From Sordariomycetes sp. S80-01Y (lineage: Eukaryota; Ascomycota; Sordariomycetes), in NCBI GenBank assembly GCA_037042185.1, contig JAXQJY010000033.1:1922001-1986000 (forward strand): DNA of 64,000 nt, read 5' to 3'. Each line of letters starts with the position of its first letter. The first letter of the stretch is position 1. The translations under genes and the position numbers were made by a program. Under the pieces are notes generated by a model. The model made no database searches. It was not told the origin of the DNA and was given only the letters and a program-made list of their open reading frames with translations. Positions 1 through 64,000 of the stretch are shown one piece after another.

Positions 1-1416
1 ACGCGATTCCGTTGATGTTGGTGGGGAGGTAAGTGCTCATCTCGTTGCAGGATTGACACACGGATACTAAAGCTCCCCAGAATGCTAGCAGGTGTGGGCG
101 TAGGCGCCATCTCTGTCCTCGTTCCGCTTTACCAGTCTGAAATGGCACCAAAGTGGATAAGAGGAACGCTTGTTTGCGCGTATCAACTTTCCATCACCAT
201 CGGGCTACTCGCGGCCTCTGTTATCAACATCATCGCCTCAGACCACATCGAAAGGTCTGCGTCGTACCGGGTACCTCTTGGTCTGCAATTTGTCCCCGCT
301 CTGATTTTGACGGGTGGCATCCTCGTCCTACCGGAGACCCCCCGGTGGCTCGTCATGAAAGGTCGGCACGACCTCGCAGGTTTATCGTTAAGCCGACTAA
401 GACGACTCGACATCACGCATCCAGCTTTGATCGATGAGCTGCAGGAAATCAAAGCCAACCACGAATACGAGATGTCACTAGGGAACAGTGGCTACAAGGA
501 CCTGTTCAGAGGATCACCCCACCTCGGCCGGAGGACCTTTACCGGATGTGGGTTGCAAATGCTCCAGCAGCTTACGGGCATCAACTTCATCATGTATTAC
601 AGCACGACATTCTTCGATGGCGCCGGTGTTCAGAGTCCGTTCTCGAAATCCTTGATTATGAACACCATTAACGTCGTATCCACGGTGCCCGGACTATTGG
701 TTATCGAATCGTGGGGTCGGCGGAAGCTTCTCATGGTGGGCGCCTCTGGCATGGCCGTCTGTCAACTCTTCATGGCCACGTTCGCGGCCGCTGCTGGATC
801 AGATCTCAAAGAGGCTGCCCAGATGATCTTGATCGTCTTCTGCGCAATCAACGTCTTCTTCTTCGCGGCATCCTGGGGCCCTGTGGCGTGGGTCGTGACA
901 TCCGAGATCTACCCGCTGAAGATCCGCGCCAAAGCCATGTCGGTGTCCACAACATCGAATTGGCTTCTCAACTTTGCTATCGCCTATGCTAGTCCCTTTA
1001 TGGTGGGGAACGGCCCAGGACATGCCGACTTCGGCTCCAAGATCTTCTTCATCTGGGGCACCTTTTGCATAGCGGCCATATTCTTCGTATGGTGTCGCGT
1101 GTATGAGACGAGCAAGATTACGTTGGAGCAGATTGACGAAATGTACGAGCGGGTGAACCATGCATGGAACAGCAAGAACTTCGAACCGAGCTGGAGCTTC
1201 CAGCAGATCCTCGACGAAGGGTGGTCACCGAGCGCCAACCCACCAGCACATGAGCTCCAGTCAACAACGTCCCAGACGAGCGCAGACACCACTCTTGGCG
1301 ACGCCGCATCGTCGGCGACGGCGAACAATAGCGATGCGACATCTTCGAATGACAATTCGACCAACACCGAGAATAAGAATCAACCGATGATGGCGCACGT
1401 CGACTTCTCGTATTGA
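1..1416 (+). CDS. MFS sugar transporter, 5' truncated by window edge
   Basis: This is the C-terminal part of a major facilitator sugar porter, a plasma-membrane hexose or quinate-type proton symporter. The frame runs from about position 3 to 28, crosses an intron at 29-80 (GTAAGT donor, TACTAA branch point, CCCCAG acceptor) and continues at 81-1416. The join reads LVGRMLAGVGVG, which is the GR-x3-G-x-GVG signature of the family. Further signatures are PETPRWL after helix 6, QQLTGINFIMYY, a GRRKLL loop and SEIYPLKIRAKA. Six or more hydrophobic helices follow the truncation, and the C-terminal tail is hydrophilic and Ser/Thr-rich. The first helices and the true start lie before the window. Substrate cannot be told from sequence; hexose or quinate are both possible. 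Confidence 0.93.
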
Positions 1417-1994
1417 ACGCTCAAGCACATGTCTAAATAACGTTATAATGGGTCTTTCATCACATTTCGAATCAGCGACGGAGTTATTAATGGGCTGGAG
1501 TTTGAGGTTGCGTCGGGAGCCAAGAGCTATCATGGTCGGGTAAAACATTTCTCAGGATACCACGTCGTTTCATTGCCATCGCTTTCGGGTTATCATCGAT
1601 GGTGGATGCCATGTTCGCATCGACACAATGTCAGATACTCATCTTCAAAAGACAGATCATGCCCAGGCCTCTACGTCACTTTTGCTGCTGCATGTCTGTG
1701 TGCCATTGATGTAGTATTAAACACGCCGAGCAGGGAGAACAGATGACGTCTATGCTGATATTAATCACGGTCTTAGGTGCTTGAATCAGCCACTCCGTAG
1801 CATAGCCTCGTGACCTTGATGCACAGCTCTGAGCAGACTGCTCGTCATAGGCAGCGGAGTTGTCTATTAAGGTGCGCCGCTCTGCTCTCGCCCTGGACCA
1901 GCTTCTTCACGCCTGTTCTTCTATTTCTTGAAAACTGCCTTTCCGAAAACATCGCCAGTCCAAACCCTACAACCTACCCGTCGGACCTGTGGTC
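1417..1994. other. intergenic, no gene seen
   Basis: The spacer lies between the transporter stop and the next likely start. Only short unrelated open frames occur. It should hold the transporter 3' UTR and the promoter of the following gene. Confidence 0.6.
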
Positions 1995-2891
1995 ATGTCG
2001 GGCCCTCCCAGAGATTTGAGTGACCTTGTTCGCGAAATACCCACGTCTGGCCATCCCCATGGCTTTGAGGAGTGGTTCAGGGGCATGCCTGGCCCGCCTC
2101 GAGGTCTCGATGAGATACTTCACGGCCAACCGGGCTTTCACGCTTCCCCTTTATACTCTGACGGAGTATCTCAAGATAGACCGCGCTACAGTCCAGGCCG
2201 GCTTGTTGGAGGTAGTATAGGGGGTCATACAGGGGTCGGCTCCATCTCGTATTATGCAGACTCTCGCGGCGGGAACATGCGGACTGACGGCACTTTCCCT
2301 CGGTATTGTTCAAGAAACCATTACCCGGGAGTACCCCGATCTCCTTCTCCACAAGCTAGGCGCCCTGGTGCCGGTGGACCTTACGGGCGGACGGATACCA
2401 GGTCGTTCTCGTATGGCTTCGATAGGCCTAGGTCGGGGGGCAGGGGTCCCGAGCCCCATACCTCGAGCCGAATGAGCTACCGCTCAGAGGTCATATACCC
2501 CTTCTTCCAGAGATGAAGCAAGCTGACTCTTTGATAGTGGGATGCGCCGCAGTATGGCCGAGACTCTCGCTCCCAGCCCCGAAGCCAGCACAGTGGTAGT
2601 CCGCTCCCAACCTCGACTTCAGCCTTCTCCGGAAGGGGCTCACCAGAATCATTCGTCGGATCGGCTTACGGGGGACGTTCGAGAAGTCCTGGCGTGGTGA
2701 GTGACAGCGCCACATATGGAGGTTCGGTTGCTTCTGGCAGAGGTCCGAGTGGTCGGTACTATGGATGGCCGGGGCCATATCCCGGTTCGAACAGGGGCAC
2801 TTCGCCTGGACGCCCCCCTAGTCCCGGCTCGTTTGCTTATGCGTATGGGAGGACTACATACGGTGGGTTACCGGAGCTGCCGAGGAGGTAG
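1995..2891 (+). CDS. hypothetical Gly/Pro/Arg/Ser/Tyr-rich protein
   Basis: The model has two exons, 1995-2489 and 2538-2891, with a 48-nt phase-0 intron (AG|GTCATA donor, GATAG acceptor). The product is about 282 residues. The second exon stays open in the same compositional style as the first, which is the main support for the splice. The N-terminus begins MSGPPRDLSDLVRE and is followed by short motifs such as GHPHGFEEWFRG. The rest is low complexity, with many RG, SPG, YGG and GRP stretches and no recognisable domain. Such RG/YG-rich chains are often RNA-associated or disordered, but that is only an inference. The start is the first good ATG. An extra 3' exon cannot be excluded because a GAG|GTAGGC donor-like site overlaps the stop. 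Confidence 0.55.
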
Positions 2892-3341
2892 GCAGTTTGT
2901 AATTAGGTGGAGTGTGAGTACCGCCTTCTGAGTCCTGTGATCTCTTATAAGGAGAGAAACATTCAGCAGAGGACGTTTGTAAGGGACAAATGGTCTGTTC
3001 TCGAGGGGGCGAGGTGTTAGGGAAGATGAAGCGGTAGCAGATGGCAATCAACTACCCTCAGAATCCAGAAATGTATCAGAAGCAAGAATTGGTGACGATG
3101 TCACAAATGATGCCCTCAAATAGCTAGACAATGCCTAAAGTTTTGGCACCGCATAGGAAAAGGGGTGTGCCAAAACTACCATTTGCCGGCAGTAATACCA
3201 CAAATTGGCGCTGTAGGAGTCTCGCCTCGGCAAACCCTTAAAAGTATCTGCGTTCTGTTCAAATACTCCAGATACGCCGGTACAGCTCACATAGCCTGAT
3301 CTGGAGCATATCCCTCTCTTCCTTTTTTGCCCATCCCAACC
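2892..3341. other. intergenic between tail-to-tail genes
   Basis: This spacer separates the Gly-rich gene from the convergent amino-acid transporter. It holds a 10-bp inverted repeat near 3139-3187 and otherwise only short frames. Confidence 0.6.
3139..3187. repeat. 10-bp inverted repeat
   Basis: AGTTTTGGCA at 3139-3148 is mirrored by TGCCAAAACT at 3178-3187, with a 29-nt spacer. It lies in the 3' spacer between two convergent genes. It could form a hairpin in a transcript, or be a remnant of a small transposon end, but no target-site duplication was identified. Confidence 0.5.
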
Positions 3342-5030
3342 TCATATAGCATTGCTTGCACATGAAAAGACCCCAGGCACAGTACCGGCCTCAAAGGCAT
3401 CGATGATTCCCTGAACGCTGACATATGTGCCCACTGTGAGATACAGAACGCCTGTAAGCATGATAATGCCGTTGAGCGTAAGCGACGGATAATCCAGATA
3501 AGCCGGTCTGAATCGCCCCGCCTTGATGTCAACTCGCCGCATTCTGTAGTAGGCGAGGGCCCAGAAGATGAAGCCGAACCAGCAGTTGAACAGGGAAGAC
3601 ATGACCGATAGCACTGATGAAGTCAGCTTCGAGTATCCTTGAGGACTCAGGAGCTCCAGCCTGGCAACTTACGTGACGAGAAGAAAGGGATGACCTCCGC
3701 AATAATAAAGGAAAGTATCCAAGAAGCCAGTAGGATACCACCCCAAGATGCCCATCCGATGATAGTATGCTCCTTCAGATGCTTCGAGTCCTTGAAAGCT
3801 CGGAAGAAGATGAATCGTCCCGTGACGGAGGCGTACAAGCAGCCAACGAAGATGATGGTTGGTATCATGAAAGAATAAGAGATCTGCGGGAGCTTAGTTG
3901 GAAGACGCTTGAATCCAGGGCGAAGGATGTACCTTTTTGTAAAGCTCCCCAAGTGTACCAAATGCCGGCGTGACCATGTACTGATTACCAGTATATCCGT
4001 AGATGATGCCGCCAACTATGCTAAAGGTAATGATTTCCGCTATTGTGCAGGTCCAGAGCGCTTTTGGGAAATCGCTTCAGGCACAAGCAGGCGTTAGCAT
4101 GTCGACAAAACATCCTGCACCGAGAACAACATACCGAGGATCCTTCATCTCTGCAATGAAACTCGGCAGAGTCAACTGCCCAATAAACGTGTAGCTCATA
4201 TTCATGAAGGCTGCGAAGCCCGTCACCAAGGTCGTGCTCTCCGGCGTCCAGATGGAGATAATTGGCTCGCCCAGCCCTTCCGGATCGTAGCCAGCTGGCT
4301 TTCCCTGGGCCCCGGCAAATCCAGTCGCCAGAAAGACGGATACGAAAGTGAACAAGGCTGAACCCGTGCCTAGCTTGGACATGGCATCAAAGGTGCGAGG
4401 CAACGACCCGATCCAGCAAATGATGCTGGTCACTGCAGCGAACAGCACTGTCGGACATGGGATCTTGTCCGCTGTTGTCATGGTGTTAAGGTACTGCGCT
4501 CCAACGAACACGTGCAAGGCAGCAATGAACGTGTTGTTCAGGACAAACATGAAGGCCGTCCACCACCAGGCCCATTCATGGCCCCAGAAGAGCATCTGGC
4601 CAATGTCGCAAATGTCGCGAACTTCCGGGTGGCGCAGGCAAAACTCCCACAAGATCAGACTTGTGTAAAGTACCAGCGAAGCTACGACGACCGTCAACAG
4701 GAGGCCGGGGACGAGGCCCAGGTAGCTGTACGACCAGGGAAAGCTCATGATGGAGAGGACAATGTACTCGCTGAAGAGCAGCGCCGCCGTCTTCTGCCAC
4801 GAACAGGTGCGGTACTTGATGGCATTGTCCTTTTCCGAATTGATCTGCTTGTTCAGAATTGCGGCGGCGGAATCGTCGCTATCGGCGTCGCTGCGCAGCT
4901 TCTCAGACAGTGGTGCGATCCGCGGTCCGACAACAACTTTGGACCCGCCGAAGGCTGACGCGATGAAAGGAGAACGCTCAGAGGCGCCCAGATCCTCCGG
5001 GCTCACAGTACCCTTGATTGGAGAAGCCAT
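3342..5030 (-). CDS. AAAP-family amino acid transporter
   Basis: Integral membrane amino-acid/auxin permease family transporter (Aa_trans), probably neutral amino-acid uptake at the plasma or vacuolar membrane. Four exons on the minus strand: 5030-4135, 4074-3933, 3883-3673 and 3613-3342. All three introns (60, 49 and 59 nt) have GTATGT, GTACAT or GTAAGT donors and keep the frame, giving about 506 residues. The hydrophilic N-terminus of about 100 residues ends before the first helix (SEYIVLSIMSFPWSYSYLG). Later hallmarks are FMNMSYTFIGQ, then PSFIAEMKDPRDFPKALW across the first splice, then GYTGNQYMVTPAFG. Ten or eleven hydrophobic segments are visible. The start at 5030 is the ATG giving MASPIKG; upstream in-frame sequence has no helix or conserved motif. 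Substrate range is not predictable. Confidence 0.92.
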
Positions 5031-7557
5031 GTCATCTAGAACCGCCCGGTCTTTTCGAGAGGCTCGGGTCGTATGGTCTGAGAAAGAAAGGATAAATTGG
5101 TGGCTGTCACACTGCAAGGTAGAGTGGCGGGCGCGAAAGATGAGCAGATGGCGGACGAGGGGAAGATACCACCGCGGCAGCTCCTTCGGTTGTTTTATAA
5201 CAAGGAGGGAACGGCGTGCAGGCGACGTGTCTGAGACTCTTGTAGGAAGAAAGATTGACAAGGTCAGGAAGTGTACCGTCTCTCCATGCTTCTAGACTTC
5301 GACTCGAGTTCGGTCAAGGGATCCTAAACAGCAAAGAAGTGCGCAGAAGGATTCCCGCTGAGCAGGCTGTGGACTTATCAAGCAAACCTGAGGCAGATCA
5401 CTGCTTAATGTTGGCGAGGGTCTGTGGACTTGACCGTGGTTGCTGGATTACACCATCGACGCCATTGCCTCATGCCGTACTTCCGTAAAGTTGGGCGCTG
5501 TTACTGGAGCGAAAGTCCATGTACATCCCCCACAAACTGAGCGTAAGCCAAGATGGCTAGGAATGTCTTAAGGCCTGCCGTCGATCGGTACCTGGCAGCC
5601 GAGGTGGGCCACACCAGCCATTATCACCGGCTGCCTCCCACATGGCCCGCTTCGAGCAGGCCTCCAGCTCCAATTCCCGCTGATGATGACGTCCCGACTC
5701 CAGGCCGCAACCTTCTTGAGCTCACGCACCAGAGATCGTCACATTCGGCACTTGGGGGCACAATGGAGAAGAACAACTGCTTGCCCGCGGTCATCGGTGA
5801 ATGAGGCTCGATAGGTTGTGATTCTGCTCAAGGTCGTTGTGCAGCACTGCGCTGGCACACGCAAGTAGAGTTCGACGAGGTCCCACCCACATCCCAGCCT
5901 CGAAAGTGTCGCGCCGAAGCCTTCAATCACGCAATACTTGATGGATCGACGATCCTGCGACTTGCTGTGATCGCACATTTAATCAGGTCACGTTGCGCTG
6001 CCCATGATGGCTTGGTCGTGGATTGGCAATGCTAGACGCTGTCTTGACGCAGTTTGCTGGTGGTTGTATGCACTGCCGAGAAATAAGGACAAGCTTAATA
6101 GTAGGCTTAAAAGTTCGTTGTAAGCTTATATCCACCCGCCACGGCCACTTCGTGCGACGAGCGCTGGAAACCCACCTTTCGACCCGTGGGCGTCGCCTCT
6201 GCACTGCCTTCGACAACGGATGAAATGTTTGCCTTGTCTTTCGGCCAAGCGATGCAAATACTGCATTCAGATGTATAGGTGACGAGCCAAGCCTGCATAC
6301 TGTAGGGATGTGGGGGCGTTCGGCTTGGCCCTCGAGCCATCGTCTTATGGCGGGCTTGACGAGGGGGGCAGATGCCAATCCTCGCATTGAAAACGCACGA
6401 AGTTTTTCAAATTGATGAGTCCTAGAGCTGTTTGTGGTTTAGACGGCCATTCTGCATTGAGATCTCAACTGAGCCCCTGATGCTGTCGTGCGGAGGAGTG
6501 ACTGCGAGAAGGTCAGCGGAGATATACAATTGCTATTCGCACGCCGTTTTGAAGACAAATGAATGATACAAGTCTTCATCCTGTAGAGGTGCCTGGGGCT
6601 TCAAGAATAGTCTTCATTGACGTAGAGCCCCTGGTAGTGCTGCGAAAAAGCCAAGCATGACCTCTTCTTCCATTGAAGGGGACGGCAGGCAGACAGGAGT
6701 GCATTCAACGCTACTCCGGTATTGGAAATAAAGGGTGCACCAGGCCGCTTCTTTTGATCGGATTTGTCGTCCCCATCCTCATTCCCCATGTGCGGGGGAT
6801 GCAGTGAAGACAAGCAGTCCAGAGAGTCGGCATGAACATCTTCCTTTGTGCCAAGCTTCTACGTTGAACGCTTTTCTACCGCACGAGGAACACTTTAACA
6901 TTATTAAGGAGAACTTTGAGTAAATCAGATATACAAGATTCCTCGCCGTGGTTGCAGCTCATCAGGACAGTACTGCTTGTTCTTGATGAGATGGCCGACT
7001 CAAGAACCGCAGGATAGCTTGCGCGCTTGCGTCTTGTGACTTCATCCTGGAATTCAACGGTGATTTTTGGTCCCCTAATTTTTCCACTGAGCTAAGGCGC
7101 TCAAAGAGTTTCAGCATTTGATTCTTTCTCTTAACGAACGTTGGTACGTGTTGACTGGAGGCTTCTGCGTGTGCACTACACATCACTGGGAACAGAGGAC
7201 AGCGTTAAGGCCCCTCGGCAGCTGTCAACAGTTCATAACCCAGCCAACTAACCGATGTTCTACTCCTGTTCTGGCTCCCGTATACAATTTCACTCCCCCC
7301 GTCAATGGGTTTCATACCCAGAGGTCTTACCTGCTTCTCGTCTTTACCCATCCTCTTCCCACTCGCAACACCAAAAACAACCATCAACTTTGCTTTGAGA
7401 AAGCACAGTCAACATTGCTCGTGATTACATCGAGGCTTACGGAGCAACGTACTCAAAAGTCTCTATCAGCTCGTGCGTCTAATAGCGATCTTGATTTGAT
7501 GTCCTCATTCAGGGGCTGACTTTGCTTCGCAGAACAACGGCCATCGCCATCAGCCAG
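5031..7557. other. 2.5 kb gene-poor spacer
   Basis: No reading frame here has convincing coding character. The last part, about 7300-7550, is CA/CT-rich and poor in G (ACACC, AACAACC runs), as in a fungal 5' UTR leading to the gene at 7558. The middle shows no repeat family, tRNA or transposon end that I could recognise. Unrecognised noncoding RNA or a decayed sequence is possible. Confidence 0.5.
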
Positions 7558-7991
7558 ATGCCTATCGCAGCCAACACCAAGAAGACCAAGGGGACTCAGG
7601 CTGCCTCTGTCAAGAAGACAAAAACCAACGGCAAACGATGCTCGGAGTGCTGGGGCGCCCACCCTAAGCACCACGCCTACTGCTCCTGGTCCATCGGTTC
7701 TTCCGCCGCTAAGACCAATATCGTTTCCCCTGACTACTCCAACGAGAAGGATGCTTTCGTCAACATGAACGGTGGATACGTCGGTGTGGTGAGTGCAACA
7801 AAGAACTGATTCTCTTTTGATATTCCTGACTTTGAATTTAGGCTCGCCATGTCGATGACCCTTGGGGCACCAAGAAGGCTACGAAGGAGCATACCCCCGA
7901 GGCTGAAGATGACGTCGGCGCGAAGGACGCCAACATTGGAAATGACAACGCCGAATGGGTCATAATTGAGGGTGAATGGGTGGACGTTTGA
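7558..7991 (+). CDS. small hypothetical protein with Cys/His knuckle
   Basis: Two exons, 7558-7788 and 7842-7991, join across a 53-nt phase-0 intron (GTGAGT donor, TTTAG acceptor). The product is about 126 residues. Near residues 25-40 it has CSECWGAHPKHHAYCSW, a C-x2-C-x5-H-x2-HH-x2-C spacing that could bind one zinc ion. The N-terminus is Lys/Thr-rich (KKTKGTQ, KKTKTNGKR). The C-terminal half is acidic and ends EWVIIEGEWVDV. I do not recognise the family. The start is the ATG before PIAANTKK; an upstream in-frame alternative without ATG was not used. The CA-rich leader and clean splice signals argue that it is expressed. Function is unknown. Confidence 0.6.
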
Positions 7992-8439
7992 GTATGTGGT
8001 AGTTCAGATTGCGTACTCGAGATGGAAGCCCGGGCTAGGATGGGGTTAACCCAAGGTGTCGCTCGACTCTTCGCATGAGGAACAAAAGCGCCTCGCTGGG
8101 ATCAACTACAGACGACGGTGTACTTATGGTAAAGCAATATGGACATTGATTCTCTGCCCAAGACGGATTTTAGTGAAAAGACGACTATTCTACTTCCTCT
8201 TACGGTCGTGAACCTCAATGTCCGCTTATCCGTAGCCCATGATGTCCTTCTCTTGCCTGATGTGCGATATGTCGATGGATGTAAATCCCACCAACAAGCA
8301 CCATTTATTGAAGCAACACAACTCAATAAGCTCAAGAAGGGTCCGCCTGGATCCAATGAGATTGCCGTTCTTCCACAAGACCGAGTAACTACCAAGTCTC
8401 CCTCATCGAGCATCCGATGTGCATCTCCGCACCCGCGCG
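7992..8439. other. intergenic, convergent 3' ends
   Basis: The spacer lies between two convergent genes. Only short frames are present, with no recognisable element. Confidence 0.55.
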
Positions 8440-9918
8440 CTAGGCTGGCCACCGAATTCGATGCAATTGGAGATTGGTCGCAGAGTCCCTCCTATGATTG
8501 CCACAAGTGTTATGCGTGTGTCCCCATGACATCTGGCTGAAGTCGTCGGATCCTCCTCGTTGAGGATTCAAGTTGATCATAATGGCTGGGCGGAACTCAG
8601 GGCCCGCCTTTAGTAATCGCCGCGCAACGGGGTGTTCTTTCTTTGGCGAGGCCTCATTGAGGGGCCAAAACCCCATTGCCTCCTCCCAGGTCACCAGACT
8701 GCTATCTTCACGACAAAGCCTGAGCCAGTGGTCTTCAACGATGCTCTTCCACTGCTTCTCCCACTGCACCCTCCGACATTCGACACAAGGCCCTGCTCCG
8801 CTCAGGGAATGCGACCAACAAGGCGATGAGGGGAGCCTGGTATAATCCTGCAACGAAAGAACCTCTGCGAGACTCCTGTCGTCATACAAGTCGATCACCG
8901 ACTTGAGAGAAGGCTTGAGGTCGGGAGAGTAGCCGGCGGGCGCTTGATAGTCCTCGTCCACTGTGACGCGAATGTTAACATCGGCGGTGAAGATGAAGTA
9001 GACTGTTTTGAGATGCTTCATCTTCATCAGGAAGTGCCACTCGTCGCCGAAAATCTCCCACTGCCTGGATGAGTAAAGCCGGGACACAGGCACGGCGGCT
9101 GCGGCATTATTGCAACCCATGGCTGGTGTGTTGACCGCGCACTGCCAGTCCACGGCGATCTGTGAGCAGCTCAACCCCTCGATAATAGAGTTGAGTTCCG
9201 TTCGGCTGTCAATGGTGCTACCAAACGTTGACCTCGAACCCCAGTGCCAGAACAGGCCCCCCTCCACAAGAAACAAGATATCAGTTGGTTTGATCAAGCC
9301 AAGGCAATGATGCTGGGTGCCAGGGTGGTTTCTCTGGACTAAGGGCGCTTTCGTTTCGTGCGGATGATGTGTTTCCGAGAGAATCGTCCTTGCCCTGTAG
9401 CATGCCTGACTCGCCGGTGTATACATATCCTGCGGTGGCATCTTGGGGGGAATAGGGCCTCGGTGCGCTTCAGCATTAGACCTCACCCGCAGTGGAAAGC
9501 TGAAATTCGTGATGCTGCAGAAGTCCACAACACGCGGGAAATCCGGGACGTCGTCAAAGAAAGCCCTCCAAATTTGATCTTGGAGCTCTTGGGGAAGTAG
9601 CGGAAAAGGCGTGAACGACTGCGCAGCCCTTGGACCAGATAGGCTGCCAGCTGTACGAGCCAACCAGGTTTCGCGGGACTTGATTAACTTCCACTTTTGG
9701 GAAGGGCTATACATTGACTGAAGCACAATCTCCTTCCAAGCTTGTAGAGAATAGGGGTTCTTCGAGGTCTGGGAGGCGCGGCGTGCCTCAAGTCCTGCTT
9801 CGCACTGATCCATAGGCATATGCTGGGGTCTGGTGACCGAATCCTTGCCAGTACAGCTCCGGCTTTGGTCAATCTCCAGCTGCCCGAGCGACTCGCTAAG
9901 GGCCTGTATTTCGTTCAT
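8440..9918 (-). CDS. 2EXR-like domain protein
   Basis: Uninterrupted frame of 492 residues with an ATG start at 9918. At about residues 105-135 it carries FPLLPQELQDQIWRAFFDD, which matches the opening of the fungal 2EXR domain (F-x-x-LP-x-E-L-R-x-x-IW). A 2EXR-like middle region follows, including a WQCAVNTPAMGCN segment and MKHLKTVYFIFTADVN. These proteins are abundant and lineage-expanded in Sordariomycetes and Leotiomycetes, and their role is unknown. No signal peptide or membrane segment is visible. The last 50 residues (after about FRPAIMINLNP) look unlike the family, so a short 3' intron may be missing from this model. A second, divergent 2EXR-like gene follows 540 bp upstream on the same strand. 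Confidence 0.75.
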   Translation of the reverse strand: MNEIQALSESLGQLEIDQSRSCTGKDSVTRPQHMPMDQCEAGLEARRASQTSKNPYSLQAWKEIVLQSMYSPSQKWKLIKSRETWLARTAGSLSGPRAAQSFTPFPLLPQELQDQIWRAFFDDVPDFPRVVDFCSITNFSFPLRVRSNAEAHRGPIPPKMPPQDMYTPASQACYRARTILSETHHPHETKAPLVQRNHPGTQHHCLGLIKPTDILFLVEGGLFWHWGSRSTFGSTIDSRTELNSIIEGLSCSQIAVDWQCAVNTPAMGCNNAAAAVPVSRLYSSRQWEIFGDEWHFLMKMKHLKTVYFIFTADVNIRVTVDEDYQAPAGYSPDLKPSLKSVIDLYDDRSLAEVLSLQDYTRLPSSPCWSHSLSGAGPCVECRRVQWEKQWKSIVEDHWLRLCREDSSLVTWEEAMGFWPLNEASPKKEHPVARRLLKAGPEFRPAIMINLNPQRGGSDDFSQMSWGHTHNTCGNHRRDSATNLQLHRIRWPA

Positions 9919-10459
9919 TGCTGCGGATACCTCTGGGGGTGGTGATGTGTTAAGGCTAGTAGTGGTCTTGGTGTATGGGGTTTGTGTATCGAGTTATTCG
10001 AGGACAGCTGTTGTGGAGCGAATGATCGATCGGCTGCGGGTTGGAGTTGAAGGGATAATCGTAGATTCGAATCTCCAAAGACGACTGTTTTATGGCCAAT
10101 ATTGAGAAATGTTTGCGACAAACTTCCTGGGAGGTTGAATCAGTTTAATTTGGATTTGCCTTTTGGATGCAGCCGAGGATCATTCCTGTCGGGTACTTTG
10201 CACTACAAAATGGTCTGAAAATGCTAAAGTATTCAATTACCTACCCATAAGAATCGTGGGCAAGCGAGGCCGACCGAGTATAAAGAGGATGCCAGGTGGC
10301 TTGACAAGGCGTTCGTCGATTTCCGCATCTGAATTCTGTGATGCCACTATACAGTTACAAAGATGTGTTGTGTACGCTCCACGGGTCTCCTGTTCACCAC
10401 ATCCCTTCCACTGGTCCGGACACCATCCTTGCTTGCAGTAAAGCCCACTCGACCAGCCC
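9919..10459. other. intergenic between two 2EXR-like genes
   Basis: This holds the promoter and 5' UTR of the 2EXR-like gene at 8440-9918 and the 3' end of its neighbour. No other element seen. Confidence 0.55.
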
Positions 10460-11326
10460 TCAAAGACCATGAGACGCGGCACTTTCGCTATCAAACACGA
10501 ACATCAGCACCGGCCGTACTACTTTCGGCCTGTGATCCGCACCGAAAAGACCATCCACGAGGGTGGCAGCTAACTTCGCCCCCGTTAAGTTCCATTCTTT
10601 CTGACTCGTATCAATTAATTCCCGCGGATTTACCCGGTCTTCTTCGCCCCATTGTCCCAGGTTCTTCCAATCAGCAAGGGCGAAGAGCTTTTCGAACTCC
10701 TGCTCGTCGAAGAGACCCGTCATGACCATGCTGTGGAGCTCATGGAGGTCACCGTCCTCTGGGGTAGGGATCTCAATCGGTTCCCGCACGACCACGTAGA
10801 GGCTTTCGAGGGTTGGGATGGCGGTTATAAACCTCCAAGGCTCGAGAAATTCGGCGCGGGATTTGGGGCCCTGGTCTTGAGCGAGGACCTTATGCCACAT
10901 GACTGCGGCGGAGGGGCAGGGTATATCGTTCGGATGCTTGCCAACGAGATCGTCCCTAGTAGAAGAGAGAATCTTGAGTTCTTTGATGCTTTTATTGGAC
11001 TTGAGTGGCCAGCGGAAGAGCAAGACGTCGGTCTTATTGATGGTTGCGCTGTAGTGGGTAATCTTTCCGTCCTCAGAATCATCCTCTCCGAATCGTATCG
11101 ATTCAATAAGGACACTGAAGCTTGCATTCAGCCTCAGCATCTCTTTCCATGACTCGTAGTTGGCCGGAGGCTCAGGCTTCCAGTCGCTGGCTAGGATCCT
11201 ATCCCACGGTGCTTGTTGCCCGCACAGAGTCGCCATGTCGTGAATGCGACGGGGCGCACCATAGCGCAGCCCCCAGATATTCAGTCGGACCTCTGTAGGG
11301 AATTTCGTAGGTGCCTTGGGATCCAT
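10460..11326 (-). CDS. 2EXR-like domain protein (second copy)
   Basis: Intronless frame of about 288 residues, starting at the ATG that gives MDPKAPTKFPTEVRLNIWG; the in-frame sequence further upstream lacks an ATG. Residues 8-25 match the opening 2EXR signature (KFPTEVRLNIWGLRYGAPRR). A later stretch, FITAIPTLESLYVVVREP, matches the central beta-strand region where these proteins have a run of hydrophobics after a Phe. It lacks the roughly 100-residue N-terminal extension of its neighbour at 8440-9918. The two sequences are clearly diverged, so this is an old duplication or an independent recruitment rather than a recent tandem copy. Function unknown; no membrane segment or signal peptide. 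Confidence 0.72.
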   Translation of the reverse strand: MDPKAPTKFPTEVRLNIWGLRYGAPRRIHDMATLCGQQAPWDRILASDWKPEPPANYESWKEMLRLNASFSVLIESIRFGEDDSEDGKITHYSATINKTDVLLFRWPLKSNKSIKELKILSSTRDDLVGKHPNDIPCPSAAVMWHKVLAQDQGPKSRAEFLEPWRFITAIPTLESLYVVVREPIEIPTPEDGDLHELHSMVMTGLFDEQEFEKLFALADWKNLGQWGEEDRVNPRELIDTSQKEWNLTGAKLAATLVDGLFGADHRPKVVRPVLMFVFDSESAASHGL

Positions 11327-12811
11327 GTTTTCTTGTTGTGATGCGTTGACAACGTTCAAGAGGAGAATGGATCAAAGGTTGTTGAAAGGGTCGGAGCAAG
11401 AGCTAGCCGGCTGTTCTTTGGCAAGAGTTGGTCGTGCCGAACGTTTTGTGAATGTTATGGGCTGGTAGCGAAAGTAAGCTTCGGCTGGTGAAGGAGCGAT
11501 GCAAGTCCAGTTTGCGAGCAAGAAACTGATGGAAAGTCACCAGTTCTAAGAAGATTATATGTTCTCGAGATGGCTGTATCTTGTCACAGACAGAAGCTAT
11601 TCGCAGGTCGAGTTCGCGCGTAAGGTTTGCAGGGGATGGTTCAAGATGAGGGTGTGAAGGTTGCAAGTGAAGACTTCGTCTGAAATTTCATAAACATAGG
11701 CAGAAGTCACGCAATGCTGGCTTTGGACTGGTGCAAACGGGCACCGAAGCGTAGTTGTGGGGGCAACGACTGCAAGCTGTTGTCAGGAAAAGGGGCTAGG
11801 GGCCCTGGCTTGTGGGAACGTCACTCATGCGGAGGGCTCCGACCGCTGGACATGCTGGCGAGACCTATCTGAAGGGCCAGATGGTTCGATAACGAGAAAC
11901 TTGGAAGTGACTGTGTCGTTCTTTATGTGTTCGCCCGATGAGTTGCTACGCTTCTGTAAGTTGTTCACCGAACCGTACAGTGTGTCTGAAGTTTTCTTGT
12001 ATGTTCCCGTCATCATCCAATACAGGGTTCGAGGGTAACACATGTTAGCACCTTCAAGTATTGCGATACTTGATTTATCAACACTTAATATCGCGGTGGA
12101 GGAGAAATGTCACTGGCTCTGAGCAGCGGTGCATCGAGATGGAGTTAGTAGCTACTGAATTCAGAGCTGTTGCCATTTCGAAGCTTCGCATTACGCTGCC
12201 TCGAGGCGAATAGGTGTGACTCGATCTCTTGTCAACAGAAAGAGGGCACTCCGGCTACCGATGAGCATCCAAGTCTCACAAATTCAACAGCATATAAGCT
12301 CCCTCAAGACGTGTTCAATGGTAGGAAATTTGCATGAAAGAAATCAGCGTCATATTCAAGATTCTCGAGACTGCGACGTAGAGATTGTTGGTCTGCATGA
12401 TCTCCCTACTCTCGAAGCTCCTCGTGCTCCGTCACTAAACGTGTGATGGTAAGGCGGTCGCAAAGTGGATCTGTCAGTTAGCATGAAGCACGACTCCCTA
12501 GGGGGCAATGTAGTCTGCACATGGCTTACATGAAGCCATCTGTTCAGCCACTTCCAGAGCACTCATCTCCAGTTAATTTATAGTGCGTCTGCGTCATCCT
12601 CGCCACCACCCAAGATCTCGCCCCACAGGGGTCGATTCTCGGACAGAATCAAGCAACCGCAACTCCGCCCGCTGTCGCCGAACTCATGCAGCATTTATTC
12701 TGCTCTGCGCTAATCCCGATCACCTCTTATCGCCCTTTGATGCTCATCATCCACGGCTTCTTCACTCATCATCTAGTCCCATCATCATCGACTTGACGGT
12801 CAATACTGACG
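11327..12811. other. 1.5 kb divergent intergenic region
   Basis: The region between two divergent genes holds both promoters. Only scattered short frames occur, and I found no repeats or RNA genes. The stretch before 12811 is C/T-rich, as in a fungal 5' UTR. Confidence 0.55.
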
Positions 12812-14401
12812 ATGCGCTCTGCGCAAATAAGATCCCCAGACGACTTTGAGCTCGAGTCTCTGGTCACCGACGACGAAGCCGACTTTGTCTCCTCGCCCGA
12901 CGCACCGTTAGCCATGTCACCACCTTCGGACCAGCAGCCCAAGTGGCTTTCTCAAACACACCAGCGTCCACGATATGTGCGATGGCTCTCCTGGCTCTCA
13001 ACCGCCACGCTGAGGCTTTTGAGGCCTCGTCTGACCTGGCGGTACGGTCTCTTCGCGACATTTGCGGCCTACTTCCTCTACTGTACCGTCGTCAGCTCAC
13101 CACTGCTGGCATCACCGCTGCCACCGTACAGGGGACCTCACGGAGTAGGCGCAGTCGACCTGGAAGTGCCTCTATCTAAAGGACCTCAGCGAGTTTCAGA
13201 TGCCGTCTTCCGTTCCGGCGATCCGGCATTTGACGTTGAGAGTGTTCTTGTCACGCTTTACTACCCTACCGATCCCGGATTTCGCTCGAGGAAGAGCCGA
13301 TATACCTGGATTCCCAAGCCTGTCAGCCTCACAGCAGAGGGCTACGCAAAGCTTGCTGGCATGAACAACTTCGTCATGCGACCAATCATGACATTTTTCC
13401 TCTGGGCTGTTGGCGGAGGCATCACAATCCCGGCAGAGGTCGACGCACCGCTGTTGTCTGTCGATGCAGGAGATGAGTTCCCTGTGTTGGTTTTTTCCCA
13501 CGGAATGGCAAGCTCAAGAACAGATTACACCAACTTTCTGGGCGAGCTCGCGTCTCGTGGCTACGTTGTCGCCGCTATAGAGCATCGCGACGGCAGCTCC
13601 CCGGGGAGCTTCATTAAGCTCACGTCATCGGAGACGGGGCGCAAGCGACTACACTTCAAGCAGTCTGAACTCAAGGAGGACATGGACACAGCTGATTTCA
13701 AGAAGGCTCAGTTGGCTTATCGGGATGCTGAGATCGGCGCTACGATTGATTTGTTGAAGTCCATCAACAAAGGCGATTCTATCAACAACACCCGGGCTGC
13801 AGTAGGCACGTTGGAAGACTGGTCCTCACGGCTCAACTTTTCCCAGCTCACAATTGGTGGTCACTCGTACGGCGCCACGGGAGCTCTACAAGCCCTGTCG
13901 ACCGTGGCCACAGACGCTGCAGCGGGCATCATCCTCGATCCTGGAAAGTCCTCGGGGCCTCTGAACCACGATGGCGAAGTTCCTCTTCTCGTAATTCACT
14001 CCAACTCATGGAGCAAGAAGAAGAGCATCTTCCACGGTCGACCGCACTTTGAGACAGTGCGAGACCTGGTAAAAGACACACCAGCACCAAGCTGGTTCTT
14101 CACAAGCCTCGGAACATCACATCCAAGCGTGACTGATGCACCTCTCCTGGAGCCTTTGTTGTTGAGCTGGACGACGGGGGCTAAGCTGGACGTCAAGCAA
14201 GCCCTGGAGGAGTACGTCAACACATCCGAGGAATTCCTCTCCTTCGTGGACACTGGAAAGACCGCAGCGGATGGTCTCTTGGCTGAGAAGGTCACCCACG
14301 AGGAGTATGGCGAATGGGTTAGCGAGCAGAGAAAGAAAGAGTTCCCGAAAACGCGGGCAAAGCTGTGGGAGATTCACGTGAGTCCGGACTTGAAAGAATA
14401 A
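12812..14401 (+). CDS. PAF acetylhydrolase-like lipase, membrane-anchored
   Basis: Uninterrupted frame of 529 residues, related to platelet-activating factor acetylhydrolase type II (alpha/beta hydrolase), which removes short or oxidised acyl groups from phospholipids. A hydrophobic stretch at about residues 85-105 (LFATFAAYFLYCTVVSS) suggests a type II membrane anchor after a cytosolic N-terminus of about 80 residues. The catalytic triad is readable: nucleophile Ser near residue 352 in GGHSYG, Asp near 376 in IILDPG, and His near 437 in GTSHPSVTD. The oxyanion region is VFSHGMASSRTDY. Family members usually have GHSFG, so Tyr after the Ser is a mild variant. The start follows a C/T-rich leader. 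Whether it belongs with the oxygenase cluster downstream is unclear, because its promoter lacks the shared palindrome. Confidence 0.9.
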   Translation: MRSAQIRSPDDFELESLVTDDEADFVSSPDAPLAMSPPSDQQPKWLSQTHQRPRYVRWLSWLSTATLRLLRPRLTWRYGLFATFAAYFLYCTVVSSPLLASPLPPYRGPHGVGAVDLEVPLSKGPQRVSDAVFRSGDPAFDVESVLVTLYYPTDPGFRSRKSRYTWIPKPVSLTAEGYAKLAGMNNFVMRPIMTFFLWAVGGGITIPAEVDAPLLSVDAGDEFPVLVFSHGMASSRTDYTNFLGELASRGYVVAAIEHRDGSSPGSFIKLTSSETGRKRLHFKQSELKEDMDTADFKKAQLAYRDAEIGATIDLLKSINKGDSINNTRAAVGTLEDWSSRLNFSQLTIGGHSYGATGALQALSTVATDAAAGIILDPGKSSGPLNHDGEVPLLVIHSNSWSKKKSIFHGRPHFETVRDLVKDTPAPSWFFTSLGTSHPSVTDAPLLEPLLLSWTTGAKLDVKQALEEYVNTSEEFLSFVDTGKTAADGLLAEKVTHEEYGEWVSEQRKKEFPKTRAKLWEIHVSPDLKE

Positions 14402-14531
14402 TGACAGACTGTTGTGTCACTTTCAACCGCGTTTGTAACACCCAGAGAACAGTAAGATATACAGAGTAATATAATGCGAAGCTGTTGGCTGTCGATGTAT
14501 ATTGACGCGCTTATGCACTCTTTAGCGATTA

Positions 14532-15896
14532 TTAGACGGGCAACACAACCTTGACACCCATATACTCCCTCTGGTGCATCAACTTTCCGTCGATGAGCAC
14601 CTGATCGGCACCGATCCTGTTTCGGACAGTGTCCGTTGGATCAGTAGCCGTCGCGATCTGGATCTCTCGCCACTCCTTGTTTGTGGGTACAAGTTGGCCC
14701 TTGGCCGTGCGGTTCTTGAATTCTTTGTACACGCCTTGCTCCTCAATACATCCCTCACGCTGAATCAGAGGGGATTCTGAAAGTAGGGTTAGCTAGGTTA
14801 AGAATATTTACTCCTGATGGATACTTACCCGTGGCAGGACCCATGCGAAGATCGCCGACGGAGCTGTTGAACAGCACAAGCGACAGGCGCTCCTGCTGAA
14901 GCTGGTCTGCAGGGGGCCTGAAGACCCTGTGCCTTGTAGCCTTGAAGTGCCCGCCAGACACGATCTCCAGGGTGTCACCGATGTTGATAACTAGAGCTCC
15001 TGGCTTGTACGGCACGTAGTACCACTGCTCGTCCCTGCCCCAGATCTGTAGGCAAGATATGGGAACCGAGAAGAGTAGTGTCGTCAGGCCAAAGTCAGTG
15101 TGACCATGCATCCTCAGGCCCTTGCTGGCTTCTTGGGTCTCCTTCTGCACAGGTCGGAAGAGCGCATGGCGAAAGTAGCCTTCGCCGGTAGGGCTGCCGT
15201 GGGATTGGACGTTGTCCCAAAGATAGTCATCGGGCAGCTCTAAAACGCGAGAGAAAAGTGTCAAGAGTCGACGATTAACGGAGTTGGTCAGATAGTTGCA
15301 GAATGCCTCGACTTCGTCCATCAGCGGCTGAATACACTTGGGCACACGATTCTCGATGTCGTCCCAATCCGGCTTGTACCAGTTGAATTGCTCGATACCA
15401 TCGGGAGGTCCGCGATTACGCTATGAGCAATATCAGTGTCTGTGAGAAGGTATCGGTATCGAAGACGCAGACCTTGAACCCGTAAGGGTGCTTGTAACCA
15501 GACCAGATCCCTTTATCGGGGCTGAAAAGGAGGCGCTCTTTGTCCTCTTCGCTGATATTGTCATAAAGATATTGTGCGATTCCAAACTGACGGTGGAGCT
15601 GTTATGATATTAGCATCACATTACATACAGACAACAGGAGCCAGACCGACCTGATCCAACGAGACTCCATAGTTCTCGAGGAAGAGAAAGCCGTCATCGC
15701 GGATAGCGATCTTGACCTGCTGGATCAGATTATCCACGACAGCAGGATCATCCGAGTCAAGCAAAGATAGGTCGATAGACTTAAGCCTCGCAAAACTCTC
15801 CTTCTCCTGTGTCACTGGCGGAGGGATCCATTGCTCGACCTTGGGCTTTCCAGGGAGGTCAGCCGGCGGCGGGTTGAAGGGGGCTGCTGGCGCCAT
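14532..15896 (-). CDS. 2-oxoglutarate/Fe(II)-dependent dioxygenase
   Basis: Soluble isopenicillin-N-synthase-like oxygenase that would use 2-oxoglutarate and O2 to hydroxylate or desaturate a small molecule. Four exons on the minus strand: 15896-15651, 15598-15473, 15420-14829 and 14776-14532, separated by four-way consistent 52-nt introns. The product is about 402 residues. The N-terminal DIOX_N part reads RDDGFLFLENYGVSLDQL. The iron ligands are His231 and Asp233 (GHTDFGLTTLL) and His288 (ATRHRV); Arg302 and Ser304 (ERLSLV) fit the 2-oxoglutarate carboxylate clamp. The last exon is a family-typical tail ending GVKVVLPV. It is divergent from the RidA gene at 16685, and the shared 788-bp promoter carries several GAGGAG palindromes. 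Substrate unknown; the neighbours suggest catabolism of an amino or hydroxy acid. Confidence 0.93.
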
Positions 15897-16412
15897 GCTT
15901 AGTCGTCGACAAGGGAGTTTGAGAGTGTACTAGGCGAGGATGATGCAGAGACAATGTAAAATACTGCTGGTTTTGAAATAGCGCGACTGTGCTTTATAAA
16001 ACGTTGACTCGAGAGGCTACGTGGAGGGGGCTCCCGTGCTGGTTGTGGTTGACTCCGGAGTAGCTCTTGTTGGGTTCAGTCGAGCTCCTCCTCTAGGCCA
16101 GACTGCCGATGTGCAAGGGCTTATGGACGTTACGAGTCTCATGATGCACAGCTTACTTTTCGACTCATCTTCCAAAAGCATCTCTAGTTCTCCACATCCA
16201 GTCGTTTGTATCCAGGACTATGATGGCCCCCGCCCCCTCATACACCTCGGCCTCCCGGCGCTCGGTCGTCACTCCGCGCCAGCTAGCCCAACCAGCTCCC
16301 ATGAGCTCCTCCTGGTCGCAAATGATCCCTTCTATGGGAAATCTCGCGATCGCGACACCAGAATAGCGCGAAAGTATCTTATCAGAGGAGCCAATTCCTG
16401 GCGCCGTGGGCG

Positions 16413-16430
16413 TGGGAGGAGCTCCTCCCA
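16413..16430. promoter_or_regulatory. 18-bp perfect palindrome, candidate operator
   Basis: TGGGAGGAGCTCCTCCCA is a perfect 18-bp dyad, two GAGGAG half-sites abutting head to head. It sits about 255 bp before the RidA start. Its 14-bp core recurs exactly at 18706-18719 in the next divergent promoter. This fits a dimeric C2H2 regulator such as the one encoded at 21509. Confidence 0.65.
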
Positions 16431-16464
16431 GATTTCCCAATCGGGCTATCCCCTCATCGTGTAA

Positions 16465-16481
16465 GCGGGAGCTCCTCCCGC
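16465..16481. promoter_or_regulatory. GCGGGAG-CTC-CTCCCGC inverted repeat
   Basis: Two 7-bp arms with a 3-nt centre form an inverted repeat that includes GGAGCTCCTCC. It lies 34 bp after the 18-bp palindrome. It is a variant or second site for the same regulator. Confidence 0.55.
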
Positions 16482-16684
16482 GGCCCCCTGTCCATCGATG
16501 GCCGTCACCAACGACGCAGAGCCGAGAACGGAGCTGAGATTTGGAGACAGGATATAATTGAAGTTCGATTGGGAGTTACCAGTTCAATCTCGAAGTTGAG
16601 CCCAGACCCCTCCCTGTCCCGTAACAAAGCATCAGCTACGGAAAACGAGCTCTAACCGTTCCCCTCCGAGAAAACACGCACAGC

Positions 16685-17146
16685 ATGTCTCGCCAACTCA
16701 TTTCCAGCGAAAAGTTCCCTCCCAAGCCTCACAACTGTACGTCTCACCAATATATCAAACAAGGAAAGTTGACACGCTGACAAGCCTCTTAGGTCCGGCG
16801 ACCAAGGTGCCCGGCCTGGTCTTCTTAGCTGGACAGACCGCCACAGGCGAGATCAAGCAAGCTACGGTAGATTCGCTCAATACCTCATATTGCTATGAGC
16901 TGGATGCTGACCACCGCACAGCGGACTGTGCTCCAAAACCTCAAGGAGGTCCTCGAGCTGTCCGGGTCGTCTCTCGAGCAGGTGGTCAAGTACAATGTCT
17001 ACCTTGCCGATATGAAGGACTTCGCAGCGATGAACGAGGTCTATATTGAGGTTCTACCCAAGCCCATGCCTTCGCGTTCCTGCTTGCAGGCGCTGCCTCC
17101 CGGTGCGGGAACCGTGATCGAGATTGAGTGCATTGCTCAAGTGTGA
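16685..17146 (+). CDS. RidA/YjgF family imine deaminase
   Basis: Small RidA-family protein (endoribonuclease L-PSP domain), which hydrolyses reactive 2-imino/enamino acids such as 2-aminoacrylate to 2-oxo acids plus ammonia. Three exons, 16685-16736, 16793-16866 and 16922-17146, give about 116 residues. The first intron splits a Cys codon (GTACGT donor, TTAG acceptor); the second is phase 0 (GTAGAT donor). Visible motifs are FLAGQTATGEI near residue 28, NLKEVLELSGSSLEQVVK, VYLADMKDFAAMNEVY and PSRSCLQA. The Arg of the last motif corresponds to the carboxylate-binding Arg essential in active RidA members. The chain ends IEIECIAQV as in the family. It has no obvious mitochondrial leader, unlike the housekeeping homologue of many fungi. 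Clustering with the oxygenase and aldolase suggests a pathway-specific role. Confidence 0.92.
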
Positions 17147-17571
17147 GGGCAAAGGGATGAACAGTAATAGAAATACATAAAGGGAAACAGCCTCATTCAA
17201 TAAGGATCTCCGCTTTTTTAAATTTTGACGTATCTTGTCGCACGGCCTTGTCAAGCGCTTCGCCTACAGTTCTGTGTATAGACGCGTTGCAAATTGCCAA
17301 CCATGTGATACGAATGTGAAACGGTAATCCATGGGAGCACGTGGTGTTTGGCGATTCAAAGAGCGATTAGTCTCTATCAAAAGCTCTTTGGGTGCTGCTA
17401 AGAAAAGATCAACTTGTCCGAACAATGCCAACATAAGGCCTACGCTGCCTACGACATTGTCACTCCATCTTCGTGACAATCGTGACTTGTGCTCTTGACT
17501 TAGCGAGGGAAAGCGTATTTATTGGGGCTGATATATATTTTCTGGCTCTATGGATGCATATGTCTTTTGTC
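17147..17571. other. intergenic, convergent 3' ends
   Basis: Tail-to-tail spacer between the RidA gene and the aldolase gene. It has no coding or repeat signal. Confidence 0.6.
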
Positions 17572-18372
17572 TTATGACCTGGCTACTTCAAGCTCGGCAA
17601 TGTACCAGTTCTGGATCGCTTTGGTGTCGCCAGTCATGGCAACCATGTCGTACCTCTTCCTCGCCTCTTTGGCCGTCTCTCCATTGTTCACCATCCTGCC
17701 AGCCCATTTTCCTTGCTTTCTAGCTGAATCAATGATCTTGTTGACAGCATCAACGAATTGAGGTTCATCGCCCTTCGCAGGGGTGTACCCAAGCAGGGAC
17801 TGGGCGAGGTCGTTGGGTCCGATGAAGGCCATGTCGACTCCAGGCACGGCGCAGATCTCCTCGACATTGTCGACGCCGGCCTTCGTCTCGATCTGGATCA
17901 TGGTGATGATCGTCTCGTTCGCCGACTTCATGTATTCGGGCGTCGTCAGACCGTGACCAATGGCTGGGAACGCTGAGCCCTGCCCGCGAACGCCCTGAGG
18001 AGGGAATTTGGAGGACGCAACGATTTGCCTAGCTTCCTCGGCGTTGTTGATCTGTGGAACCATGATTCCGTGAGCGCCTGTGTCCAAGGCGCGCTTGATG
18101 ATGTCGTGCGCAGGGCCGCGGATGCGAATGATGGGTGACACTCCGAGAGCCGCGATTGCAGCGACGGAGTTATGCATCGAGTCGTCTCCGATGTGACCGT
18201 GCTCGCAGTCGATTATGATGCCATCAACTCCTGTCAAGGCGACTATCTGGGCCATGCGCACGGAAGGCAAGGCCATGAAGGTCAAGACAGGGTACTCGCC
18301 GGCTCTGAGCTTGTTGAGCAGCTTGAGGCGAGGGTTCTCGATCTTTGTGGTTTGAGGAGTTGGCCAGCTCAT
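17572..18372 (-). CDS. HpcH/HpaI-family 2-oxo-acid aldolase
   Basis: Class II, metal-dependent aldolase of the HpcH/HpaI family, which cleaves 4-hydroxy-2-oxo acids to pyruvate (or a related 2-oxo acid) plus an aldehyde. Single exon of 266 residues, a normal length for the family. The key residues are readable: His58 in DCEHGH as catalytic base, Arg85 in IRIRGP for pyruvate binding, and metal ligands Glu162 in QIETKAG and Asp188 in GPNDLAQ. The TIM-barrel strand pattern is otherwise intact, so it should be active. No targeting signal, so probably cytosolic. It is transcribed away from the MFS transporter gene, and their shared promoter contains the GGAGGAGCTCCTCC palindrome. Natural substrate unknown; a citrate-lyase-beta-like role is less likely given the HpaI-type active site. 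Confidence 0.93.
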   Translation of the reverse strand: MSWPTPQTTKIENPRLKLLNKLRAGEYPVLTFMALPSVRMAQIVALTGVDGIIIDCEHGHIGDDSMHNSVAAIAALGVSPIIRIRGPAHDIIKRALDTGAHGIMVPQINNAEEARQIVASSKFPPQGVRGQGSAFPAIGHGLTTPEYMKSANETIITMIQIETKAGVDNVEEICAVPGVDMAFIGPNDLAQSLLGYTPAKGDEPQFVDAVNKIIDSARKQGKWAGRMVNNGETAKEARKRYDMVAMTGDTKAIQNWYIAELEVARS

Positions 18373-19207
18373 AGTTGCGGCTGAAGTTTCGATGCAATTT
18401 CAGTTTGTCCTTTTACTTGGACTCGTCAAGTTCCTTTTGTGCGGAAAAGCTTGAAGACGGGTGAAGTAGGTGGTGTAAGGATGGATCGAGGTCGAAAGGC
18501 CAGAAATGAAGTTGAGTAGAGGGACAAGACGCCAGAATTTGTCCGATTTCGCTCAGAGCTCCGCATCCCCAACATTTGAAACGTCATTATCGTGACCCAT
18601 AAGCGTGAGGAGCACCTTGCTTGCATTTTCAGACGAGAAGCGGAGGTTGGGGAGGTGTCGAAGTCACCATCCCCCAGTTCCCTATCTCCCTCCGCCGCCC
18701 CACCGGGAGGAGCTCCTCCGCAGCTGGTCGATATCGTATGCGCTTCCACGAGTCAGGCATTCTCATCATTGGGAGAGTCGGTATCTCTACGAACCCCAGA
18801 TATCGCTCGCGTGGTGAACACTCCATCTTTAGGGGTCGCGACCAGTCAGGTCGTCGCGAAATTTGGGCGCTCCTCCCAGGACTCTTATCTCGTGATATCC
18901 AGCCGTGGCAACCAACCTCAATCTAACGACTATTGAGGCGGGCGTCCAGACTGGCTGCGGCGTCCTGTCTTGGAGCAACCAATGGGTTCCCATTACAAAT
19001 AGTTTGGTCCAGACGCCTAGAGAAAGGCGAACCTCATCTGGAACCCGCAGCTTTTGGGTGCTCTGTCGTGTAATACCCCGGATTTCGTTGCGCAACTCTG
19101 CCACTTCCTATCAGAACTTCTGGCAAGCTCAAATACCGGCTGCTCCCGGGCCCAGACGTTTCTATACCGAAGGTCTTCAGCTCAATTCTTCCCCATTGTT
19201 GCGCACC
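18373..19207. promoter_or_regulatory. bidirectional promoter of aldolase and transporter
   Basis: The shared upstream region carries GAGGAG at 18607-18612, the palindrome at 18706-18719 and CTCCTCCC at 18870-18877. An in-frame extension of the transporter N-terminus starting at 18905 is open but looks non-coding. This promoter mirrors the oxygenase/RidA promoter. Confidence 0.6.
18706..18719. promoter_or_regulatory. 14-bp palindrome GGAGGAGCTCCTCC
   Basis: This perfect dyad of two GAGGAG half-sites is identical to the core of the palindrome at 16413-16430. It lies about 333 bp before the aldolase start and 500 bp before the transporter start. It is a candidate site for the cluster regulator. 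Confidence 0.62.
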
Positions 19208-20750
19208 ATGGACGCCAAAGAAACGCACTCCGATATCAAAGACGCGGCTTCGTCGCAGCTCGACATTGCCGTGATCACTCAGCGCGTGCCCGAGTCCCTC
19301 CGAAACATGGACGAGGAAGAGAAATCTCGACTGAATAAGAAGCTCGTCCGGAAGATGGACGCCATAATTCTTCCCATAATCGGTATCTTGTACATTCTTA
19401 ATTATATCGACCGCCAGAACCTGGCGGCGGCCAAGCTCCAGGGCATCATGGAAGATCTCAACATGACAACCCAGGAGTTTGCTACGGCCATCTCGATTCT
19501 TTTCGTCGGCTATCTGCCCTTTCAGATTCCCAGCAACATGATCATCACCAAGATTTCCCGACCCGGAATGTGTAAGTCCTCCCTCCTGTTCGAGCAAGCC
19601 TCTGCTGACACACTCAGACATCTGCGCTGCCGTCATTATCTGGGGTTCCATCTCCGCAGCCACTGCCACTGTGAAGACATACGGTCAGCTTCTTGCAGTC
19701 CGCGCTGTGCTTGGGGTGGCTGAGGCTGTCTTCTTCCCGGGAGCCATCTATTACCTGTCCGCCTGGTATACCAAAACCGAACTTGGGAAGCGCATCGCTA
19801 GTCTGTATATTGCCCAGCAAGTTGGAAACGCCTTCGGAGGTCTCTTTGCTGCGGGTATCTTCCAGCTTGACGGTGCGCACGGAATCAGAGGCTGGCAGTG
19901 GCTTTTCATCATTGAAGGAGCCGCCACTGTCGGCATTGGTATAGTTTGTGCTTGCCTGATGCCCGAGTTCCCTCACAACAGTCGCATCTTGTCACCTCTC
20001 GAGCGCGACCTTGCAGTCTGGCGCATCGAGTCTGAAGCTGGGGCTGCAGAAGGCACTGAAGACGAAAGTGTCTTCAAGGGATTCTACAAGGCCCTCACGG
20101 ACCCGAAGCTTCTCCTGCTCATCTTCTGCAATATGATGTCCCAGGCCCAAGGGTCGATTGCGAACTACTTCCCCACGCTCGTGGCCTCTCTCAACTTTGG
20201 CAGCACGATCAGCCTCCTTCTGACTGCTCCCCCTTACATACTCGCGGGCGCCGTCTACTACGGAATTACGTGGTACTCTGATCGCAAGAATGTTGCGTAT
20301 CCCATCATTCTGAGCTGCATTGCAATCGCATGCACCATGTATGTCATTCCGATGGCAACACTCAACGTCGGAGCTCGATACTTCTCCATGATGGTCCTCC
20401 CCTTCGCCTCCGTCGGACCCCAGCTTCTCCTTTACAAGACCATCAACTTGCACTTGGCCCGCCCGGTATCCAAGCGCGCTGCTGCGTCAGCCCTGGTCAA
20501 CGCTATCGGCGGCACGGCCAACATCTGGGCTTCGTACCTTTACTACGCCCCACCTCAGTTCTTTGCTGCTTTCGGAACACTCATGGGCTGCGCAGCCCTC
20601 TTTGCCGCTACCATCACGTTTTACAGGTGGCTCGTACGCCGCGAGAACAAGCGGCTTGACTCAGGTGACCCTGAGCTCGTTGTAAAAGTCATGAAAGGCG
20701 GTGTTACCGATGAGATGGTTCAGCTCAACTGGCGCTACGAAATGTACTAA
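19208..20750 (+). CDS. MFS transporter, Dal5-like anion:cation symporter
   Basis: Twelve-helix major facilitator of the anion:cation symporter (allantoate/nicotinate permease, Dal5-like) family, likely importing an organic acid or amino-acid derivative. Two exons, 19208-19571 and 19618-20750, join across a 46-nt intron (GTAAGT donor, CTCAG acceptor) within SRPGMYICAAV; about 498 residues. Family hallmarks are RKMDAIILPIIGILYILNYIDRQN in helix 1, NMTTQEFATAISILFVGYLPFQIPSN, RAVLGVAEAVFFPGAIYYLS in helix 4, and a cytosolic loop FLMP-like region ending helix 6. The ATG at 19208 (MDAKETHSD) was chosen because the upstream 101-residue in-frame extension has no family similarity. It pairs divergently with the aldolase and precedes the regulator, so it is the probable uptake system of the cluster. 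Confidence 0.92.
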
Positions 20751-21508
20751 GATGTGAAGATGGACTGAGCCTGGTTGATGATTTTTGACATGTAAATACT
20801 GATGCACACCGTCACGACTCTTGAGGGACCGGGTTTAGGACATTCAAGACCTTGAGATAGACTCGACCTTTTCGATAAACAAACCAGAGTCTTCTCGAAA
20901 AGAGCGAAGACGTCCTTGCAGACAATGACGCTCATGGCGTAAACTTCACTCTCCTGTTGCTCAGCAGTAATTCTGAACGCGTGACCTCCAGCTCCCTTGG
21001 CACCCTACCAAGTCTGAGCTTTCCCCATCCACCTCCACACGCTATGGGAACTGGCACTAACCCCCACAAAGCTCGGAAGCCAGGTAAACTCCAAGCGGAG
21101 TCGCCTCGATGAGTCTGCGAAGCTTGCAAGGCTCTTGAGGGAAAAGGCGCTGGGCTACTTGTCAGTAAATCTAAGCATCTGTTGCCGAATGGTGACGGGC
21201 ACAACACTAATAACTCCCGCCCTGAACCGCCACAGATAGTACATGTGCATGCTCACTGATAGAGAAACCCTAGCGTCAATGTCTGCGGCGAATGGCAACA
21301 CTTGTACAAAGAGTTCCCACAGATAAGCCGGTGGGGAGGCCGCAGCATTAACGCAACAATGTCCGGGGGTTCGGCACTATCTTGCACGCGGGGACTTGCC
21401 GGCTCATGCACCTCGCTTCCCTCCCGATTCCGGTGACTTTCACCAACCATTAGACACATCTCGGTTGAGTTCAATTTGCTCCCTTGCCGCCGTGCTCTGA
21501 TCGCCAAA
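20751..21508. other. intergenic, regulator promoter
   Basis: The spacer lies between the transporter and the transcription factor, both on the plus strand. I saw no GAGGAG palindrome here, which would fit a regulator that does not control itself. No other feature seen. Confidence 0.55.
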
Positions 21509-23365
21509 ATGTCCACCGCGGAACCTACCCAAGCTGTACCATCTCAGCCCTTTCAATGCCACATCTGCCGTGGCCGCTTCACCCGTCATGAGAACCTCAA
21601 ACGCCACGCAGCACTTCACTCGCGCTCTGAAAACCAATCATCGTTGCCGTGCACTATCTGCGATACGACATTCTCGCGACCGGACTTGAGGAGTCGGCAC
21701 ATGAAAAGAAAACATCCAGGGTTCGAAGAACAGAGGGTTAACACCAAGAGTGGGCGCAGAAGAGATGGAGTACCTTCGGCTTCGCCGCCAGACTCGACGG
21801 CCGTGACCACAACACCCCAAGACGAGTGCTCAATGAATCAGCCTTTATACAAGCCCCATCTTCTAGAGTCGAGTCTCCTGTCCTTCTTGAACTCGGATCA
21901 GCAGTTTGATATTCCTGTGCCGGAGTTGTCGCCATTCAGTATCGCGCAATCAACACCTGAGCGGTCCCTCACGGACGATATCCATCCAACCCCTCAACAA
22001 AAAGACTGGTCGCCTTCTCCCCGACAGATCGCCACTGGCTGCGCGCTCTTCTTCAAGCACGTGTCAGATTTCCTACCTTTTCTCCATCAAGCGACTTTCG
22101 ACCCCGAGGAGACACCCCGACATTTGCTCTATAGCATCCTGTCTTTGGGGTATCAGCATGGCGGCGACCCTGACTGCACAGATAACCAAAGCTTAGATGT
22201 GAGCCTGTCAACACGGTGTTTCCATAGTGCCAGGCGCTTGATCTCATGCGAGGAGATCGAATCAGGAGCCTCGGCAAATGCTCCATTGCACAGCATCTCC
22301 ATCGTTCAATCCTATCTCTTGCTACAGATTTGTGCCATGATGTATCTCTGCGGAGAAGAATCAACGCATGGTCTCAAAATGCACCCGAAAATGGTTTCGC
22401 TCGCAAGATCAAGCGGACTCATGCAGCCAGCCCCAGCCAATAGATCAGGGACAAACGATCTCGAAGCTCTATGGCGGGAGTTCATCGATGCAGAGTCTCG
22501 AAAGCGCACACTGCTCGCAGTGCACCAGGTCGATGCTCTCTGGTATCAACTTCTCTCGATACCCAGGTCTCTCTCGCATCTCGAAATAAAACACTCTCTA
22601 CCCTGTCCAGAAGACTCATGGACAGCTTCGTCTTCTGCGGAATGGGCACATCGACAACTTGTGGCTCCGCCTTCTGGTCCTATGCTGCAATATACTGATG
22701 CAGTACGACTATTCATCTCCCCCGATGCGGACGTGGGTTCGATTCCGCCTTTCGACCCTTATGGTGCCATCAACATCACTCAGTTCCTCCTCTCAAGTGC
22801 AAGGGAGATATCAGGCTGGTCAACGATGACAGGGTGTCTAAGCATGGAACGTCTTGAGCCGCTTCGGTCGTCGTTGGTAGCTCTGAGGCCCTACATACCA
22901 TATGAAGAAACCGCGACAAGCACGAGAATTACATCATGCAAAGCAACATGGGAAACAGCAATGATCGAGCTTCAGCTCTGGTCTCCTTCTCACACATGCG
23001 GGATAGTCGAAGGATCCCTGGACGCAATGCTATCACAATCAGCTTTGCTGGCACCCAATAGAGAGTTCCTTTGCGAGTCAAGCACCGCCAGGGCTGTGCA
23101 AACTCATGTAGATTGGTTCTTAAGATATCTGGACCGAACGTCAACAGTCGAGTCTGAAGCTCCGTGGGTGACGTTATATGCATACAAGGCGGTTTTGATA
23201 GCTTGGCAGCTGGTTGTCAGCGGATTGCCTGGTGCTATGCAAGCTGTTGGCATCCGGGATGGTGATGCAGAGGGTGCTTTGGAATGGGTGAGACAAGTGT
23301 TTCGACGACGCGAGAAGTGGCAGTTGGGGAGATTAATTATGAAATGCTTAGTCGACCTCAAGTGA
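21509..23365 (+). CDS. C2H2 zinc-finger / fungal_trans transcription factor
   Basis: Nuclear DNA-binding regulator of about 618 residues in one exon. Two C2H2 fingers lie at the N-terminus: C17/C20/H33/H37 and C48/C51/H64/H69. Recognition helices read RHENLKR (R at -1, N at +3, R at +6) and RPDLRSR (R at -1, D at +2, R at +6), an arrangement like yeast Adr1. A simple contact code predicts GAG for finger 1 and GNG for finger 2, so 5'-GNGGAG-3'. The GAGGAG half-sites in the two cluster promoters match. The middle-to-C-terminal part (about residues 180-500) has the fungal-specific transcription-factor middle-homology region, including the ESRKRTLLAVHQVDALWY-type segment. The start is the ATG with good context (CAAAATGTCC). 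It is likely the pathway-specific activator of the adjacent genes; that link is inferred. Confidence 0.92.
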   Translation: MSTAEPTQAVPSQPFQCHICRGRFTRHENLKRHAALHSRSENQSSLPCTICDTTFSRPDLRSRHMKRKHPGFEEQRVNTKSGRRRDGVPSASPPDSTAVTTTPQDECSMNQPLYKPHLLESSLLSFLNSDQQFDIPVPELSPFSIAQSTPERSLTDDIHPTPQQKDWSPSPRQIATGCALFFKHVSDFLPFLHQATFDPEETPRHLLYSILSLGYQHGGDPDCTDNQSLDVSLSTRCFHSARRLISCEEIESGASANAPLHSISIVQSYLLLQICAMMYLCGEESTHGLKMHPKMVSLARSSGLMQPAPANRSGTNDLEALWREFIDAESRKRTLLAVHQVDALWYQLLSIPRSLSHLEIKHSLPCPEDSWTASSSAEWAHRQLVAPPSGPMLQYTDAVRLFISPDADVGSIPPFDPYGAINITQFLLSSAREISGWSTMTGCLSMERLEPLRSSLVALRPYIPYEETATSTRITSCKATWETAMIELQLWSPSHTCGIVEGSLDAMLSQSALLAPNREFLCESSTARAVQTHVDWFLRYLDRTSTVESEAPWVTLYAYKAVLIAWQLVVSGLPGAMQAVGIRDGDAEGALEWVRQVFRRREKWQLGRLIMKCLVDLK

Positions 23366-23589
23366 TAGAGAAAGCCCTATTCCTGACACTCGATCAAAGT
23401 CTACCCGGGCCTTCGATGCGTTCAGTCGATCTGTACAAGACGAACTCCAGTTTGCATTATCACCCAACCCGTGTAAATTGTACTTCTAGCGGCCCTGTGA
23501 CCCTCGATTTCCGCTGCATTCACTTTTCTTAGTCTCTGAACCGAGCTTGCAGAGATAGGCTGTTTTGTAGCTGTGTGGGGGTTGAAGGC

Positions 23590-26500
23590 TTAGATGAATG
23601 CCGCGGGTGAACTCCTCATGTTGAGATCGTGCTCGTTGAACTTTTTGTGTCTGCTGTTTAGAAATGAATCCACCATCTTCTTGCTGTCCACTGTGTGCAC
23701 CTCGCTAGAGCTCTCAGACCACGGATCCGAAGGCAAGCCCTTAACATGAAGACTTCTGCAAGTGCTCTGCGCTCGAGTGCCCGCGTTAGGCCTTCCAAAT
23801 TGCTTCTCAACCGCTGCAGTCAATCCTGGACTAGACTTAAGAGACGATGCCGTGTCCCCGGCAGCCCACATCCGCGCTCGACGCCGCTTTGCAACTTCTT
23901 CTTCTTTCACTGAACTGGGCTGTGATAGAGTACCAAGAGAGACCGCTCCTCGTAAAGATGCGTTTTCCTCGCGCATGAATGCATGTGAGTGGGTCTGGTC
24001 TGAGATGACTAGTGCTGGTGTTGATCTGGAGCTACTCCTGGTTCGAGCATCTTGCGCCTGTATTGACCCGCTGGCCTTGCTAACAGCGTCTCCGAATGAG
24101 GCGCTGTTTTCACCTTGTGGAGAATCGTTCATCTGGAGTATCGGAACTTCCTGCGTGGGTCGGGATAACCGTTTGCCTATCCTCCAATTCCCTAGAGTGC
24201 TGTTGCTAGAGGTCTCAATGTTCAAGAAAGGCGAGCAACCAGTTTCAGGGGGAGGCTCAATTTCTGCTTTCTCTCTTACATGTCCTTGTCGAGGAACAGA
24301 ACCCAGCGAGTTTGAGGAATTTGGCTTGGAAAAATGTCGGCCGCCCTCAAGCTGCGCCAGGTGGGAACTGAGCCATGTCTTCCACTCAACTGAGCTAGTT
24401 GTTGATACGTCTCGAGTTGGACGTCGAGGACTGGGAATCACTGTTCGAGAGGTATATATGGTTGCATTGCCGAGAGATGCGAGCTGCGGTGGAACAGGAA
24501 ACTTTGTCACTAGTGACGAGTCCATCGTTCTGTCATCCGTCGTGGTGGAGTATGTGCTTTCAACGCAGTCATCACGACCGGTAGCTTCCGATTTGCATGA
24601 GCTCGGATGCCTAGTAGGTAAGCTAATAGCGGACATGGATCTAAGATAATCTGTTTCTGCCTCCTGGGAGGACTCTAGGGGCCTCGGGTCTGTCTCTATA
24701 TTCATGCTCTCTCGGAGTGCTCGTCGGAAAGGGCTGGCTGTGCGGAACAAGTGGTTTGACGGACTGGCGAAAAAGGCCGAACTCCGATTGGTAGTGGTCT
24801 TGAATCGGTCGAGCTCCAGGTTAGAGTGCATTCTTGGTTTTGATGGAGAATCACACTTTTCGATCAACTTCTCTGACCATGGATTGGGGGACCCATTGGT
24901 TGATGCTACTGGGTGAATGAACTTGCGGCTCCGTCTGATGATACTCCGGGGAGAGCCGGAATCCCTAGAAGTAGTATTGCTTGCGCTGTCTTGAAAAACG
25001 TCGTCTTCAGGCTGGACGCATCGAATCGTAGGTGGCGACCATGCCTGGCCGTCACATAGTCGATCAACAGAACTGCTTCGTGGAGGTGGCCGACCGAGGC
25101 TGCGCATCTTGTCCACGCTCATTCTTCTGGTATCTTCTTCATTTTTCCCGGAGTCGCGAGCCCGCCTCATGAGAGCAGAGTAGACGCGTTGACTATCGAC
25201 GGCAATCGCTTTTCCGATTGCATAGTCTTGACTGGCCATAGAAGACCGAGGTCGCGAGGCAGAGACATGCAGTCCGTTCTCTTTGATCACTGACAGGCGT
25301 TGGCGCTCCCAATCCCCCTGATCAGCATGAGTGGTTGCCGTATTGGTTAGTGAATCAGTCCAACTCGTTACTCTGGACTTGTCGTCGGAAATGGGGTCAT
25401 GATCTCCTTCATAGCTGTCGAGACTTCCTCTTTGGGACTTCAACTTGTACGGCGACGAGACTGTGTGGACCGATGTGATGCGGGAAGGCCCCCGTGATAT
25501 GGAGGCTTCTTCGTGGAAAGCCGGCGGTTCGACATGCAAAGAAAAGTCGTCGTTCCTGGCTTGGATCTCGGAAACGTGCCTCGTCAAAGACGCTGAAGTA
25601 TCCGATGTCCGCCGCCCAAACATGCCTTTCAATTTTGTTTTAATGGAGCTTGATACCTTTCTCGCCGTCTTCTTGAGACTGCCTTGCTTGGATGCCGCAA
25701 TGCTATACCCAGAAACAGCGGACGAAAGTCCTGCGCTTTGGTTGCTGCTATTTCGCATTGACTTGCGCCAGCCCATCGAACTATCAGCACGACGGGCCCT
25801 CGATTGCAAGAACATGGATGAGTGAGGCTTGAGTTGAGATTGTCCCTCAACTTCCTCACGGAATTTCTGCCGCGCCAACTGTACTGCCAAGTCGTTCTCA
25901 GCGTGGGTAGTTGAACAGGAACTCGTATTGACCCGGCGATTTCGCAAAAAGCTCATCGACTTTGGGGCTCGCAAAGCTGGCATATCACTTCCAGAAAGAG
26001 GTGTGTTTTCCTTGTTCAGGTGTGCGTAGCGAGACGTTGCTTGGACACGTTGGTGCTGCGCTGGGCTGTTGTCAAGGCAATAGCCAACACTTAGGGGGTC
26101 CGAGGTAGTGAGCATGGACTTCGACATGCGTATTCTTCTTCTATCAGTCGACGATACCATGCCGGTCTTGTCTTCGGGCACCAAGCAGTCGTTGGATCTT
26201 TGCATCAAGCGCAAGGGATTAAAAGATCGTGAAGTGATGCCGACATCGTGACTGCCTGAAACGACACTCTTGGCTCGTCTGTCTATACCACGAGCGTCGG
26301 TGGTTGCACGACTGGTACTGGACGTCGGGGTCACTAGGCGCTCATTAGGCCGTGAGGCCAGAGCTGTACTCGGACGAAATTTGGGAGCGGCGAAGCGCAC
26401 GCTCTGCTGGCGAGAGAGATGCCAGTCGCTGCCATTGCTGCAATCGACCAACTGACTATGACCAAGGTCATGTCGGTCAGTGCGGCCACCGTTGCCGACC

Positions 26501-26721
26501 AGACCCATTGAAGAGCTCTCTTGTGAGAGGTTTGCCATGCCCTCACTTCTCCTATTATGCGCCCTTTGGTATGATAATCGTGCTGCAATGTGAGCGTCCC
26601 TCTGGCCAGCGTAGGGGTCTCTATGCAATACAGCAATTCGGTTGTCGGCAATGCAACTGGTGGACTTGCTCCGACCAAGAGGGCGTTGCTGCTTGCACTT
26701 GGTATCTTTCCTGCGCAGCAT
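23590..26721 (-). CDS. large disordered Ser/Arg-rich hypothetical protein
   Basis: Intronless frame giving about 1,043 residues from the ATG at 26721 (MLRRKDTKCK). The frame stays open further upstream but that part is Leu/Cys-rich and unlike the rest. Composition is Ser/Arg/Pro-rich with many RRSS-like phosphorylation-type motifs and few hydrophobic stretches, so most of it should be disordered. A short strongly basic amphipathic segment occurs near residue 365 (KKTARKVSSSIKTKLKGMFG). An ordered-looking core follows around PISDDKSRVTSWTDS and WERQRLSVIKENG, a motif I associate with conserved fungal proteins of unknown function. No enzymatic domain or membrane helix. It may be a scaffold of the cell cortex or septum, but there is no direct evidence for that. 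Confidence 0.75.
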   Translation of the reverse strand: MLRRKDTKCKQQRPLGRSKSTSCIADNRIAVLHRDPYAGQRDAHIAARLSYQRAHNRRSEGMANLSQESSSMGLVGNGGRTDRHDLGHSQLVDCSNGSDWHLSRQQSVRFAAPKFRPSTALASRPNERLVTPTSSTSRATTDARGIDRRAKSVVSGSHDVGITSRSFNPLRLMQRSNDCLVPEDKTGMVSSTDRRRIRMSKSMLTTSDPLSVGYCLDNSPAQHQRVQATSRYAHLNKENTPLSGSDMPALRAPKSMSFLRNRRVNTSSCSTTHAENDLAVQLARQKFREEVEGQSQLKPHSSMFLQSRARRADSSMGWRKSMRNSSNQSAGLSSAVSGYSIAASKQGSLKKTARKVSSSIKTKLKGMFGRRTSDTSASLTRHVSEIQARNDDFSLHVEPPAFHEEASISRGPSRITSVHTVSSPYKLKSQRGSLDSYEGDHDPISDDKSRVTSWTDSLTNTATTHADQGDWERQRLSVIKENGLHVSASRPRSSMASQDYAIGKAIAVDSQRVYSALMRRARDSGKNEEDTRRMSVDKMRSLGRPPPRSSSVDRLCDGQAWSPPTIRCVQPEDDVFQDSASNTTSRDSGSPRSIIRRSRKFIHPVASTNGSPNPWSEKLIEKCDSPSKPRMHSNLELDRFKTTTNRSSAFFASPSNHLFRTASPFRRALRESMNIETDPRPLESSQEAETDYLRSMSAISLPTRHPSSCKSEATGRDDCVESTYSTTTDDRTMDSSLVTKFPVPPQLASLGNATIYTSRTVIPSPRRPTRDVSTTSSVEWKTWLSSHLAQLEGGRHFSKPNSSNSLGSVPRQGHVREKAEIEPPPETGCSPFLNIETSSNSTLGNWRIGKRLSRPTQEVPILQMNDSPQGENSASFGDAVSKASGSIQAQDARTRSSSRSTPALVISDQTHSHAFMREENASLRGAVSLGTLSQPSSVKEEEVAKRRRARMWAAGDTASSLKSSPGLTAAVEKQFGRPNAGTRAQSTCRSLHVKGLPSDPWSESSSEVHTVDSKKMVDSFLNSRHKKFNEHDLNMRSSPAAFI

Positions 26722-27390
26722 CACCAAACGTAGTCGATGCAGTCTGTCGCAAAGGGTGGTGGCTGTGCTCAGATCTTGTCTCGACCCAGTTGTGCGTAAT
26801 TCTGCTAAACATTCGGATATGTGATACGGCGCGGGGCTGAGCGATACGAAGCAGCTTTCGCAAAGTTGAGGCCTCTCAGACGTCAAGGCTGTGAGCAGAT
26901 GATGATGGAGGAGAGCAAGACCGATTTCAGTGTTTCGAAGGGCCAGAACCAGCAAGATGAGCCGTCGGGAGCATGGAGCGCATGCAGGAAGGGCCCGGGT
27001 CTTGCTATTTCGCACAGCCGGACATCAATCGTTAGCCACGTCTTGAAGATCGGGCAGGAGGTTGTGGTAAGAAAACATGGCCAGAAAGGACCAACTGACC
27101 AAGGGGGCAGGCGCAAAAGCATAAAACCCAGCGGGAATCAGTGGCGACCATCAAAGTGCTCAAGGAAAAGGTGTCGGCTCGAGATTAGAAGGAAATGTAT
27201 TGAGACTACCTGCCCGCGTGTCATATGCATTCTAGATCAACGGAAGATTTCTCCCACACAGCGAGTACACGTGTCTTGAAATGCAAAACATCAAAGGAAA
27301 TATGTGTAGAACCCTAACTTCTACGCCTAAATGCATACCCAAAAAATCTCAGCCTGGTGTCATGTGTGTCCGTGTAACTTCGCAAGTTAC
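26722..27390. other. intergenic, no gene seen
   Basis: The region lies between the large Ser-rich gene and the stop of the protease gene, both on the minus strand. The part next to 26721 is open upstream of the chosen start, so a longer N-terminus cannot be excluded. Confidence 0.5.
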
Positions 27391-29090
27391 CTAAGCCATC
27401 TCGGAGAGAAACTTGTCGAGTTCCTCATCGACAGCGATGCGGATCTTCTCACCGAACTTGGCGGCCTTCTCCTCGAAGTGCTCGAGGTTGTGAATGCCGT
27501 CCATGACCTTGCTGGAGACAATCTCGACGTCCTCCTCGATGACGAGCTCGAGCTCCTCCAGAGCGGTAGGAGCGCGCTCGACCTTGTAGCTGCCAGCTTC
27601 AACGATCTTGGAGAAGTTGTTGCAGCCACCGCCGTTCCAGGCAAGCAAGTTGGGGGTGTCCGAGTCAGGGAGGCCGTTCAGAGCACCCTCAGTGGCGACA
27701 GAAACGAGGGTCTTCTTGAGCTCCTTGGGGGTGATAGGAGAGACAGCGAATTCAGAGTCACCGGCGGGGGCAAGGGACAAGTAGTAGGCGAGGAGACCGC
27801 ACAGGTGGGGGGAAGCCATGGAGGTGCCAGAGATGGTGTTGATAGCATAAGGAGAGCCGATCCAGGTGGACTGGATGCTGACACCAGGACCGAAGATGTC
27901 AGTGCACTTTCCGTAGTTGGAGAAGTAGGCACGGTCGTCGTTGAGGTCGGAGGCACCGACGGTCAGAGGGAGCTCAGCGGCAGCGGGCGAGTACTTGCAG
28001 GCATCGGCGTTGTCGTTGCCAGCGGCCACGGCGAAATGAACACCAGCCTTGACAGCAGCGTTGACGGCAGCATCGAGAGCAGACGTCTTGCCACCACCGA
28101 GAGACATGTTGGCGACTGAACCCTTAAAGCCCTTGCGCTTTCCATTCTTGACAGCCTCAACCTGAGACTGGTGAGACTCAGCAGCAAATTCAACGCCCTT
28201 GACGACATCGGCCATGCTACCGGATCCGTTAGAGCGAAGGACCTTGACGGCGTAAATGTTGGCCTTCTTCGCAACACCATACTTCTTGCCACCGATAGTA
28301 CCGGAGCAGTGAGTACCGTGACCGTTGCCATCCTCGTCGGCATCGCCATCGGGGATCGTCTTGCCCCAGTGGGCACGACCCTCGAAGTCAACGTGCTCAG
28401 TGTTGGTGCCGGTGTCAATAACATAGGCGTCGACACCCTCGCCACCATCCTCAGTGTAGAGGTACTTGTTGAAGGTGCCAAATCCGAGGGTGTCGCGGTG
28501 AGATACACGGGCGAGACCCCAGGGAGCCTGCTTCTGGGTATCACCGTCACACTTGTCCTCAGACACGCTCTCCTCCACCTCGATGGGAAGCATAGTGTGG
28601 ACCATGGTATCGCGCTCGATGTACTCGACCTGAATGTGTGTCAGTATGAGGCTTTCAAAATCAAGATTCTGGTGGTCCAAGGAACCAAGAGGAAGGAACT
28701 CGCAGAACAACTTACATCAGGGTGGTTGCGGACCTGCTCGATCACATCCGGGTGGAAGTGGCCAGCATAGCCCTTGAAGCCATCGCCAATGGCGAAGGTG
28801 TGCTTAAGGCCACCGAAGACCTTACCAACGACATCATCAACACCTCGCTTGCGAAGCTCGAGGTATTGGTCGTCACCATCGGTGCCCTCGTGAATGGACT
28901 GGATCCAGCTGTGGTGGCCAGTGGCAGCAGTGTCATCAACGTGGTCCTTGAACTTGATGATGTAGGAGTCGGGAATGTGATCCGCATCGACAGTGCTCAA
29001 GATGGGAGCGGAGTCGCCGTGGATAGTTTCAGTGCTGAAAGAAGCAGCCTGGGCGAAGGCCGCCAAAGAGAGAGCTGCGATGGAGCGCAT
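27391..29090 (-). CDS. pepC: vacuolar subtilisin (cerevisin / protease B)
   Basis: Subtilisin-family S8A serine protease of the cerevisin type, active in the vacuole in bulk protein turnover and autophagy; homologues are known as Prb1, PepC and the Asp f 18/Pen ch 18 allergens. Exons 29090-28716 and 28629-27391 join across an 86-nt intron (GTAAGT donor, TTCAG acceptor), giving about 537 residues. A signal peptide (MRSIAALSLAAFAQA) precedes an inhibitor I9 prodomain (DSYIIKFKDHVD). Catalytic residues are Asp197 (VIDTGTN), His229 (NGHGTHCSG) and Ser395 (SGTSMASPH). The chain continues about 70 residues past the catalytic domain with an acidic, helix-prone tail (EELELVIEEDVEIV). The symbol follows the Aspergillus orthologue name. 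Confidence 0.95.
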
Positions 29091-30944
29091 GGTGTCGGAG
29101 ATATCGGGTGTCAGACGTCTGCCAGAGACGGAAGACAGGGAACAGCACGAAAGAAAGCTGAGCAGTAGAAACACCCCTTGATGAACAAGAAGGCAGAACC
29201 GTAGTCAAACGGTTGTGGGTGATGGGGATGATGGATGGGTGATGGAGGAGGAGGAAGGTTGAACGAGGGAGGGACGAGGCAGAGGATGTGATGACGAGCG
29301 CCAGCAGCCTGATAAAGCGATGGGAGCTCGGTCGACAGCCTGTCTCAGTGACGCATCCAGTCGCCGGGGCAGATAACAGGCTGCGGAGCCATTGAGTCCT
29401 GAAATGGACTAGATCGACAAGCCGAAGCCAATGAGGGGGGCTTAAGCGTCTCCACAGCCACAGCGATAACGGATCGATAGCAGCGACGACTCGTGCCTCA
29501 CTGTTGTGAAGTAGAGGTACTTCTCCTCATGCACCCTGCTGTCCCGTTCCTGCAGCTGGACCGTACAGGGCAGTTAGAGGATGGCGCCATGGCGCCTCAG
29601 AGTTGGCAAGTGCGTGACGCGCACGAACATTACAAATGGCCGTCGCAACATTCCATCATTATCTTGTGAAGATCTCAGTTTGATGCGTAACTTTCTTTGG
29701 TATTGGAAGGCCGCTGATATCGACGACCGTGTCCCATGACAGATACGGGTCGAGGCATCTCCTATCGTGAGGCGCAGCCAGTGGAACGGACTCCCGCCGC
29801 ATCGGGGTACCAAGTACCAGTACCTCAGCACCCTGCTGTACCTTGCCTCGCGGACTGTAAATGCGGGGGAAGCTTCCAAGGCTCCATCTCAATGTGGCCG
29901 CCTGACGGTGGCAGAGTCAGCCGTCAACAACACGTGCTCAGATATCCGGATGATGTCTCAGCTTGATCTCAAGAACACAAAGTGCCAGTTTCCAAATGAC
30001 AGGATCATCCTACAGTCTTTTAGCATCATTGATATACTTTGATGCTAGCTAGCAAGGTGTAGTGAGTTCAGTCGGGGTTCTGTTAACGATGGGGCGGGAT
30101 TGCGTGGCGCGTGCGGGTGTGGCAGTGCAGCTACTCCAACTACCCTACATTCTTGATTGCGGGATGATGGACTCGTGTTAGATCAAGCGGCGAGACCAGG
30201 ATTTCTATGATACTTGTGAAAATGCGCCTCGTCCTGGAGATGAAGGAGTTCGGTTTTTCTGTTGGTTCTGGCTTAAGCCATTCACTGTAGGCAGGATTGC
30301 TATTTCGAGATGCGTCCACCGGTGTCAGAAGATCAACCGTTAGGCATAAGGAATGGCACGACGCGATCAACTCGATACACGGGTCTTATATGGGTAGCAA
30401 ATTGCATGACGAGCCAACCGACCTGAGGGTAATATTACACTTCACAAAAGTTTCTTGCGTAGTGCTATCGTTCCAACGCCCATTAACACGGTGACTATGC
30501 CGGTTGAGAGTTGGGGGCGCAGGCGGGGGGGCTCAACGGGGCATGGAGCGACACTTCTTGTTTCGTACAGCCACCTTCGACCCTCGAAAGAAGCTTTCGC
30601 TGCTGACGCTCGAGCTTTCGCAGCTGCACCGACCGAAATCCAGGCAGACGCGGCCTACCCTTTCTCTCCAGGCACCGAATCGAGCTGCTGATAGTTACTT
30701 ATCTCATGCTCAAACTTGTTTCGCGCTCACATTCTCTTGTTCGATTTGCTTTCTTCGAATCTCCCACTTCGCGAACCTTTACCTTCGAACAGCTTCACGC
30801 ACCCGCGCGGAACATAGACAGTCGATTCGCTTTCGATGCCGATTCTGTTCAGATACGGCCTGGACCCCTGAAGGGCGTCTGGGATGAGGAGCAAGCCCAG
30901 ATTTGGAATGTTGTAGTCGGTGGTCGAAACAAGTGAAGCAGATC
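29091..30944. other. 1.85 kb divergent intergenic region
   Basis: It holds the promoters of the protease (minus) and the BEACH gene (plus). A CCAAT box occurs near 29430. Positions 30550-30940 are pyrimidine-rich and probably BEACH 5' UTR. No independent gene is supported. Confidence 0.55.
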
Positions 30945-33900
30945 ATGTCTGCCCTTCCACGACGATACCGATCGTCTACGTCGGCCTCGAACCCTCCGAA
31001 ATCCAAGTCTTTCGAGGTATTGATCGGGCAACTCGATACCATAACCCAAGCAGCCTCAACGCGTCACGACAATGGGTACCCCGAGCCTTGCAAAATCACC
31101 AAAGACCTTCGGAACCTCGCGCAACACATAGAGGCACCAGGGACTTCTGCCCACCAAGATGACTTCCGGCATGCTGAGGGATTCGAGCGTATTCTCGACG
31201 TTCTACGCGCCTTCTCCGGATATTATGACCCTTCGAAACGATCCGAAACCGAAATATCATCCCTGTTGAAGCTACTTGGGCAAGCTTTGAGTGTTTTGGC
31301 TGCCGCACTCAGAGCACACCCGGGGAACAAGCGTTTCTTTCGATATCGTGTGGATGGCGGAGGGTGGGAGTCGCTTGAACAGGCTATCGCCAGCATAGGC
31401 CTAGGCGGAGCGGAGCCAGATGCGTGGGTTGCATGCCATCTGTTCGGGAAACTGCTCTCTTTCTGCCTCGATGATACAGCCATTGAGCTCCTGTGCGAAT
31501 CAGTTGCAAAGACCCTGAGGCCAGACGCGTCTAGCAATATATCTCAGAATGACGAGGAGGATGTTGGCGACGAGCAATGGGACCTGGTGCTGGCAAAGTC
31601 TATCGATAACATCGTTCCAGGTGTGCGAGAGCTGTTGGGCCCGAAATTCATTGTACGGCACCCCGAGATACTCAGGGCTGTTGTAAGCTTCTGGTCTGCC
31701 CTGCCTAGGACGAGAGGAGTTCCACCGACACCTGGCTCTATCCTGGTTCTTGAAACAATACAAGCCGCCGCCAGCCAGTCGACGCACAATTGTGCAGCGA
31801 TTCACTCTACTGGCGTTCTTTCGCAATTCCTGCGTGCTGTTTTCAGCCCAGATGCCTCATTGACATCGGTCGAACATGAGAAAGCTTTGAGCATCTGTAA
31901 GCTTCTGATGAGCTTGGGTGTCAATGAGCCAGAGGACACTCAGTTCTTGCTTACAGCATCAGGGGCTGAGGCCTCGGAATTTTGTCTTGAGATGACCACG
32001 GCTCATTCAGGACCGCCTTTCTTTCAGTTTGACCTCTCGCTACATGGATATTCGGCGTTGGAACTGCCCAGCCTCGGCCGCTCATTCCCGCCACAGTCGA
32101 CGCCAGGCTATACTTTCACTGCTTGGATTCGTGTCGATTGTTACGATCCGACATCGCATACGACTCTCTTTGGAATTTACGACGCGACTCAGACATGTTT
32201 CCTACTCATGTACTTGGAGAAGGACTCGGGAAACTTCATTCTGCAAACTTCAGTATTTTCGAGCAAGCCCAGTGTGAGGTTCAAGTCCGTCTCATTCAAA
32301 GAGAATAAGTGGTATCACATTGGAATCGTTCACCGAAGGCCAAAGGCCATGACTTCTAGCAAAGCGTCTCTATACGTCAATGGCGAATTTGCGGAGCAGA
32401 TAAGGTGCAACTATCCGCACACGCCACCACTGTCAAACAGTAACCACGAGAGCTTCGCGTCGTTCAACTCAAGCCAAAACAAGACGAACCCTGTTCAGGC
32501 ATTCCTCGGTACGACCAGAGACCTGGCGAGCAAAATAGGACCGGGGCTCGTCTCTTCCCGATGGTCGCTGGCGTCCGCGCACCTGTTCGAGGACACACTC
32601 AGCGACGACTTCTTGGCTGTGCACTATGGGCTAGGGCCGCGATATCAAGGCAATTTCCAAGATAGCCTGGGCGGATTCCAAACCTACGACGCTTCCGCGA
32701 GTCTGGGTTTGCGCAATGAGATCGTCCACCACGGGGCCAATGAGAACTCCGACATTCTCAGAGCTGTACGAGAGAAAGCCAGCACCTTGGTCCCCGAATC
32801 TCGAATATTGCTAAGTATTTTGCCTCATGCGACATTTCCGAGCAATGTACAGTTTCTGAACAATGGACTGTTGAGATCTCTACCCCGAATGGCTGCCCGC
32901 AAACTCTTCCAGCTGTCAAACTACGAGGGCTCAGCACTTGCTCTCAATTCCTCCGTGCCAAGCGTGGTAGATGCCGTGGCCAAGGTTCATGGCATCGCAT
33001 CTTTCCGCGGAAGTCCTGTGGTGACTGTGCCTTCCTTTATGGACGAGAATCTCTGGCGCTTGGCTGGCTTCACACCGCTCGCACTGAAATTGTTGGAACG
33101 TGCTACCAACAGCGATGATACTGTCCGCGCAGTTGAAATCCTGTTTCATTGCATACTCAAGAGCTGGCGGAACAGCGAGGCCATGGAACGAGATAATGGC
33201 TACGGTATTCTGGGCATGCTTCTGCGTTTCAAGCTTGGTTATGGCGGGTGGTCAAGTAATGACGCGCCTGTCACCAGACTTTCAGTCTCTAGCGAGGAAA
33301 GGGACAAGCTTTCGTTCCAGATTCTGAGCTTGATACTTGGATTTGTGGGCTACAACCATGCCTCGCCAATCGAGTCCTTCATCATCAACCCCCTAGCGTA
33401 CCGGATCCTGCTTATCGATCTTGACATCTGGCGGAAGTCGGCTCCAAGAATACAAGAGCTATACTACAGGCAATTTGTTACATTTGCCGTCTCCAGCAAA
33501 TATCACGAGTTCAACCGTAGGAGATTGATCCGCATGAGTGAGTAGCTGTTGCAAATTGGAGTGCCTGGCTAACAGTATTTAGGGATTGTTAAGCGTTTGC
33601 TCGATGCAATCAAGGGTGAGGCTGTTGCCGAAGAAGTCTTGCCACATTTTCTGGCTGCGTTTGAGGTTTTGGTCAGGACCAACCTAAGCCAAGAGGTGAT
33701 GCGATCTCTCGCGCTCTTCATAACCTATGCTTTCCATACCCCAGCTGCATCTTTACCGCGAACACCTAAGCCATTATCAGCCATCTCCAGACCAGCCACA
33801 CCGCTGTCCGCTCGACGTACACCTATAGAGATGACACCTTCGATCAGCACACCCAATGGCCTCAAATACTTGCCTAAGAAGAAGCTAGGGACTAGGATCT

Positions 33901-36900
33901 TGGTGATGTACTCGGCTATCCTCTGTGAGAAGGGCAGTTTGAACAACATCAAGAAGTTTGCAAGGACTGTGACGAACAAGGTAAGAAGCAGATGCCACTA
34001 CGAGAAAAAAAGCCACAAAGAATGATGCTAACTTGCAGCTAGTGGCTCCTATATCTTCTGGCCGAAGATGACGTGGAAATTGTGGTGCATGGATGCAAGC
34101 TACTTGCAAGACTACTGGTAGCCCATGGGAGCACTTACACCTCGAAGTTCGCGAACAGGACGGGAGGATTTACCATCATGGCGAATCGCTTGAGAAAGTT
34201 CTGGGACGTACCTACGCTCTGGCCTATCTGTCTCAGCATATTATTTGGCTACGATGTGTCAGAGATCGATTTCGGTCGTGACTTTGACTTTTTCAGCCTT
34301 GTCGACATCTTCGGAAAGCGCAAAGTAGCCTATCCCGAATCGTTGCAAGTTCTGACATCGATGCTCCAGTATGGTTTCACGGAAGTCCTACGTCACCAAG
34401 AGGACCCGGATTCACCAGCTAAACCCTCCACTACGAAGCAAAAGCGCGAACAAACACCAACGTCCGATCCTAATGGCCGGCCCAGAGCTAAATCTATGGA
34501 CCTTGCAGAAACACTACAACACAGACGTATGAATCCAGCCTGCAGAGCGATGGAGCCATTACTAACCGTGTCATAGTAACCTTCACTGGGGAACGTGAAA
34601 GAGTCCTAGGCCATACGACGGTGCTGCAAACCATGATTAAATTTCTACTCGACCTGCACGCCCGATCGAGCGAGTTTCGTGATTTTGCCCTGGCCTCAGA
34701 CTGGGTTCGATTGTTGCTGGCCACTATATATCCCGCAATCGTCAGCGCCGACGCCGTGACCCCCGAAGTAGAGTTGCAATCTGGCGAGGCCGCTCTAAAC
34801 TTTGACGGTAGCGATGTCATAATAAGACCACTTGGCGGCGGGGCAGAGCCTGCACCTATAGTGCGAACGAGCAGTGTCGAGGCAATGCCTTCGCCGTCCT
34901 CTACACCTCCTAAGGGGACTCCCTTGCGGAGAGCCTCATCTTTTGTTCTACTGACCTCTCAAAAATCTCCTGAGGGACCTAGTGTGGCTCAACTGAATCA
35001 CCCGGTTTCGCCGAAGCAGGTTACCGAAGGCCCGAAGCCCAACGCACTCCTCGAGGGGCTCTTGGACCTGGTCACTAGAGTGTTCATGGATCAGCTCCTG
35101 GTCCGGAAAGAGTTTCCGGGGTTCGGCCTCTTCACCAAAGTGCCTCCTGGGTTCCAGGAGCATCAGGCCTACTTTGAAACTTTCATCCTGCGCAGGATGC
35201 TCACCCAGGTTACAGGATATATAAAGAAGTCTGACAAGGCTATTTGCGAGCCTCGGATATTGACGAACCTGGGCAGGTTCTCTCTGCACCTTACGGAAGC
35301 CATTTTCGAGGGCTGGTTCCTTAATGGTGCTGAAGACCTGATCGACTTTAACGGCATGATGCTTGAATTCCTTCAACGGCCCGACGTCGAGAAAATGAAA
35401 AGCGTTCGCTTGTGCAGTCAGGCGTTGTCCATGATTCGTGGCTGCCTAATTAGGGTCATCCTCCTCAAACTATCGGAGGTCGACTCAATGCAGATGCCTG
35501 AAGCCGATGTGATGAAGGTGATGAACAGAATGGCATACTGGCAGATGTCCATCCTCAGCTGTTTCAATACAGAGGATGAATACCTCAAGCTCTTTTGGTA
35601 CCAGCTGTACACTAAGCTTGTCGATGACAAGCCCTCCGTTCGGCTCGCGGCAGCGAACCTAATGCGCGTTATTCTGGTGCAAAAACCCGAAGAGTCATTC
35701 CTTCTGCTGCGTTCTTGCATGCTCCCAGACCAGCGCAAGCTTTCGAGGGACTTCCAAAAGCTCACAGAAGTGGATGATGAGACATTCGTGGATTGGGTGG
35801 ATAGTCACCGACCTTCGCTCGACAGCCTCTTCTTTGGCAGCATGGCAAAAACTTGGGAAGACTTTGTCCGCACGGAGAACGCCAGGACCGTTGACTCGGC
35901 GAAGATGCGACTTGCTAGGCGGAAAGATAAGCTGAACATTTGGTACATGGAGGGCGCGTCGAACGACAAGACTCTGTTCAGTCATGAAGTGGGCAATAAT
36001 GCTTGGATGAAAAGCATCTACAACTCTGAGCATTTCAAGTATCAGAGGCTTGGCCAAGATCAGCAGGACGACCTGGCGTTCCTCATTCCGGCATGGCGCA
36101 AGATGGAGAGGGATCTTAGAAGGCCCGGTGCGGTTTTCAGTGAAGCAGGTCCGACGAAATGGAAGCTCGATCGGACTGAAGGGCGAAACCGGATGCGGCT
36201 GCGGCTGCTACCTGACTCTTCGCCAAAGGAAGATAAATACCAGCCGAAGCGAAAAGGCACAGCCACTCCTCAACATGCGCTGAAAGTGGACACCAAGGCA
36301 GATGAGGCGCCCTCCTTGGCACCATCGCCCAAGAAAGGATCAACCACTGCTCTGGCAAGTGGCCACGGCGGCCGTGAGCAACCGTCTGAGCTGGAGCCCG
36401 CGGACCCAGGCTACATCCCTGAAGACGATTTTGAGATGGTCGACGATCCCAACGATCCTGATACTGCTGATAGCTTCGAAGACAAAAATCGCAAAGTTAT
36501 GCGTCGACTTCAGCATGGTGATCAAGTTCAAGCGGCGTACAACATTTCCCGCATCACTGGCCTCGAGGCTTGTGAGGGCATACTTATTATTGGCAAAGAC
36601 GCTCTGTATATCATGGACAACGTGTTCCAATGTGCCAATGGCGATATTGTCAACGTTTGGCAGGCCCCGCCAGATGAGCGAGACCCTTTCACCCAGGTGG
36701 TCACAGGTGCCAAAACGATGGAAAAACGCCAGCACGGTGGCAATCGCGAGCAGGAATCGCGGCACTGGCGTTGGCATGATGTGATATCCATCTCGAAGCG
36801 ACGATTTCTATTCCGAGACGTGGCCATCGAGATCTTTTTCACCGATGGGCGTAGCTACTTGCTCACTCAGATTTCACCAAGCGTGAGAGATGAGCTGTTC

Positions 36901-38909
36901 ATCAAAATGATGAGCAAGGCCCCGCACACCAGCACCGCGAGCGCGTTGCCCAACCCAGAAGATGCTTGGAGACTTGAAGTGCTAAAAGTTGTGGACGAAG
37001 CTCCACAAGGACTGGGGTCGAGGTTGGGGACGCTTTTCAATACGGCTCCATGGATGCCTATTCAGAAGCGATGGCAGCGGGGTGAGATCTCCAACTTCCA
37101 CTATCTTATGATGGTGAATACACTGGCCGGGAGGACCTTCAACGACTTGACCCAGTATCCAGTCTTCCCCTGGATCATTGCCGATTACACAAGCGAGAAC
37201 CTTGATTTGGAGGATCCAGCAACCTTCCGAGATCTGTCTAAGCCTATGGGGGCCCAGACACAAGGCCGGGTTCCTGGCTACATCGAAACCTACAGCGCGC
37301 TTCGGGACATCCAGTCAGAGCCCTTTCACTACGGAACGCACTACTCCTCGGCCATGATCGTATCCTCCTACTTGATCCGACTGCCTCCATTCGTACAGTC
37401 CTATCTGCTTGTTCAGGGCGAGAGCTTTGATCATGCCGATCGTTTGTTCCAGTCCATACCCGATGCCTGGGATTCTGCCTCTCGCAAGAACAAGGCAGAT
37501 GTACGCGAGCTTACGCCGGAATTCTTTTGCCTGCCGGAGTTTCTGACTAACATCAACGACTACGACTTTGGACGCAGGCAGAGCACAGGCGCCAAGGTCG
37601 ACAACGTTGTGCTTCCCCGTTGGGCAAAGGGAGACCCGAAAATCTTCATCGCCAAGCACCGCGAGGCGCTTGAAAGTCCCTACGTAAGCGAAAATCTTCA
37701 TCATTGGATCGACCTCATTTTTGGATACAAGCAACTTGGAGAGGCTGCGGTTGAGAACCTCAATGTGTTCCATCACTTGTCGTATTCTGGTGCAAGCGAC
37801 CTGGACCGTATCACGGATACAAACGAACGAAACATCACCGCGGGTGTCATCCACAACTTCGGCCAAACGCCACACCAAGTCTTCACCAAGCCGCACCCAG
37901 CAAGAGAGCATGTGCACTGCCCTACTCGAAGATTGGACACTGGTATTTTCATGTTACGATGTCTTCCCAATCCCTTGCTTGAAAGCAGGGAGCGCGTCTC
38001 CTCTTTGACCTACGCACCAAAGCTAGATCGCCTGCTTTGCGCCTCACCGTTCCGCCTCAACTTCCCGCCGTGGGACAAGCACATGGAATGGGGCTTCGCG
38101 GACAACAGCATCCGGTTCTTCCATGGGGACAGCCAGAAACTCGCTGGGCTCTTTGAGAACCTTCACATCGGGCAGATCTCATGTGCTACATTTGCTGATT
38201 CGAAAACTCTCATCACCGCCGGAGAAGATTGTGTCATCTCTGTCTTTTCTGTACAAACGGCCGCCAACAAGCCGGTTGATATCACACCGAAAAATAGTCT
38301 CTTTGGTCACAAGACCCCTGTCACGACCATTGCAGTCAGCAAAGCCTTTAGTACCTTCGTCACAGTCTCGGCAGATGGCCAAGCTTTGCTGTGGGATCTC
38401 AATCAGCTTGCATTCATTCGCAAGCTGCCCTTGGTACGACCGGTCGAGGACGCTAAAATCAATAATGTGACCGGCGAGATCCTACTCTGCTCAGGTCCGA
38501 ACGTGCTGCTTTACACGCTCAACGGTTCTCTCATCCTGGACATGAACGTGTGTGCTGATCCTGAGGACTTTGTTCACTCATGCGCCTTCTACGAGGGTGC
38601 TGCGAATGAGTGGCTTGAAGACCAACTGATCTTCACTGGTCATCGCAAGGGTCGCGTCAGCGTTTGGCGGAAGAGCATAAATGGAGGGAAGTGGACATTG
38701 GACTTCCTCAGGCGCCTTGATCATGTTGATTTCAAGAGCGACAAGGGTGGCGGCATAGAAGCTGGCATCACTTGCATCAGTCCAATGCCAAATTGCCTGT
38801 ATACTGGAGATGAAGATGGACGGGTGGTGAGTCTCCAGCTCTCTCTTTTCCAATACCAAGTCACTAACTGTAGCAGTACGAGTGGAACTTCGCTGGCCGG
38901 GACAGATAG
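30945..38909 (+). CDS. BPH1: BEACH-WD40 protein (LYST/NBEA/Bph1 family)
   Basis: Very large cytosolic vesicle-trafficking protein. Five exons: 30945-33537, 33583-33980, 34043-34526, 34577-38826 and 38877-38909, with introns of 45-62 nt, giving about 2,585 residues. A ConA/LamG-like domain lies near residues 370-540 (GYTFTAWIRVDCYD, KWYHIGIVHRR). Helical repeats follow. A PH-like domain covers about 1797-1935 (CEGILIIGKDALYIMDN). The BEACH domain covers about 1990-2270, with ISNFHYLMMVNTLAGRTFND, YPVFPWIIADY, PFHYGTHYSS and FDLIFG-type motifs. WD40 repeats (about 2310-2576) end the chain, the last repeat being split by the final intron before YEWNFAGRDR. The start is the ATG giving MSALPRRYRSS. 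The acceptor of intron 2 is the second of two nearby AGs, chosen because it yields NKWLLYLLAED. Yeast Bph1 is the likely orthologue. Confidence 0.94.
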
Positions 38910-39397
38910 AGTGTGAGTTTGGCAGGCAAAGCATGGGGTGGGGCTGTACGAAGAAGATGGACAAAATCCGTGATATCCTTTTGAGAAGGGTGCTCTCCGG
39001 GAGCTCAGAATGGTGACTGCTTTCGGATGCATCGATGAGCGAGGATGAGGAGGCATTTTACATGGCGTCGGTGGTGTTTGGATGGACCATTTCATTGGAT
39101 ATCAACACATATAGCACGTAAATTTCGGGTAGCGGTTCGTTTGTATGGATCGATCGGATGAACGCAAGAAGATATTGTTCGTTGGTTAAATGACCTGGCC
39201 AGCATGACGTTAGGTCCCCCTCTCTGTGGCTTCTTTGCCTAGAAACCCTCCTCCTATATGTACAGTCATCCACAATCCATCTGAGCTCCTCTCAGTCTGC
39301 TCGCAGTTCGGGTGCGTTTATTCGTCGTCGTATCCGGTGAGCTTCTTCCTTGGCCCGGTGGGAACTGGAGAGGTGTTAGCAAATCCTCCCTCGTCCA
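38910..39397. other. intergenic, convergent 3' ends
   Basis: Tail-to-tail spacer between the BEACH gene and the small complex I gene. No feature seen. Confidence 0.55.
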
Positions 39398-39610
39398 TTA
39401 CTGTGACTGGATCGACGTACTAGGGTAGGTCTGGGGAATCTGAGGGGGCGTATCATCGCCCATCCTGAACCGAAGCCATCGCACAGGCCCGACGAGGACA
39501 GGCCCAATACCACCGATGAAAACGGACCAGAACAGCGCTGGCTTCTCGCGGGCTGCCCAGCGGCAGTATCGGAAGGGGGTCGACCAGAAATGGGGTGCAG
39601 CTCCAGACAT
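39398..39610 (-). CDS. nuo9.5: NADH-ubiquinone oxidoreductase 9.5 kDa subunit
   Basis: Tiny 70-residue protein matching the fungal complex I 9.5 kDa accessory subunit of the mitochondrial inner membrane. The N-terminal block FWSTPFRYCRWAAREKPALFWS and the following single membrane helix (VFIGGIGPVLV) fit the family. A short positively charged loop (RWLRFRMGD) and the PPQIPQTYP tail come after it. No presequence is present, as expected for this subunit. It is a single exon in this model; the last seven residues past TYP look non-conserved. It sits tail-to-tail with the BEACH gene and head-to-head with WBP1, 367 bp apart. Such short genes are often missed by automatic annotation. Confidence 0.85.
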   Translation of the reverse strand: MSGAAPHFWSTPFRYCRWAAREKPALFWSVFIGGIGPVLVGPVRWLRFRMGDDTPPQIPQTYPSTSIQSQ

Positions 39611-39977
39611 TGTGCTTCAATCTGTCAGCGAATCAGTCCTTGTGGTTTCAGAAGGGGCTCCTAGGGGTAGCGTACGCAATTGGTGTTTTGACACAGGTTC
39701 CTTGGGATGAAGCTCTCGCGATGTTTGGCGCGAGTCGTCGAGACCCACGGAAGAGAGATGATCCGGATTTTGGCCCAGCGGCGCTAACCTCCCCACTGCT
39801 GGTGGCTCACGTTCAGGTCAAGTTCCCCACAGCGCCTGCACGGCCGCCCGGCAGCTGCAGGGGCCACTGAGGGAGGCTACGTGCTACGTATCCCCAAGCT
39901 CAGGCGGAGCTCCAACATTTCCAACGCTCCTATCTATCATCTTCAACTTCCATTTTCCCGCGCAACAATTGAGCACG
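39611..39977. promoter_or_regulatory. divergent promoter of nuo9.5 and wbp1
   Basis: A compact 367-bp region between two head-to-head housekeeping genes. It contains a GGCGGAGCTCC stretch near 39903 that I take as chance. No coding sequence seen. Confidence 0.55.
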
Positions 39978-41508
39978 ATGAGGTCGATTTTGAGCCTCGC
40001 TGTGCTTGCTTTTGCGGCAGTCGTTTCGGCAGTCAGCACAACCGGCGATAGGTTGCTGGTGATTGCCGATGATGTTGCTGAGAAGGCTACCTATAGCAAG
40101 TTCTTTGCAGACTTGACTGGTAAGCTGGAAACATTGGGGACAAAGGAGCGCGTGGCTAACGTAGAGAAGCACGAGGCTTTCAGATCACATATGATACGCC
40201 ACGAAGCGATGACTTGGCGCTGTTTAGGCTAGGAGAGAGGGCATACGACCACTTGGTCTTCCTCCCCACCAAGGTCAAAGGTGTGCTGCTCTTAAGCTGC
40301 TTCCCCTGAAGATGGAATGCTGACATGTGCATAGCCCTAGGCGCAAAGCTGACACCGAACATTTTGATCGACTTCGTCAACGCCGACGGCAATATCCTCA
40401 TCGCCCAGTCCTCAACCCACGCTACTTCCACGTCCCTCGTCCAATTCCTCGCCGAACTCGACATCTCCCTACCTCAAGAGCGCACCGGTCTCGTTGTCGA
40501 CCACTTCAACTACGATACCGTTTCCGCCTCCGAGAAGCACGATATTCTTGTTCTCGATGCTCCCAAGCCCGTTCGCGCCGGCGTGAGCCCGCTATTTTCC
40601 TTGAACGATGGAGACGTCCTCGCGCTCCCGCATACCGTTGGCCATACGTTGGGCTCAGGGCAGCTCTTGTCTCCGATTCTCCGGGCACCTGCGACGGCGT
40701 ACAGCTACAACCCAAAGGAGCAGACGGATGCGGTGGATGCGGACGATCTGTTCGCTGTTGGGCACCAAGTATCCCTGGTCTCTGCGTTCCAGGCGCGTAA
40801 CTCTGCACGTGTGACGTTGCTCGGATCGGCGGAGATGCTGCAGGACAGCTGGATTGAGAGCAAGGTGGCTCGTAATGGCGAGAAGAAGACTGCTGCGGCG
40901 AACAGGGCCTTCGGCAAGGCTTTTTCTGGGTGGACTTTCCAGGAGATTGGTGTGTTGAGAGTCAATGAGATTGAGCACCGCTTGAAGGGTCAGAACGAGA
41001 CCAATCCAGAAATCTACCGTATCAAGAACGATGTGGTAAGTTTGCTTACTTCGCGCCGGGAGAGGGTGTTGCTAACTAGCTCTAGTCTTATAGCATTTCG
41101 GTATCCGAGTACGTCTGGGATACCTGGAAGCCTTTCACCGTCCCCGAGGGCGACGCCTTCCAGCTGGAGTTCTCCATGCTCTCGCCCTTCCACCGTCTCG
41201 ATCTTACTCCGCTGTCCACAACCTCCGACGCCACCATCTTCGGCGCCGACTTCATCACCCCTGACCAACACGGCATCTTCAACTTCCGCATCAACTACAA
41301 GCGGCCTTTCTACACCTACGTGGACGAAAAGAACACGGTCAGTGTGCGGCACATGGCCCACGATGAGTGGCCGCGCAGCTACGTCATCTCCGGCGCGTGG
41401 CCGTGGATCTCTGGCATTGGGGTCACGGTGACAGGCTTTGTGCTATTCAGCTTGGTTTGGGTGTACAGCAAGCCCACTGCTACCCCTGCAGGAAAGAAGA
41501 CGCAATGA
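39978..41508 (+). CDS. wbp1: oligosaccharyltransferase 48 kDa subunit (WBP1/OST48)
   Basis: Essential subunit of the oligosaccharyltransferase complex in the ER membrane, which transfers the dolichol-linked glycan to Asn. Four exons, 39978-40119, 40167-40280, 40335-41035 and 41086-41508, give about 459 residues, normal for the family. A signal peptide (MRSILSLAVLAFAAVVSAVS) leads into GDRLLVIADDVAEKATYSKFF. The first intron acceptor is the third AG in AACGTAGAG, chosen because it restores TEARGFQITYDTP. Later family blocks are GAKLTPNILIDFVNADGNILIA, AVGHQVSLVSAFQARNSARV, a beta-sheet domain with KNDVSYSISVSEY, and HDEWPRSYVISGAWPW. A single C-terminal membrane helix (GIGVTVTGFVLFSLVWVY) ends in a lysine-bearing tail (GKKTQ), an ER-retention-like signal. 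Confidence 0.95.
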
Positions 41509-41989
41509 GCGAGGTGGACAGGTCGTGTTAGGAGTATCAGATGTACATGTGCTGGGATGGGGCGTGGCACGCGGAGCAAATCATGGCATCGAATAGCAAT
41601 CTGAAATTGTATCCGAGTAAGCTCGTAAAAGGAATGATAGAACGTCTTCGATTTCAATCAATATCGTACATATTGCTCTTCTGGGAACTCGTGAAGCAAT
41701 TAGCTGAATGCAAGACCGTCAGGAGCGTGAACTGGGCCGGGTTCGGGGAAGTGGATCTCGAAATCCGGGACCGGGAGTCGGCACGTGAGATCGCGCCATG
41801 GACGAGTCGGCCGATGCTCCGTCTTAGAAATCATCGGGGCCATGTCAACCTCGAGGCTTCATTCATAATCAACACCTATTGATACTCTTTATATCGCCTC
41901 ACCCCTTCTTGAGACAGCTCATAATCCCTCCAAGCTGGAATACACACACCAACTATAAGACACTCAATTGCTTTCCCGGACTTCTGAGA
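41509..41989. other. intergenic
   Basis: It holds the WBP1 3' end and the promoter of the following acyltransferase gene. An in-frame extension of that gene back to 41879 exists but adds no recognisable sequence. Confidence 0.55.
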
Positions 41990-43543
41990 ATGAGAGCTCC
42001 GAAGTCGCTGCTCCGGCAGCTCTCACCAACGTCCGCGGCACCACGAAACTCACCCCGAGTCCTCTCACCCCTCACTCAGTCTTACGCGCCAGCTCGCAGT
42101 GGTACTCGTTACATTTCTTCGAGCTTACCACGTCACTCCGGTGCCGCGTCTTCCAACCCAGCCCTGGCCTTCCCATGTCTCGACGCGCTAGAAACGCGCT
42201 CGGCCAGCCTCCAAGCTTCGAGCACGACTGCCGGCACCTCTGACCCCAGCGGACCTGAGCCGTCGTACACGGCGGGCGAGACTCTCAAGTTTCACTGCAA
42301 AGACCCCTTGTTGCTGGATTGGGGCGGCGTGATCCCGGAATTCGACATTGCGTATGAAACGTGGGGGACCTTGAATGCGGATAAGAGCAATGTCATCTTG
42401 CTACACACGGGCCTGTCGGCGAGCTCCCACGCCCATTCCACCGAGACGAACCCCAAGCCCGGCTGGTGGGAAAAGTTCATCGGGTCAGGCAAGCCGCTGG
42501 ACACGGATCGCTTTTTCGTTATTTGCACAAACGTTATCGGGGGCTGCTATGGCTCGACAGGTCCCGGATCCATCGATCCCGGCAACGGGGAGCGCTACGC
42601 TACGCGGTTCCCCATCCTGACGATGGACGACATGGTTCGTGCTCAATTCCGTCTGCTGGATCACTTGGGCGTCCAGCGTCTGTACGCTAGCGTCGGTTCG
42701 AGCATGGGCGGCATGCAGTCTCTGGGCGCCGGCGTGCTGTTTCCCGAGCGGGTCGGGAGGATCGTCTCCATCTCTGGCTGTGCGCGCTCCCACCCCTACA
42801 GCATCGCCATGCGTCACACCCAACGGCAGGTCCTGATGATGGACCCGAACTGGAACCGGGGATTCTACTACGGCAAGGTCCCACCCCACGCTGGGATGAA
42901 GCTCGCCAGAGAGATCGCGACTGTGACGTACAGGTCGGGGCCCGAGTGGGAGCAACGCTTCGGCAGGAGGAGGGCGGACCCAAGCAAGCCGCCTGCGCTG
43001 TGTCCTGACTTCCTGATCGAGACTTACCTCGACCACGCGGGTGAGAAGTGGTGTTTGACTTACGACCCCAACAGCCTGCTGTACGTGAGCAAGGCGATGG
43101 ACCTGTTCGACCTGGGCATCGAGAACCGGAGGGCTACGGATGCTCGGAGGTCAGAGAAGCTCCGCGCGCTGGAGGCTGGCAACGCCTCGCCTGTGTCCGA
43201 CCCTTCCTGCAGCCTCACGCTGCCGTCGAAACCGTACGAAGAACAGCCGGAGTCCAAGATCGACAACTCGGAGCCCACCCCGGCCGGCTCGTCGAGGCCG
43301 CCGGAGGACCTGATCCAGGGCCTGAAGACGCTGCGGGAGATCCCGACGCTGGTGATGGGCGTGGCGAGCGACATCCTCTTCCCAGCATGGCAGCAGAGGG
43401 AGGTTGCGGAGGCCTTGAGACTGGGTGGCAACAGGAACGTGACGCACATGGAGCTGAGCGAGGAGATGAGTCTTTTCGGCCACGACACGTTCCTGCTGGA
43501 CCTGAAGCACGTCGGCGGCAACCTGAGGATGTTCTTGAATTGA
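41990..43543 (+). CDS. cysA: serine O-acyltransferase, CysA/MetX family
   Basis: Alpha/beta-hydrolase acyltransferase of the MetX family, in the fungal branch that acylates serine in mitochondria for cysteine synthesis (Aspergillus CysA, S. pombe Cys2). Single exon of 517 residues from the ATG that begins [12 protein letters not shown], a basic Ser-rich stretch that fits a mitochondrial presequence. Catalytic residues are Ser in GSSMGGMQ, Asp in VASDILFP and His in LFGHDTFL. Other branch-typical blocks are [33 protein letters not shown] and [19 protein letters not shown] Ser/Pro/Glu-rich stretch of about 70 residues ([15 protein letters not shown] onward) separates the cap from the last catalytic residues; low-complexity inserts at this place may be family-typical. 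Homoserine O-acetyltransferase is the main alternative assignment. Confidence 0.85.
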
Positions 43544-43806
43544 AAGTAGAGGATTGAAAAGGGAAGAAACAGATCTGGATATCTTGGAAAATAACTCATG
43601 AGAGCGGCTATGCAAGCAGGTTCGGCGCCTCCAGCGCTCACGTCACGATATGTACAAAAGACTGAAAATAATAATGACGAAAAATCCACCCACTCCGCGC
43701 TACCCAGAATACACAATTGTTCCACCTACCACCCGAGTCTCGTGTACAGACGGGGAGTGCCAAAGAATCCGTCGCTCATAGCAGGAAGAGTTCTAAAAAC
43801 AAGGTA

Positions 43807-46108
43807 TCAAATGAATCCGGGCGAGAACTCGCCGGTGGTCGGAGACTTCATGCTCCCATTGGGGGTGCCGCCCTGAGACGGCGGGAGGGTGATGGGGGAT
43901 GGCCGGGGAGGCGCCTTCTTGGCCTCGACGCGCATCGGGCTGTGGTGGCCATCGCCGAGACGCACACCGAATTCGCTGAGAACCGGCGAGATGAGGGGCT
44001 TGCCGTGGGTTGGTTCCGGCGAGGGTGCGGAGTCGAAGGTCTTCAGGATGTTGTCGGCCAGCGACTCTTCCAGGGAGCTGAAGGTGGGACTTGGCAGACG
44101 GGGCGGCGCGAGGGACGGCGCGCCGCTATTGTTCTTCGCCGCCCAGGGGTGAAGGTCTGCGTCGTTGAAAGACGTCTGCATTGAGGGCGTCAGGGGCGCC
44201 GGGATGGCGGACATGTGCTTCTCGGCGCGCTCAGCCCATTCGGGGTTGGCCGTGACGCCCTCGTTCTCGCGTGGAGGACGCGGGGGAGGCGCGTTTCCGT
44301 ATAGCGATGCTGGTTGAATTGGCGGTGCTCCTGGACCTGGCTTACGGCCCCTTGGCAGGCCTTTGCTGGTCGGGAACAGCCCTTCTGCTGGCTGCCTCGC
44401 TCGGAGCGGACTTTGAGAGCGACGATCAGGGTTGAGGGTAGGGGGCGGTGCGTCGTCGAAACGCTCAGGAGAGCGTCCTCGCCTTGAAGATGGGGAGTCT
44501 GGTCTTTGCGGACGACTAGGCGCCGCTGCTGGACTGTCCTCGCCAGATTGTGCTCGTAGAGGGCTTTCAGATCGTTGGTCGGGCTTCAGCTTTGGCGGCG
44601 GCGCTTGGTCCAGCCTGAACGACCATTGAGAGTCGTGTGAGCTCTGCGATCGAATCGAAGGCCGGTCACCGACAGGAGGCGGCGCACGAAGGGCGGTGGG
44701 CGTTCCAGGGCATCGCGTGTCGGAGTCGACTCGGGGACGCATCGGCTTGGTGAAAGAGTCGACGGAGGGAGTGAGTGAGGGTGTGTGAGAAGCAGACGCT
44801 GCTGTTCGTCGGACCTCGTTCGTTAACGGCCGCGGGATAATATCGATGCTGGAAGCCATCGTTGATCGCTTGTCATTCTCATCCCTCAGGCCCAGATCGA
44901 TCGAGTCGTTCGTCATTGCCTCGCTCATGCCCCTCTCTCGCGCGCTCTTCCTCATACCCGGGTCAATGGGACTCTCGATGGAGTCGCCATGAGACATTGG
45001 GGATATTGCCCTTTCAGAGGGAAGCGGCACTGAGGTGTCGACCATTGGTCCGCCGAAGTTGAAGGCCGAGAAGTTACCTTCGAAACCTTCTGTCTGGCGT
45101 CTCTTCTTGATATCTGCCTTCTCCTCGTCCGTCCTCTTCTTCTGCTCGCGTTTCGCGTTTTGCTCGTCCACTTGCTTGCTGAAGCTTCGACGCCTGGGCG
45201 AATGGAAAGTCATGGTTTCGCGCTTCGCTATAACGTTCCTGATGACGGGGCCCTCGGCAGCTTTGAGCTCTTCGCTCACGGCCGGGCTTGGCAAACGAGC
45301 CTGCTCGGCGGTGTTGACTCGCCGTAGAGAACTAGGGGCCGGTGGTTTGGAGCTGATTGAGAGTTTGGGTTCGGTGCTCACACGCGTCAAGCCGTGGTCC
45401 TCGCTCTTGAGTGACGGGGGCGGTGAAGGGTAGCCGTTAGGCCCTACGTTGCTTTCACCTTTGCCGTCGACGTTGCCCTTCGATTGCGCCCCGATGTCGA
45501 ACTCGAACTGGCTTAGGGGGCTCTTCCCTGCCGAAGGTCCTCCTGACGTGTGTGGTCGCATTGCTGACATGTCCTTTCCGAAATGTACATCCAACGGGTT
45601 CGTCCAATCCTTCTTCGTCGAGCTCGAGGTGCCCGGCCTGGTTGGTGTCCCTGGTGTGAGCGGGCTGTTCGGGCCACCTTCCATCGGCAAGGTCTGTGGT
45701 GGTCCAATGGGCGCTGAGATCTTGAGCTTCCCGCTCCTGAGATTCGAGTGCGACGCAGCGTTTCGAAGACTTCCAGCACTGGGTCGTCGAGCGGACGGTG
45801 GGGCGAGATCTACCATGGACGAAGTGGCCTCGGTGTTGGCGAAAGGCGATCGGAAGAGCATCGTGTTTCGAAACGAACTCGCCGTACCGGGGCGAGATGG
45901 TGGTCGCTGGGGTCGCGAGAAATTATGCCCGAAAGACTCGTCCGAGCCAAAGCTCTCCTTGTCGCCCTTCTTCCATTTCTTCGCTGACTTTTCGGCTTCC
46001 TTCTGCTTGTTCCTGCTGGTTGTTAGCCTGGACAGTCAATGTCAAGGGTGATACGCACTGCAGCTTCTTCTTGTCGCTTCCGAATCGAAGGCCAAGGAAG
46101 GAAACCAT
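43807..46108 (-). CDS. Ser/Pro-rich disordered hypothetical protein
   Basis: Two exons, 46108-46059 and 46015-43807, join across a 43-nt intron (GTGCGT donor, CTAAC branch, CCAG acceptor), giving about 752 residues. The N-terminus MVSFLGLRFGSDKKKLH runs into a Lys/Glu-rich helical segment (RNKQKEAEKSAKKW) across the splice. The splice gives a continuous charged segment, supporting the model. The rest is Ser/Pro/Arg-rich and likely disordered. One ordered-looking motif is KKDWTNPLDVHFGKDM, and a charged segment REQKKRTDEEKADIKKR occurs mid-protein. Repeated PPPxLxPDxRSxSPLRA units appear near two-thirds of the length. No enzymatic domain. It resembles conserved Sordariomycete proteins of unknown function. 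Confidence 0.75.
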
Positions 46109-47288
46109 TTTGTGAGCAGTGGGACCGCCCGAGGTCGCGCGGATGATTTCAGGAAAAGGTGGTCTTCAGGTAGAGCACTTGTAGGTAATCTCTTGCCGTT
46201 GTCGAGGCCGGCTGAGGGTCGATGCGACTGGAACGAGAGCGCAAGCCAAATAACAGGAGCCAAAGGAGTGAATGTCGGCTGGGCAAAGCCTCAAGGCCGG
46301 ATGCTGTGAAGGCGAAGATCAATTCGACGCGAGTGGCGTTGAAGATTGTCCAAGTCGATGCCCTCATTCAGGGGTTCCCAGGCGCATTCGCGGGGTGGGC
46401 GGCCGTAGAACAGGGGTATCTCGCGAACAGGGTCCTCGAGTGCATCCGAGATCAGGTCGTCTGGGCGGCACGGAGGATGGAAGCCAACAATTCAAACAGC
46501 GCAATGCTAAAGGAGTGACTGAGTTCGCAACAGAAGAGCAGAGGAACGCAAAGCAGAACAATCACGAGGAGGGAGAGCTGGACGATGCGCGCGATAAGGG
46601 GAGGGGCCCTTGGGAGCCGTTACGGGTGACTGAGAATCCGATGTGACGCTCTGGCAGGGGCGCCAAGAGACGCGAAACGGAAGCGCAATTTGGCGCTCGA
46701 GCCAACGAAACATTCAGCGAACCACTCCCTGGCGGCCAGACTCGATCCGGGGTATCAGAGATGACGATCTGCAACGTGCAGTCTCGTTTGTCGGTGCCTT
46801 TTGAGCCTCTTCGGGGCGTCGACAAGGTCGCAATTGATGTATTGTATGTAGATATTCGGCTTTGTAACAGGACGAATTTCTCAACCACATTATGGACCGG
46901 TGGTGCGAAGCTACACCTCTACTAGTCATATGCACAAGCTCACACCAATGACGCGAGATCCCAGCCAGCACCCAATTGCTCGCAAATGTGATGATACAGT
47001 GATACCTTCCCACGTGGCCAAGATAAGAAGACGTGGAACATTTGCTGAATGGACCATCTGCCCAGGTTCGTGGATTACTCTCACTAAACTTACTAATATC
47101 GCAATAGGGTCGACAGAGGTTGCAAGGCCACTCATTTCAACTGCAGAGTGGTTTAGGGTACGTAAAGCAGATCCAACGGCAACGCGCCCTTTGCTTAACG
47201 CCATATATTCAACACCGCGACCCAAAGCATCCGTAACACAACGCCGATGACATGCTGCAATCCTCAAATGGTTTCCGCCAGAAATCCG
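46109..47288. other. 1.2 kb intergenic region
   Basis: It holds the promoter of the Ser/Pro-rich gene and the 3' end of Isy1. Short frames only. No repeat recognised. Confidence 0.55.
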
Positions 47289-48069
47289 TCATAGCTGGTT
47301 CAGAAGCTTCTGTCGTCTCCTCTCAATGAGCTCCTCCTGTACTTCATCCAACGTGGGCAGCTCCCACCCTCGCCCATCACCAACGTCTCCCGGTAACGAG
47401 GTCCAGCCATCAGGAGCTTCCTGAGCCCCCGTCTCCAGCAGGTTCGCTACCGCTTGCCGCTCTTTCTCAGCCTCGTACTTCAGCAGCTCATCATCTTCCT
47501 CGTTCGGACCGTAGCCATAGTACGCTGCGTCCACCAGCTTACGCAAGTCCTTGCTCTCCTCCAGTGGCCTGTCTGGCTTCCCTTGCTCTTTCGCCGCTTC
47601 GAACAGCTCTTTGACTCCCGGAAGCTCTCTCGCCCTGCCAAAATACTTGTATCCCTTCCCACCGCCTGGTATCTCCCTGCCCTGGTCATCGTATATCTTC
47701 CCCCCTCCGCGCATATAATTCGGCCCCCCGAGGTTGCGTATTTGTATCTCCCAGACGTGCTTCTCCTTCATCAGCTTGTTCAGCTCGTCGTTGACGTCGC
47801 GGATCTGGTAGTCGCTGAGCGCGGGCTCCTGGATGCGCGACATCTTGCGCGAGATCTCCTTGACCACCTGGCCTCTCCATTTTTCGCAAGCTGGTATCGA
47901 GTCGACCTCGGTGATGGCTTTGGGTCGGCGGGTGCGGCCGGCGTCGATGATGCCGAGGTCTGCTGCTTGCGCTTCGCGGAAGCGGAAGAGCATCGACTGG
48001 GCTTTCTCGGAGTTACGTGCCTGCAGAGTCAGCTACCGCAGAGAACAGAGGATCTATTGGACTCACCAT
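47289..48069 (-). CDS. isy1: pre-mRNA-splicing factor Isy1
   Basis: Isy1 is a component of the NineTeen/Prp19-associated spliceosome complex in the nucleus. The coding sequence begins with a three-base exon, the ATG at 48069-48067, directly followed by a 46-nt intron (GTGAGT donor, CTGCAG acceptor). Exon 2 runs from 48020 to 47289. The joined N-terminus reads MARNSEKAQSMLFRFREAQ, which matches the family exactly and supports the micro-exon. Product 244 residues. Further family blocks are AITEVDSIPACEKWRGQVVKEISRK, LSDYQIRDVNDELNKL, WEIQIRNLGGPNY and GYKYFGRARELPGV. The acidic C-terminal tail ends in an RRRQKLL helix. Confidence 0.94.
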
Positions 48070-50314
48070 CTTTGCGATTTGCCCAGAGAGGGCTTGTTTA
48101 AGTGACTGAGGGGGACGACGCGGGCGCAACCGTTGGGTTGAGGTTGGCCTTTTGAGTAGTCGTAGAATTTCAGCCTTGCGCTGCGGCCTGCGCCAACCCC
48201 TGTAAGACTATCGCGCACGGACCACCTGCAGCTGGCAGGCTGCACCTCCACTTCACGTGCAGCCTCGACCTCAACTTCAACCCCTATCAAACACCTACGC
48301 ATCCCATTCTGCAGCCGCCAGCAGCAGCTCACCCGCCGCCCGTCAGATCATTCGTTTCGAATCAGCATTCGCATCGCAACAAGCACTGCAAGCTGCAGCC
48401 AATTGGAAATCTGTACATTGGAACATCGGCGTGGTGTGTCGATTTTTCTCGTTGGGCGGTGCCGGATCAGTAACCTGGCAGCCAGATCACTCGCACCTAG
48501 GGCGGGCTATATAACCAGCCGCTGCCTCCCGAACCTCCTTTTCTTTTTCTCTTTCTTCTTCATTCGGGGTTGGCAGCTTGAGGGAGAGAGCGCGGCCATT
48601 CATAACCGACCACACCACAGTGGCAGACCGTCCATCTCGTGTTGCCAATGTGCTCATCTTTGGCATTACGGTAAGTTCGGGGTTGGGAGCAGACACTCTG
48701 TTGTCTCGCTCGGGCGCCTTTCGAAGCGGGCACACTTCGTCTGGCAATATGGTCTTCGGTTCCAACTCTGGCCATGTTTGGTTTGATGATGAAATCACTT
48801 CGAGTGGACGAGAGGCAGGTCTGTCGATCTGGCCTGGGGGCCTGGAAAACCTCCTGGCTGGTGAGACGATCGGTCTGTCGATGAGCGGGCGAGCACACCC
48901 CACTCATATCACACGAGTTTCTGAGCAAATTCAAACATGCCACTTTCTGGAGCTTCTCCCTGGACTTCTTCTTCTTTTAAACGTCTTCTACCCTCGCTTT
49001 GTTAGCTTGCTCATCCTTGTCAGGCCTGGAGTCTGGCTCGTTGAGGAGCGGCGCCCCCCTTTTGATCTGTTCTGTTCCCCGGTCGCTGCACAAGGCGAGG
49101 GTTGCCCCCAAGTTTGCTATGATGAATCCGTCACGGATGAGCTACGTGAGCGTGGACTCGGAACCCGTAAGACGATGCTTTCTAAAGTAGCCCGCCGGTG
49201 TTCCTTCTCCATTGCCATGAGCGCACCTCAAGAGCAGATATCTGAGCAAACACTACCATCTCATTGCCTCCAGTCACCTCTTCTTCACCTCACGGTCTGC
49301 CAGCGCATGACTCTACCATAGCCGCAATGACCGACACCCATACTTCTCACGAAGCACAATTCGTCTCCCCATTGTCTGTACTCACGGCGTGGAGAGATGA
49401 AGCTGATGATACGACATCACAATAGTTTTCAATCGGAGCAGGCTTGAGCCTGCGCCGGCGAATCGCTTAGGTTAGGATGTGTTGGTGGTTTGGGATGCTC
49501 GTGCTTTCGTCCGGTGATGATGGAATGACCAAAAAGCCAAATTTGCAGACAGCAGCGTCCGTTGCGAGCCTCTGTTGCCGCCAGTCGCGCGCGTTGTCAG
49601 TGAGAACATAAGAGAGCTAATCTGAGGACAAGCACGGGCATCGCGTATGTGAGCTAGCTTATTTGAACTAGAATAATAAATACAAGGCCTTGAAGGGCAA
49701 CACATACTCGTATTCTGCGCATCTTTGATTCCATAGCGCGATGTGAACGCACCCTGAACGCGGTGGTGAGCTCTAAGGCCTGCTTCATTTGACATCTCCA
49801 ATTGTTCGTCCTCGAACTCTTGTTCATCCCTACACCCCAAAATCTTGGACATATCACTGCCGTACTGCCTGCATCTTCGGGTGGCCATTTGAGTCTAGAG
49901 CACCGGAGATCGAACACTTCTTTCGAAAGCAACGTCAACAGCGTCCTGTGTGCCCTACCGTATCCCCAGAGTGAACCCACGGAAGCCCAAGCCTCGCCGA
50001 CCACAGACTGTGCAGTTGATAGTCACAGAAGATCGAAGATGAGCCAAACCGCGAAGTAGCCCGAAGTACGAGGCAAGGATGTGCGGAGGTTTTAGAGATC
50101 GGGTTCGCAAGGCCAATAAGTAGCATCTGAATTTGAAGTGCGTGGGCGGGATCGAGGCTGGCGAGGAAGCGGGTACCACGAGCATCAGCTTACCACGTAT
50201 CTTTCATGTTGCTTTCAAAAGCATGTTGATGATACTCGCCGACTGGACCCCATCACAACTGGTAGCACCATTGACACAGGTGGACAGTCATGAGCGAGAG
50301 GCCTGCCGCGACGC
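48070..50314. other. 2.2 kb intergenic region
   Basis: Divergent promoter of Isy1, plus the 3' side of the dehydrogenase gene at 50315. A long T/C run near 48535-48560 looks like a 5' UTR, which hints at an unrecognised transcript on the plus strand. The longest plus-strand frame, 48578-49321, lacks an ATG at its start and any family signature. I do not call a gene. Confidence 0.5.
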
Positions 50315-51212
50315 TTAGTCTCGCTTTTGTGAAGTCGAATGGTAAGTAACTTTGCCCAGCCCATTCTTGTTGATGATGGCGCTGTCCTGAAGAAAATCAG
50401 TACAAGTACGTCGCGAGAGAAGTCTAATGACCTACCAGCATTGTCTCCCACCCCAGCCATGACAAAAACCAAGCTACCCACACCATGCCGCCTTTCCAAA
50501 TGACCGCCCCCGTCTTCTCCCTCAACATCTCATCCACCACGGCGTCAGCATACTCCTCGCGAGTCTGAGGATTCTTTTCGGCGAAAGGTGCCTTGCTTTC
50601 GATCATACTCCTCAGGCTGCCGTACAGACTGTCACTGGGCAATGCCGCTTTCGAGTTTGATGTCATGTCTGTGGTAACGACCCCAGTCTTGACTACCATA
50701 GTCCTCACGCCCAGAGGAGCAAGCTCACGCCGCATAGTCCGCATCATGGCTTCGACGGCTGCTTTGGACGAAGCATAGCTAGCGATGAACGGAGGGCAGA
50801 ACACGGAGGAGATGCTGCTTATCGCCACCACCAACCCCTGAGCTTCTAGCAACAACGGCAGAAAGGCATGCGTGGCAGCCCAGACGCCGAAGACATTGAC
50901 ATCATACACTCGCTTCACTTCTGAGGGTGATGTGTCGGCGAAAGGTTTAATCTGGAGGACCCCGGCATTATTGATCAGAATATCCAGACGCCCGCCAGTG
51001 AGTTCTTTGACCTTTAGAACGGCCGTACTGATGGAGTCTTCGCATGTGACGTCCAGTGTGAAGGTCTCAATCCCTATTGTGCTGAGCTCAGAATCGATTT
51101 CTGCTGTTGTTCGGCCTGTCGCGAAGATGCGGTGACCGCGCATATGGAGGGTTTTGGCGAGGGCGGAGCCTATACCTCCCGGGCCACAACCTGTGATCAC
51201 GATGGACTTCAT
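50315..51212 (-). CDS. short-chain dehydrogenase, Ayr1-like
   Basis: Classical SDR oxidoreductase, about 282 residues, similar in layout to 1-acyl-dihydroxyacetone-phosphate reductases (Ayr1). Exons 51212-50436 and 50386-50315 join across a 49-nt phase-0 intron (GTAGGT donor, TACTGAT branch, TTCAG acceptor); without the splice the frame runs into a stop three codons later. The cofactor motif is TGCGPGGIG at residues 8-15, NNAG lies at 81-84, catalytic Ser is near 135 (ISSISS), and Tyr146 and Lys150 form YASSK. A C-terminal hydrophobic stretch (VWVAWFLSWLGW) suggests membrane or lipid-droplet association. The start is the ATG immediately before the Rossmann strand (MKSIVITG). Substrate unknown. 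Confidence 0.88.
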
Positions 51213-52012
51213 CGAAATGGAAGGTTTAAATTGATTTGGACCTTCAAATTCAGCTGTCAGATGATAGTTAGAAGGGATGGCGACGAGTGCGACCTCTTGT
51301 TTAGGATGTTCGGACAGTAAGAAAGGAGGCGACACTGTGTCGGGGGGTTTTAACTACACGGTATCGGAAGCAACAGATATATCTGCCAGGGGTCAAACAC
51401 TTATTTCAAAGTATTGCTCACTGCGGCCAGGCTCTTAGCATGGTGTTTCTTTTGACTTAAGGTCTGGGGTTGTTGGTCTGTCCGAATGTTCTTCACAACT
51501 GGAACGCTTAAACATTCACTCTCCAGGCTCGCAGTGTTTTGTATAGTTTGTATACCCACCCTGTATATCAGCGTAGGTATCTCGCGCTTTCTCATATATA
51601 CAAGCATGAGACCAAGCATCGATTGATTAGTTGATGTCGTGACTGTGAATGTTGAGATCACGAAGGGGGTATGCCTCCACGATGGCAATATGCAGCAATC
51701 GGAGCCGCTAGCTCATGTTCTACTGACAAAATTAATGCAGTGATTGAGGCGGGACCATCCACGGCCTTTTGCTGCTTGTATTTTATCTTTATGTCAGGAC
51801 CCTTACTGCCATCGGCTGCATGAACCTGTTCACAGAGGCCACTGACATCACTACGTCTCAACCAGTGCTAACTGCTACCTGGTGCTAATCAGATAACCTG
51901 AACTGCTGCCTCGGCCGCCGCGTCACCCGCCCTTCATCTCGACTGTCGCTTACTTATTTTCCTTCACAAGCAATCCTTCATCACATTTATACCAACTAGA
52001 CATCAATCGAGC
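51213..52012. other. divergent intergenic region
   Basis: Shared upstream region of the dehydrogenase and the unknown gene at 52013. No coding or repeat signal seen. Confidence 0.55.
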
Positions 52013-53099
52013 ATGCTCGCCAGCATTGCCAATAAACTTTACGAGATGGTGCTCGGAGAGTCTGCCCCTCCTATCCCCGCGGGGCCATACGAACCAATGC
52101 CCCTCGACATCTGCAAGGTTCGCGCTTTGATGGTGGCAAGAATAGGCTTACCCGAAGAGATCGTCGACAGCATCTTCGACTTTGCTGAGTATTGGGCACA
52201 CTCGAGCAACTACATCGACTACTTGGAAGAGCATAAGGACCCTCTGCGCATCGCCGGAGGAGGCAGGTTGGAGAACCGCTTCCTAGTAAGTCTCACAGCG
52301 CTGCCCCCAAATGAACTCACTGACGATTGAAGCTGCGGTCTCTTCCCGTGGGACTCACTTCCTTGAGGGAAGACTCCAGTCTGACGGAGACCTTGGCCTA
52401 CGATACCAATGAAGCCAAGCCGTTACCCTACAATGAGCAAAATGATCACCAACCCGACGTGTTCAAGAAGCTCGCTAAGCACGCTCCCCCCAAGTTGGAG
52501 CACCCTGTTCGCAAAGTCGTCTTCACAGTGAAAAGCAGGGACCAAGGATGGGTTGGAGGTCAGGCCATCAAGCATAAGGGTTCCTACAAAGCATCTTGGA
52601 CTTGGTTCGAAGCAGGACTGGAGCGCTTTGACTCCACACAGCAGTGTAAGTTCTAGCGTGTACGTCTCTGCATTACATAGTGCTGACGCCTCAAGGTGAC
52701 AAGAACTGTGTGGCCGACCTTCGTTACGAGAATTCAAATGCACCAGCTCCTGATCTACCGCTTTGTTCCCTTCGTCCGGTGGTTCCTGACGTCGAGCAAG
52801 CTGGGAATGACGGCGAATGGAAGTACATCCATCAACTAGCGGCCAAGTCAGAACATGAGATCCAGCGAAATAGATTGGCACGCAGAGAGTGGCAGGAGAA
52901 CGAAATTGAATGGAGGTGGGATGATGACCTGGACGGCGAAGCTTTGGACGAAGCAGGCCGCGGAAGGGACACCGGTAATGGAGAGTTCGTGAGGAACTTG
53001 AAATTGGGAGACGTGGTCACCATCTGGGGCAAGGCGAGGTTCCATGGCTGGGTGAACCATGTACAGAAGGTGAAGGTGGATGTTTATTGGGCTGTCTAA
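52013..53099 (+). CDS. conserved fungal protein of unknown function
   Basis: Three exons, 52013-52285, 52333-52645 and 52696-53099, with 47- and 50-nt introns (both GTAAGT), giving about 329 residues. The N-terminal third has GLPEEIVDSIFDFAEYW, an F-box-like helix pattern. The middle has a block VRKVVFTVKSRDQGWVGG followed by SWTWFEAGLERF. The C-terminus has GDVVTIWGKARFHGWVNHVQKVKVDVYWAV. I recognise these blocks as recurring in many ascomycete proteins without a defined role. The second intron splits a Cys codon and restores the frame cleanly. No signal peptide or membrane helix. The beta-rich middle and C-terminal blocks might form a carbohydrate- or ligand-binding fold, but this is a guess. 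Confidence 0.8.
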
Positions 53100-53282
53100 A
53101 TGGCGTGCTTGGGAGCATTTTTGTTCTCGACACGAAGGTAGAAGGTCCTGCGGGCGTGTTGCGAGTACCGTGTATAATGTACTAGAAAAGAGCAAGCAAT
53201 GGAGTTGACGTCATTAGCACTCGCGAATCCCTCTGAAATCCACGGTCTAGCACGTTTGGTACTCTCGACCTCAACCAGCGCA

Positions 53283-54263
53283 ATGAGCTTCGCCCGCAAT
53301 AGAATCCTGACAAGCTCCGCGACTCAACACCTTGTTTGCGCGACGCGTCCCTGGTATCTCTGTCGGCAGCTCAGTACTGCCGCCCCGCAAGCCATGTCGC
53401 GAACGATCACCGCAACGCGTCACAATGTGTCTGTCACGCTCCCAGATGGCTTAACGGAAGAGCAGCTGCTCAACTTCCGGCCCCTTAACGTACGGCTCTT
53501 GTCTTGTGGTCGGATTTTAAGGCTAACGACATAGAACTGGATCGACAAGTTGCAAGAGTCCTTCCGATTGCAGTCTGATACGTCCCACCCCTTCCACGAC
53601 GATGCCTACGCGCTCCGCTCCGTAACGATTCAATCCTTCGATCTCTTCGGGGGTGGTCGCCTCGGGTTTCTCAAACTCACGGCCGATGTCTCGAACGCGT
53701 CCGGGGAGAAGCTGCCGGCAGCCGCACTCCTGCGGGGACCCAGCGTTGCGATGCTCACCATGCTGATACCCGACGACGTCGACGATGGATCAGACGAAAG
53801 ATATGTCGTTCTGACAGTGCAGCCTCGGGTACCAGCAGGGAGCCTTGGCTTTGTCGAGCTACCGGCTGGTATGGTCGACGACGCGGGAAGCTTTAAGGGC
53901 GCAGCGGCCAAGGAGATGGAGGAGGAGCTCGGTATCACCATCTCCGAAGACCAGCTGACCTGCCTGAGTGAGTTGGCCTCACCAGCCGGAGATGAAGACG
54001 ACCGGGAAGGACTGCCGAGGGCGATGTACCCCAGTGCTGGCGGCTGCGATGAACACGTTACCATTTACAGCCATGAACGACGTGTGCCAAGGGCACAGCT
54101 GAGGGACTGGAGCGGTCGCTTGACAGGACTCCGATCGCATGGGGAGAAGATCACGCTCAAGGTGGTGCCAATGAAAGATCTCTGGAAGGAGGGTGCACGC
54201 GACGCCAAAGCCCTCGCTGCCGTGGCCCTGTGGGAAGGTCTTCGTCGAGAGAACAGGCTTTGA
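53283..54263 (+). CDS. Nudix hydrolase, plant-NUDX14-like ADP-sugar type
   Basis: Two exons, 53283-53489 and 53535-54263, join across a 45-nt phase-0 intron (CTAAC branch), giving about 311 residues. It hydrolyses ADP-ribose or ADP-sugar type nucleoside diphosphates by family analogy. The Nudix region reads VELPAGMVDDAGSFKGAAAKEMEEELGI. It differs from the canonical box by an extra residue and by KEMEEE in place of REUxEE, a pattern also seen in the NUDX14/NUDT14 subfamily. The N-terminal stretch MSFARNRILTSSATQHL is basic and Ser-rich, as in a mitochondrial presequence; an ATG further upstream (53199) and one downstream (MSRTITAT) are alternatives. It is convergent with a second Nudix gene, with only 33 bp between their stops. 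Confidence 0.88.
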
Positions 54264-54296
54264 AACTCGTCTATATCTATCGATTGTACGAAAGGT

Positions 54297-54967
54297 CTAC
54301 AACTTTAACCTCTGCGCCAGCAGGATGCCCTCTGCAAAGGTTCCGACTCTCGCATCGATCGCGCAGCCTTCCGCCTCGAGCTTCTTGCACTCGTCCCAGA
54401 GATTCGCCAGTGGCACGGTGAATACCTCGATGAATTCATTTTCCTCCAGCTGTGGCTTCGGCTCCTTGTTCTCGGGGAGGCTCATGTCGATCGAGACGTG
54501 GACCATGCGCAGATTGGTGTTGCAGAACCCGGCATCGTTGTACATGATCGGGCTCGTCTCGGTCACAACACCCACGTACCCCGTCTCCTCTCGCAGCTCC
54601 CGCACGGCAGCTTGCTCAGCTGATTCGCCCTCGTCGACCAAGCCGGCCGGGACTTCGATGGTAACCTTGTCCACAGGCGGACGGTATTGCTTTTGGAGGA
54701 GGATCTCGCGCTGGCCGGTCGCTGGGTTCTCAAGGATGGCCATGATGCCGACGCCGTCGATGTCGCCGCCTTTGGGACGCGTGCGGCGCTCGGCAGACTC
54801 CCAGACGCGTTCTTGACCTTTGGGGTCGCGGTACGTGAGCTTGACGAGCTTTGTCCACTTCGCTTCGGACTCGGGCTGCTAGATCAGTCAGACGTCCACG
54901 CACGCCTAGCAGGGGTTCGACGTACCAGTGGCCCGGCCGAGAGCACCTTGGCCTGTGATAGCGACAT
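54297..54967 (-). CDS. YSA1: ADP-ribose pyrophosphatase (Ysa1/NUDT5 type)
   Basis: Nudix hydrolase that splits ADP-ribose to AMP and ribose 5-phosphate. Exons 54967-54926 and 54875-54297 join across a 50-nt phase-0 intron (GTACGT donor, TAGCAG acceptor), giving 206 residues. The N-terminus MSLSQAKVLSAGPL leads into PESEAKWTKLVKLTY, as in fungal Ysa1. The Nudix box is canonical: GLVDEGESAEQAAVRELREETGY. Preceding sequence KQYRPPVDKVTIEVPAG is typical of ADP-ribose pyrophosphatases. The C-terminus ends GILLAQRLKL. It lies tail-to-tail with the NUDX14-like gene, so two enzymes for related substrates share a 3' boundary. Confidence 0.93.
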
Positions 54968-55842
54968 GGCGGTTCTGAATTGGGTGAAGTCTGAGGTCGA
55001 TGCTGTGAGCGACCGCAGCGCGGGGCAGATGGAGGGGACTTGCCGACGTCACGATCGACGCTAGCCACTCACCTGTTGGTGCCTCCACTCAACCTCCGCC
55101 GAGCCGCAAGTGTGTTTACCGCCATCAACCCCTTTAATCAGGGGCAGTCAGGTTTGTCTGGCGCGCCAAACTAAAGCGTGTGTATGGCCATCGCGACTGT
55201 TGCGGCTTAGCAGCTGCTGACCACAGTTGAAGTGGTGAAGGAGAGTTTGGAGGGTTCCCGAACACGGTTGGGAATCAACCGATCGATGTCTTGATGGGCT
55301 CGACCTCTCGTGGGAGTCAAACTTTCCAATTTCAACATGTTTATTTGAGGATTTTGTAGGGAACCAACGACTTCTAGCCAATGTTGTACTCTTCACGCCA
55401 CCACCGCCAAGAGCATGGGCAATCATGGGGCGGCACAGCGACCACTCATACGGAAGGAAAACTAGCTTACGCGGACGAAAGGAGGGTGTCGCTTGGAGAT
55501 AAGATTGAGTCTGGAACAAGGATCCTTGAATTTATGTGTCTCCATACAGAGTATTCGACGCCCAGATGGAACGTAGTTCTCCGTCGTGTGGGGAGTAGCC
55601 AATCGTGTCGTGGCACCCATGCGAGCTGAGCACGATTGAGCAAGATCTTTGGCCGTGGCAGTCGCTACAATATGCTCAAATGGGACGACCAGAAAACTGG
55701 GAACGAAAAGCTGATTGCCTTGAATAGGTAAAGCCCAATATTGGGGGTCCAGACTTGCGGAGCCAGCAATTATGCTTATTTCGACGTCTCGCCGCCTTCT
55801 GTCGATGTCTGGTCAAGCGCACCTCCGGCACAGAAACACAGT
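54968..55842. promoter_or_regulatory. divergent promoter of YSA1 and ferric reductase
   Basis: The region holds both promoters. One HGATAR-type site (AGATAAG) lies at about 55497-55503, the kind of core used by the GATA iron regulator SreA, but a single match is weak. No gene seen. Confidence 0.45.
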
Positions 55843-58056
55843 ATGATCCCTCGTCAAGCGTGGGCGGCCGTTGTTCTGGCCACGACGACGGCAGCAGATG
55901 GGGTCGGCATTTTGGGAGCTGGAAAATGGCTCTACAAGCCTGTCTGCGCGCACACGTGCCGCTACCTTCTACGGAACAGCCAACTCCTCTGCACAGCTGA
56001 CGACAGTGGTGGTGCACATCAGGGCCACTCCTCGTCTACCACCGATCCTGTCTGCTTTCTTCACGATGCGGCGTTTCTGCGGACTGTAGCTCTCTGCATC
56101 GAGGACTACTGCGACGTTTCCATTTCGACCATCGAAGAGTGGTGGGAGGGACACCTTGCAACTGGAACCATTGGGGACTGGAGCGAAGAGATGAGACCAG
56201 TCGTGACCTACCAGGAAGCTCTCAGATTGGCCAAAGAGGACGTTGACGACGTTGGCAGGGAGAAGGTGCCAATCCATGTGATAGATGACCCACTGAACGT
56301 AACGAGCTTCATTGCTGAAGAGGATTTCATCCCGACGAGGAACTACCAGATCTCTTTTGAGTGGGGAGAAGTTGACCATGGCGCGAACAGGTGAGTCACG
56401 AGCCGAGCCGAGATAGAGCAGCGCTGATCCTATAGTTTGGTCATATCCATCACGTCTGTCACTCTGCCCATCGTTCTATCGATGTTCCGCTTCCTCCCCG
56501 GATACCCCCGCTGGCAGAGTCGCCTCAATGCGTTCCTCGACCAGCCTCTTTGGGGGCACAAGCACCGGGCTCCTATCATGGGCAACTTTGGTCTGATGCC
56601 TACGCGCGGACAGTCAATCTTCATCGCCTACATCGTCATCATTAACGTTGTCCTGCTGTGTTTGCCATTGCGGACCATACAGCCCAATGTACGTATGGAG
56701 AGCCACCACATGCAGCAGGTGCAGATGATAGGAGACAGGGCGGGTGTTCTCGCATTCGCCTTGTACGTGGCCCTGTTTCTGTTCAGCTCGCGAAACAACG
56801 TCCTCCTTTGGATTACGAACTGGAGTCACAGCACGTTCCTCATACTGCATCGCTGGATCGCCTACGCCTGCATCTTCCAAACAGTAATGCATTCCATCTT
56901 GTTGCTCCACTACTTTGTCAAGTGGCAGGACCACGCAGCTGAGAGTCAACTGCCTTATTGGTACTGGGGAATCATCGCGACTCTAGCGACATGCATCATG
57001 TGGCCACTGGCCGTCCTGCCCATCCGGCAGAAGATGTACGAGGTCTTCCTTGCTGTTCATCAGCTGCTTGCGGCCTTGGTGCTGATCACTGGGTTTCTCC
57101 ATATCTGGTACTTATACGAGTGGAACTGGGGCTATGAAATCTGGATATACGTTGCTGGCGCTATCTGGTTCCTTGACAGACTGTTGCGTGGTCTGCGTAT
57201 GGCGAGCAACGGCAAGCGCCTCGCTACCGTCACTATGGTCGACCAGGAGAGCGACCTGTTGCGGGTGGAGATTGATGGTATTGTGGCGGATGGACACGTC
57301 TATCTCTACTTCCCGTCGCTGAGCTGGCGAGTCTGGGAGAGCCATCCGTTCTCGATCCTCTCTTCGCACGCTGGTGGAAACTTCGCGCCGGCTCTATCGT
57401 CAAATTCCCGGGCGCTGGCTCACGCAGAACCTGGTATCGAAGAGAAGGGCGTGTCAAACCGCCCAAACGTTGTCCAACGAAGCAACAGCTCCTCGTCCGC
57501 GGAAGCCACCACAACCCAAATGCTGCAAGCCACTGGCCCTCGAGCAGTTGTTCTGGTCAGGCCACAGACGGGCACTACCAAAGCCTTGCTCGAACGAACA
57601 CGTGCTGCTGGTGGTACAATTCAACTCCCGGTGCTCATCGAATCCTCATACCATGCCAACCCCAGTGCTCGGGAGCTAGCGCATTGCTCGACGTTTATCG
57701 GTATCGCCGGCGGAGTGGGCATAACCGCAGTCCTTCCGATGGCCCGCGCCTTTGGAGGTTCGCGGAGCCGGGTTTGGTGGGGAGCCAAGCACGACGACAT
57801 TATCCGCGCCATCCAGCCCGAATTTGCGCAGCTGAGTCCTTCGATCGAACTGGAGACGGTAGTTGGGTCTAGGATCCCTGTGCCTGACATACTCAAGGAT
57901 GAGTTGCTTAGGGAGGATGAGAAGGGTAACGTGGGGGTGGTCGTCTGTGGTCCCGCCAGCATGGCCGATGATGCGAGGAGGGCGGTTGGGGAGCTCGCTG
58001 CTTCCGGGAAAGCCAAGAGGGGAGTAGTGTTCGTTGATGAGGCTTTCAGCTGGTGA
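55843..58056 (+). CDS. ferric reductase (FRE/NOX-like transmembrane)
   Basis: Plasma-membrane metalloreductase that passes electrons from NADPH through FAD and two hemes to extracellular Fe(III) or Cu(II). Exons 55843-56390 and 56436-58056 join across a 45-nt intron (GTGAGT donor, CTATAG acceptor), giving about 722 residues. A signal peptide (MIPRQAWAAVVLATTTAADG) and a Cys-containing extracellular region of about 165 residues come first. The ferric-reductase helices contain heme-ligand histidine pairs (HSTFLILHRW, VMHSILLLHYF, VHQLLAALVLITGFLH). The FAD motif is HPFS near residue 486; the NADPH site is GIAGGVGIT near 606 and CGPAS near 685. A Ser-rich insertion of about 90 residues lies between FAD and NADPH sites. 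Its 3' end faces the tyrosinase gene, 187 bp away. Confidence 0.94.
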
Positions 58057-58243
58057 AGGCGAGTCGCATATCGTGCAGTATTCAGTCCCCGACCACTCGA
58101 TAACTCGCCATATCCAATGCGAACCCTCAATGAATCAACCTATGTGTTAAGTCACGCTGTCTGATGTGTGAATTTCGCTTGAAGCTTGTTTTTATTAATT
58201 GTAAGCATTAGGGTCTATGTACATCGTAAGGTGGCACTGACGT

Positions 58244-59560
58244 CTACAGGTAGACGTAGCAGAAGGGACCGGCGAGCGTGCTCATCAAGTCCTTGATCTT
58301 GCGTGGCGGGCCAGCTGCGAACCCGTAGTTGACGTAGTCCTCGAGCGTGGTGTTGGCGCTGGGCGGCTGGTTCAAAAAGGTGTTGGTGCCAGCGATGGCC
58401 GACTCTCCGTAAACGCGCTCGCGGGGGTTCAGCATCTGCCAGATCCACCAAACCCGGTCGATCATGGCGTGGTGCAGGTAGAAGGCAGGGTCGCCGGGGG
58501 AGGTGAAGACGTCGCGGCCGGGATCGCCGCCGAGGGCGTAGTGAGGGCCGCCGTGGATGCCGATGGTGCCGGAGCCGGGAATGCCCTGCATCTGCATCTG
58601 GAAGTCGTACACGTTCTGGGGCTTGATGATGTTGGCGAGGACGGCGCTGGCGTTGGCGTAGCGGCGGTTGACCACGTCGCTCAGGTCGCGCTTGAGGCAG
58701 CGCGGGTTGTGGGAGAGAGGGCCCTCCGGGTTGGCGATGACAACGCCGCCGGGGGCATCGAGAGCGGCGGGTCCGAGGTTGACCGTCATGTCCTTGAAGG
58801 GCCCGGACTGGACGCAGCCGCCTCCGGTGCCGGCGGGGAGGTAGATGGGCGGCAGGCCCTGAGAGGCACCGAGCATGATGTCCTCCTGGTCAGGGATGAA
58901 CTCGCCGTCACCGGACATGGAGGTGTCGGATCCGTCGAAGATGGGAGAGTTGTGCATACCCGTCGCGGCTGTCTTGGCCCAGTCCCAGTACTACGAGGGT
59001 TAGCAGAGTCTCTTGAGGTTAAGCTAAGGCACTTACAGGCTGGTACCCGTCGTAGCCACACTCCTCCCTCAGGGCGTTCTCGTACAACCAGGTGTAGTAG
59101 CGGTGCCACACGAGGAAGTTACCCGTGTAGTGGATGGCCAAGGTCTGGTTGATGTGCGTGGCGACGTAGTCGTCGAAGCGCGTCTTTGCACCGGGGGCGA
59201 CATCAGCCGGGGTGCGAGCTGGCTTGCTCTGGAGGCACTTGACGGCGGAAATGTACGACTTGCGCTCCTTCTTGGAGAGACTCCCCCTGTGCAGTGTTAG
59301 TCTTTCCGTTTAGATGTCTTGAGGGGAAATCCATCGACTCACCACTCTCTGCGGATGCGGATGTTGTTCCATGAACAGGTCTCATCGCCGGTGCGCTTGC
59401 TCAGCTCGCTGCTCTTGGCCTCTTGCTCAGCGGCCTTGTAGGCTTGCTCAGCCAGACTGAAGACATCCTCCTGAGCGCGCTCGGTCTCAGCAGGCGCGGG
59501 CGAAGCCACGACCGCCGTAGCGGCCTGGAGCACTAGCAGGCCGAAATATCCAGCCTTCAT
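58244..59560 (-). CDS. secreted tyrosinase (type 3 copper)
   Basis: Copper enzyme oxidising monophenols or o-diphenols to quinones, for pigment or wall chemistry. Exons 59560-59343, 59286-59037 and 58990-58244 with 56- and 46-nt introns give about 404 residues. A signal peptide (MKAGYFGLLVLQAATAVVAS) is followed by a propeptide-like region ending SKRTGDE. CuA ligands lie in ATHINQTLAIHYTGNFLVWHRYY. CuB ligands lie in IHGGPHYALGG and FYLHHAMIDRVWWIWQ (HxxxH, then HHxxxD). The chain ends about 75 residues after CuB, so it is the short form without the long C-terminal lid domain seen in melanogenic tyrosinases. The first intron splits the Trp codon of REWGSLSKKERK. Confidence 0.94.
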
Positions 59561-60096
59561 GATTGTCGCGTGGCGAGGGGATTAAGGATGACGGAAGAGG
59601 AAAGGAGTTGGAATGTCTTGAAGCTAGTCAAGTCAGTGTAACGACGGGACACGCGGGCATGGCGGTTTAATAGGCACGGGAGAATCTGGGCTGGCTCGAA
59701 GGCGAGAGGCATCTACCCACAGTACGTCTGGGCCCCACGATGGAGTTCTGCACCGCCCGACTCTCTGGTGCCGGTAATAACTAGAGGGGAATTGCCAAGG
59801 GCCTGAGCGAAATATTGCGTTCGGAGATTCGAATCAGGCGAGGCATTCATGCTGGGGTTGGCAATGGCTGCAGGGTCTGATATCCGGTAGACTGGACGGT
59901 AACTCGTGGTCAGCAACGCCATGCATCTGCGCGCACGTGGCGGCAAAAGAAATGCGATCCGAGGAACGGTGGAGGACGCTCGGGGCATGAATGCAGCGGC
60001 CGCCCGAACAGGAAGTCGGTTTGTGGAAGAATCATGTTCTTCACGATGTTGGTCGCGAACCGACGACTGACACATTGCCCTGGCATGGGGTGCACG

Positions 60097-60118
60097 GGGG
60101 GGCTAGTTGGAGCCCCCC
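60097..60118. repeat. 8-bp GC-rich hairpin
   Basis: GGGGGGCT at 60097-60104 and AGCCCCCC at 60111-60118 form a strong stem with a 6-nt loop, in a promoter-side spacer. Function unknown. Confidence 0.55.
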
Positions 60119-60450
60119 GAACCCACTTCTAATGCAACTGAGACGATCTGAATCGTCTGTGATAGGCGTTCGGACGGTCTTGGCCGCTTTTGGATGGGTC
60201 TGCGGCTTCCGGCTGAGGCCCGCGGTGCCATCACCCGTCCCCAGATACAGCCATTCGGATTATTGCTCCGAAACTAGCCATAGGCCCCGCCTCAAGTGGC
60301 CTCGAGGGGTCCTCGGCCTGAAAAATTTGTGACCATCAACGACGAGTCTTCTTGGAACGAAATGGCGGCTACAGCTACTTCAAAAGACAGAACCCACACA
60401 GCTTTGAGCTGGTTGGGTGGATACGTGGTGGAATGAGACAGACCTGGCCT

Positions 60451-60470
60451 GGCTGGCTGGCTGGCTGGCT
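60451..60470. repeat. (GGCT)5 microsatellite
   Basis: Five exact GGCT units lie in tandem, preceded by an imperfect copy. A likely slippage-prone tract in noncoding DNA. Confidence 0.8.
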
Positions 60471-61003
60471 GTGTGGTCTGACACAAGGACTTCCGTAGCG
60501 TCGCGACAAGACACGGGTCTTAGCTGCCCAGCTGAAAGACGGAGGCCAACGCTAATGCGAGGCCCATTCGTGACTACAACCACGCAAGCGGCGGCCAAGT
60601 CACGGAAAAGATGCCGACCAAGAACGCCGCTGAGCTTTGAGCTGAGAGGCCGGCAGATAATGGCAGAACACTATGGTCTTGATAAAGAAGCAGCATTTCA
60701 TGTCCAGGGTTCATGTATTTCGAACATGGATCGGACCAGTGCTCGGTGGAACGACCGGAGTATGGATGCAGGGATGCAACGGAACCCGGAGCTTTTGCCT
60801 CTGATCCTGGCCTCGGAACACTCCAGGTCTACTGCGTACGTTAGATCAGTCGATTGTGACCAAGGGTGTCGTCTCCACTGATTTCGGCTTCTTCCTGCTG
60901 ATCTTCACGCCGTCGAACCGAATTGACATGGAAGCGCGACATCGAGCTGCCTTACTACGAGGTACGTAGGCAGCTCTGCACTCGGACGAAGGTTTGTGGA
61001 AAG

Positions 61004-61070
61004 CAATTGCCGAATTCAATACCCCTCGATAATGGAACCATCGATTCGGCAATTGATTGCCAAGGCAATC
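61004..61070. repeat. nested inverted repeats
   Basis: CAATTGCCGAAT at 61004-61015 is the reverse complement of ATTCGGCAATTG at 61044-61055. A second dyad, GATTGCC-AA-GGCAATC, overlaps at 61055-61070. The set lies about 770 bp before the Pth11-like start. It may be a folding or binding element; no transposon hallmarks were confirmed. Confidence 0.55.
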
Positions 61071-61830
61071 TTTAAGAGACGAACTCCGGTGGTATTGCAT
61101 GAAGACTGAAGGACCGTCGTCTCGACCATGCAATTGGGCCTTAACGGAGAGGCGGAGGGGGCTTTCGGCTGAATGGTCTGCAGGAACACGCCCGAACGTA
61201 CTTCGTACTCAGGGGTCGCAAATCGAGCCACACTTTTTCTCGGCGAGCGGGCGGGCTAGACTCGCCAAACATCGGAGCCGACTACCGTTTATGTAACCTC
61301 TGCCAACCTTTGGTGCGCCACGCCCAGGTCTCGTTGCAGACCCCATCGTAGACGAGAGCCCTTGGCAAGTCTTGCAGCTGCCATTCATACCGAACAGCCT
61401 GTTTGGCAACGTGGGAAGCCAGGGGCTAGACAAGCACCATCGAGGCTATCGATCCTCTTTCGTTCACGTCCGCATTAGGTTACAGGATGAACCTGGGCGC
61501 CGTCCCGCCGCCGCTACCCACCCCTTTGCAAGCGCACCTGAGGCACTTCTGCCAAATCTGACACGACTCATTCAGTTGCGGCTTGGTATTAGGATGGTGC
61601 TTAGCGCAGGAGGCGGCCTGGAGTCGGAAAGGAGATCGCCTCGGTTGGATCCTCCGGCCGCAGCTCTAGTGTCATCAGGCGAGGCGCTGGCTCCCTTTCT
61701 AGAAAGCCTGGTGGCGGTGGAGAAATGTCTTAAACGTCCGATTCCTCGACGTCGTGCGAGGTGATCTTGTTCCGACGACGCCGTGGAAAAAAAAAACCCT
61801 CTTGCTTCGTTTCTGTCAAAGTACCTTACG

Positions 61831-63141
61831 ATGGCTGAAGACGCAGAAGTGCCAGCACCGGGTGTGCCGCCTCCCATCTCAAACCCAGACGAGAATGCGG
61901 GACCTGCTATTCTCGGGGCGGTGGTTTCTGTAACCTCGCTGGCGTTGATTGTGGTGCTCACCAGGGTTTACGTGCGAGGATTCATGATCCGCAATTTGGG
62001 TTGGGATGTAAGTCCGTTCTGCATTTCTCAGTGACCATTAACCAACATCGTCGGCAGGACTACATCATGTTATTTACTATGGCTATCTCCCTGACCGGAA
62101 TGGTTCTCGCCATTACGCAGGTCCAGCACGGCGGCGGCCAGCACCGTGGAGATGTCCCTGAGGATGTTTACATCACTGGCATGAAGCTCAACTTCATCAG
62201 CCAACCGACGTACTTGTACGCGATCTGCTTCGTCAAACTTTCTGTGGGCTGCTCGCTTCTGCGCATTGCTTCTACAAAGTTTTATCGATACACGATCCTT
62301 GGCATCATGGGCTTCATGCTGTTTTACACAACAGGCTGCTTCTTTGTAAGCCCTCTATGCTACGTTTGGCATCAAAATCTGACCATTTTTGCAGACAATC
62401 ATCTTCCAATGTACCGACATCCGTGTCCTCTGGAACCCTAAGTACAAGTCGACCTGCTGGTCTCAAGAGACCCTTCAGTCACTTTCATACACCAACGTCG
62501 CGCTCAACATCCTGACCGATCTTCTGTTCGCCATCATTATCCCAGCACCTATGCTGTGGAAGCTCAACGTCAACACCCGCACGAGATTCTCCTTGCTCGG
62601 CGTCTTGGGCCTAGGTGTGTTTGCGTGTGCCGCTGCCATCGTCAAGGTCGGGTACATTGTCAACTACGGCAAGGTCGGCGATTTCCTCTGGGACTCGCGC
62701 AACATTACAATCTGGACATCCAACGAGACGAACATCGGCATCATTGCAGGAAGTCTCCCGACACTAAGGCCACTGTTCAAGCGCTTCCTCGGCAGCGTAT
62801 ATGGCCGCGGAACCCGGAAGACGACCCCATCGGCTGGAGTATACGCGCACGGCACCACCAGGAGCAAGAGCGGGAACCATTGGCAGACACTATCGAGCGG
62901 TCGTCGGGCGCACGACGACATTCTCGACGACGCCAGCAGCCAGGAAGCCATCGCTATTGGTGAGCTTCGGGGGAGGGATGATTTCGAGCTCAGAGACAAG
63001 TCGCAGGCCAATACTACGATCGTCTCAGGATTGGTGTCTCGTGGAAGCGACGAGAGCATTGCGCGAGGCGCTGAGGGTTATCCAGAGAGAGGCATACAGA
63101 AGACGACGGTCACGACGGTGGATTACTCATCTTCCAAGTAA
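61831..63141 (+). CDS. Pth11-like seven-helix membrane protein
   Basis: Integral membrane protein of the fungal rhodopsin-like (Pth11-related) family, putative G-protein-coupled sensors of surface or nutrient cues. Exons 61831-62007, 62058-62345 and 62395-63141 with 50- and 49-nt introns give about 403 residues. Seven hydrophobic segments run from about residue 25 to 290. Family motifs are RVYVRGFMIRNLGWDDYIM across intron 1, YAICFVKLSVGCSLLRI and CTDIRVLWNP, then ALNILTDLLFAIIIPAPMLWKL. The cytosolic tail of about 110 residues is Ser/Arg/Asp-rich. There is no N-terminal CFEM domain, unlike Pth11 itself. The start ATG at 61831 follows an A-rich run; an upstream in-frame 16-residue extension is less likely. 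Ligand unknown. Confidence 0.92.
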
Positions 63142-63448
63142 AGTTGCGCGGCGAGGCTTTCTCATTCCATGATAACAATAGCAAGACAACGAAATATTAT
63201 TTTCTACTCTTAAGTTTCTAGCTGCCCGCTGCATTGCTCCTCATCTTTATCTTCTTATTACGCGTACCACGGTCCGGGGCAGAGCATCAGATATTGGAGT
63301 AGTCTAGATCAAACAGAATCAATGCACCGAGCAGACTCATAGCTTGTGGATGCAGTGATACGATGCAAAGCATGGCCCTCAATCCGAAAGAAATTGGAAG
63401 AACAATGTGCCTGCCCATTGAAATGATGTTTTGAACCAAGCTAGCCAG
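63142..63448. other. intergenic, convergent 3' ends
   Basis: Tail-to-tail spacer after the Pth11-like gene, A/T-rich near 63180-63215. No gene seen. Confidence 0.55.
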
Positions 63449-64000
63449 CTAATATAGGAAGAGGGCCAACGGAACCGCCATCAGAGCTGAACCCAGAATC
63501 AACGTCTGTCGTCCGAGCGGCACTGAAGTCACCCCAAAATCCTCACCCGCGCCACTATCTTCCGCAGTGCCATTGTCGCATGTGATTTCACGATCCTCCG
63601 ACATGCTGCAATCCGAAGCATCACCTCCAGCGTCAGCCAAGGCCTGAGAAGCCGTATCCTTGGTGATGTCTCCCGACTCGGCCTCGTCTGGGCACTCCTC
63701 CTCGATGAGAACGGTGTATGCACCCTGCTCGTAATTCGAGCAGCCCTCCGCGATGCATCCCGTGACGTTGTTGTAGAAATCCTCGTTCACGCACAGAGGA
63801 TGGTCCACGGGCTCGAGGAAGTCCATGTACTCATGGACGCAGTCTTGAAGACATCCGGGCCAGACTTGATCGGTCTCAGTAAACTCAAAATCGCCAAAGT
63901 CCATTTCATCGTCGCCACTGTCACCGTGGTCGTGGCCACCCTCTTCATCTTCGTGGTCGTGACTGTGCTCGCTGCCATCTTCATGGTCACGAGGACCCAA
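63449..64000 (-). CDS. His-rich, Cys-patterned GPI-type surface protein, partial
   Basis: The 3' end of a gene whose start lies beyond the window; 183 codons are visible. The N-terminal visible part is rich in His, Asp, Glu and Gly (HSHDHEDEEGGHDHGD), a composition suited to binding divalent metals. It is followed by a Cys-containing region (PGCLQDCVHEYMDF, PLCVNEDFYNNVTGCIAEGC) that recalls a CFEM domain, though the spacing is not a clear match to the eight-Cys consensus. A Thr/Ala/Ser/Asp-rich linker leads to a C-terminal hydrophobic stretch (LILGSALMAVPLALFLY), as in GPI-anchored proteins. Family assignment is tentative. Ferric reductase, tyrosinase and this protein lie within 9 kb, so a metal-related role is possible. 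Confidence 0.72.
   Translation of the reverse strand: MGPRDHEDGSEHSHDHEDEEGGHDHGDSGDDEMDFGDFEFTETDQVWPGCLQDCVHEYMDFLEPVDHPLCVNEDFYNNVTGCIAEGCSNYEQGAYTVLIEEECPDEAESGDITKDTASQALADAGGDASDCSMSEDREITCDNGTAEDSGAGEDFGVTSVPLGRQTLILGSALMAVPLALFLY

Follow-up and report, generated by a model that had tools for sequence, protein, structure and literature searches.

Five adjacent genes in a 64-kb stretch of fungal DNA (the window, taken at its full length throughout) raise the question of whether they make up a single catabolic system and, if so, how that system is controlled. An earlier note on this DNA had proposed a catabolic cluster of five genes, four of them in divergent pairs. The genes are as follows.

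14532..15896, minus strand: 2-oxoglutarate (2OG)/Fe(II) oxygenase, isopenicillin-N-synthase-like, 402 aa (Pfam, alignments)
15650-15599, 15472-15421 and 14828-14777, minus strand: oxygenase introns in the chosen gene model
16685..17146, plus strand: RidA/YjgF-family protein, 116 aa, introns 16737-16792 and 16867-16921
17572..18372, minus strand: HpcH/HpaI-family class II pyruvate aldolase, 266 aa, intronless (Pfam, NCBIfam, alignments)
19208..20750, plus strand: MFS importer, 498 aa, one intron ending at 19617
21509..23365, plus strand: regulator, 618 aa, two C2H2 fingers and a fungal_trans domain, intronless (Pfam)

Gene families and layout

All five genes are present as claimed, within 14532-23365, and their families were confirmed by Pfam, which was run on them and on 18 of the 23 further ORFs in the window with at least 230 codons. 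The two divergent pairs are equally real, with gaps of 788 bp between the oxygenase and RidA genes and 835 bp between the aldolase and MFS genes; the RidA and aldolase genes are convergent. The claimed absence of an aminotransferase or amino-acid oxidase also holds among the five genes, which include no amine oxidase either, and it counts against the reading preferred below.

The oxygenase gene model, picked out of 12 printed splice models, runs from an ATG at 15896 to a stop ending at 14532 and has three introns, all GT..AG. Its product matches 2OG-FeII_Oxy (56.9 bits) and DIOX_N (39.1 bits), both above cut-off. In alignments with solved relatives the H-x-D...H and R-x-S positions are intact, the H-x-D and distal H lying inside the alignments; we take these to be the iron ligands and the 2OG ligand, respectively. 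The best sequence match stands at 6e-16, and thymine-7-hydroxylase appears far lower in the ranking, at about 1e-5. Genes for 2OG oxygenases are multi-copy in this genome. One pattern-based scan of bacterial and archaeal genomes, with a reach of close relatives, gave nine pattern matches and no confirmed relative.

The RidA protein matches Ribonuc_L-PSP at 80.5 bits, and alignment with solved relatives finds the R-S-C (conserved Arg) and E-I-E stretches, which presumably carry the catalytic residues, intact; after about residue 34 a stretch is roughly 8 residues shorter than its counterpart in 6l8p. Against TIGR00004 it scores 76.8 bits, below the curated cut-off of 106.25, in a collection (NCBIfam) built for bacterial and archaeal proteins. 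RidA-family matches in the genome number 13 rows at 11 places, and RidA proteins also act as general scavengers. The importer, labelled Dal5-type in the earlier note, matches MFS_1 at 125.5 bits; in NCBIfam it comes closest to the D-galactonate transporter subfamily TIGR00893, though at 149.5 bits it stays under the cut-off of 395, and it is probably of the organic-anion kind.

The aldolase scores 114.7 bits against HpcH_HpaI, above cut-off, and its D-x-E-H, R, E and D positions, presumably metal and catalytic residues, are intact when it is aligned with solved relatives. No substrate class (HpaI, GarL or YfaU) can be assigned from NCBIfam, all four matching equivalog models scoring far below cut-off; a bacterial 2-keto-3-deoxy-L-rhamnonate aldolase model matches, again below cut-off. 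A scan of bacterial genomes with the aldolase returned 13 loci with best-segment identities of 31-42%. Of ten neighbouring ORFs from four of these (L055, L056, L058 and L065), seven matched Pfam families, none of them RidA or 2OG oxygenase.

A rare palindrome in two divergent promoters

Both divergent promoters contain the same perfect palindrome, accompanied by related sites.

16413..16430, no strand: 18-bp perfect palindrome TGGGAGGAGCTCCTCCCA, oxygenase/RidA promoter; its core, 16415-16428, is GGAGGAGCTCCTCC
18706..18719, no strand: second perfect palindrome GGAGGAGCTCCTCC, in the aldolase/MFS promoter
16081..16091, minus strand: extra site GGAGGAGCTC(G), oxygenase/RidA promoter
16302..16312, minus strand: extra site GGAGGAGCTC(A), oxygenase/RidA promoter
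16468..16478, minus strand: extra site GGAGGAGCTCC, oxygenase/RidA promoter
18866..18876, minus strand: weaker site GGAGGAGCGCC, one mismatch, aldolase/MFS promoter

The oxygenase/RidA promoter holds four separate GGAGGAGCTC sites, and the two promoters together (1623 bp) hold 7 matches at 5 places against about 0.014 expected from the 267 genome matches. A palindromic 14-mer common to both promoters arose in none of 2000 paired dinucleotide shuffles, and a common 15-mer in 4 of 2000, figures whose significance is after the fact since the motif was discovered in these promoters and counted afterwards. Perfect palindromes of at least 14 bp are not rare as such, as six occur in the window, four of them being other sequences. 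The shared site is found in two of the three upstream regions; that of the regulator itself (20751-21508) has no palindrome at up to three mismatches.

The rarity of this particular palindrome is apparent across the genome. The exact 14-mer GGAGGAGCTCCTCC occurs at four places in 30,874,049 bases (reversed control, 0), two of which are the cluster's divergent promoters. The third copy, on contig C7, is flanked on one side by the gene for another MFS importer and on the other by that for a class II aldolase; next to it is a D-erythronate-dehydrogenase-like gene, one exon of which scores 276.5 bits (NCBIfam cut-off 325). Within the same 30 kb there are two D-2-hydroxyacid dehydrogenase relatives, along with the importer closest to the cluster importer among six loci compared. 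The fourth copy, on contig C10, is a 20-bp palindrome just ahead of a D-2-hydroxyacid dehydrogenase gene. It ends 3 bp before an ATG (4927 of L010) and is spanned by a longer open frame, so it may belong to a leader and not to a promoter.

Looser forms of the motif show no enrichment genome-wide: with one mismatch allowed there were 38 matches, at 19 places, and 68 in the reversed controls, with an 11-mer form 49 against 95, and a 10-mer form 267 against 306. Spaced half-sites, GGAGGAG N(1-8) CTCCTCC, gave 2 matches (one place, both strands) against 12 (6+6) in the control, and that sole place, on C9, falls inside a 618-codon open frame and is also among the one-mismatch places. Because the one-mismatch and spaced forms fall below their reversed controls, the exact unspaced palindrome alone is informative. 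Beyond the exact copies there are 15 one-mismatch places, eight in open frames of at least 200 codons and four in frames of 100-199 codons; read in frame, the motif encodes Glu-Glu-Leu-Leu. The other three (C2, C12:1679074 and C14:1342470) lie outside any frame of at least 100 codons. The C2 site precedes a second 2OG oxygenase gene, whose start, judged by eye, probably lies some 300 bp further downstream, and this locus is a possible regulon member. An 11-mer on C9 near another class II aldolase falls in a coding exon.

These observations give good support to joint control of the four genes through the rare palindrome, and we infer that the oxygenase, RidA, aldolase and importer genes would respond together. 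The earlier idea of a catabolic cluster is strengthened to that extent, while the chemistry proposed for it still draws on family names. Its picture of five genes as the whole system needs widening, as the palindrome implicates two additional loci and perhaps a third.

The candidate regulator and a proposed regulon

The regulator scores 83.3 bits against Fungal_trans and 31.9 bits against C2H2. On our assumption of the zinc-finger code, finger 1 (RHENLKR) should read GAG and finger 2 (RPDLRSR) GNG; the half-site of the palindrome is GAGGAG. The RHENLKR residues are absent from all six other fingers listed, drawn from seven loci of this genome, and the regulator is without a close paralogue there (next best E 3e-6). 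By this assumed code it is a candidate to bind the palindrome.

With the genes, their signatures, the palindromes and the rarity of the palindrome established, the preferred reading, to which we give a probability of roughly 55%, is that the five genes form a catabolic cluster at the centre of a small regulon of unlinked loci, on which the C2H2 protein acts through the palindrome. We read this regulon as serving to import a hydroxylated organic or amino acid and split it by aldol cleavage. When the inducer is present, the C2H2/fungal_trans protein would pair on inverted GAGGAG half-sites (GGAGGAGCTCCTCC) and, from the two divergent promoters, switch on the oxygenase, RidA, aldolase and importer genes jointly. 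It would also control the second importer/class II aldolase pair on C7 and the D-2-hydroxyacid dehydrogenase gene on C10.

The substrate and the order of steps are our guess from protein families. The importer would take up an organic anion, the oxygenase would introduce a hydroxyl, and an imine arising en route would be hydrolysed with the help of RidA; the HpcH/HpaI aldolase would then split a 4-hydroxy-2-oxo acid into pyruvate and an aldehyde, while the dehydrogenase and second aldolase would handle related hydroxy acids. Judged by family names, this succession of hydroxylation, imine hydrolysis and retro-aldol cleavage is possible. The most ambitious form of the proposal is tentative, and we would sooner bet against it than for it: an undescribed fungal route from 2OG-oxygenase hydroxylation through a RidA imine step to pyruvate-forming retro-aldol cleavage, under a dedicated C2H2 regulator whose targets genome-wide, the unlinked importer/aldolase and hydroxyacid dehydrogenase genes included, are marked by one rare GGAGGAGCTCCTCC palindrome. 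No description of this gene set was found among the open-licence papers listed, and the listed papers that match the palindrome motif are unrelated by title.

Several other explanations must be weighed. The five genes might be mere neighbours with no joint pathway, RidA and the oxygenase serving in unrelated clean-up, as the multiple copies of both kinds in the genome would allow; but the rare palindrome is common to both divergent promoters and the same tag recurs at the C7 importer/aldolase pair, which makes this improbable. A rather unlikely but more substantial alternative accepts that the palindrome co-regulates the four genes and makes the C2H2 gene a bystander, with another factor, a zinc-cluster protein or a broad regulator, doing the binding. 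The regulator's finger residues match the half-site by the assumed code and its gene is adjacent to the cluster, yet its own promoter is without the palindrome and zinc-cluster-like genes were seen by eye near the C7, C10 and C2 loci. PMC5746545 further describes pathway-specific fungal regulators as generally Zn2Cys6 and C2H2 ones as usually broad, though HxnR shows that a C2H2/fungal_trans protein can be pathway-specific.

Two known pathways could also account for parts of the set. By family, RidA and the aldolase could supply the later steps of an amino-muconate (meta-cleavage) route, with RidA acting as 2-aminomuconate deaminase and the aldolase splitting a 4-hydroxy-2-oxo acid last, and a YjgF/RidA-family gene, a putative 2-aminomuconate deaminase, is recurrent in the fungal 3-hydroxyanthranilate cluster according to excerpts of PMC7842363. 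This is nonetheless highly improbable: neither the five genes nor the 18 other window ORFs put through Pfam include the remaining enzymes of that cluster, the single 3-hydroxyanthranilate dioxygenase gene found is on contig C12 with the only RidA-family match listed there some 2.15 Mb off, and the 2OG oxygenase has no evident place. The likelihood that the locus is a diverged nicotinate (hxn) cluster is very remote. A C2H2 regulator, a 2OG oxygenase (HxnY) and an MFS importer (HxnP) are held in common, hxnP and hxnY are divergent (PMC8478523, in part), and a short-chain dehydrogenase is encoded elsewhere in the window, 27 kb from the cluster at 50424-51353. That dehydrogenase aside, however, Pfam found no enzyme of the hxnS/T/X/W/V/M/N type among the five genes and the 18 (of 23) further ORFs of at least 230 codons to which it was applied in the window. 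RidA and the aldolase are not hxn kinds, and neither word occurs in the text of PMC8478523. The closest structural homologue of HxnY is thymine-7-hydroxylase (PMC9304392, in part), distant from the cluster oxygenase by sequence, and the predicted HxnR site is GHGGGG as against GAGGAG here.

Relation to known fungal systems

Many fungal catabolic clusters have unknown substrates. The preferred reading predicts a compact regulon, three or four loci with seven or eight genes between them, and the named candidate regulator and concrete predicted site put its control and substrate within reach of a few ordinary experiments. If true, it would see RidA employed in a dedicated fungal catabolic route.

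In the fungal L-rhamnose pathway, LRA4/LraD is likewise an HpcH/HpaI-type aldolase, converting L-2-keto-3-deoxyrhamnonate to pyruvate and an aldehyde. The five genes differ in having no sugar-acid dehydratase, lactonase or rhamnose dehydrogenase, and the L-rhamnose regulator RhaR is reportedly Zn2Cys6. Adr1 of Saccharomyces cerevisiae has two C2H2 fingers, both aligned to the cluster regulator (2adr, E 3.7e-9), though animal proteins such as CTCF outscore it. Its site, TTGGRG in excerpts of PMC3897899, is similarly G-rich but differs from GAGGAG, and Adr1 is a broad carbon-source regulator. The fungal 3-hydroxyanthranilate cluster also sets a RidA/YjgF-family gene next to oxidative enzymes (PMC7842363, in part), but its dioxygenase, decarboxylase and semialdehyde dehydrogenase are missing from the five genes.

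The Aspergillus nidulans hxn cluster under HxnR offers further likenesses. As PMC5746545 and PMC8478523 describe it, this system too includes divergent gene pairs, encodes MFS importers and a DIOX_N-bearing 2OG oxygenase, and has a C2H2 regulator with a PF04082 (fungal_trans) domain that governs genes in several unlinked clusters. It differs in that RidA and the HpcH/HpaI aldolase are found only here, where the HxnY-like kind is the one hxn enzyme among the five genes, and in that the site predicted here is an inverted repeat of GAGGAG, whereas that of HxnR is GHGGGG. Should the preferred reading hold, the cluster would provide a further example of a pathway-specific C2H2 regulator like HxnR, a type that PMC5746545 describes as unusual.

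Gene content and proposed chemistry

The genome around the window comprises 30.87 Mb in 16 contigs, and the window's genes have short introns and include regulators of the fungal_trans type, features that mark it as fungal. Splice models and Pfam families confirm the earlier note's description of five adjacent genes of named families (14532-23365), four of them in two divergent pairs and the regulator last. In order, they are:

Minus strand: 2-oxoglutarate (2OG) oxygenase, 402 residues, splice model, H-T-D...H and R-L-S signature intact
Plus strand: RidA, 116 residues, splice model
Minus strand: HpcH/HpaI aldolase, 266 residues, intron-less
Plus strand: MFS importer, 498 residues, splice model
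Plus strand: regulator, 618 residues, two C2H2 fingers and a fungal_trans domain

The neighbours, a PAF-acetylhydrolase-like gene on the left and on the right a 1144-codon open frame (23590-27024, minus strand) that is serine-rich in look and has no Pfam match, do not look like part of the cluster. The former carries a 16-bp perfect palindrome, AGCTCCCCGGGGAGCT, within its open frame (13595-13610).

Judged by its protein families, the cluster would probably take up an organic anion, hydroxylate it, hydrolyse an imine and finally form pyruvate by retro-aldol cleavage. The aldolase matched four NCBIfam models, none at cut-off, and therefore no substrate can be named. As had been claimed, none of the five genes encodes an imine-forming aminotransferase or oxidase; such an enzyme may be unlinked to the cluster, or the imine could conceivably arise from the oxygenase's own action, by collapse of a carbinolamine formed next to nitrogen.

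A palindrome shared by the divergent promoters

Reading of the two divergent promoters revealed a repeated element, GGAGGAGCTCCTCC, in both:

15897-16684: divergent promoter with one 18-bp perfect palindrome (16413-16430) and three more sites
18373-19207: divergent promoter with one 14-bp perfect palindrome (18706-18719) and one weaker site

None of 2000 dinucleotide shuffles of both promoters produced a common palindromic 14-mer, and 4 of 2000 produced a common 15-mer of any kind, such as is observed. The motif was picked because it is present in these promoters and then counted: GGAGGAGCTCC, with at most one mismatch, has 14 matches in the window (shuffle mean 1.9, maximum 6, 100 shuffles), 8 of them within the two promoters, which make up 2.5% of the window. 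The window's four other perfect palindromes of at least 14 bp differ in sequence. Genome-wide, the 14-mer occurs at 4 places and its reversed control at none; looser forms show no enrichment across the genome and are mostly fewer than reversed controls. The choice of the motif after it had been seen, the four other palindromes and the lack of enrichment of looser forms call for caution. The proposal of a catabolic cluster gains partial support, in that the shared rare palindrome makes joint control of four of the cluster genes likely.

Three of the four copies occupy the promoter regions of genes for an importer, an aldolase, RidA or an oxygenase. The copy on contig C7 is flanked by genes for an MFS importer and a class II aldolase (F_bP_aldolase, 288 bits), adjoined by D-erythronate-dehydrogenase-like and FMN-dependent dehydrogenase genes; within 10 kb on each side, two D-2-hydroxyacid dehydrogenases, a dihydrodipicolinate-synthase-type aldolase and more importers were seen by eye. 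Among six loci compared, one importer of this region comes closest to that of the window (46% over 443 residues; 57-78% in three shorter stretches). The remaining copy, a 20-bp palindrome on C10, is placed immediately ahead of a gene for a D-2-hydroxyacid dehydrogenase (150.7 bits). These unlinked partners, a second importer/aldolase pair, a hydroxyacid dehydrogenase and an erythronate-dehydrogenase-like gene, make sugar acids or other poly-hydroxylated acids better candidates for the substrate than aromatic compounds.

A one-mismatch copy on C2, GGTGGAGCTCCTCC (L039 4001-4014; G000:C2:405700-405713), is non-coding. The gene that follows it at a distance of about 300 bp encodes a second 2OG oxygenase and by eye has zinc-cluster-like genes on its flanks.

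By eye and Pfam, G000:C7:199600-229300 (L011, L009, L012) is a dense acid-catabolism region within 30 kb, which besides the aldolases and dehydrogenases named above holds several MFS importers, zinc-cluster-like regulators and a membrane-dipeptidase-like gene. At L013 6527-7705 (L013 being G000:C10:574800-584699), some 7 kb away from the palindrome on C10, an isocitrate-lyase/PEP-mutase-like gene adjoins an MFS importer and a Baeyer-Villiger-type monooxygenase, all by eye. On C9 (L068; G000:C9:534800-540800) another class II aldolase is grouped with a short-chain dehydrogenase and an MFS importer, the last two by eye; a motif 11-mer near this aldolase falls within a coding exon and seems to be there by chance.

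The regulator as candidate reader

In the zinc-finger recognition code, R at helix position -1, N at 3 and R at 6 specify G-A-G. By this code we take finger 1 of the cluster regulator (RHENLKR, positions -1 to 6) to read G-A-G and finger 2 (RPDLRSR) G-N-G, so that the predicted preferred site is GNGGAG. The palindrome consists of two GAGGAG half-sites, back to back. Counting against this regulator as the reader, its own promoter lacks the palindrome even with up to three mismatches. We put the probability that the cluster's C2H2/fungal_trans protein governs the regulon, comprising four cluster genes and those on C7 and C10, at slightly better than even (roughly 0.55).

Comparison with known fungal clusters

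We found one fungal cluster with a RidA-family gene described, that for 3-hydroxyanthranilate (in a passage of PMC7842363); its dioxygenase lies in this genome on a contig other than that of the five genes. Membership in hxn, the nicotinate catabolic cluster of Aspergillus nidulans, fails, because among the five genes hxn kinds are represented only by the regulator, the oxygenase and the importer, and because the best solved relative of the oxygenase by sequence is not thymine-7-hydroxylase, unlike the structural kinship of HxnY, whose closest structural homologue is given as that enzyme in a passage of PMC9304392. No other hxn kinds were seen among 18 further window ORFs examined, save perhaps a short-chain dehydrogenase 27 kb off, should it match HxnW. 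For HxnR, which has the same architecture as the cluster regulator, a like prediction from the fingers gives GHGGGG, relaxed to GNGGDG, as a predicted site only (PMC8478523, in part). The likeness to hxn is one of control: a C2H2/fungal_trans regulator, divergent pairs and unlinked sub-clusters.
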